From IMG/VR virus record IMGVR_UViG_3300035162_000963, positions 1 through 28,795 of that record: a DNA stretch of 28,795 nt; one strand, 5' to 3'. The notes beneath the pieces were generated by a model, which worked only from the letters and a program-made list of their open reading frames with translations, was not told the DNA's origin and did not search any database. Position 1 is the first letter of the stretch. The number at the start of each line of letters is the position of its first letter. Below, piece after piece: positions 1 to 28,795 of the stretch. The DNA is from a virus. A program made the position numbers and the translations under genes.

Positions 1-2
1 CA

Positions 3-962
3 CCACAATTAGCTACACCTGCTGGTCTATTAGAACCTCATAAGATTCAAGCAGCTCTGTCAGAAAGTATGTTGATGGATACACCACAAATACCAGACTA
101 TAGATTGTTTGTTGAGCTATTATTATTGTTGCTCTCAGGCATCCTTACAGCTCTTGTAATTAACTACCTCGGTATCACTAAGGGAGTTATATCATTCTTA
201 GGATTGTTCTCTTTAATGGGATATCTTGAGTATCACTTTGTAAGCTCTAATCTCTTGATAGACTTTACATGGAGCATGATAAGTATGACACTTATTGCTA
301 CCCAACAATTCTATTTAAACTTTAGAACTCAGTTTAAACTTAGACAACAAATCAAGAAACAGTTTGAACATTACCTTGACCCTAGACAGGTTAAAAGACT
401 ACAAGATAATCCGGAGCTTTTGAAGTTAGGCGGAGAACGAAGACGTTGTACGTTTTTATTTACAGACGTGAGAGGCTTTACAAGTTTGTCAGAGAGATTA
501 GAACCTGAAGAGGTTGCAAAGATAATGAATAAGGCACTAACTATACAAGCTAATGCTGTTCAAGAGTATGGCGGAATGGTAGATAAATATATAGGCGATG
601 CAATGATGGCAATCTTTAATGCTCCTATAGACCTTGAAAAACATGAGACCAAAGCAGTCCTAACAGCCCAGAAAATACAACGAGATATGGCAGAAGCTGA
701 TTTAGGAATAGAAATAGGTATAGGAATAAATACTGGAGAAGCTGTAATAGGAAATATGGGAAGCGATACACGATTTGATTATACTGCGATAGGTGATGCT
801 GTTAATTTAGCAGCTAGGTTAGAGAGTTCTACTAAAGTAGTAGGAGAAGATTTAGTTATTGGATACACGACAGCCTTAAATTGTGACATACCTATGAGAT
901 ATTTAGACCCTATTAAGGTTAAAGGTAAGAAAGAAGAGATAATTATATACACAATTAAGTAA
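3..962 (+). CDS. CHASE2-type membrane adenylate cyclase (class III), 5' end outside the window
   Basis: The frame is open to the left edge. The first ATG, at 69, has no clear ribosome site, and the 22 codons before it (ending LATPAGLLEPHKIQAALSES) read like the end of a CHASE2 sensor domain, so the gene starts upstream. Counting from that Met, three hydrophobic segments lie at about 14-34, 38-58 and 62-82, the usual three helices after CHASE2. A class III cyclase domain follows at about 125-297. It has both metal aspartates (D133 in FTDVRGF, D177 in KYIGD), the adenine-specifying K173 and D237 (FDYTAIGD), and transition-state N246 and R250. The residues match ATP-to-cAMP rather than GTP chemistry. 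It should work as a homodimer at the inner membrane with its sensor in the periplasm. The gene converges with the replication operon. A cyclase in a phage genome is unexpected; function is inferred from motifs. Confidence 0.9.
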   Translation, partial: PQLATPAGLLEPHKIQAALSESMLMDTPQIPDYRLFVELLLLLLSGILTALVINYLGITKGVISFLGLFSLMGYLEYHFVSSNLLIDFTWSMISMTLIATQQFYLNFRTQFKLRQQIKKQFEHYLDPRQVKRLQDNPELLKLGGERRRCTFLFTDVRGFTSLSERLEPEEVAKIMNKALTIQANAVQEYGGMVDKYIGDAMMAIFNAPIDLEKHETKAVLTAQKIQRDMAEADLGIEIGIGINTGEAVIGNMGSDTRFDYTAIGDAVNLAARLESSTKVVGEDLVIGYTTALNCDIPMRYLDPIKVKGKKEEIIIYTIK

Positions 963-965
963 ATC

Positions 966-984
966 CTCTCAGACGCACGGAGAG
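966..984 (+). terminator. weak hairpin after the cyclase gene
   Basis: CTCTC (966-970) can pair with GAGAG (980-984) around a 9-base loop, starting four bases after the cyclase stop. The following bases are only moderately T-rich, so termination is possible but unproven. Confidence 0.3.
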
Positions 985-994
985 CTTCTCTATT

Positions 995-1017
995 AAAAAG
1001 TTATGCTTTCTAAAGCA
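995..1017 (-). terminator. candidate terminator of the leftward operon
   Basis: On the - strand TGCTT and AAGCA pair around a TAGA loop (1017-1004), followed after TAAC by five T's (999-995). It lies about 80 bases beyond the last leftward gene, in the convergent gap with the cyclase. The stem is short and AT-rich, so confidence is low. The rest of the gap (1018-1097) shows only a 12-base AT palindrome at 1070-1081. Confidence 0.35.
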
Positions 1018-1097
1018 AACATATTAACCACTAACAGATAATGCAACAGAGCAGACACAAGGGGGTTAAATTTTTAAAAATACTACAAAATATAAAG

Positions 1098-1319
1098 TTA
1101 AGTAGATATTGCTTGTATTTCTTTTTGTAAACGGTCATGTAAGCTTTTTAAATGAACACTCCCCTCTTGAATTAGTTTTTTTATTATTTTAATATCGTTC
1201 CCTTTAAAAACAGTGTGTACTTTTTCTAAAGGCAACCCACTAAACTCTGTAACTAAGTTACCTTTATTATCTAATAGTATTTTATAAGATAAGATATTAC
1301 CTTCTTTTGACTTACTCAT
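1098..1319 (-). CDS. hypothetical protein, last gene of the leftward operon
   Basis: This 73-residue protein is not recognised. It is lysine-rich and mixed in charge, with no transmembrane segment or cysteine motif. The C-terminal half (about 40-70) could be helical. The start at 1319 has a GGGAA-type ribosome site and overlaps the end of nrdB by 8 bases, so the two are probably translated together. Its position at the end of the nucleotide-metabolism block is the only clue to its role. Confidence 0.7.
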   Translation of the reverse strand: MSKSKEGNILSYKILLDNKGNLVTEFSGLPLEKVHTVFKGNDIKIIKKLIQEGSVHLKSLHDRLQKEIQAIST

Positions 1320-2289
1320 TACTCATTCCCGTAAATTTTACACTATCTTGTCTTCCTTTCAATCCTGCTTTCATATAAGTAGTAGCTCTACCCTCGAAGA
1401 AATTCTGATGTTCTACGCCCATGACTTCATCAATCCAACCAAGTGGGTTTTCTTTCTGGTCATAATTAGTTTTAAGTCCAAGTTGTAGTAATCTTCTATC
1501 AGCTATATATCTATTGTAAGCATACATGTCTTTCTTAGTTAAACCCGGAAGGTCTCCCATTTCAAATACTAAGTCTAAGAACTTATCTTCAAGCTCTACC
1601 ATTTCTCTGCATATCTGATATAGCTCTGCTTTAAAATCGTCTGTCCATATCTCTATGTTCTCTTGAATAAACTCTCTAAACAATTTAGTCATAGCTTCAA
1701 CATGCATAGACTCGTCACGGATAGAGTAAGTAACTATCTGTCCCATGCCTTTCATCTTACCGTATCTTGGAAAGTTGAGTAATATAGCAAAGCTAGAGAA
1801 CAACTGTAGTCCTTCTGTAAACGCTGAGTACACTGCTAGTGTCTTAGCTATAGTTCTTTTGTCAGACTTAAGAGGTTTAAATGTACCTACGTAGTCATGC
1901 TTGTCAGCCATTTCTTCGTACTCTGAAAAAGCCTTGTACTCTATCTCAGGCATACCTACTGTATCAAGTAATAAACTGTAAGCATCTTGATGTATAGATT
2001 CCATGTTAGCAAAAGATGACATCATCATTCTTGCTTCAGGTTTTTTAAAGAGAGGCATGTACTTATCTATGTAACCAGAAGCTACATCAACGTCTGATTG
2101 AGTAAACAGTCTAAATATCTGTGTAAGTAAATGTTTTTCTGCCGGTGTGATGTCCTGCCAATCTTTTACGTCTGTGTGTAACGGTACGGATTCAGGCATC
2201 CAGTGCATTTGATTTTGTAGTTTATAGTACTCGTACATCCACGGGTACTCAAACGGTTTGTAGTAATCTCTAGTTTTTAATAAGCTCAT
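1312..2289 (-). CDS. nrdB: class I ribonucleotide reductase, beta (radical) subunit
   Basis: This 325-residue protein is the small subunit that holds the diiron-tyrosyl radical used by NrdA to make deoxyribonucleotides. The metal ligands are visible: an aspartate in QSDVDVA (D66 or D68), E97 and H100 in MESIHQDAY, E159, and E193 and H196 in RDESMH. Tyr104 sits seven residues after E97, exactly where the E. coli Tyr122 radical lies, so this is a conventional tyrosyl-radical enzyme. Length is slightly shorter than the E. coli protein (about 375). The start at 2289 has an AAGGAAGAG ribosome site and overlaps the zinc-ribbon stop as ATGA. With nrdA it forms the dNTP supply module common in marine phages. 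Confidence 0.95.
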   Translation of the reverse strand: MSLLKTRDYYKPFEYPWMYEYYKLQNQMHWMPESVPLHTDVKDWQDITPAEKHLLTQIFRLFTQSDVDVASGYIDKYMPLFKKPEARMMMSSFANMESIHQDAYSLLLDTVGMPEIEYKAFSEYEEMADKHDYVGTFKPLKSDKRTIAKTLAVYSAFTEGLQLFSSFAILLNFPRYGKMKGMGQIVTYSIRDESMHVEAMTKLFREFIQENIEIWTDDFKAELYQICREMVELEDKFLDLVFEMGDLPGLTKKDMYAYNRYIADRRLLQLGLKTNYDQKENPLGWIDEVMGVEHQNFFEGRATTYMKAGLKGRQDSVKFTGMSNE

Positions 2290-2435
2290 GTCTCTTCCTT
2301 TGGTGTGTATATTATTACGAATGAATTACATTTAGGACAACTTAGGTTAGTCTCCATTATGTAATCCTCATTTTCTTCTTCTATGTCATGGTCGCTACCC
2401 CATATTAATTGTGTATTACAATGCCAACAATTCAT
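2286..2435 (-). CDS. small zinc-ribbon protein between nrdA and nrdB
   Basis: The start is placed at the ATG at 2435, one base after the nrdA stop, because AAGG lies at the right distance. An ATG at 2468 would only extend the protein back into nrdA. The 49-residue product has two CxxC pairs (CWHC near residue 3 and CPKC near residue 32) separated by an acidic stretch, typical of a four-cysteine zinc ribbon. It is too short and lacks the fold signature for a glutaredoxin. Its place between nrdA and nrdB suggests a link to reductase expression or activity, but this is only context. Confidence 0.8.
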   Translation of the reverse strand: MNCWHCNTQLIWGSDHDIEEENEDYIMETNLSCPKCNSFVIIYTPKEET

Positions 2436-2436
2436 A

Positions 2437-4332
2437 TCAACCTTCGCATGCAATACATTCCACATCATCTAAATGAATACGTGGTATTTTAGTATTTACA
2501 TTCTCTACATTTCTAGCTGCATTAGTTCTGAAGTAATACAAAGATTTTAATTTATTCATACCATACCAATGAACATCATTCACATACTGCATATATTCAT
2601 CGTGTACTTCCTGTGGCTCAGTTGACTTAGGTATAGTAAAGAATAAGTTTACAGATTGTGCTTGGCAAATAAACTCTTGTCTTTTGTAAGCGTGTTCTAC
2701 AATCCATATTTGATTTATCTCATTAGCTGTTTTAAATATTTCTTTCTCGTCATCAGTAAGAACATCTAATTGTTGTACAGAGCCTTCGTTGGCTGTTATA
2801 TCTTTCCAAATTTGTTCTAGTTCTTTTCCTTTCAGCCCTTTAGTTTTGAAAACTTTTTCAAGATATTTATTCTTAACTTGGTAAGAGCCGGATAAGGTCT
2901 TGTGAGTATAGCAGTTAGCCCTATAAGGCTCAATACTAGGGGAAGTACCACTACATATAATCCCACTACTAGCGTTAGGAGCAACAGCCAATAGATTAGC
3001 GTTGCGTTTACCTGTACCATGAATGTCAGGAGCTTCCCCCCTTTTAACAGCCAGTTCTTTAGTAGCTTGAGTGGCTCTAGATTTGATAAAGGTGAATGCT
3101 TTATGATTAAAACCAGTTGCGTATATTCCCTCGAAAGGTATGTTCCTAGATTGGAGATATGCATGGAAGCCCATAGCACCCAGTCCCAAACTTCTCTCTC
3201 TATATGCCGAATACGCAGACTTAGTAAATCCTTCTTTACCCTCTCTAACATAATTTTGAAATCTTTTAAAGTTTGCACTGTACTCTCCTAGTTGTGTTGT
3301 ATCTATAGCGTTGTCAATGTAGTGTTGTAAAACATTGTCAAGCATTGTTATTAAGTCTTGTATAAAGTTATCGTCCTTTGACCAAGTATCAAAGTGTTCT
3401 AAGTTTACTGAAGATAAACAACAGACTGCTGTTCTTTCTTCGTTAGTAGGTAACGTAATCTCTGAACATAAGTTACTCTGTCTAATTCTTAAACCTAAAT
3501 CTTTTTGTTTCTGTGGTAGTGCCTCATTACATGTATCAATGTTAATCATGTAAGGCTCTCCTGTTTCTGCTCTAGCATGTATTATTTGCCACCATAAGTC
3601 TCTAGCATTAACTATCTTAACAGCATCGTTAGTTTTAGGGTCAATTAATCTCCAGTCTTCATCAAGCTCTACAGCTTTAAGAAAAGCATTAGTAATATTA
3701 ATACCGTTATGAATATTAAGATTCTTCCTGTTAATATCACCGCCCGATTCTTTACGCATGTTTATAAACTCTTCAATCTCTGGATGGCTTATGTCCATGT
3801 AAGCCGCGTAGCTTCCTCGTCTTGTAGTGCCTTGATTAAAGGCTAACATCTGAGAATCAACTACATGCATGAAAGGTATTGAACCAGTAGAACGACTGCC
3901 GTGAGTAGTAGAAATACCGTTACTTCTAATGTCTCCCCAATATCCACCGATGCCTCCACCCGAACTCGCAAGCCATATGTTTTCATCATAATGAGCTGAT
4001 AAACCATTCCTACTGTCAGGAACATAATTAAGAAAACAACTAATAGGAAGACCGCGAGTTGTTCCCCCGTTGCTAAGTATAGGAGTGCTAAACATGAACC
4101 ACCTGTGGGAACTGTACTCATAAAGTCTCTGAGCCAATTCAAAATCTGTTTCACCTTTAAATGTTGCCCCGAAAACTGAGGCTCTTGCGAATGCTTCTTG
4201 TGCATGTGTTTCGTTCTCCCATAAATACCTATCTTGTAATGTGTCAAGACTAAACTTATCAAAAGTTTTTTCTCTATCATAATTTATTTCTATACCTAAA
4301 TAAGGCTTCTTTCCTGTCTTGTTTTCAATCAT
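2437..4332 (-). CDS. nrdA: class I ribonucleotide reductase, alpha (catalytic) subunit
   Basis: This 631-residue large subunit reduces ribonucleoside diphosphates using the radical from NrdB. Visible residues: C99 in GLPISC (first active-site cysteine), N287-C289-E291 in NLCSE (catalytic core), C304 in AVCCLSS (partner cysteine), Y599-Y600 in LKSLYYF (radical transfer) and a C-terminal C626/C629 pair (CIACEG) for re-reduction by thioredoxin or glutaredoxin. The N-terminus goes almost directly into the catalytic barrel: there is no room for the roughly 90-residue ATP-cone of E. coli NrdA, so overall activity is probably not shut off by dATP. The start at 4332 overlaps the preceding gene by 8 bases. 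It is clearly a class I enzyme paired with the adjacent nrdB. Confidence 0.95.
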   Translation of the reverse strand: MIENKTGKKPYLGIEINYDREKTFDKFSLDTLQDRYLWENETHAQEAFARASVFGATFKGETDFELAQRLYEYSSHRWFMFSTPILSNGGTTRGLPISCFLNYVPDSRNGLSAHYDENIWLASSGGGIGGYWGDIRSNGISTTHGSRSTGSIPFMHVVDSQMLAFNQGTTRRGSYAAYMDISHPEIEEFINMRKESGGDINRKNLNIHNGINITNAFLKAVELDEDWRLIDPKTNDAVKIVNARDLWWQIIHARAETGEPYMINIDTCNEALPQKQKDLGLRIRQSNLCSEITLPTNEERTAVCCLSSVNLEHFDTWSKDDNFIQDLITMLDNVLQHYIDNAIDTTQLGEYSANFKRFQNYVREGKEGFTKSAYSAYRERSLGLGAMGFHAYLQSRNIPFEGIYATGFNHKAFTFIKSRATQATKELAVKRGEAPDIHGTGKRNANLLAVAPNASSGIICSGTSPSIEPYRANCYTHKTLSGSYQVKNKYLEKVFKTKGLKGKELEQIWKDITANEGSVQQLDVLTDDEKEIFKTANEINQIWIVEHAYKRQEFICQAQSVNLFFTIPKSTEPQEVHDEYMQYVNDVHWYGMNKLKSLYYFRTNAARNVENVNTKIPRIHLDDVECIACEG

Positions 4333-4588
4333 CTTGATTGTCCTGTAAATGTATAGTTATTATAGCATAGTGTATTATCTTTAACATCTCTGCTCTCTTG
4401 TTATCTTTCTTTCCGTATCTCATAGCATACTTCATAATGTTACCAATACAAAAACTCTCACCGTGTCCAGCGTCTATAATCATGTCTGTTGCTTGATACT
4501 TACCGTCACCGTAATGAGCATCATAAGTTTTATCTATGTAAGAACTAATCTCTTTAAGGGTTTGGTCTTCACTAAACTTATACTTCAT
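4325..4588 (-). CDS. DUF3310-like protein
   Basis: The start is set at the ATG at 4588 because GGAG lies five bases before it; the longer frame from 4711 only reads through the resolvase gene. The 87-residue product carries a pattern typical of DUF3310 (SaV-type) phage proteins: HYGDGKYQATDMI, then GNIMKYAMRYGKKDN, then a helix leading to a KIIHYAI segment. Some members of this group are described with nucleotide kinases, but the biochemical role is not established. It sits between the resolvase and nrdA, overlapping both neighbours (11 and 8 bases), consistent with DNA or nucleotide metabolism. Confidence 0.75.
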   Translation of the reverse strand: MKYKFSEDQTLKEISSYIDKTYDAHYGDGKYQATDMIIDAGHGESFCIGNIMKYAMRYGKKDNKRAEMLKIIHYAIITIHLQDNQDD

Positions 4589-5015
4589 CGTTTCTCCATG
4601 CATCAGGTAAGTTATCTTCACTGTACCATGTAAAATTATTTGTCTCTGCCCACTCAGCGTGGCTCCTTTTTGTTCCGTTTTTTCTTCTCTTAGCTTGAGG
4701 CATAGGAGCATAAGGACTTAGGAATAAAAAAACCAACTCTTGATTAGGTTTTAAAACTTTACGTACCCATACGTATTTATTGTACTCTTGATAGTCCCAA
4801 AACCTACCCTTTGCTTCCAGTAAATATTCTTTATCTCCTATTACTTTAACAAAGTCAGGCTCATATTTATGCTCAACAATGTAAGGGACTTTGTTTGTAT
4901 GATGTTTCCACTCTTGTAAAATAGTAGTATGTAAGGTGTGTTCCCATTTAGAATCATAACCTTTGGGTACATTTTTTTCTGTTGGTCTTATCTTTCTAGG
5001 TACTCTTTTAGGCAT
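4578..5015 (-). CDS. endonuclease I-type Holliday junction resolvase (T7 gp3-like)
   Basis: The 145-residue length is close to T7 endonuclease I (149). The catalytic set is in order: E25 in DSKWE, D54 in YEPDF, and E67 with K69 in LLEAKGRFWD, matching T7 E20, D55, E65 and K67. The N-terminal 20 residues are basic. The enzyme should work as a dimer that cuts branched DNA, debranching replication intermediates before packaging and helping degrade host DNA. The start at 5015 lacks a strong ribosome site but is one base past the previous gene, so coupling is likely. Family assignment is firm on motifs. Confidence 0.9.
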   Translation of the reverse strand: MPKRVPRKIRPTEKNVPKGYDSKWEHTLHTTILQEWKHHTNKVPYIVEHKYEPDFVKVIGDKEYLLEAKGRFWDYQEYNKYVWVRKVLKPNQELVFLFLSPYAPMPQAKRRKNGTKRSHAEWAETNNFTWYSEDNLPDAWRNDEV

Positions 5016-5016
5016 G

Positions 5017-5274
5017 CTACTGTATATCTTTTAATTTTAAATTGTTTATATTTTTAAATTTTTTAATTTTTTTAATAAACCATTTATAACTCCAAGCACT
5101 TAATAATAAAGTTCTATTAGCATATACGTGTGTATCAGGAGGGATATACTTTAAAATATTCTTAGTAGTTATATTACTCTTTTTCATTTCTTCTTCAGGT
5201 ACATGCTGTGCTAACCACTCTATTAATATCTCTTTTGCTTTGAGTCTTATTTGTTTAGACTTTCTTTGATTCAT
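5017..5274 (-). CDS. hypothetical basic protein of the replication operon
   Basis: This 85-residue protein is highly basic, with a long first helix (about 3-20, rich in K, R, L and I) and a lysine-rich C-terminus (IKKIKKFKNINN). It reminds me of small proteins often found next to exonuclease or endonuclease genes in marine podoviruses, but I cannot give it a function. A nucleic-acid contact is plausible from charge alone. The start overlaps the exonuclease end by 20 bases and the ribosome site is weak, so expression probably depends on coupling. Confidence 0.75.
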   Translation of the reverse strand: MNQRKSKQIRLKAKEILIEWLAQHVPEEEMKKSNITTKNILKYIPPDTHVYANRTLLLSAWSYKWFIKKIKKFKNINNLKLKDIQ

Positions 5275-6073
5275 AATTCTTTACAAGTTTCCAATAATTT
5301 AAAATACTATTAAACATTTCTCTGTGTTTGTTCTGAGATTCTTTATCCCAAATGTGACAAGCTATAAGCTCTGTGTCTTTTCTGTCTACAAATATAGATA
5401 CTCTTTCTACATCATTAAAGCCACAGCCTTGAGCATAAGCAGACAACTGCATACCGTGTTCATCGTATACTAATTTAGCTGGGTCTTTGCCTTCTAAGTT
5501 ATCTTTAGTTTTAAAATCAACAAAGATACCAGACTTAGAATATAAATCTATCTTACCACCATACCCTGAATCAGCACAGAAGGAAGCTTCAGCTATCCAT
5601 TCTTCATCAGGAAACTTATCATCTAAATAATTTTTAATAACACAATATGTTTCTGTCTTCTCTTCACCAAGAAAACCACGTTCAATCATAGCGTGAATCT
5701 GTGTACCTTTTCTTGCAGCTTCTTGACCTATTTTTTTAGAGTCTTGTTTACATCTATAAGCAAATTCTCCTTTGGATTCTAAAGGGTCTTTCTCTAAAGT
5801 TAAAGCAGAGTTAAGTGCTTGATTTATTTTCCAATTTTCTAATGAAGGTTTAGCTATCATACTAAGAATAGTAGTGACAGAAGGTACTAGATTATCTTTC
5901 TTAGCATCTCTAAGGGTAGTGTTTCTTTCCTTACCGTTAGCACCTATTACTGTGTACATTGGGTCTCCCTCTTGGGTGTACCAATGACCAGACTCGGCTG
6001 TTATTTTCTTAGCCGACAGTTTATTATATACATCTTGAGTAGATGTGTCAAGTGTTTCTTTATTTTTTTTCAT
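5255..6073 (-). CDS. PD-(D/E)XK exonuclease (RecB/Cas4-like fold)
   Basis: The start chosen is the ATG at 6073: AAGGAG lies seven bases upstream, while the ATG at 6103 would overlap the neighbour by 44 bases without a site. The 272-residue protein shows the RecB-type nuclease motifs in order: GxxIH (G123-H127), E162, GGKID with D176, VDFKTK with D186 and K188, and QLSAYA with Q209. These coordinate metal for exonucleolytic cutting. It most likely takes the place of T7 gp6 exonuclease, degrading host DNA to nucleotides and processing ends for recombination. The adjacent reductase, resolvase and polymerase genes support this. Confidence 0.88.
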   Translation of the reverse strand: MKKNKETLDTSTQDVYNKLSAKKITAESGHWYTQEGDPMYTVIGANGKERNTTLRDAKKDNLVPSVTTILSMIAKPSLENWKINQALNSALTLEKDPLESKGEFAYRCKQDSKKIGQEAARKGTQIHAMIERGFLGEEKTETYCVIKNYLDDKFPDEEWIAEASFCADSGYGGKIDLYSKSGIFVDFKTKDNLEGKDPAKLVYDEHGMQLSAYAQGCGFNDVERVSIFVDRKDTELIACHIWDKESQNKHREMFNSILNYWKLVKNYESKKV

Positions 6074-6479
6074 CTTCAGTCTCCTTAAATGCTTTGATGA
6101 CATCTGAAGAAAACAATTTCTGTAGATTAACTAAGAACATTCTACTAGCATTATGGTCTCCACCGCATACAGTTTTAAAACTATCAAGTTCATCAACGAT
6201 AGTTCTAAGTACGTCTGTTTTAAATACAAGAGTACAAAACTCATTATCTCCTACACATAAGTTATGAAACCAGTAGTCTGATTCCGTTGCTCTGATGCCT
6301 GATGGTTTACTCCAAGACTCATACTCTATACATATGTTTCCTGTCTTCATCCACATACCCTTCTCTGATTTAACTTCTATCTTCTTACCTGTTAGCATGT
6401 CTTTTATTTTATCTTCTCTTATTTCTCCATATTCTAAATCAATGTCAAACTTCTTTCTATCTTCTTTAATGGGTTTCAT
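6060..6479 (-). CDS. PD-(D/E)XK nuclease-like protein
   Basis: This 139-residue protein has a compact PD-(D/E)XK core: an N-terminal acidic helix with E19 and E22, then KKIEVKSEK (E35, K37), then NICIEYES and a GIRATESDYW segment. The set resembles small phage endonuclease or Holliday junction resolvase-like proteins, but the expected Asp of motif II is uncertain in this reading. It lies between DNA polymerase and exonuclease, overlapping both by 14 bases. A role in cutting branched or foreign DNA is inferred. It is separate from the endonuclease I-type enzyme, so the phage has three predicted nucleases in a row. Confidence 0.7.
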   Translation of the reverse strand: MKPIKEDRKKFDIDLEYGEIREDKIKDMLTGKKIEVKSEKGMWMKTGNICIEYESWSKPSGIRATESDYWFHNLCVGDNEFCTLVFKTDVLRTIVDELDSFKTVCGGDHNASRMFLVNLQKLFSSDVIKAFKETEDEKK

Positions 6480-8196
6480 ACCAGTTGTTTCCTATCTTGT
6501 ATTCGCCGTCTAAAGGACAACGAAGATTAAAATAATCTCCTGCTTTAATTATACTTTCTACAGCCAACCTACCTACAAAATCAGCCTGACTTTCTTTTAC
6601 TTCTATCTGCCATTCATCATGTATGTTAGCTACAAATTTATAGTCGATGCTATTAAGTTTTAATTTTTTGTTTAGGATTACTAAACCTTTCTTCATAGCT
6701 ATAGAGCCTGCTCCTTGTATTAAAGTATTTAAAGCAGAGTGCTCACTCCTAACAAAAAGTTTTCTCCCGTCTAAACCTTTTAAGTATCCTTTTTTTGTTG
6801 CTCGTTGTACTTGGTCTGTAAGAGTTGCAAATGCTGGTTGACTACCAAAAAAACGTTCTCGCAATTGACCACCTCTTTTTGTATTTCCTCCAACCATCTT
6901 CCCAAGCTTCGCATTTCCTGCCCCGTAGCAGAGTGCATAGATGAATACTTTAGCCTCATCTCTTGATTTAAGTCCAGCAAGTTTTTGGTTATATGTGTGA
7001 ATGTCTCCTTTTGTGATTTCATAGATGTACTCCTCATCGTTCATGTAATGTGCTAATAATCTTAATTCTAATTGACTAGCATCTATACCAACCAATTTAT
7101 TTCCTTCGTCTACACACCAGAAACTCCTACATTCTGTACCATATTCGGAACTTACGCTAGGAACCTGTGCCATGTTTGGATTTCTGTGTGTCATTCTTCC
7201 TGTTATAGTTCCGTTAGGTATCACAAAACCATGAACTCTGTCATCGTCTTGTACAGCTTCTAACCAACTACTTATTTGTGCTATTCTTTTTTGTAATAAT
7301 AAATACCGAGCTATCAACTTAGCTTCAGGTATGTTTTTTATTTTAGAAAGAGCTCCTTCATCTACAATAGGTTGACCTGTTGGTGTAAACTTGTCAGGTT
7401 TCCATCCAAATTCAATTAAGTATTCTCCAATTTGTTTACGTGAACCTAAATTAAAGTCAACTAATTTTCTACGCATGAAAGGTTTATCATTACCTGTTGT
7501 AATAATTTTATCATACTCCTCTTGTGTGAGTCCCTGTTTAGATAGCTCCCCGTCTTTTTTTGTTTTTGGAATTACTTCTTTTATATCTACAAGCCTAGGT
7601 ACAAAAACTTTCTGTACTTCTTTTTCTATGTCTTGTATTTTTTCTCTTAAAGTAGCTAAGAAAATAGAAGCATCAATAGAGTTAAATTTAAAACCATTAA
7701 CTTCTTGTTGCTTCATTATTTTAAATACTTCATGTTCTATATCTAAACTTTCTGGAGCAAAAACCTTTCCTTCTTTTAATAGATACCTGTATAACACAGT
7801 GTTTAACTTGACATCATTCACACAGTAGTTGAGCATTTCTTCAGAGTAATGTTTAAATTCTTTGTAGTCTATCTTAGGAAACTTCAAACGATAGCCCCAC
7901 ATTTCTAAGCCGTGTCCTCCGTCTCGTACAGGATTGTAAAGACGGGACATTACTAAAGTATCTATTATTTTTTTTGAGTTTAAATCTACACCTGTTAAAT
8001 CTTTTATTACTGGTATATCAAAACCTATTATATTGTGTCCTATTATAGTGTCAGCAGATTCTAGTAGCTTTAGTCCTTCCTTAATACTAGAAGGGTCAAA
8101 CTTATAAATTCTATCTGTATTAATATCTTGACAAACTATACACCATATCTTAGTAGCTTTTATATCATCAGTCTCTATGTCAAACATTAATTCCAT
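6466..8196 (-). CDS. family A DNA polymerase with 3'-5' exonuclease domain (T7 gp5-like)
   Basis: This 576-residue replicative polymerase has proofreading motifs D6/E8 (FDIETD), N55-D60 (GHNIIGFD) and Y124-D128, then polymerase motif A with D372 (GIDASQLELR), motif B R412-K416-Y420 (RDEAKVFIY) and motif C H526-D527-E528. Tyr420 aligns with T7 Tyr526 (position 762 of E. coli Pol I), the residue linked to weak dideoxynucleotide discrimination and usually to lytic phages. It is about 130 residues shorter than T7 gp5. Much of the loss lies just before FNLGSR, where T7 carries its thioredoxin-binding loop, so a different or no processivity factor is likely. The start at 8196 has no strong ribosome site and sits one base from the primase-helicase stop. 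Confidence 0.95.
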   Translation of the reverse strand: MELMFDIETDDIKATKIWCIVCQDINTDRIYKFDPSSIKEGLKLLESADTIIGHNIIGFDIPVIKDLTGVDLNSKKIIDTLVMSRLYNPVRDGGHGLEMWGYRLKFPKIDYKEFKHYSEEMLNYCVNDVKLNTVLYRYLLKEGKVFAPESLDIEHEVFKIMKQQEVNGFKFNSIDASIFLATLREKIQDIEKEVQKVFVPRLVDIKEVIPKTKKDGELSKQGLTQEEYDKIITTGNDKPFMRRKLVDFNLGSRKQIGEYLIEFGWKPDKFTPTGQPIVDEGALSKIKNIPEAKLIARYLLLQKRIAQISSWLEAVQDDDRVHGFVIPNGTITGRMTHRNPNMAQVPSVSSEYGTECRSFWCVDEGNKLVGIDASQLELRLLAHYMNDEEYIYEITKGDIHTYNQKLAGLKSRDEAKVFIYALCYGAGNAKLGKMVGGNTKRGGQLRERFFGSQPAFATLTDQVQRATKKGYLKGLDGRKLFVRSEHSALNTLIQGAGSIAMKKGLVILNKKLKLNSIDYKFVANIHDEWQIEVKESQADFVGRLAVESIIKAGDYFNLRCPLDGEYKIGNNWYETH

Positions 8197-8197
8197 A

Positions 8198-9838
8198 TTA
8201 AAAATCTACAGCTTCCTCATTGTCTTCTTCTTCTAACTCATTAAGTCTACCTGTTTCTCTATCGTAAAGCAACCTTGTTGCGGAGCCTACATCTCCAGTG
8301 TATCTAGATTTCAATACCCTAACTTTAGTAGTGTTAGATTCACTCTCGCTATCTGCTTGTTGATTTCTTTCTAAGGCTATCACACAGTCTGATAATTGAG
8401 CTATACTTTGTGAGCCTCTTAGATGTGAGAGACTAACTTCTATACCATTCTCATGTCCTTTATTACCGTCAACTCTACGTAAATGAGAAACCAATATCAT
8501 ACCTACTCCTGTTTCTTCTACAATACTTCTTAGTCTAGCCATTATGTTATCTATGGCTCTTCTCTCGTCTCCTTCAGCAGAGGCAACTACAAGCATGTGT
8601 AGATGGTCAAGTACAATCCACTTACACTCGCATCCTATAATCATAAACCTAATCTTAGAGAAGATTTCGTCTATGTCATTCGTGCCAAAGTGTGCATGTA
8701 CCCATACCCTATTCTTATTTTCTCCGTCATATAATATATCAAAGAAATTATCTAACTCTTCTTCTGAGTACTGCTCTCTAACATGGTCTATGTATAATCT
8801 GTTGTTAGCTTCTATAGATAGTATACCGTCAATAGTTCTTCTCCAATCTTCTTCTAAAGCTATGACTCCTACATTATCTTCTGTTTGTTTTATTAACCAG
8901 TGCTCTAACTCGCGTGTAACACTAGACTTACCTAGTCCTGTGCCTCCTGTAAGAGTTATAAGCTCTCCTCCTCTCATGCCTACAAGCTTGTCGTTCAATC
9001 CTGCCCACGGGTAAGGTATACTATTTTTCTTTTCTCTTTTATGAAACTCACTTCGCTTATCAGAAACATTTATAACTCCTGCTGGGGTATATATCTTAGC
9101 ATCCCAAAAAGCTTTCACAAATAAAGCATGCTTGTTATCTTTGAGCATGTCATTAGCGTCTTTGTACTCAGTAGGTAAAGTCATTATCTTAGCTTTACTA
9201 GGTGTAAATAACTGGGCTACTTTCTTTGACGCTTCTTTACCAGCCTTGTCATTATCAAAACAAATTATAATCTTTTCATATTGTTCTAAAAATTCTAAAC
9301 TTTCTTTGACATCTTTTACAGCCCCTTGAGAACCTCTCTTTATAGATACGACATCCCACTTAGAACCAAACAATTCGTAGCCTGCCATTGCATCACACTC
9401 TCCTTCTACCAAAGTAATATACTTTCCTCCTTTGAACAACTGTTCACCAAACAATCCAGTACCTTCGTACGTACCTTGGAAACTAAAATTCTTATCCTTG
9501 ACATATCGAATCTTAGAAGCAGTCTGCTCGTTGTTATTATAAAAGGGATAGATGTGTTGAACAACTTCTCCATCGCTGTTGTATACAGCCTTGACTCCGT
9601 ATTTAGTAGCTGTATCTTTTGATATTTTTCTATCGTTTAAGGCACCGTAAATAGCACCGTGTTTGTTATCTAAACTTGTATTTTTATTTTTGACTAACTC
9701 CATTGAGCTATCCTCCTTGTTATAATTTTTAATAAAATCACCGCAACTGAAACACTTAGATGAGCCGTTTTCATTTACGGATAATGCATCTTTACTACCA
9801 CAGGCATCGCAGGGTAAATGCAATTTGACAAAAGCCAT
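8198..9838 (-). CDS. primase-helicase (T7 gp4-like)
   Basis: The 546 residues are close to T7 gp4 (566). Domains in order: zinc-binding primase head with C10, C13, C29 and C32; TOPRIM domain with E145/E147 (EGE) and D195/D197 (DND); linker; RecA-type helicase with Walker A GGTGLGKS (298-305), Walker B ending at D411 (WIVLD) and a VSHLRR segment (450-455). It unwinds DNA as a hexamer at the fork and lays primers for the lagging strand. The C-terminus is acidic and ends in VDF, like the T7 tail that docks on DNA polymerase. The start at 9838 has a strong AAGGAG site. An 88-base gap with an inverted repeat lies directly upstream, unusual in this packed operon. Confidence 0.95.
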   Translation of the reverse strand: MAFVKLHLPCDACGSKDALSVNENGSSKCFSCGDFIKNYNKEDSSMELVKNKNTSLDNKHGAIYGALNDRKISKDTATKYGVKAVYNSDGEVVQHIYPFYNNNEQTASKIRYVKDKNFSFQGTYEGTGLFGEQLFKGGKYITLVEGECDAMAGYELFGSKWDVVSIKRGSQGAVKDVKESLEFLEQYEKIIICFDNDKAGKEASKKVAQLFTPSKAKIMTLPTEYKDANDMLKDNKHALFVKAFWDAKIYTPAGVINVSDKRSEFHKREKKNSIPYPWAGLNDKLVGMRGGELITLTGGTGLGKSSVTRELEHWLIKQTEDNVGVIALEEDWRRTIDGILSIEANNRLYIDHVREQYSEEELDNFFDILYDGENKNRVWVHAHFGTNDIDEIFSKIRFMIIGCECKWIVLDHLHMLVVASAEGDERRAIDNIMARLRSIVEETGVGMILVSHLRRVDGNKGHENGIEVSLSHLRGSQSIAQLSDCVIALERNQQADSESESNTTKVRVLKSRYTGDVGSATRLLYDRETGRLNELEEEDNEEAVDF

Positions 9839-9843
9839 ATATT

Positions 9844-9916
9844 CTCCTTGACTGAATCGGATTGTTTAAGGATAATACCAAGTGCAAGGAGGGACTTTGC
9901 AACCCCTAAACAATCC
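9844..9916 (-). promoter_or_regulatory. structured leader that can mask the primase-helicase ribosome site
   Basis: A perfect 10-base inverted repeat (9859-9868 with 9907-9916, arms GGATTGTTTA/TAAACAATCC) brackets a stretch that, read on the - strand, contains CTCCTTG (9891-9885). This is fully complementary to CAAGGAG (9850-9844), the ribosome site of the primase-helicase. The two pairings suggest a translational control element, a hypothesis from sequence only. No gene is visible in the gap. Confidence 0.5.
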
Positions 9917-9926
9917 TAAATAAATA

Positions 9927-10181
9927 CTATTCTGAGTCGCCCTCTGACTCTTCAACAGTTTGTTCTTCTTGTTCTACTATTGCTTCTGGACATTCTCCAA
10001 GCAAAGCTTCGAGACTATTCTGATGCCCTTGAAAGGCAAAGTTTAAAGCTTCGACTACTACATTTAATGTACCTATTTTACTGATACGCAGTTGAGCATC
10101 TGCTCTTTTACTTTCATCTACAACTTTTGAAACATCGTAGATTGTTTCAGTGTTGTCTTTATTTCTGATAGTTATTATCAT
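9927..10181 (-). CDS. small acidic hypothetical protein
   Basis: This 84-residue protein has a beta-strand-like N-terminus (MIITIRNKDN), a middle helix and a strongly acidic C-terminal quarter (EEQEEQTVEESEGDSE from about 68). It is not recognised. The start at 10181 has a good GGAG site. Position between the ssDNA-binding protein and the primase-helicase suggests a replication accessory role, but nothing in the sequence names one. Confidence 0.75.
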   Translation of the reverse strand: MIITIRNKDNTETIYDVSKVVDESKRADAQLRISKIGTLNVVVEALNFAFQGHQNSLEALLGECPEAIVEQEEQTVEESEGDSE

Positions 10182-10194
10182 GTTTACTCCTGAA

Positions 10195-10689
10195 TTAAAA
10201 GTCTAAATCGTCATCAACAGTAGCACTAGAGTCTTGTCTTTCTTTCAAGTCAAGTACTTTAACACCATCTAAAATATAGTAGTCATATTCACCCCACTTA
10301 TTTTCATGGTGCCAGTAATGAAACATTATCTTAGCTTGTGTTTGATTACCTATAGTAATCTCTCTACCGCTTTCATCATTAAACTCAAACGGTTCTCCTT
10401 CAGCATTCTTTATAATGACTGCCTTATTATCTGCTCCGTTCTTATTCTTTGTGAATCTTTTAAAGTAAATACTTTCTGGTATTTCTTTATCTTCCCAGCC
10501 TTTTGTTCTGACTCCCATCTTCTTAGCCATCTCTAAGTCTTCTGGATTATCTGGTATTAAAAAAGTTTCCCATACTCCGTCAGGGTTGAACTTAAAGTTC
10601 GGGTTGTTGATAGAAGGATAGATTAATTTACCATCAATTGTATAGTATTTAATCTTACCTTCATCGGTTTTTTCTATTAGTTTAGACAT
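10195..10689 (-). CDS. single-stranded DNA-binding protein (T7 gp2.5-like)
   Basis: This 164-residue protein has mixed beta-strand character and a C-terminal tail (about 154-164) ending DDDLDF. An acidic tail closed by an aromatic residue is the hallmark of phage and bacterial SSBs (E. coli SSB ends DDDIPF) and binds partner proteins. It is shorter than T7 gp2.5 (232). Aromatic residues around 123-140 (FHYWHHENKWGEYDYY) could stack with ssDNA. The gene lies upstream of primase-helicase and polymerase, where an SSB belongs, and starts after a GGAG site at the end of a 44-base gap. Assignment rests on tail, size and context; the OB fold was not checked. Confidence 0.72.
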   Translation of the reverse strand: MSKLIEKTDEGKIKYYTIDGKLIYPSINNPNFKFNPDGVWETFLIPDNPEDLEMAKKMGVRTKGWEDKEIPESIYFKRFTKNKNGADNKAVIIKNAEGEPFEFNDESGREITIGNQTQAKIMFHYWHHENKWGEYDYYILDGVKVLDLKERQDSSATVDDDLDF

Positions 10690-10733
10690 AAAAACTCCTA
10701 TAATTATGTGTTAAGTTATTGTAGTATACATGC

Positions 10734-10931
10734 TTAATTAGAAATTGCAAGTAAAATATCATTTAAAGTTATAAAACTTTCATCTCCTAGTCTTACATAA
10801 AAGAACTCATCTTTCCCCCACCTAACTTCATAGGTTACTTTGTTCTCGTACAGCTCTCCGTTGTTATCTCTTACCCAGCTTTCAAAGTTCCTGTATTGGT
10901 CTTTGTTTAGTTTTTTAAATTCAACTTCCAT
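10734..10931 (-). CDS. hypothetical early protein
   Basis: This 65-residue protein is unrecognised. The sequence suggests a helix (FKKLNKDQYRNFESWVRD) followed by several strands (VTYEVRW, EFFYVRLGDESFITL), i.e. a small alpha-beta domain. The start at 10931 shares a base with the previous stop (TAATG) and has a GGGAGAT ribosome site. Early-operon small proteins of this type often act on host functions, but there is no direct evidence here. Confidence 0.7.
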   Translation of the reverse strand: MEVEFKKLNKDQYRNFESWVRDNNGELYENKVTYEVRWGKDEFFYVRLGDESFITLNDILLAISN

Positions 10932-11215
10932 TATAATCTCCCAGAAAAAATATTAAACAGAGTATTTAGTTTCTCTTTGTTTAGATGTCTTAGGTGTATA
11001 GGTACATCTTTATACATACTATCTATATCTTCTTGATGGTTATAAAATATATTCTCAGTTATGAACTGCAATATTTCATCTCTATCGTCATCAGCATCTA
11101 GATTATAATGTTTCGCTAGGCTATTTACTTCATCATCTAATAAACCTTTGGAGTCTTTTTCTATTATCTCCGCATGTAAATCTTCTAATGCTTGTTCGTT
11201 GTGTTGATTACTCAT
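10931..11215 (-). CDS. hypothetical acidic early protein
   Basis: The start is placed at the ATG at 11215, because AAGGAGAT lies just upstream; the ATG at 11245 would only add ten residues read through the preceding gene's end. The 94-residue product is acidic and probably all-helical (LEDLHAEIIEKD, DEVNSLAKHYNLDADDDRDEILQFITENI). No cysteine or membrane motif. The ribosome site overlaps the previous stop (GAA AGG AGA TAA), so the two genes are coupled. Function unknown. Confidence 0.7.
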   Translation of the reverse strand: MSNQHNEQALEDLHAEIIEKDSKGLLDDEVNSLAKHYNLDADDDRDEILQFITENIFYNHQEDIDSMYKDVPIHLRHLNKEKLNTLFNIFSGRL

Positions 11216-11216
11216 G

Positions 11217-11564
11217 TTATCTCCTTTCATCATAAGACGAGCCATCTGCTCTTAAATAAATACCATCAGATAAATAAACATCTCCTCCTGCCTCAGGATA
11301 ATCAGACACATAATTATAAATATCATAAAGACTTTCGTATTCATTTATCATTTCTCTTACTTCTTTTATTGTCATGTCTTGATTAACAGACGAGTTTATT
11401 AATTCCAAAATAAAATATTTTAATTCTGTTATGGAAAATCTTTTAGGAGAATGATATGATTCTCCGCTTTTTATATAGTATCCTAATTGTTTTAAAGAAA
11501 CTCTTTCTTTCTCATCTACTAAGTTTCTTTCTGTAAAGATATAAAATTCTTTATGTTTATTCAT
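11217..11564 (-). CDS. hypothetical early protein
   Basis: This 115-residue protein is unrecognised. A segment at about 25-60 (LKQLGYYIKSGESYHSPKRFSITELKYFILELI) could contain a small DNA-binding-like helix pair, but this is not a confident motif. The C-terminus (GDVYLSDGIYLRADG) looks like a beta hairpin. The start overlaps the previous stop as ATGA. It belongs to the run of small early genes ahead of the replication block. Confidence 0.7.
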   Translation of the reverse strand: MNKHKEFYIFTERNLVDEKERVSLKQLGYYIKSGESYHSPKRFSITELKYFILELINSSVNQDMTIKEVREMINEYESLYDIYNYVSDYPEAGGDVYLSDGIYLRADGSSYDERR

Positions 11565-11815
11565 CAGTTCAATCCCTCCACCTTGTTCCAGTCCTCGTTA
11601 AGTACAAGGACTTCTTCAAAGTTATGTTTGTAATCTATGTCTAAGTCTTGCCAGTTTTCATAAGTCTTTTTAGTTCCATCTTTAAATGTTATCTCTAAGT
11701 CTGCTCTTAACAAGTCCCAATCTTCTACCTTATCCCAATCAATACCTAGTTCTTCTAAATCCCATGTTAGGAACGCACTGTATCTAGCTTCTATATACTT
11801 TGGTTTATTCATCAT
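11564..11815 (-). CDS. hypothetical early protein, Trp/Asp-rich
   Basis: This 83-residue acidic protein is notable for its tryptophans in repeated acidic settings (LTWDLEELGIDWDKVEDWDLL, later ENWQDLDIDY and LNEDWNKV). It may start at the ATG at 11815 or at the next codon (11812). Both lie inside the end of a 29-residue membrane micro-gene that overlaps it by 11 bases. Its charge pattern could fit a DNA-mimic or inhibitor-type early protein, which is speculation. Function unknown. Confidence 0.7.
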   Translation of the reverse strand: MMNKPKYIEARYSAFLTWDLEELGIDWDKVEDWDLLRADLEITFKDGTKKTYENWQDLDIDYKHNFEEVLVLNEDWNKVEGLN

Positions 11816-11894
11816 CTTTATCCTTGATAATTAATGCAACTGCATAAAGACATATTGCTATAGGTATAAGTATTAATATTATTTGCCAGTCCAT
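11805..11894 (-). CDS. 29-residue single-span membrane micro-protein
   Basis: A short ORF starting at 11894 encodes MDWQ, then an uninterrupted hydrophobic stretch of about 20 residues (IILILIPIAICLYAVALII), then a charged KDKDDE tail. It shares one base with the previous stop (TAATG), and an AGAGGAGC ribosome site lies upstream. Length and composition fit one transmembrane helix with a charged cytoplasmic end. It overlaps the next gene by 11 bases. It could be a membrane-active early peptide, but the sequence does not identify its target. Confidence 0.6.
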   Translation of the reverse strand: MDWQIILILIPIAICLYAVALIIKDKDDE

Positions 11895-12040
11895 TAGTCT
11901 TGCTCCTCTGTTTTTATTTCATCTATTATATCCCACACTTCATCAATAGCTTCTTTAACTGACCATGAACAATCATCAATAAGATTATCCAAATTGCTCA
12001 TGGCTTCTCTTAACTTATACCATTCTTTATATGTCATCAT
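11894..12040 (-). CDS. 48-residue micro-protein of the early ladder
   Basis: The ORF starts at 12040 (double ATG) after GAGGAGGTAG and encodes an acidic, probably helical peptide (EWYKLREAMSNLDNLIDD, then VKEAIDEVWDIIDEIKTEEQD). The GAG GAG codons near its end are also the ribosome site of the membrane micro-protein. No known family. Open frame, strong ribosome site and the overlapping pattern of neighbours support it as real. Confidence 0.6.
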   Translation of the reverse strand: MMTYKEWYKLREAMSNLDNLIDDCSWSVKEAIDEVWDIIDEIKTEEQD

Positions 12041-12200
12041 CTACCTCCTCTTTAAAAAAATATATACCACCTTCTCTATGTCCTTCAGGTAGCTGTGCAA
12101 TTTCTACTTTTGAAAATGTAGACATGTATGCCCAGTTAGTATGACCATACATATCTCTACAATAATCATCATAGTATTCAGTAATATCTTTACTCATCAT
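12027..12200 (-). CDS. 57-residue micro-protein of the early ladder
   Basis: The ORF starts at 12200 (double ATG) after GAGGAGGTTG. The product begins MMSKDITEYYDDYCRDMYGH, has an aromatic-rich first half, a GIYFF strand near the end and finishes KEEVDDDI. The final EEV codons form the ribosome site of the next gene, which it overlaps by 14 bases. Not recognised; kept because of its strong ribosome site and the regular ladder pattern. Confidence 0.6.
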   Translation of the reverse strand: MMSKDITEYYDDYCRDMYGHTNWAYMSTFSKVEIAQLPEGHREGGIYFFKEEVDDDI

Positions 12201-12342
12201 CAACCTCCTCTAGGTGATGTATCAAAGCATACAGTCCTGCCTTAATACCATTGTGTTCTGATTGAGTATGACTATCATTTACCCAATCATCATCTGCAAT
12301 AATATCTTCTGCAATATTTTTTATTCGTTCAATCGTTATCAT
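12190..12342 (-). CDS. 50-residue micro-protein of the early ladder
   Basis: The ORF starts at 12342 after GAGGAGGTAGTAG. The peptide is acidic with a helical start (MITIERIKNIAEDIIADDDW) and a second helix (NGIKAGLYALIHHLEEV), ending in EEVDDE. The shape (helix, linker, helix with a histidine pair) could be a small dimerising domain. The last EEV codons are the next ribosome site; overlap 11 bases. Function unknown. Confidence 0.6.
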   Translation of the reverse strand: MITIERIKNIAEDIIADDDWVNDSHTQSEHNGIKAGLYALIHHLEEVDDE

Positions 12343-12457
12343 CTACTACCTCCTCAAAATCTATTATAAACTTCTCATCTAAAAACTCTTTAGATACTCC
12401 GTCTTGTTCAAGCTTATCTCTAAGCAGTTTAGCCAACTCATTATTTGTTATGTTCAT
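12329..12457 (-). CDS. 42-residue micro-protein of the early ladder
   Basis: The ORF starts at 12457 after the same GAGGAGGTAGTAG site. It encodes MNITNNELAKLLRDKLEQDG followed by VSKEFLDEKFIIDFEEVVDDND: acidic, probably two short helices. Its EEVV codons supply the next ribosome site. It ends in TGA and overlaps its neighbour by 14 bases. No family recognised. Confidence 0.55.
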   Translation of the reverse strand: MNITNNELAKLLRDKLEQDGVSKEFLDEKFIIDFEEVVDDND

Positions 12458-12608
12458 CTACTACCTCCTCAATTTTATTCTCGTAAAAATATACCACAGC
12501 TACAGTTCCTTTTGTAGGGCTATCGTGTATAGATAACTCTACATCATCAAACTCGCTGTCTAGCCTGTCGCATAGTTCGTCTATTGTTAGTTTATTATTA
12601 GTGTGCAT
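12441..12608 (-). CDS. 55-residue micro-protein, first step of the early ladder
   Basis: The ORF starts at 12608, four bases after the stop of the 105-residue gene, with GGGAGTAAGG upstream. The product begins MHTNNKLTIDELCDRLDSEF, continues with a strand pair (VELSIHDSPTKGTVAVVYFY) and ends IEEVVDEHNK. The EEVV codons again form the next ribosome site; overlap 17 bases. Helix then hairpin suggests a small folded domain. Function unknown. Confidence 0.6.
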   Translation of the reverse strand: MHTNNKLTIDELCDRLDSEFDDVELSIHDSPTKGTVAVVYFYENKIEEVVDEHNK

Positions 12609-12611
12609 ACC

Positions 12612-12929
12612 TTACTCCCACTCGTCTGCGACATGCCCACATACTTCGTTATAAATACGAAATTCTGGTACGCCTATATCTCGTAGTACATCGTCTACTA
12701 CTTCCCGTGCCTCTTTCATATTGTTTGCGTACATACGAGGACTAAACATGCCTGTTGCGAATGCGGGGTTATGGTCGTTGGTTATATCGTAAGAGATAAA
12801 TTTCCAATCTCTGTCTTGTTTACGCTTAAACAAAAAACCTTTGTATATAAATTCGTTACTTTTTAAAATAAAACGTTCCGAGTTTTTACTGTTAAATGTT
12901 TTGTTGTATTCTCTTTGTCTCTTGTTCAT
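12612..12929 (-). CDS. hypothetical early protein
   Basis: This 105-residue protein is not recognised. It has a basic N-terminus (MNKRQREYNKTF), strands around FIYKGFLFKR and WKFISYDI, and a helix (MYANNMKEAREVVDDVLRDI), suggesting a small alpha-beta domain. The start at 12929 has a good AGGAGGG site. It is the first gene after the 480-base regulatory gap and leads the ladder of micro-genes, so it may be among the first proteins made from the promoter near 13106-13135. Confidence 0.72.
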   Translation of the reverse strand: MNKRQREYNKTFNSKNSERFILKSNEFIYKGFLFKRKQDRDWKFISYDITNDHNPAFATGMFSPRMYANNMKEAREVVDDVLRDIGVPEFRIYNEVCGHVADEWE

Positions 12930-12953
12930 AGTCCCTCCTAAAGAACTTGTGTT

Positions 12954-12982
12954 AAAATAAGGGGTACTTTAAAGTGATACCC
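12954..12982 (-). terminator. hairpin/attenuator-like element ahead of the early ladder
   Basis: On the - strand GGGTA (12982-12978) pairs with TACCC (12966-12962), enclosing an internal CTTTAAAG palindrome, and is followed by TTATTTT (12960-12954). It lies between the likely promoter and the gene at 12929, where an attenuator would sit. The stem is short, so it may be only partly effective. Confidence 0.35.
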
Positions 12983-13105
12983 AGCACCGTGACTAGTGCA
13001 TGATGGTTTAGTTCTCATTTACTTTTAGCCTTAACCTATCTCTTGGCTACTCTTATTTAAAAGAGGTCAAGGATTTTACAAAGGCTCATTCCTAATCACA
13101 ACCAC

Positions 13106-13135
13106 ATAGTAATTCATCTAATTATAACTTGTCAA
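13106..13135 (-). promoter_or_regulatory. sigma70-type promoter for the leftward early genes
   Basis: Reading leftward, a perfect TTGACA (13135-13130) is followed after 18 bases by TACTAT (13111-13106, four of six consensus positions). Transcription would start near 13098 and run into the gene at 12929. It would be recognised by host RNA polymerase. Placement is convincing; the -10 box is imperfect. Confidence 0.55.
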
Positions 13136-13186
13136 TACTTTTAACAAAAAAAAATAAAATATTTCTATTGACAACTAACCCCACTC

Positions 13187-13269
13187 ATATAGTACAATAC
13201 TATATAGTTTCTTATTTAAGTGGTGGTAGTAAATAGTTATTATATAGTATACCTATAGTAGTACTATAG
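13187..13269. promoter_or_regulatory. operator-like cluster of TATAGTA inverted repeats
   Basis: Two perfect inverted repeats share the core TATAGTA: ATATAGTA-CAA-TACTATAT (13187-13205) and CTATAGTA-G-TACTATAG (13253-13269). A further single copy lies at 13243-13249. Five half-sites in 82 bases look like binding sites for a dimeric regulator or an origin protein. The first repeat overlaps the weak + strand -10 box. Being AT-rich, some of this could be chance. Confidence 0.45.
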
Positions 13270-13378
13270 TAAACCCCCACTTACTACCGCTTACCATGTT
13301 CGCCTAGCACATAATAAACCGCCTACATAGTTGGTCGCATAGAATTTACAAATTAGATAGGGTCTTATTTTAAGTGGT
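13211..13378. repeat. direct repeat pair CTTATTT(T)AAGTGGT
   Basis: CTTATTTAAGTGGT (13211-13224) recurs as CTTATTTTAAGTGGT (13364-13378), one inserted T apart, 153 bases downstream. Reverse copies of the AAGTGG core occur near 13275 (CCACTT) and at 13387-13392. The purpose is unknown; repeated binding sites or recombination remnants are possible. Confidence 0.4.
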
Positions 13379-13409
13379 ACCCTAATCCACTTCACGGAGG
13401 AACCCGTAT

Positions 13410-14048
13410 TTAGTGATATATATACGCTATATTAGGTATTGATTTATTCCAGCAGGCATTACAATCGAGACACTTGCCCCCTTGTTCTTTTGACGGGCAT
13501 TTAAAACCTATTATTTCAGAACTTTTGTTTACTGTTGACGTATACTCCCAGCTTTTGGGTGGCTTGCCATCAATCATAGTTGCCGACAGCCTAATTATAA
13601 GGTTATCTGGTAGCTTTTCGCCCAGTTCCTTATATTCTTTATTAAGCATGCTGGCTTCGTGAGTAGGTAGCCAGTGTTTTATTTCAGGCGTTAACTCGCA
13701 GACCTTCACAATTTTTGCAAGCATTCCAGCTTGTAAGTCTCCGCTATCGAACCACCTAAAAATATTCTTATCATTTTCTAAGGCTTGTATCCTAATTAGT
13801 TTCACCATAGCATCAACCCACGCAGGATTATCAATAGCATTTAGTCTTCTAAGTTGGGCAGTTTTAACATTACCATAAAGGTAAGTACCCCGCCTAGCAT
13901 AACATTTATTACAAACTGACCCTTCAACCTTCGCCAATTTAGAACCAGTCTTACATTCAAAAGCAGATATAGAAAAAGAAGCACACCCTAATTTAGATGT
14001 TCGACTTAGACCCCCTCCTGTAATATCAACGGCTGTTATTTTATTCAT
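13410..14048 (-). CDS. GP88-like phage protein, cysteine-rich
   Basis: This 212-residue protein matches, from memory, the phage gene product 88 family: an N-terminal GGGLSRTSKLGC block, SVCNKCYARRG, a central FRWFDSGD (98-104), WLPTHE, then NLIIRLSATMIDG and a C-terminal cysteine cluster. Nine cysteines are visible (22, 32, 46, 49, 117, 184, 193, 196, 199). The CxxCY and CxxCxxC spacings suggest bound metal or an iron-sulfur cluster. The family's biochemical function is not known to me. It overlaps the upstream gene by 8 bases and is separated from the rest of the leftward genes by the regulatory stretch, so it may belong to an accessory cassette with the DUF932 gene across the divergent promoter. 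Confidence 0.75.
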   Translation of the reverse strand: MNKITAVDITGGGLSRTSKLGCASFSISAFECKTGSKLAKVEGSVCNKCYARRGTYLYGNVKTAQLRRLNAIDNPAWVDAMVKLIRIQALENDKNIFRWFDSGDLQAGMLAKIVKVCELTPEIKHWLPTHEASMLNKEYKELGEKLPDNLIIRLSATMIDGKPPKSWEYTSTVNKSSEIIGFKCPSKEQGGKCLDCNACWNKSIPNIAYIYH

Positions 14049-14340
14049 TATTCATACTGTCATATGATTTAGCTTCTAATTTAATTCCCTTGCTTTTCGC
14101 ATAAGAATATAAGGACTCAATAAGTTCTTCAGAATTACGGTGCTGTGTAAGATTGTAATGTCCTCCGAAATATAAACAATCAGCGATAGCCATAATTTTA
14201 ATAAGGTGTTCTTTTTCGCTTAGCACATCATATTGCCCCCCATATATAGCCCAGTGTCTCATGTCACCATCTACGCCCATCGTATCCTGTAAAGAAACTG
14301 TATGATCTTTATAAGTTTTTTTATTAGATTTATTTTCCAT
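14041..14340 (-). CDS. hypothetical protein upstream of the GP88-like gene
   Basis: This 99-residue protein is not recognised. It has a polar, lysine-rich N-terminus (MENKSNKKTYKDHT) and predicted helices (EKEHLIKIMAIADCLY, SEELIESLYSYAKSKG). The start at 14340 has an excellent AAGGAGG site eight bases upstream. It leads a two-gene leftward unit with the GP88-like gene, divergent from the DUF932 operon. Confidence 0.7.
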   Translation of the reverse strand: MENKSNKKTYKDHTVSLQDTMGVDGDMRHWAIYGGQYDVLSEKEHLIKIMAIADCLYFGGHYNLTQHRNSEELIESLYSYAKSKGIKLEAKSYDSMNNE

Positions 14341-14440
14341 TATATTTGCCTCCTTTTTGGCATTAAAAAACTACTGTATATAAATACAAATTAAAAATCT
14401 ACATCAACTGAAATAAGACAACCTTATTGGACTGATTAGC

Positions 14441-14468
14441 TTGATAATCTGAATCATTCATGTATATT
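14441..14468 (+). promoter_or_regulatory. candidate sigma70 promoter for the DUF932 operon
   Basis: TTGATA (14441-14446) and TATATT (14463-14468) are 16 bases apart and face the DUF932 gene. Transcription would begin near 14475, giving a leader of about 160 bases. Both boxes are near-consensus; the divergent leftward promoter expected between here and 14340 is less clear. Confidence 0.4.
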
Positions 14469-14481
14469 TAAATTAAGTGAT

Positions 14482-14580
14482 GCGACTGGTACCACGCTGT
14501 GATGTGAGTATTCTGAAAATTAAGAGCCAGCTAACTTAAGCTTGAACGCCTTAGAAGGTGAACCCCACGGGATAACGTGG
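14482..14580 (+). ncRNA. structured 5' leader of the DUF932 operon
   Basis: The leader contains a GCG/CGC pair around a TGGTACCA palindrome (14482-14497), a hairpin CGCCT-TAGA-AGGTG (14547-14560) and directly after it a hairpin CCACG-GGATAA-CGTGG (14565-14580). It is richer in G and C than its surroundings. The arrangement is typical of a cis-regulatory RNA, but I could not match it to a known riboswitch class. It is not a tRNA. Confidence 0.4.
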
Positions 14581-14636
14581 CTAAATAAAAACTGAAAATT
14601 TCTATTAACAAATTCATTTAAATGGAGGAACCAAAA

Positions 14637-15578
14637 ATGAATAATATAATTAATATTAATGAACTAGCTAACCCATATGGGGAGGCTGGTTTTAATTGCA
14701 CTATCCAAGAAGCAGGTTATTTTAATAACTTTGGGGCTTGGGTAAAATGTGATGATTCTAAATTTATTGTTAGAGATGACAACGGGCATCCTTTTAAGGC
14801 TGTAGGGAATGACTATCAATTAGTCAATCACCCGCAAGCTTTTGAGACTGCGGAACGTATCATCGAACAATCTAATATAGATACAACTGATATGGTAAAA
14901 GAATTTAAAATTAGCCATGATGGGGCGAGAGCCTTTGGCTTTTATAGATTCCCGCAACATCGTGAAGAGGTAGCACTCAACGACACTATAGAACTTCAAC
15001 TACTAGTTAGAAATTCTATTGATGGGTCTATGAGATTCGCTATTGAATACGGAGCCTTGAGACTGGCATGCCTTAATGGGATGACTGCCTTGGGTTCTAT
15101 TGGTAAGTTTAAAAGAAAACATACTAAGTATTTAAATATCCATGATGCGGTTGAACCACTCACTAACGTTATTGAGTTATATGAGAATAGTATTGAGACG
15201 TGGAAAAAGTTCACGACTACAAAAGTGACTGATACTGAAGCAATACTAGCTATTGCGGACGCTGTAGCTACTAAAGAAATCAATAAATTTATTAAAGATA
15301 ATGTCTCTAATAAGTTTAGCGATGATGTTGAATATCTCTTATGGGATAAACAACTATCTAGAGCCTATCAAGTAAAAGACGTATGGTCTGAATACAAAAA
15401 GTATAGAAACGATTTAGGTTCTACACTTTGGGCGGTATATAACGCTATGACTCACTGGGGTACCCATACTGATGCTTATAAGGAAAGTTCTCAAAAGAAC
15501 ATAGCTAGTATTCAGAATGACCGTAGAACGGCTATAGCAAAAACGACTGATAACTTACTTTTAACGATGGTGGCATAA
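14637..15578 (+). CDS. DUF932 phage/plasmid-like protein
   Basis: The start is put at the ATG at 14637, eight bases after GGAGG; the ATG at 14622 overlaps that site. The 313-residue product fits the DUF932 family: an N-terminal GAWVKCDDSKFIVRDD segment, then YQLVNHPQAFETAERII, DGARAFGFYRFP, an LQLLVRNSIDGSMRFAIEYGALRLACLNGM core, and a helical C-terminus with NALT-type WGTHTD. Members occur on phages and plasmids, where their function is not established; a role in DNA metabolism or host takeover is only inferred. It leads a three-gene + strand unit ended by a strong terminator. Confidence 0.82.
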   Translation: MNNIININELANPYGEAGFNCTIQEAGYFNNFGAWVKCDDSKFIVRDDNGHPFKAVGNDYQLVNHPQAFETAERIIEQSNIDTTDMVKEFKISHDGARAFGFYRFPQHREEVALNDTIELQLLVRNSIDGSMRFAIEYGALRLACLNGMTALGSIGKFKRKHTKYLNIHDAVEPLTNVIELYENSIETWKKFTTTKVTDTEAILAIADAVATKEINKFIKDNVSNKFSDDVEYLLWDKQLSRAYQVKDVWSEYKKYRNDLGSTLWAVYNAMTHWGTHTDAYKESSQKNIASIQNDRRTAIAKTTDNLLLTMVA

Positions 15579-15857
15579 ATGAGTGCCAGTAAAAAGACTA
15601 AGGTCGAATCTATAGAACCTTTAGATATTAAAGGCTCAAATATGTTTGGTACTTTTGATAGTGTTGAAGCACTTGTTGAAAGCTTCGAGAACTATAGCCC
15701 CAGTGATAGATGGCTACTTAGCCTTGGGCATGCATTAACAATCAATACCATAGTGAATATTATGGTTAAGTATTGCGATGGCAAAGCAGTTGCGGAACCT
15801 ATTCCGTCGCTGTTTAGAACTATTAATAATAAAACTAATACCAAAAAGGAGGTATAA
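15579..15857 (+). CDS. hypothetical protein of the DUF932 operon
   Basis: This 92-residue protein is unrecognised. It begins directly after the DUF932 stop with a weak GGTGG site, so coupling is likely. A helical middle (DSVEALVESFENY, SDRWLLSLGHALTINTIVNIMVKY) and lysine-rich end are visible. No membrane or metal motif. Confidence 0.7.
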   Translation: MSASKKTKVESIEPLDIKGSNMFGTFDSVEALVESFENYSPSDRWLLSLGHALTINTIVNIMVKYCDGKAVAEPIPSLFRTINNKTNTKKEV

Positions 15858-15859
15858 AA

Positions 15860-16051
15860 ATGGAAACATCAATCCATAATGTAACGGCTATATCAGTTAG
15901 TGATACAGTCCATGAGAATGAAGACAGAACTGACGGGGGCTTTGCAGTTAGATGCATAGCCGTCACTGTCGTAGATGATAATGGGGAAAAATTTACTTAT
16001 AAAGTGAAAGCTTTTAGTAGTGGAACCACCCCCGCAAAGCTTAGTATTTAA
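15860..16051 (+). CDS. small hypothetical protein, last gene of the DUF932 operon
   Basis: This 63-residue protein starts after a perfect AAGGAGGT ribosome site (15846-15853), implying strong translation. The sequence looks mostly beta-stranded (HNVTAISVSDTVHE, FAVRCIAVTVVDDNGEKFTYKVKAF). Not recognised. It ends 20 bases before the terminator. Confidence 0.7.
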   Translation: METSIHNVTAISVSDTVHENEDRTDGGFAVRCIAVTVVDDNGEKFTYKVKAFSSGTTPAKLSI

Positions 16052-16070
16052 TAGAATATCGAAGGCTGCT

Positions 16071-16112
16071 AAACCCTATCAAGAATTAACAAGCTTGATG
16101 GGGTTTTTTTTT
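16071..16112 (+). terminator. strong rho-independent terminator
   Basis: Arms 16071-16083 and 16094-16106 pair over 13 bases with one G-T wobble (AACCC...GGGGTT ends), with a 10-base loop and a nine-T tract (16104-16112). This closes the DUF932 unit and insulates it from the late genes. Confidence 0.92.
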
Positions 16113-16785
16113 GTCTTTAATTTATATAAAAACTATTTAGATTTATTTAACATTTATAAAAATGAGAATGCTTTACCGCTGGGATTTAACGGTAGCGACC
16201 CTATAAGATCTATTTAATTTCTATACATTAACTTTTTAGGACTATTTCACCCATATTTAGAACTTATTTAGTAATGGGTGCCAGCTGTCATAAAAATCTT
16301 TAGGCTTCTCACATAGTTTATTCAGTCATCTAATAAGCGTGGCCAGATGACATTGTTGAACCCTGTTTAAACCTATTAAGTTTTTATAACTATTTAGAGT
16401 CTATGTAAGCTTCTCTATAGTGTTAAACAGTTATTCCCCATGCCTACGGGCTATATAAGGCACTATTTAATCCTTTCCAGCTGGGAAAGAACCTTTAAAG
16501 TGCTTGCGGGTGTACGCCCCTGCATAGGGGGCAGGAGCCACCCCACCCCCTACCCCTATATATGCACAATGTCATACATTTTGAACTAAAAAGGAGTGTT
16601 AAGCAGGTTCTCCCGACTACATAAGTCCTATAAGACCAGTACTTTAGAGGGGATTGTTATGTTTTGAACAGTGACTATATAGGGAGTCTCTATATATACT
16701 ATACCGGGGGGACCGTATACACTCATTATAGGTATCTATTTAAGTTTTGTCAAGAGCTATTTGTAAATAAAGGTATATATTTAGC
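16113..16785. other. about 670 bases of non-coding sequence before the late genes
   Basis: No supported gene. It contains several copies of (A)CTATTTA (16132, 16210, 16389, 16462, 16736), perfect 7-base hairpins at 16248-16280 (CACCCAT/ATGGGTG) and 16325-16351 (GTCATCT/AGATGAC), a GC-rich structured island (16473-16556), a TATAGGGAG element (16677-16685) and an imperfect palindrome TATAC...GTATA (16700-16719). An orphan AAAAAGGAG near 16590 has no following frame. An origin or packaging site is plausible. Confidence 0.6.
16473..16556. other. GC-rich structured island, possible packaging (pac/cos) region
   Basis: Hairpins CTTTCC-AGCTG-GGAAAG (16473-16489), GGGT-GTAC-GCCC (16508-16519) and CCCCT-GCAT-AGGGG (16517-16530) follow each other; CCTGC (16519-16523) can alternatively pair with GCAGG (16531-16535). 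A C-rich tract (16539-16556) follows. This G+C island in AT-rich DNA lies about 270 bases before the small-terminase candidate, a usual place for a packaging signal. Confidence 0.35.
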
Positions 16786-16814
16786 TTGACAAAGTTTATT
16801 ATCGACACTATAAT
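16786..16814 (+). promoter_or_regulatory. consensus sigma70 promoter of the late operon
   Basis: TTGACA (16786-16791) and TATAAT (16809-16814) match consensus perfectly with the ideal 17-base spacing. Only eight bases separate the -10 box from the ATG at 16823, so transcription should begin at or next to the start codon. It implies that host RNA polymerase can transcribe the head genes. Confidence 0.85.
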
Positions 16815-16822
16815 AATATAAT

Positions 16823-17257
16823 ATGAGCTACTTACCGGCAGAAAGTAAAAAAACTAAGAAACTAACTGAAAAACAACAATTATTTTTAGATAGTATTATG
16901 ACGACTAATGGAGATTTATCAAGGGCAGCAGAACTTGCAGGCTACTCAGCAGGCAATTATCATCAAGTATTAAAAAGTCTTAAACATGAAGTGATTGAAT
17001 TAGCCTCAGATGTTCTTGCACGTTCTGCCCCCTCCGCAGCTTTTAAGTTAATAGAAGTTTTAGATTCTAATAGACCCGTTCCTCAAGCCAACATGAAACT
17101 AAGAGCAGCTGAAACTATATTAGATAGGGTTGGTCTTGGTAAACAAGATAAACTAGAAGTAGAACATAATGTCAGTGGTGGTATTTTTATACTACCAGAA
17201 AAACATACTATTACTATAGAAGCAGAAGACGCACAATATGAAGATTTGGATAACTGA
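16823..17257 (+). CDS. terminase small subunit (probable)
   Basis: This 144-residue protein has a basic N-terminus and a helix-turn-helix-like block (LTEKQQLFLDSIMTTNGDLSRAAELAGYSAGNYHQVLKSLKHEVIELA), followed by a helical oligomerisation-type region with APSAAFKLIEVLDSNRPVPQANMKLRAAETILDRVG, as in small terminases and related phage DNA-binding proteins. The acidic C-terminus (EAEDAQYEDLDN) could contact TerL. It would form a ring that recognises the packaging site. It is first in the late module behind a perfect promoter, but has no ribosome site of its own, so it may be read from a leaderless message. The HTH-like gene at 18420 is a rival candidate. Confidence 0.75.
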   Translation: MSYLPAESKKTKKLTEKQQLFLDSIMTTNGDLSRAAELAGYSAGNYHQVLKSLKHEVIELASDVLARSAPSAAFKLIEVLDSNRPVPQANMKLRAAETILDRVGLGKQDKLEVEHNVSGGIFILPEKHTITIEAEDAQYEDLDN

Positions 17258-17417
17258 ATACATAGATGATGTCCCGGGAATCCTTATAGGTCCTTATATA
17301 AAAGCCGATACAATGATACAGGCTTCTAGAATAGCAGTAGAGCATGGGTTGTTTGTTATTGGAGAAATACAAGAACTACAACACGAAGAGTTAAAAAAAG
17401 AAAGGACAGTACACTAA
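17238..17417 (+). CDS. 59-residue hypothetical protein
   Basis: The ORF starts inside the end of the terminase small subunit gene (overlap 20 bases) and its stop shares a base with the next ATG (TAATG). The peptide begins MKIWITEYIDDVPGILIGPY and continues with a helix (ADTMIQASRIAVEHGL) and an acidic/basic tail, suggesting a compact beta-alpha-beta fold. Not recognised. Overlaps at both ends support translation. Confidence 0.65.
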   Translation: MKIWITEYIDDVPGILIGPYIKADTMIQASRIAVEHGLFVIGEIQELQHEELKKERTVH

Positions 17418-17701
17418 TGGCAAAAGATTCAAGACTAGAAAGAGCAGGAGTTTCTGGGTTTAATAAACCTAAAAGAACCCCGAGTCATAAAACTAAATCA
17501 CACATTGTTGTTGCTAAAGAAGGTGACAAGATTAAAACTATTAGGTTTGGACAAAAAGGTGCAGAAACTGCTGGTAAACCTAAAGCAGGTGAGTCAGATA
17601 GAATGAAAGCAAAAAGGAAGTCTTTTAAAGCTAGACATGCTAAGAACATTGCTAGAGGTAAAATGTCTGCAGCCTACTGGGCTGATAAGGTTAAGTGGTA
17701 G
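17417..17701 (+). CDS. small highly basic protein conserved in marine phages
   Basis: This 94-residue protein is rich in Lys, Arg and Gly. A conserved-looking C-terminus (MKAKRKSFKARHAKNIARGKMSAAYWADKVKW) is familiar from cyanophage and pelagiphage genomes, where it is usually a protein of unknown function near head genes. Charge suggests binding to DNA or RNA, for instance during packaging, but this is inference. It starts on the TAATG overlap with the previous gene, helped by an AAAGGAC site. Confidence 0.75.
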   Translation: MAKDSRLERAGVSGFNKPKRTPSHKTKSHIVVAKEGDKIKTIRFGQKGAETAGKPKAGESDRMKAKRKSFKARHAKNIARGKMSAAYWADKVKW

Positions 17702-17702
17702 A

Positions 17703-17879
17703 ATGGGTAAACAAATAGGAAGTAATGAGAAACCTATGACTTTTAGAAAAAGTATATACGGTAAAAGTGATGGAGGTAAAGGTGCAAGACCTAGAATCAA
17801 TACACACTCAAAACAATACCAAGATAATTGGGATTTAATATTCGGGAAAAAAGATGGTAACAACAAAAAAGAAAAGTAA
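17703..17879 (+). CDS. 58-residue basic protein
   Basis: The start is the ATG at 17703, one base after the previous stop; an in-frame ATG at 17637 would lie inside the neighbouring gene. The peptide (MGKQIGSNEKPMTFRKSIYG, then GGKGARPRINTHSKQYQDNWDLIFGKK) is basic, glycine-rich and unfolded-looking at the end. Not recognised; part of a run of basic late proteins. It overlaps the next gene by 26 bases. Confidence 0.65.
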   Translation: MGKQIGSNEKPMTFRKSIYGKSDGGKGARPRINTHSKQYQDNWDLIFGKKDGNNKKEK

Positions 17880-18045
17880 ATCTACCGTAAATAAAGCTGG
17901 TAACTATACCAAGCCTACTATGCGTAAGAGGCTTTTCGAGAAAATCAAAGCTGGTTCTAAAGGTGGTAATTCCGGTCAGTGGTCAGCTCGAAAAGCCCAG
18001 ATGTTAGCTAAACAATATAAAGCTGCAGGAGGTGGCTATAAGTAA
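17854..18045 (+). CDS. 63-residue basic protein with GQWSARKAQ motif
   Basis: The C-terminal half (GSKGGNSGQWSARKAQML, then AKQYKAAGGGYK) belongs to a small conserved family that I recall from cyanophages and giant viruses, annotated only as a domain of unknown function. The N-terminus is lysine-rich. The pattern of a short helix with conserved W, S, R and K followed by GGGYK suggests nucleic-acid binding. It starts within the previous gene and ends on the next ATG. Confidence 0.75.
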   Translation: MVTTKKKSKSTVNKAGNYTKPTMRKRLFEKIKAGSKGGNSGQWSARKAQMLAKQYKAAGGGYK

Positions 18046-18206
18046 TGATAAAAGAATACATGAATAAAATAAAGAAGTGTTATGGAAAGATGTTTAAAAA
18101 GTCTTTAACACCTATTAAACCAAAGAAAAAAACTCAAACAAAAGTTACTTCAACAAGCGGACCAATGACTAATGGCATCACTAAAAAAACCACAAAGAAG
18201 TCTTAG
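18045..18206 (+). CDS. 53-residue basic protein
   Basis: The ORF starts on the stop of the GQWSARKAQ gene (TAATG). The peptide (MIKEYMNKIKKCYGKMFKKS, then repeated Lys/Thr to the end KKTTKKS) is strongly basic and low in complexity. It overlaps the next gene by 35 bases. Not recognised; kept because the stop/start junction is precise. Confidence 0.5.
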   Translation: MIKEYMNKIKKCYGKMFKKSLTPIKPKKKTQTKVTSTSGPMTNGITKKTTKKS

Positions 18207-18423
18207 GTCTTGGACTAAACAAAAATGGCGTACCAAGAGTGGTAAGAAATCGTCAGAAACGGGCGAAAGGTATCTCCCAGAGAAGGCTATTAAGGCACTT
18301 TCAAAAGAAGAATACGCAAGAACAACTAGAAAAAAACGAGAAGATACTAAAAAAGGAAAACAGTTTAGTAAACAACCAAAAAAAACTGCAAGAAAAACAA
18401 GAGTTTATAGAAAAGTAAAATGA
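18172..18423 (+). CDS. 83-residue basic protein, conserved SLRSWTKQKWRTKSGK family
   Basis: The sequence (SLRSWTKQKWRTKSGKKSSE, then TGERYLPEKAIKALSKEEYA, then KKGKQFSKQPKKTARKTR) is a small conserved family familiar from marine phages and large DNA viruses, without a known function. It combines a conserved W/GERYLP core with a lysine-rich tail. A head-associated or DNA-compacting role is possible from charge and position only. Confidence 0.78.
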   Translation: MASLKKPQRSLRSWTKQKWRTKSGKKSSETGERYLPEKAIKALSKEEYARTTRKKREDTKKGKQFSKQPKKTARKTRVYRKVK

Positions 18424-18674
18424 AAGAAGGTTATATAAAAAGAGCTACCTCTACAATACCGTTTGGTTATGAGTTATCTGAAGAGTCTAGTTCTTTTTTA
18501 AGACCTATTGAAGACCAGTTAGTAGCTTTAAGCGTAGCAGAATACATGGTTAAAAATGATGAAGTATCTTTAAGAGACGCTGCTGATTGGTTATATGCTG
18601 AGACTAATAGATACATTAGTCATGTAGGTTTAAAAAAATACATAGATAAAAAGATAGAAAAAAATGGTAGTTAA
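18420..18674 (+). CDS. 84-residue helix-turn-helix-like protein ahead of TerL
   Basis: The sequence (TIPFGYELSEESSSFLRPIED, then AEYMVKNDEVSLRDAADWLYAETNRYISHVGLKKYID) resembles the DNA-binding region of serine recombinases (VPFGY... then reaa..L) without any catalytic domain. Such a short HTH unit directly before TerL could serve as a small terminase or its helper. It overlaps the TerL start by 11 bases and the previous gene by 4, so production is coupled to TerL. The alternative is a regulator of late genes. Confidence 0.65.
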   Translation: MKEGYIKRATSTIPFGYELSEESSSFLRPIEDQLVALSVAEYMVKNDEVSLRDAADWLYAETNRYISHVGLKKYIDKKIEKNGS

Positions 18675-20352
18675 TGAGTGGGATATACATCCTGAAAATT
18701 ACTTATTAGATAACAATAATAATTTTATCCTAAAAAAAGACGGGACTCCTAAAAAAAAACCCGGAAGACCTAGCGGTTCTACTTTAAAAAGTAAATTAAT
18801 AACAGATGCTAAAGCAAAAGAATCTGTAAAAAGGTCTTTAAAAAATAAAGAAAAATCAATACAAAAACTTGAAACAGCTTTATATAATAAAAGAAAAGCT
18901 ATAAAAAAACAAAAGAACTTATTGTCTGAAATAGATAGTACAGATAAAAATAGTTCAAAAGTATTTTTAGACAGTGATGTAGAAGAACTCCCAGATACTT
19001 TAAAAGAACATTTAATGAGAGGGAACAATGTAGTTTTTCATGCTAACGAAGGACCCCAAACAGATTTTTTAGCTTCTGGTGAAAAAGATGTTCTTTACGG
19101 TGGAGCTGCGGGCGGTGGTAAATCATATGCTATGATAGTTGACCCGTTAAGATACGCACATAAAAAAGCACATAGAGCTTTGATTATTAGAAGGTCTATG
19201 CCAGAACTAAGAGAGATGATAGATAAGTCTCGTGAGTTATATCCCCAAGCATTTCCCGGTGCTAAGTTTAGAGAAGTTGAAAAGCTTTGGAACTTTCCGT
19301 CAGGTGCCAAGGTAGAGTTTGGATTCTTAGAAAGAGATGCAGACGTATACAGGTATCAAGGACAAGCATATAGTTGGATAGGCTTTGATGAGATTACTCA
19401 TTTACCTACAGAGTTTAGTTGGAACTATCTTGCTTCACGTCTGAGAACTACTGACCCAGAAATACAAACATACCTTCGCTGTACTGCTAACCCCGGCGGT
19501 GTTGGTTCTCATTGGGTAAAGAAAAGATATATAGAGCCAGCAGCAAACAACACAAGTTTTTTAGGTAAAGACGGCTTAACAAGAAAATTTATTCCTGCTA
19601 AGTTAGCCGATAACCCTTACTTATCTACTGACGGTGTGTATGAGCAGATGCTTAAATCTTTACCTCCTATTCAACGTAGGCAATTACTAGAAGGTAACTG
19701 GGATGTAGCTGAAGGAGCTGCTTTTGTAGAGTTCGACCCGTTTCAACATGTTATTACTCCATTTGAATTACCTATACACTGGGAAAGAATAAAAGCAATA
19801 GACTATGGATATGCTTCAGAGTCTTGTTGTTTATGGGGAATAATGGATATGAATGATAACACTTTAATAATTTATAGAGAATTATACAGAAAAGGCTTGA
19901 CAGGTGAAGAATTAGGCGGTATAATAACAGAGATGGAAGCAGAAGATGCTTTTTCTATTAATGGTGTTTTAGACACAGCAGCATGGGCAAAAACAGGAAC
20001 TACAGGTCCAACAGTAGGGGAAGCTTTAGTAAAGGCTGGACACAAGTTAAGAAGAGCTGATAAAAATAGAATACAGGGTAAAATACAAATACACGAGTAT
20101 TTAAAAGTTAGAGAAAATGGTAGACCTAAGTTACAGATATTTAATACATGTCCGAACTTAATAAGAGAACTACAGTCTATACCGTTATCTAAAACTAATC
20201 CAGAAGATGTAGATACACATGCTTCTGACCACGCATATGATGCACTGCGTTATATGATAATGAGCAGACCTAGAATGGAAAGTCCATTAGAACGTATGAG
20301 AGGATTAAAGAGAGAAATGTATAGACCCGTTGATTCAACATTTGGTTATTAA
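18664..20352 (+). CDS. terL: terminase large subunit
   Basis: This 562-residue packaging motor has an ATPase with Walker A GGAAGGGKS (146-154), Walker B WIGFDE (238-243) and a TANPGG coupling motif (274-279), and an RNase H-like nuclease with D380 (AIDYGY), D437 (VLDTAA) and D522/D526 (SDHAYDALRY). It pumps DNA into the prohead and cuts concatemers. The first 125 residues are an unusual extension: an AT-hook-like KKKPGRPSGS (30-39) and a lysine-rich coiled-coil-like stretch (50-90). The start at 18664 overlaps the upstream gene; no clear later start was seen. It is firmly TerL; the subfamily was not determined. Confidence 0.95.
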   Translation: MVVNEWDIHPENYLLDNNNNFILKKDGTPKKKPGRPSGSTLKSKLITDAKAKESVKRSLKNKEKSIQKLETALYNKRKAIKKQKNLLSEIDSTDKNSSKVFLDSDVEELPDTLKEHLMRGNNVVFHANEGPQTDFLASGEKDVLYGGAAGGGKSYAMIVDPLRYAHKKAHRALIIRRSMPELREMIDKSRELYPQAFPGAKFREVEKLWNFPSGAKVEFGFLERDADVYRYQGQAYSWIGFDEITHLPTEFSWNYLASRLRTTDPEIQTYLRCTANPGGVGSHWVKKRYIEPAANNTSFLGKDGLTRKFIPAKLADNPYLSTDGVYEQMLKSLPPIQRRQLLEGNWDVAEGAAFVEFDPFQHVITPFELPIHWERIKAIDYGYASESCCLWGIMDMNDNTLIIYRELYRKGLTGEELGGIITEMEAEDAFSINGVLDTAAWAKTGTTGPTVGEALVKAGHKLRRADKNRIQGKIQIHEYLKVRENGRPKLQIFNTCPNLIRELQSIPLSKTNPEDVDTHASDHAYDALRYMIMSRPRMESPLERMRGLKREMYRPVDSTFGY

Positions 20353-20357
20353 AATAT

Positions 20358-22562
20358 ATGGCAGACAACGAAAATACATTCTTAAACGCTGATAACATCT
20401 ATGAAAAAGTAGAAGGTGAAGCTGGAGTACAGCTTACTTTAGAAGAAGACCAGCAAAGAAATCTTATAGGTATTATTAAAGGTAGATTTGCTCAAGCTGA
20501 ACAAGCCAGAGAAACAGATGAACGCAGATGGCTTAAAGCTTACGAAAATTACAGAGGATTATATTCTAAAAATGTTAAGTTTAGAGAATCTGAAAAATCT
20601 AGGATATTTGTAAAAGTTACAAAAACAAAAGTACTAGCTGCATTCGGTCAGTTAGTTGATGTTATATTCGGCACAGGTAAATTTCCGATAGGAATTACCG
20701 AAACTAAAATACCAGAAGGTGAAACAGACTATGCTCATTTAGATATTTCTAATCCTACTCCGGGAATAGAGACAAGTGAAAGTGAGATACCTGATAATAT
20801 AGGTAATAGAAAATTAGAAAATCCTTATGATATAGGATATGAAGGAGACGGTAAAACTTTAAAACCCGGTGCTTCTTTTCATAAAGGAGTTTTTGAAGAT
20901 AGTCTTGAAAACCAAGCTGAAGAAGCTGGTATTCTTTCAGACGGCATAAGTTATAATCCTCAAGAAATAGAATTAAAACCTGCTGAAAGAGCTGCAAGAA
21001 GAATGGAAAAACTTATACATGACCAGATAGATGAATCTAATGGTAATGCTGAAATAAGAAATGCTCTTTTAGAATCTTCTTTATTAGGTACAGGCATTAT
21101 AAAAGGACCTTTTAATTTTAATAAAAAGTTACATAAATGGGACACAGACGAAGAAGGAAACAGAAATTATAATCCTTTAGAAGTTAGAGTTCCTAGAATA
21201 GAGTTTGTTAGTTGTTGGGATTTTTATCCAGACCCTAACGCTACTAACATGAATGAGTGTGAGTATATAATACATAGACACAAAATGAATCGTAGTCAAC
21301 TTAGACAACTACGTAATATGCCTTACTTTGATGATGATGCAATACGTAGTGCAATTCAAATGGGTGCTAACTACGTAGAAAAAGATTTTGAAAGCCAGTT
21401 AAAAGATGATGCTAGAGGAGACTACGATATAGATAGTAGCTTTGAAGTACTAGAATACTGGGGAATGATGGATGCAGAGTACGCCAGAGAAGTAGGAATT
21501 GACTTACCCGACACGGTTGATGACCTAGATGAAGTACAAGTAAATATATGGACATGTGGACATTACTTATTAAGAGCAGTATTAAATCCGTTTACTCCTT
21601 ATAGAATACCATATAACGCATTCCCATACGAAAGAAACCCATATAACTTTTTTGGTATTGGCGTAGCTGAGAACATGGATGATAGTCAACAAATTATGAA
21701 TGGTCATGCAAGGATGGCTATTGACAACCTAGCAATGTCTGGGTCTTTAGTGTTTGATGTAGATGAGTCTGCCTTAGTAGGTGGACAATCAATGGAAATA
21801 TATCCCGGAAAGATATTCCGCAGACAAGCTGGAATGCCGGGACAAGCTATACACGGTTTAAAGTTTCCTAATACATCGCAAGAAAACCTAATGATGTTTG
21901 ATAAATTCAGACAACTTGCAGATGAACAAACAGGTATACCTAGTTATTCACACGGACAAACAGGTGTTCAAAGTATGACAAGGACTGCTTCAGGCATGTC
22001 TATGTTACTAGGAGCATCTAGTTTAAATGTTAAAACAGTTATTAAAAATCTTGATGACTTTTTATTAAAGCCACTTGGGGAGTCTTACTTCCAGTGGAAC
22101 ATGCAATTCCTAGAAGATGAGTTGGATGTTAAAGGTGATTTAGAAGTTAAAGCTACTGGAACTAACAGCTTGATGCAAAAAGAAGTAAGAAGTCAAAGAT
22201 TGACAATGTTCTTACAGACTGCTCAAAATCCTGCTGTTGCTCCGTTTGTTAAAATTTCTAAACTAATTAGTGAACTAGCCTACAGCTTAGACTTAGACCC
22301 TGATGAAATACTCAATGACCCTGAAGAAGCTGCAATAATGGCACAGATAATAGGAATGCAAAATGCTGGACAAACAAATGGCGAAGAAACTCAACCCGCT
22401 GGTCAACCATCCCCAATGGGAGGCGTTCAAGGAGCACCTCAACAACCTCAAGAACTTGGAGCTACAGGCACTGGTGGTGGCAACATCGGAACAGGAAATG
22501 TACCGGTTGCAGGGGAAGCTGAATTTTCTGGTACGCCTAGAGCAGTTACCGGAACAGGTTAA
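20358..22562 (+). CDS. portal protein
   Basis: At 734 residues this is close in size to P22 gp1 (725) rather than T7 gp8 (about 536). It begins with an acidic helix region (DNENTFLNADNIYEKVEGEA), then a clip/wing region with ARRMEKLIHDQIDE, and a core containing FVSCWDFYPDPNATN, PYRIPYNAFPYERNPYNFFG and GVAENMDDSQQIMNGHARMA, typical of podovirus portals. An acidic, variable insertion (about 115-200) follows the first helices. The last 70 residues are rich in Gly, Gln and Pro, as is common in portal tails. It forms the dodecameric DNA gate at one head vertex and follows TerL by five bases. Confidence 0.9.
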   Translation: MADNENTFLNADNIYEKVEGEAGVQLTLEEDQQRNLIGIIKGRFAQAEQARETDERRWLKAYENYRGLYSKNVKFRESEKSRIFVKVTKTKVLAAFGQLVDVIFGTGKFPIGITETKIPEGETDYAHLDISNPTPGIETSESEIPDNIGNRKLENPYDIGYEGDGKTLKPGASFHKGVFEDSLENQAEEAGILSDGISYNPQEIELKPAERAARRMEKLIHDQIDESNGNAEIRNALLESSLLGTGIIKGPFNFNKKLHKWDTDEEGNRNYNPLEVRVPRIEFVSCWDFYPDPNATNMNECEYIIHRHKMNRSQLRQLRNMPYFDDDAIRSAIQMGANYVEKDFESQLKDDARGDYDIDSSFEVLEYWGMMDAEYAREVGIDLPDTVDDLDEVQVNIWTCGHYLLRAVLNPFTPYRIPYNAFPYERNPYNFFGIGVAENMDDSQQIMNGHARMAIDNLAMSGSLVFDVDESALVGGQSMEIYPGKIFRRQAGMPGQAIHGLKFPNTSQENLMMFDKFRQLADEQTGIPSYSHGQTGVQSMTRTASGMSMLLGASSLNVKTVIKNLDDFLLKPLGESYFQWNMQFLEDELDVKGDLEVKATGTNSLMQKEVRSQRLTMFLQTAQNPAVAPFVKISKLISELAYSLDLDPDEILNDPEEAAIMAQIIGMQNAGQTNGEETQPAGQPSPMGGVQGAPQQPQELGATGTGGGNIGTGNVPVAGEAEFSGTPRAVTGTG

Positions 22563-22588
22563 AGAAGCACTTACACGAGGACAAGAAA

Positions 22589-23548
22589 ATGTATAAAAAG
22601 AAAGGATTGTTAGAAGACGATAGAGCTAGTTATAGTCCGGGCGGTAAAGTAATAGGCGAAATGCTAAATACTTTTATAAGTAAAAAAAGTAAGTTACAAA
22701 AAGAATTAATGACTGAAAATATGTCTAAAGCTAATCAAAAGAAAAACCTTAAAGAGATAGAAAGAATAGATAAAGAAGTAGACACCCTACAAAAACAACA
22801 AGACGAAGGAACTATGCAAGAACAGTTAGCAAGTGTAGAAGCTCAAAAATCTTCAGAATTTAATAACCTTATTTCTAAAGGAGCTTCAGAAAAAGAAGCT
22901 ACAAGTGCTTTAAACAAAGCTTATGATAATAGAGATTTTTCAGAAATAGATGAACTTACAAAAAGATTAGGTTTATCTAAAGGTGGAAATCCGGGTATAG
23001 AAGCTCTTAGAAAAGAAGCACCTGAAGTCGTAGAACGTATGGGTTATCAAGAAGGAGGTTCAATGGATGACCAAATGATGATGGTTATGGCAGCTCCTAT
23101 GAAATCTGAAATGGAATCTGATGATAACATGGAAGACGGATACACAAAATTTATAATGGAAGAAGCATTAAGCGAAGAAGAAGAAGATATGCTAACTTCC
23201 AAACTAGAACAAGATGAGGAACTATCTATGTTATTTGATAAGATAATAGATGTTGCTCAAGAATTTGCTGGGTCTGGTCCTGTTGAAGGACCGGGTTCAG
23301 GAGTCTCTGATTCGATACCCGCAAGGTTATCTGATGGAGAATTTGTCTTTACTGCAAAAGCTGTAGAAGAAATCGGAGAAGACGCTTTAATGTCTATGAT
23401 GAAAGAAGCTGAAGCTGCTGTAGATGAAAGACAAGGATTTGCTATAGGAGGAATGAATAGGCTAGAAGACGAAATAACAGATGAAGAATCTGATGTTTCT
23501 GACGATATGCGTAGAGTTAATCCTAGATTAAATCCAAACGTAAGATAA
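22589..23548 (+). CDS. virion-associated protein with GPGSGVSDSIPA motif
   Basis: This 319-residue protein follows the portal and precedes the scaffold. It has a lysine/glutamate coiled-coil region (about 30-90), a methionine-rich acidic middle (155-200) and a conserved-looking stretch at 231-259 (GPVEGPGSGVSDSIPARL, then SDGEFVFTAKAV). I recall this GxGSGxSDSIPAxLSxGEFV pattern in several marine phage structural genes, but its job is unknown. It may be an internal head or ejected protein. Start at 22589 with an AGGACAAG site, 26 bases after the portal stop. Confidence 0.72.
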   Translation: MYKKKGLLEDDRASYSPGGKVIGEMLNTFISKKSKLQKELMTENMSKANQKKNLKEIERIDKEVDTLQKQQDEGTMQEQLASVEAQKSSEFNNLISKGASEKEATSALNKAYDNRDFSEIDELTKRLGLSKGGNPGIEALRKEAPEVVERMGYQEGGSMDDQMMMVMAAPMKSEMESDDNMEDGYTKFIMEEALSEEEEDMLTSKLEQDEELSMLFDKIIDVAQEFAGSGPVEGPGSGVSDSIPARLSDGEFVFTAKAVEEIGEDALMSMMKEAEAAVDERQGFAIGGMNRLEDEITDEESDVSDDMRRVNPRLNPNVR

Positions 23549-23554
23549 AGCTAC

Positions 23555-23632
23555 CCTAGGATACTAGGCACTTTATCAAAATAATAACCGAAAGGCTACC
23601 TTTACAATACAAGCCCTCTAGTCGACATAGAG
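23555..23632 (+). promoter_or_regulatory. three small hairpins with GCTACC repeats before the scaffold gene
   Basis: Hairpins CCTAG-GATA-CTAGG (23555-23568), AAAGG-CTA-CCTTT (23591-23603) and CTCTA-GTCGACA-TAGAG (23616-23632) lie in the 122-base gap. GCTACC recurs at 23550, 23595 and 23632, each touching a hairpin. No T-tract follows, so they look like RNA processing or stabilising elements rather than terminators. Confidence 0.4.
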
Positions 23633-23670
23633 CTACCTTGTGAACAAAGCCCCAATTAGGAGAATAGAAG

Positions 23671-24555
23671 ATGACTAACGAAGTCAAAAGAGAAGAAGTA
23701 CCAAACCCTTATAATGCAAAAAAGGATTGGCACACAGATGATGGTGAATCTTTTCAATCATCAAACAACGTATATTTTGAAGCACCTCAGAATAAACTTT
23801 TTAAAAGCGATGACATAAATGAAATCGGTCAAGAAGGAAGTGTTAATACTGAAGAATTGGAAACTAATAAGGATGTTCCTTATAAGAAACCAAACTACAA
23901 AAAACGTTACGATGATTTAAAAAAGCATTACGATAGTAAACTTAATGAGTTTAAATCTAGAGAACAAGAACTAATAGAAGAAGCTACTAAAAATAGAACT
24001 GACTATAAAGCTCCTAAATCTCCAGAAGAACTAGAAGAGTTTAAAAACAGCTATCCTGATGTGTACGAAGTTGTAGAAACTGTTGCTCATATGCAATCTG
24101 AGACTAAAGCAAAAGTTCTAGAAGAACGCCTTAGTAAACTCCAAGAACGCGAGAATCAGTTAGTACGACAAGACGCAGAGAAAAGATTAAATGAAAGACA
24201 TCCTGATTTTGAAGATATCAGAAACAGTGATGATTTTCACGGCTGGGCAAAGCAACAACATACATCTATCCAAGCTTGGGTATATGATAACAATGATGAT
24301 GCTGACCTAGCTTCCCGTGCCCTTGATTTGTTTAAAAAAGATGTAGGAATTGAAACTCCTAAGATGAAGTCATCTTCTAAAAAACCGACAAGACAATCTG
24401 CTGCAGACATGGTTTCCACTAAAACAACTAGTGTAGAACCTAATCAACAGAAAGTCTGGTCATTAAAGGAGATAGAAGCTATGTCTGTACAAGAGTTTGA
24501 TAAGCATGAAGTTGCAATATCAGATGCTATGCAGAAAGGGCTTATATCACAGTAA
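23671..24555 (+). CDS. head scaffolding protein (probable)
   Basis: This 294-residue, highly charged protein lies directly before the major capsid gene. A disordered acidic N-terminus (about 1-75) leads into a long coiled coil (about 78-175: KKRYDDLKKHYDSKLNEFKS, then EERLSKLQERENQLVRQDAE), then NERHPDFEDIRNSDDFHGWA and a C-terminal helical, partly basic end. Scaffolds are coiled-coil proteins that guide capsid assembly and leave before DNA packaging. The start has a strong AGGAG site. Assignment rests on composition, order and similarity to pelagiphage scaffolds in memory. Confidence 0.82.
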   Translation: MTNEVKREEVPNPYNAKKDWHTDDGESFQSSNNVYFEAPQNKLFKSDDINEIGQEGSVNTEELETNKDVPYKKPNYKKRYDDLKKHYDSKLNEFKSREQELIEEATKNRTDYKAPKSPEELEEFKNSYPDVYEVVETVAHMQSETKAKVLEERLSKLQERENQLVRQDAEKRLNERHPDFEDIRNSDDFHGWAKQQHTSIQAWVYDNNDDADLASRALDLFKKDVGIETPKMKSSSKKPTRQSAADMVSTKTTSVEPNQQKVWSLKEIEAMSVQEFDKHEVAISDAMQKGLISQ

Positions 24556-24585
24556 TTATTAAATTTAACTTAACAGGAGAAAATC

Positions 24586-25560
24586 ATGGCTCAATTTTTT
24601 GAACCGAGTACTGATACAAACGCCAACTTTGGCAACTCCGTGACAGGACAAACTAATAGTTTCTTCCTACCTTCGGTTTATTCTAAAAAGGTAATGAACT
24701 TTTTTAGGAAAGCCTCAGTAGTAGAAGCTATCACAAACACCGACTATGCCGGTGAGATATCCTCTTTCGGAGACTCAGTAAAAATTATAAAAGAACCAGT
24801 TATTTCAGTGTCAGATTACACAAGAAATAGCGACACAACTGAAACTAGACTAACAGACCAAGAAATTTCTTTGGTTGTTGATAGTGCTAAAGCTTTCAAA
24901 TTCATCGTTGATGATATTGAAACTAATATGTCACATGTCAACTTCAAAGAGATTGCTTCTTCATCAGCTGCTTATGCATTGAAAGATTCATATGACGCTG
25001 CTGTATTAGCAACTATGTTTGCGGGTTGTTCAGCTTCATCACCTAATCACATTTTAGGTGCCGACAATGCTACTGATTTAGCAGCAGGTACTTTTGATGG
25101 AACAGGTAACCTAGATATTGGTTTTGGTTCTAGCGAACACGACCCACTAGACCTAATGGGTAGAATGGCAAGACTATTAGACGAACAGAATGTACCTGAA
25201 GAAGGTAGATGGTTTGTTGCAAGTCCTGACTTCTATGAGATATTAGGACAATCTAGCTCTAAATTACTATCTGTCGACTATAATGGTGGACAAGGTTCTA
25301 TTAGAAATGGACTAGTATCAAGTGGAAAATTACGTGGATTTGATATGTACAAGTCAAACAACATTGCTGCAACATCTAATGCTGCTGGTAAATGTATGGC
25401 TGGTCACATGTCTTCAACTGCTACTGCTAATACTATTCTTTCAACAGAAGTATTGAGAGACCCAACATCGTTTGGTGATATAGTTAGAGGCTTACATGTT
25501 TACGGTGCGAAAGTACTTAGAGACGAAGCCTTAGTAAGTGCATTCTACGGCATTGACTAA
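24586..25560 (+). CDS. major capsid protein (HK97-like)
   Basis: This 324-residue protein follows the scaffold with a good CAGGAG site. Features match HK97-fold capsid proteins of marine podoviruses: an N-terminal arm (SFFLPSVYSKKVMNFFRKASVVEAITNTDYAGE), an E-loop with TRLTDQEISLVVDSAKAFKF, a spine-helix region with IASSSAAYALKDSYDAAVLATMF, and a P-domain ending in a strand-rich FGDIVRGLHVYGAKVLRDEALVSAFY. It builds the icosahedral head. A terminator right after it suggests control of its high expression relative to downstream genes. Confidence 0.9.
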   Translation: MAQFFEPSTDTNANFGNSVTGQTNSFFLPSVYSKKVMNFFRKASVVEAITNTDYAGEISSFGDSVKIIKEPVISVSDYTRNSDTTETRLTDQEISLVVDSAKAFKFIVDDIETNMSHVNFKEIASSSAAYALKDSYDAAVLATMFAGCSASSPNHILGADNATDLAAGTFDGTGNLDIGFGSSEHDPLDLMGRMARLLDEQNVPEEGRWFVASPDFYEILGQSSSKLLSVDYNGGQGSIRNGLVSSGKLRGFDMYKSNNIAATSNAAGKCMAGHMSSTATANTILSTEVLRDPTSFGDIVRGLHVYGAKVLRDEALVSAFYGID

Positions 25561-25568
25561 ATAGAATT

Positions 25569-25598
25569 GGGAGGTGTCAAAGCCTCCCTTTCTTTTTT
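25569..25598 (+). terminator. rho-independent terminator after the capsid gene
   Basis: GGGAGG (25569-25574) pairs with CCTCCC (25583-25588) around an 8-base loop and is followed by TTTCTTTTTT. It lies eight bases after the capsid stop. Readthrough must supply the tail genes, so it probably lowers rather than stops transcription. Confidence 0.85.
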
Positions 25599-25627
25599 AA
25601 CACATAAATTTTACAGAGGTAAATAAT

Positions 25628-26104
25628 ATGACAATTGAAAATATAAGAGATACTGGACGTAACTCAGCAAGAACAGTTGATGTTCGTGTATTAGCTGAGA
25701 AAATTCAAAAACCTTCAGACACTGAAGCAGTAGTTGCAGCTAATGTAATTACAGCAGCAGAGTCAGGCACACGTTTTGTTATGAATGTAGCAGCAGCTAA
25801 AGTCTCAACTCTACCAGCTCCAGCAGCAGGTTTAGAGTATTGGTTTTATGTTGGAGCAACAGAACCTACAGGAACTCACACAATAGTAACAGCATCAAGT
25901 GCTAATATTATTGTGGGTAACGTATCTTCTCCGGAAGATGCAGCAGGTAGTGTAGCTACAGTTACAGATGCAGATACTATTTCATTAGTAGCTAATAAAG
26001 CTGTTCATGGAGATTTTGTCCATGTATGGTCTGACGGCACTAACTGGTATTTAAACGGACAGTGTAAAGTTCAAGACGGAATTACAACCACACAAGCTGG
26101 TTAA
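25628..26104 (+). CDS. capsid decoration-like protein
   Basis: This 158-residue protein is rich in Ala, Val and Thr with many short strands (TRFVMNVAAAKVSTLPAP, HTIVTASSANIIVGNV, HGDFVHVWSDGTNWYLNGQC), which suggests a beta-sandwich. A small beta-rich gene right after the capsid gene is the usual place for a head decoration or cement protein. The sequence alone does not prove this. The start at 25628 has an AGAGG site and lies 30 bases after the terminator. Confidence 0.65.
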   Translation: MTIENIRDTGRNSARTVDVRVLAEKIQKPSDTEAVVAANVITAAESGTRFVMNVAAAKVSTLPAPAAGLEYWFYVGATEPTGTHTIVTASSANIIVGNVSSPEDAAGSVATVTDADTISLVANKAVHGDFVHVWSDGTNWYLNGQCKVQDGITTTQAG

Positions 26105-26117
26105 TAATACAGTCTAC

Positions 26118-26160
26118 GGTATTAACTGATACCAAAACGGAGGAGTTTAATTATTCCTCC
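26118..26160 (+). promoter_or_regulatory. two small intergenic hairpins
   Basis: GGTAT-TAACTG-ATACC (26118-26133) is followed by GGAGGA (26139-26144) pairing with TCCTCC (26155-26160). No T-tract follows, so this is at most a weak terminator or a messenger-stabilising element. It also hides a GGAGGA sequence that has no start codon nearby. Confidence 0.35.
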
Positions 26161-26189
26161 CCTAATTTAAAAATATAACGGAGAAAATT

Positions 26190-26510
26190 ATGGGAAGTAA
26201 AAATCCAAAACTAAAAAGAAAGGCTGGTGGTAAAGGCGGACCAAAGGGAGGAACAGTAAAAGGAGCAGTTCAATTTACAATGAATCCTAAAAAAGCTGCA
26301 GCTAAAGCTGTTATGAAAAAAATGAAAAAATCTACAGGTGGAATAGCTAGAAAAAAAGCAATGGACGGTGGTATGCAAAAAGATGGTAATGCTGCAGCTA
26401 GAAGAGAGCCAATGCAGTATGGTGGCATGGGTAAAAAGAAAATGATGGGTGGTGGTATGTCTAGAACTATGTTAAAAGATGGTGGAATGCCTAAGGCTAT
26501 GCCTAATTAA
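26190..26510 (+). CDS. Gly/Lys/Met-rich small basic protein
   Basis: This 106-residue protein is dominated by Lys, Gly, Met and Ala, with GGM repeats in the second half (DGGMQKDG, YGGMGKKKMMGGGM, DGGMPKAM). Such low-complexity basic proteins occur in head-tail regions of marine phages; the function is unknown. It is probably disordered and may bind DNA or other virion parts. The start has a GGAG site. Confidence 0.7.
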   Translation: MGSKNPKLKRKAGGKGGPKGGTVKGAVQFTMNPKKAAAKAVMKKMKKSTGGIARKKAMDGGMQKDGNAAARREPMQYGGMGKKKMMGGGMSRTMLKDGGMPKAMPN

Positions 26511-26512
26511 TT

Positions 26513-26686
26513 ATGAAAGGCGTAAAACATTATAAAAGAGATGGGACAGAACATAAAGGTACTTCTCACAAGATGCCTAATGGACAGTTACATACAAATA
26601 AATCACATACTAAAACAAGTGTAAGACTTTTTCACTTAAACGAACTGGGTAAAAAAGCAAAATTAAAAGCTAAAGGTAAAAAATAA
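26513..26686 (+). CDS. 57-residue His/Lys-rich protein
   Basis: The ORF starts two bases after the previous stop and ends on the adaptor ATG (TAATG). The product (MKGVKHYKRDGTEHKGTSHK, MPNGQLHTNKSHTKTSVRLF, HLNELGKKAKLKAKGKK) is a small family I recall from pelagiphage genomes next to the head-tail adaptor. The regularly placed histidines could bind metal. Function unknown. Confidence 0.72.
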   Translation: MKGVKHYKRDGTEHKGTSHKMPNGQLHTNKSHTKTSVRLFHLNELGKKAKLKAKGKK

Positions 26687-27459
26687 TGGCTACAACATAT
26701 TTAGATTTAACAAACGAAGTACTAAGAGAATTAAACGAAGTTGTTTTAACTTCTGGTAATTTTGACACTGCAGTAGGCTTACAGCAATTTGTAAAAGATT
26801 CAATTAATAAATCTATATTTGATATAGCTAATGACGAACCACAACTGCCCTTTTTATCCCAAGGCGTTAGTGGAGGCACAGACCCTTTCTACGGGAATGT
26901 AACTGTTGCATCGGTAGCAGGAACTAGATGGTATACATTAAAAGCTGGTAGCTCTAGTATTGCTACAGATTTTTCATCAATAGACTGGGATGATTTTTAT
27001 TTAACAACAATAAACGTAAGTGGTGAAACAGCTCCTTTTGTTTCTAAAGGTTTAAAATTTTTATCACTAGCTGATTGGAAAAGATATTACAGAGATAGTC
27101 AAAACGCAGACGATGCATTAGGTTCAGACGCAGGACACGGTGAACCTACTCATGTTATAAAAAGCCCAGACCATAGAAAGTTTGGGCTAAGTCCTATACC
27201 CGACAAGGTTTATAATGTGCACTTCTATGCTTTCGCTAAACCAACAAGTTTAACAGCTCACGGTGATAGCATAGTATTGCCTGAACAATACAGTAATGTA
27301 ATAACTGCAAAGACAAGATATTATGTACATCAGTTTAAAGAAAATATTCAACAAGCAGCTTTTGCACTTGACGAGTATAAAAAGAATATGAAGACTATGA
27401 AGTCTAATTTAATTAATCCTACTCCCCGTAACATGACAGACGATAGGACTTACTTCTAA
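26686..27459 (+). CDS. head-to-tail adaptor / tail tubular protein A-like
   Basis: This 257-residue protein begins with a helical MATTYLDLTNEVLRELNEVV segment typical of phage head-tail adaptors, continues with a conserved-looking VKDSINKSIFDIANDEPQLPFL and a beta region (TRWYTLKAG, IDWDDFYL), and ends with a helical ITAKTRYYVHQFKENIQQAAFALDEYKKNMKTMKSN block. T7 gp11 (196 residues) is the functional counterpart, forming a ring under the portal. It lies where expected, directly before the tail-tube gene, whose ATG follows its stop without a gap. Confidence 0.82.
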   Translation: MATTYLDLTNEVLRELNEVVLTSGNFDTAVGLQQFVKDSINKSIFDIANDEPQLPFLSQGVSGGTDPFYGNVTVASVAGTRWYTLKAGSSSIATDFSSIDWDDFYLTTINVSGETAPFVSKGLKFLSLADWKRYYRDSQNADDALGSDAGHGEPTHVIKSPDHRKFGLSPIPDKVYNVHFYAFAKPTSLTAHGDSIVLPEQYSNVITAKTRYYVHQFKENIQQAAFALDEYKKNMKTMKSNLINPTPRNMTDDRTYF

Positions 27460-28795
27460 ATGGCAGCAGGACAACCATTTTCAGTAGCTTTAGTAGGTGG
27501 ACTTAATAAGTCTACTAACTCTTCAGCGTTGCTTAAGACACCCGGAGTTGCTACTAAGTTAAGAAACTTTGAAGTCTCTGATGAAGGTACTTACAGAAGA
27601 ATAAATGGTTTTACTTTGTTTGGAGATACCTTACCTAATACTACAAAAGACATAGAAGGTTTATTAGTTTATGCAGATGGTGTAATAGCTGTAGCAGGTG
27701 ACGATATATTTTTTAGTCAAGACGGAGAAAGTACTTGGTTACAATTAAATAAAGCAAGTGTTGCATCGAGTGGAGATAACTATAGTGCATTCACAGGTAG
27801 AAGTGAACTAGCCTTATCAAGTGTAGACCAGTGTGAGTTTGCTATTTATGAAGGTGCGTCTGAATACGGTGAAGTAGTTATAACAGATAAGAGTGGTAAT
27901 AATAAACCGTTTTTATTTAAAATGACTGGCACAAATGCAGATGTAACTACTAGAACTTTTTTTGCAAGTCAAATAGATGTTGTTGTTAATGGCTCAACAA
28001 CTGCAAAGTTTTGTACAATACACGACCAACATTTAGTTGTTGCAGGAGACCCAGCTACACCTAACACAATTTATTATAGTGGTACTGATGACATAGATAA
28101 TTTTGGGAGTTCTGGTTCAGGTAGTATTACTTTAGAAGATAAAGTAGTAGGATTAAAAAGTTTCCGTAATGAATTATTTATATTTTGTCAGAACTCAATA
28201 TTTAAACTACAAAATATAAACAACTCTACTACTGTAGCAATTGTACCTGTTACTAAAAACGTAGGTTGTTTAGATGGTCAAACAATCCAAGAGATTGCTG
28301 GTGATTTAATATTCTTAGCACCTGATGGATTTAGAACAGTTGCTGGTACATCAAGAATTGGTGACGTTGAGTTAGGTACAATTAGTCAAGCTATACAGCC
28401 AATAATAAATACTATTGCTACTAATGCTGATGACTTACAGTTTAGTAGTGTTGTACTAAGAAATAAATCACAATACAGATTATTTTATAGTACTTTAGCA
28501 GATACTCAATTTACTTCAAGAGGTGTTATAGGAACATTAAGAAGTAATGGATTTGAATGGTCTGAAACATTAGGAATAATAGCACCTGCTATTACGTCAG
28601 GATTTACTAGTTCAGGAGTAGAAAAAGTATATCACGGTGATAGAGACGGTAAAATATATAATCATAATACAGGTAATAGTTTTAACGGTACAAGCGTTGA
28701 AGCAGAATATCAATCACCTGATTACGATTATGGTGACTTAGGAACTTTAAAAACTCTAGACTACGTTAAGATTGCTTTTACTCCAGAAGGAGACT
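27460..28795 (+). CDS. tail tubular protein B / tail stabilisation protein, 3' end outside the window
   Basis: The frame starts at the ATG at 27460 and stays open to the right edge (445 codons visible). The N-terminus (GQPFSVALVGGLNKSTNSSA, LLKTPGVATKLRNFEVSDEG) and later beta-rich repeats (DIEGLLVYADGVIAVAGDDI, DQHLVVAGDPATPNTIYYSG, KVVGLKSFRNELFIFCQNSI, AGDLIFLAPDGFRTVAG) resemble the propeller-like nozzle or stabilisation proteins that close the podovirus tail tube (T7 gp12 or P22 gp10 type). It is not possible to decide between the two. Directly downstream of the adaptor. Confidence 0.75.
   Translation, partial: MAAGQPFSVALVGGLNKSTNSSALLKTPGVATKLRNFEVSDEGTYRRINGFTLFGDTLPNTTKDIEGLLVYADGVIAVAGDDIFFSQDGESTWLQLNKASVASSGDNYSAFTGRSELALSSVDQCEFAIYEGASEYGEVVITDKSGNNKPFLFKMTGTNADVTTRTFFASQIDVVVNGSTTAKFCTIHDQHLVVAGDPATPNTIYYSGTDDIDNFGSSGSGSITLEDKVVGLKSFRNELFIFCQNSIFKLQNINNSTTVAIVPVTKNVGCLDGQTIQEIAGDLIFLAPDGFRTVAGTSRIGDVELGTISQAIQPIINTIATNADDLQFSSVVLRNKSQYRLFYSTLADTQFTSRGVIGTLRSNGFEWSETLGIIAPAITSGFTSSGVEKVYHGDRDGKIYNHNTGNSFNGTSVEAEYQSPDYDYGDLGTLKTLDYVKIAFTPEGD

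Follow-up and report, generated by a model that had tools for sequence, protein, structure and literature searches.

A CHASE2-type adenylate cyclase as the probable last gene of a curli cassette in an HTVC115P-like pelagiphage

The stretch of viral DNA analysed here (the window; 28,795 nucleotides, IMG/VR record IMGVR_UViG_3300035162_000963) opens at its left edge with the remainder of a gene for a membrane-bound adenylate cyclase, which raises the question of what a phage would do with a sensor-type cyclase. The answer that we consider probable, if not firmly so, is that the gene closes a cassette in the order CsgF, CsgG, curlin, FecR and CHASE2 cyclase, carried as an optional island by an HTVC115P-like pelagiphage and acting as an envelope-to-cAMP relay. 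The cassette in relatives, the domains of the cyclase, its intact active site and purifying selection were read from sequence; from these the remainder of the explanation was inferred.

The open reading frame at 3–962 (+) encodes 319 aa and is open at its 5′ end, at the contig edge. The original prediction had rejected the ATG at position 69 as a start codon, rightly so, as comparison with the starts of relatives put the missing N-terminus at about 258 residues; relatives with 91–97% identity to the window cyclase supply this part. The following features were assigned to the gene:

3–962, + strand: predicted CHASE2 class IIIb adenylate cyclase, C-terminal 319 aa (97% identical to the full-length relative L002:1690-3426)
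3–143, + strand: C-terminal end of the periplasmic CHASE2 domain (PF05226 of the full-length relative ends at about window residue 47)
102–326, + strand: three predicted membrane helices in the stretch from CHASE2 to the cyclase (AlphaFold2 helices 292–339 and 347–379 of L002; hydropathy)
444–956, + strand: predicted class IIIb cyclase catalytic domain (PF00211, residue conservation, model match to 3r5g)

Within this frame PF00211 (Guanylate_cyc) matched residues 148–318 at E 4.5e-19. The metal-binding pair D155 (nt 465–467) and D199 (597–599), N268 (804–806), R272 (816–818) and the base-selecting K195 (585–587) and T261 (783–785) were all present. A Lys + Thr/Ser pair marks class IIIb cyclases and a Lys + Asp pair class IIIa. 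Since the second base-selecting residue is Thr261 (Ser or Thr in relatives), the window enzyme was assigned to class IIIb, and its active-site residues suggest that it would produce cAMP. A complete class III site had been predicted, which held in that every catalytic position is filled, and failed for the supposed adenine-selecting Asp, which is Thr261. Across 42 viral cyclase rows the metal Asp pair, Lys and Arg were invariant and the Asn was kept in 41, Melnitz (QZI94833) being the exception; with HTVC008M (AGE60353) and Melnitz excluded, all six positions (Thr or Ser at the fifth) were kept in 59 viral and bacterial rows. Pairwise dN/dS values of 0.065–0.12 over the membrane-cyclase part indicate that the viral cyclase is under purifying selection.

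No Pfam CHASE2 match was obtained with the fragment alone, too little of the domain lying inside the window. L002, the closest full-length relative among the matches listed, matched PF05226 at E 5.9e-27 as far as the region of window nt 3 to about 143, so that the CHASE2-like sensor noticed earlier was borne out, the window keeping only the domain end; both profile searches originally proposed, for CHASE2 (in L002) and class III cyclases (PF00211), thereby gave matches. Full-length relatives are mostly 576–596 aa long (about 577–596 aa for the whole protein) and are laid out, by PF05226 and the model, as an N-terminal membrane helix, periplasmic CHASE2, three membrane helices and the cyclase. 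Two of the helices after CHASE2 fall inside helix 292–339 of the L002 AlphaFold2 model (window residues 34–81; mean pLDDT of the model 87) and one in helix 347–379 (residues 89–121), in agreement with hydropathy and with the earlier claim of a membrane-bound protein with three helices. In a fold search of this model against solved structures the matches listed were all to the cyclase domain (Pseudomonas aeruginosa CyaB, 3r5g: Z 26.1, 1.5 Å, 177 residues; Spirulina CyaC, 1wc1: Z 25.6), and nothing was told on CHASE2; the cyclase-domain fold is common to these enzymes, whereas their sensor domains differ.

A scan of viral contigs returned at least 599 relatives of the cyclase, of which the best 80 were taken further; this recurrence in related viral contigs, together with viral hallmark genes in the window, upholds the view that the cyclase is phage-borne. 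The window holds none of the upstream cassette genes, and its left flank was deduced from relatives: the leftward extension originally suggested succeeded in so far as relatives at 94–96% nucleotide identity were found, and failed in that an exact overlap with this contig was absent. The order CsgF, CsgG, curlin, FecR, cyclase was found in 42/42 viral loci with at least 4.2 kb upstream, and FecR lay directly upstream of the cyclase in all 62 loci with at least 1 kb upstream, the csgF, csgG, curlin-like and FecR genes running in the direction of the cyclase except in a subgroup of five inverted loci. In L009, for example, Pfam matched CsgF (1.5e-18), CsgG (4.3e-48), FecR (1.7e-11), CHASE2 (4.3e-29) and the cyclase (7.1e-20). 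The curlin gene was called by its position, a signal-peptide-like start and Q-x-G-x-x-N-like repeats; the Pfam Curlin_rpt match to it is weak (0.067, sub-threshold, in L062; 8.6e-6 in Melnitz). By this flank the window cyclase is probably the last member of a phage curli (type VIII secretion) cassette, and the tie to replication genes drawn in the original prediction gives way to one with genes on the opposite, missing side.

The structure model of FecR was poor (mean pLDDT 45). Curlin-like repeats suspected at the FecR C-terminus (motif IQ-G...STITITQ) were rejected, since comparing profiles with that of the phage curlins yielded a probability of 1.7. In five loci (L034, L039, L042, L054, L068) the cyclase is inverted, lying beside and co-oriented with the gene for ribonucleotide reductase (RNR) beta and convergent with FecR-curlin-CsgG, which would place it under different transcription; in two others (L239, L243) FecR and CsgG lie near RNR beta, and a cyclase was not found in the stretch examined. 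As five loci are inverted and two are cyclase-less, the link of the cyclase to the operon is not a strict one.

The phage backbone was identified from the genes to the right of the cyclase:

959–1330, no strand: probable mosaic boundary between cassette and backbone (nucleotide match to L258, L259 and L002 missing here, with both sides matching)
1098–1319, − strand: small gene beside RNR beta, backbone and not cassette (72–80 aa at this place in most relatives)
1312–2289, − strand: RNR beta, backbone flanking the cassette site (PF00268 3.3e-76; 69.7% to HTVC115P)
18664–20352, + strand: terminase large subunit, a hallmark placing the phage with the HTVC115P/HMO-2011 type (64.3% to HTVC115P)
24586–25560, + strand: major capsid protein, a viral hallmark (59.5% to HTVC115P)

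Terminase, capsid protein and RNR beta were nearest to those of Pelagibacter phage HTVC115P, the next-nearest terminase and capsid sequences coming from HTVC103P/104P and other HMO-2011-type phages; terminase, capsid, RNR and gene order all agree with an HTVC115P/HMO-2011-type phage. Of the 39 window proteins, 16 matched HTVC115P (summed 5536 bits) and three HTVC027P, which we take to be an HTVC023P-type phage. At the matching place in HTVC115P, from RNR beta to the structural genes, no annotated curli gene was found, and cultured HMO-2011-type phages gave no cyclase, FecR or CsgG matches. Among 80 loci found via RNR beta, 30 carried the cyclase, 23 had a flank of at least 2.5 kb with neither cyclase nor FecR, two had FecR and CsgG without a cyclase match, and 25 were too short. 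Because the cyclase occurs in 30 of the 53 decidable loci, the cassette was regarded as an optional island, which appears to sit between the lysis/structural end and the RNR genes of an HTVC115P-like pelagiphage.

For pelagimyophages and HTVC023P-type podoviruses, a set of curli genes accompanied by FecR and an adenylate cyclase is on record (Wittmers et al. 2022, PMC9599517), and the notion that such a cyclase is not standard phage cargo has to be given up accordingly. In that study the phage module was found expressed in metatranscriptomes, a histidine kinase always precedes the csg genes, and Pelagibacter is without curli genes. As in the known module, CsgF, CsgG, a curlin repeat protein, FecR and the cyclase form one cassette. 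The loci studied here differ in their HTVC115P/HMO-2011-type backbone, plus one further backbone, and in having one curlin gene, before FecR, with the cyclase directly after FecR in each of the 62 loci. A histidine kinase was not noticed before csgF: the genes just before it in HTVC115P-like loci, only some of which were profiled, encode mostly 93–157 aa, and none was kinase-like. The published text (PMC9599517) does not mention CHASE2, the type to which the cyclases here belong. The presence of the cassette on a further phage backbone as an optional island and the identification of its cyclase as CHASE2 type are added by the present analysis; papers naming HMO-2011 together with curli were not found in a search of literature other than subscription papers and preprints.

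A quick tree search on 84 sequences, which gave long branches, separated all the viral cyclases, together with two from SAR11 bins, from every bacterial cyclase sampled, by a branch with SH-aLRT 94. The sister group consisted of HTVC008M, Melnitz and one SAR11-bin sequence. The HTVC008M and Melnitz cyclases likewise close a curli cassette and combine CHASE2 with a cyclase domain, yet are only 37–45% identical to those studied here; their cassettes have a second curlin gene between FecR and the cyclase, and in Melnitz the Asn and Thr/Ser positions are altered.

A link between FecR and CHASE2 was also sought in bacteria, in 29 genomes picked only by their cyclase. A FecR domain lay within 6 kb of 17 of the 76 CHASE2 matches, against 0.53 expected by random placement, gene pairs being counted and not independent events; this recurrence as a bacterial gene pair is a further result of the analysis. 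Published cases agree. The CHASE2 cyclases of Campylobacterota share their gene clusters with a TPR protein, a phosphodiesterase and an outer-membrane protein of the FecR type (PMC9239204); in Burkholderia, a biofilm operon encodes both a LysM-FecR protein and a CHASE2 kinase (PMC5192318). The CHASE2 cyclases of Sinorhizobium meliloti take their signal via the outer-membrane protein NsrA (PMC13001267), and the targets of Clr there include a FecR-domain protein (PMC5498481). The Campylobacterota pairs and S. meliloti CyaD1/D2/K resemble the phage arrangement in that a CHASE2 class III cyclase either has an envelope protein with a FecR domain in its neighbourhood or receives its input from the outer membrane; they differ in the phosphodiesterase and TPR protein of the cluster, or in the use of Clr/CRP, and the phage cyclase is 26–31% identical to its aligned bacterial relatives. 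On account of the pairing and these cases, FecR is proposed as the link from the envelope to CHASE2, a contact suggested by analogy.

The infected cell would accordingly make a CsgG outer-membrane channel and a curlin fibre. Periplasmic FecR would be the partner that passes the state of the export machinery, or what the machinery meets outside, to periplasmic CHASE2, the putative sensor of that signal, and CHASE2 would in turn control cAMP production in the cytoplasm by the cyclase domain, a dimer. With the cassette, SAR11 cells, which are among the most abundant in the sea, would acquire two things otherwise missing from them, a fibre on the surface and a second messenger under sensor control; as an example of a virus that equips its host with a sensory circuit, the system would be compact and open to testing. 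The FecR-CHASE2 pairing sharpens the annotation 'FecR + adenylate cyclase' into a hypothesis on sensor coupling.

The puzzle is that the likely hosts seem to be without a known cAMP-reading protein. The nearest cultured relatives of the window phage infect SAR11, and by this relatedness SAR11 is the likely host; HMO-2011-type phages also infect SAR116 and Roseobacter. A family of 79 genomes was anchored by two genomes from a larger draw with an exact match to what we take to be the SAR11 16S probe site, no match to it having been found in the first 31 small genomes. PF00027, the profile of cNMP-binding domains, was found in four of the 79 (completeness of the genomes not given), in an Fnr-like frame, on a contig with response regulators and, in two, in long proteins of other kinds. 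The same profile matched 88 of 115 sampled alphaproteobacterial genomes, which shows that the search works, and gave no match over the cut-off in the window, itself a fragment, and 25 related or reference viral records. With PF00027 lacking in the phage records and almost lacking in SAR11-family genomes, the cAMP output step is left without a known receiver. PF00211 exceeded the cut-off in only two of the 79 genomes, both times in phage-type cassettes: L173, located after a FecR end, shares 73.5% identity with the L070 cyclase, and L174 shares 37% with that of HTVC008M. CsgG was confined to the same two bins and the same contigs, G421:C1 (L173, L261) and G457:C11 (L174, L260), probably as phage DNA binned with the host. 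That SAR11-family genomes are without a cyclase or CsgG of their own and without nearly all cNMP-binding receptors is likewise added here. Tentatively, CsgG/curlin, FecR, CHASE2 cyclase and cAMP might thus form a private phage line in hosts that neither make cAMP nor read it by known receptors, which would call for an unrecognised SAR11 or phage receptor, or for another purpose such as a decoy.

A doubtful alternative is that cAMP acts elsewhere altogether, through an unknown host or phage receptor, as a decoy for cyclic-nucleotide defence or as an ATP drain. The near absence of class III cyclases and CRP-type receptors from the hosts, and that of PF00027 from the 25 viral records, would fit; a conserved CHASE2 domain and FecR partner, however, favour regulated signalling over bulk consumption. 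The original prediction had the enzyme possibly raising host cAMP during infection; spelled out, this would make the gene a moron by which the host is reprogrammed via a CRP-type regulator. This is unlikely: the complete active site and purifying selection agree with it, and it would be workable in a host other than SAR11, such as SAR116 or Roseobacter, given how common cNMP-binding domains are among alphaproteobacteria, but the cultured relatives point to SAR11, where PF00027 is rare, and the cyclase travels with curli genes. The observation behind it was confirmed and its interpretation partly supported.

It is very improbable that the gene is a phage-borne Pycsar cyclase making cCMP or cUMP against competing phages. 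PADLOC PycC profiles matched the cyclase core (best 1.8e-30), yet this match is unspecific, PycC having general class III motifs; the Lys + Thr/Ser pair is that of adenylate cyclases, whereas EaPycC has an Arg four residues before the metal Asp (PMC11224242), and a CNBD effector (PycTM/PycTIR) was not found by PF00027 in the window and the 25 viral records. This reading was therefore rejected. A misassembly joining phage genes to a bacterial cyclase, to which the stop in nucleotide similarity between 959 and 1330 might point, was dismissed as practically negligible, because the identical join recurs in many independent contigs and the viral cyclases group apart from all sampled bacterial ones. 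L258, L259 and L002 match window positions 1 to about 958 at 94–96% nucleotide identity and continue into the RNR genes, which settles the suspicion of a chimera at 962–1098 raised earlier; judged by these sequences, the break is a natural mosaic boundary and not an assembly fault.

At the same RNR-beta site, several curli-free relatives carry two other genes on the − strand (L192:6582-9427, L217:4178-7277, L221:7564-11006, L226:8304-11260, L231:1957-4901). The product of the first, about 310–400 aa, starts in the manner of a secretion signal and has long low-complexity stretches rich in Asn and Thr (TNTNTN); that of the second is about 640–750 aa and Glu-rich. Those tested gave no Pfam match. 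The place has the look of a hotspot at which different surface or secreted modules replace one another. A second backbone, uncultured and little like HTVC115P at the protein level, was also seen to carry the cassette (L060, L062, L076, L051, L069); in L060, L062 and L076 the tail proteins had distant phage matches only, and the stretches examined had few proteins in common with HTVC027P and hardly any, or none, with HTVC115P. In the window itself, 13410–14048 (−) and 14622–15578 (+) encode GP88 (PF17338) and DUF932 (PF06067) phage proteins.
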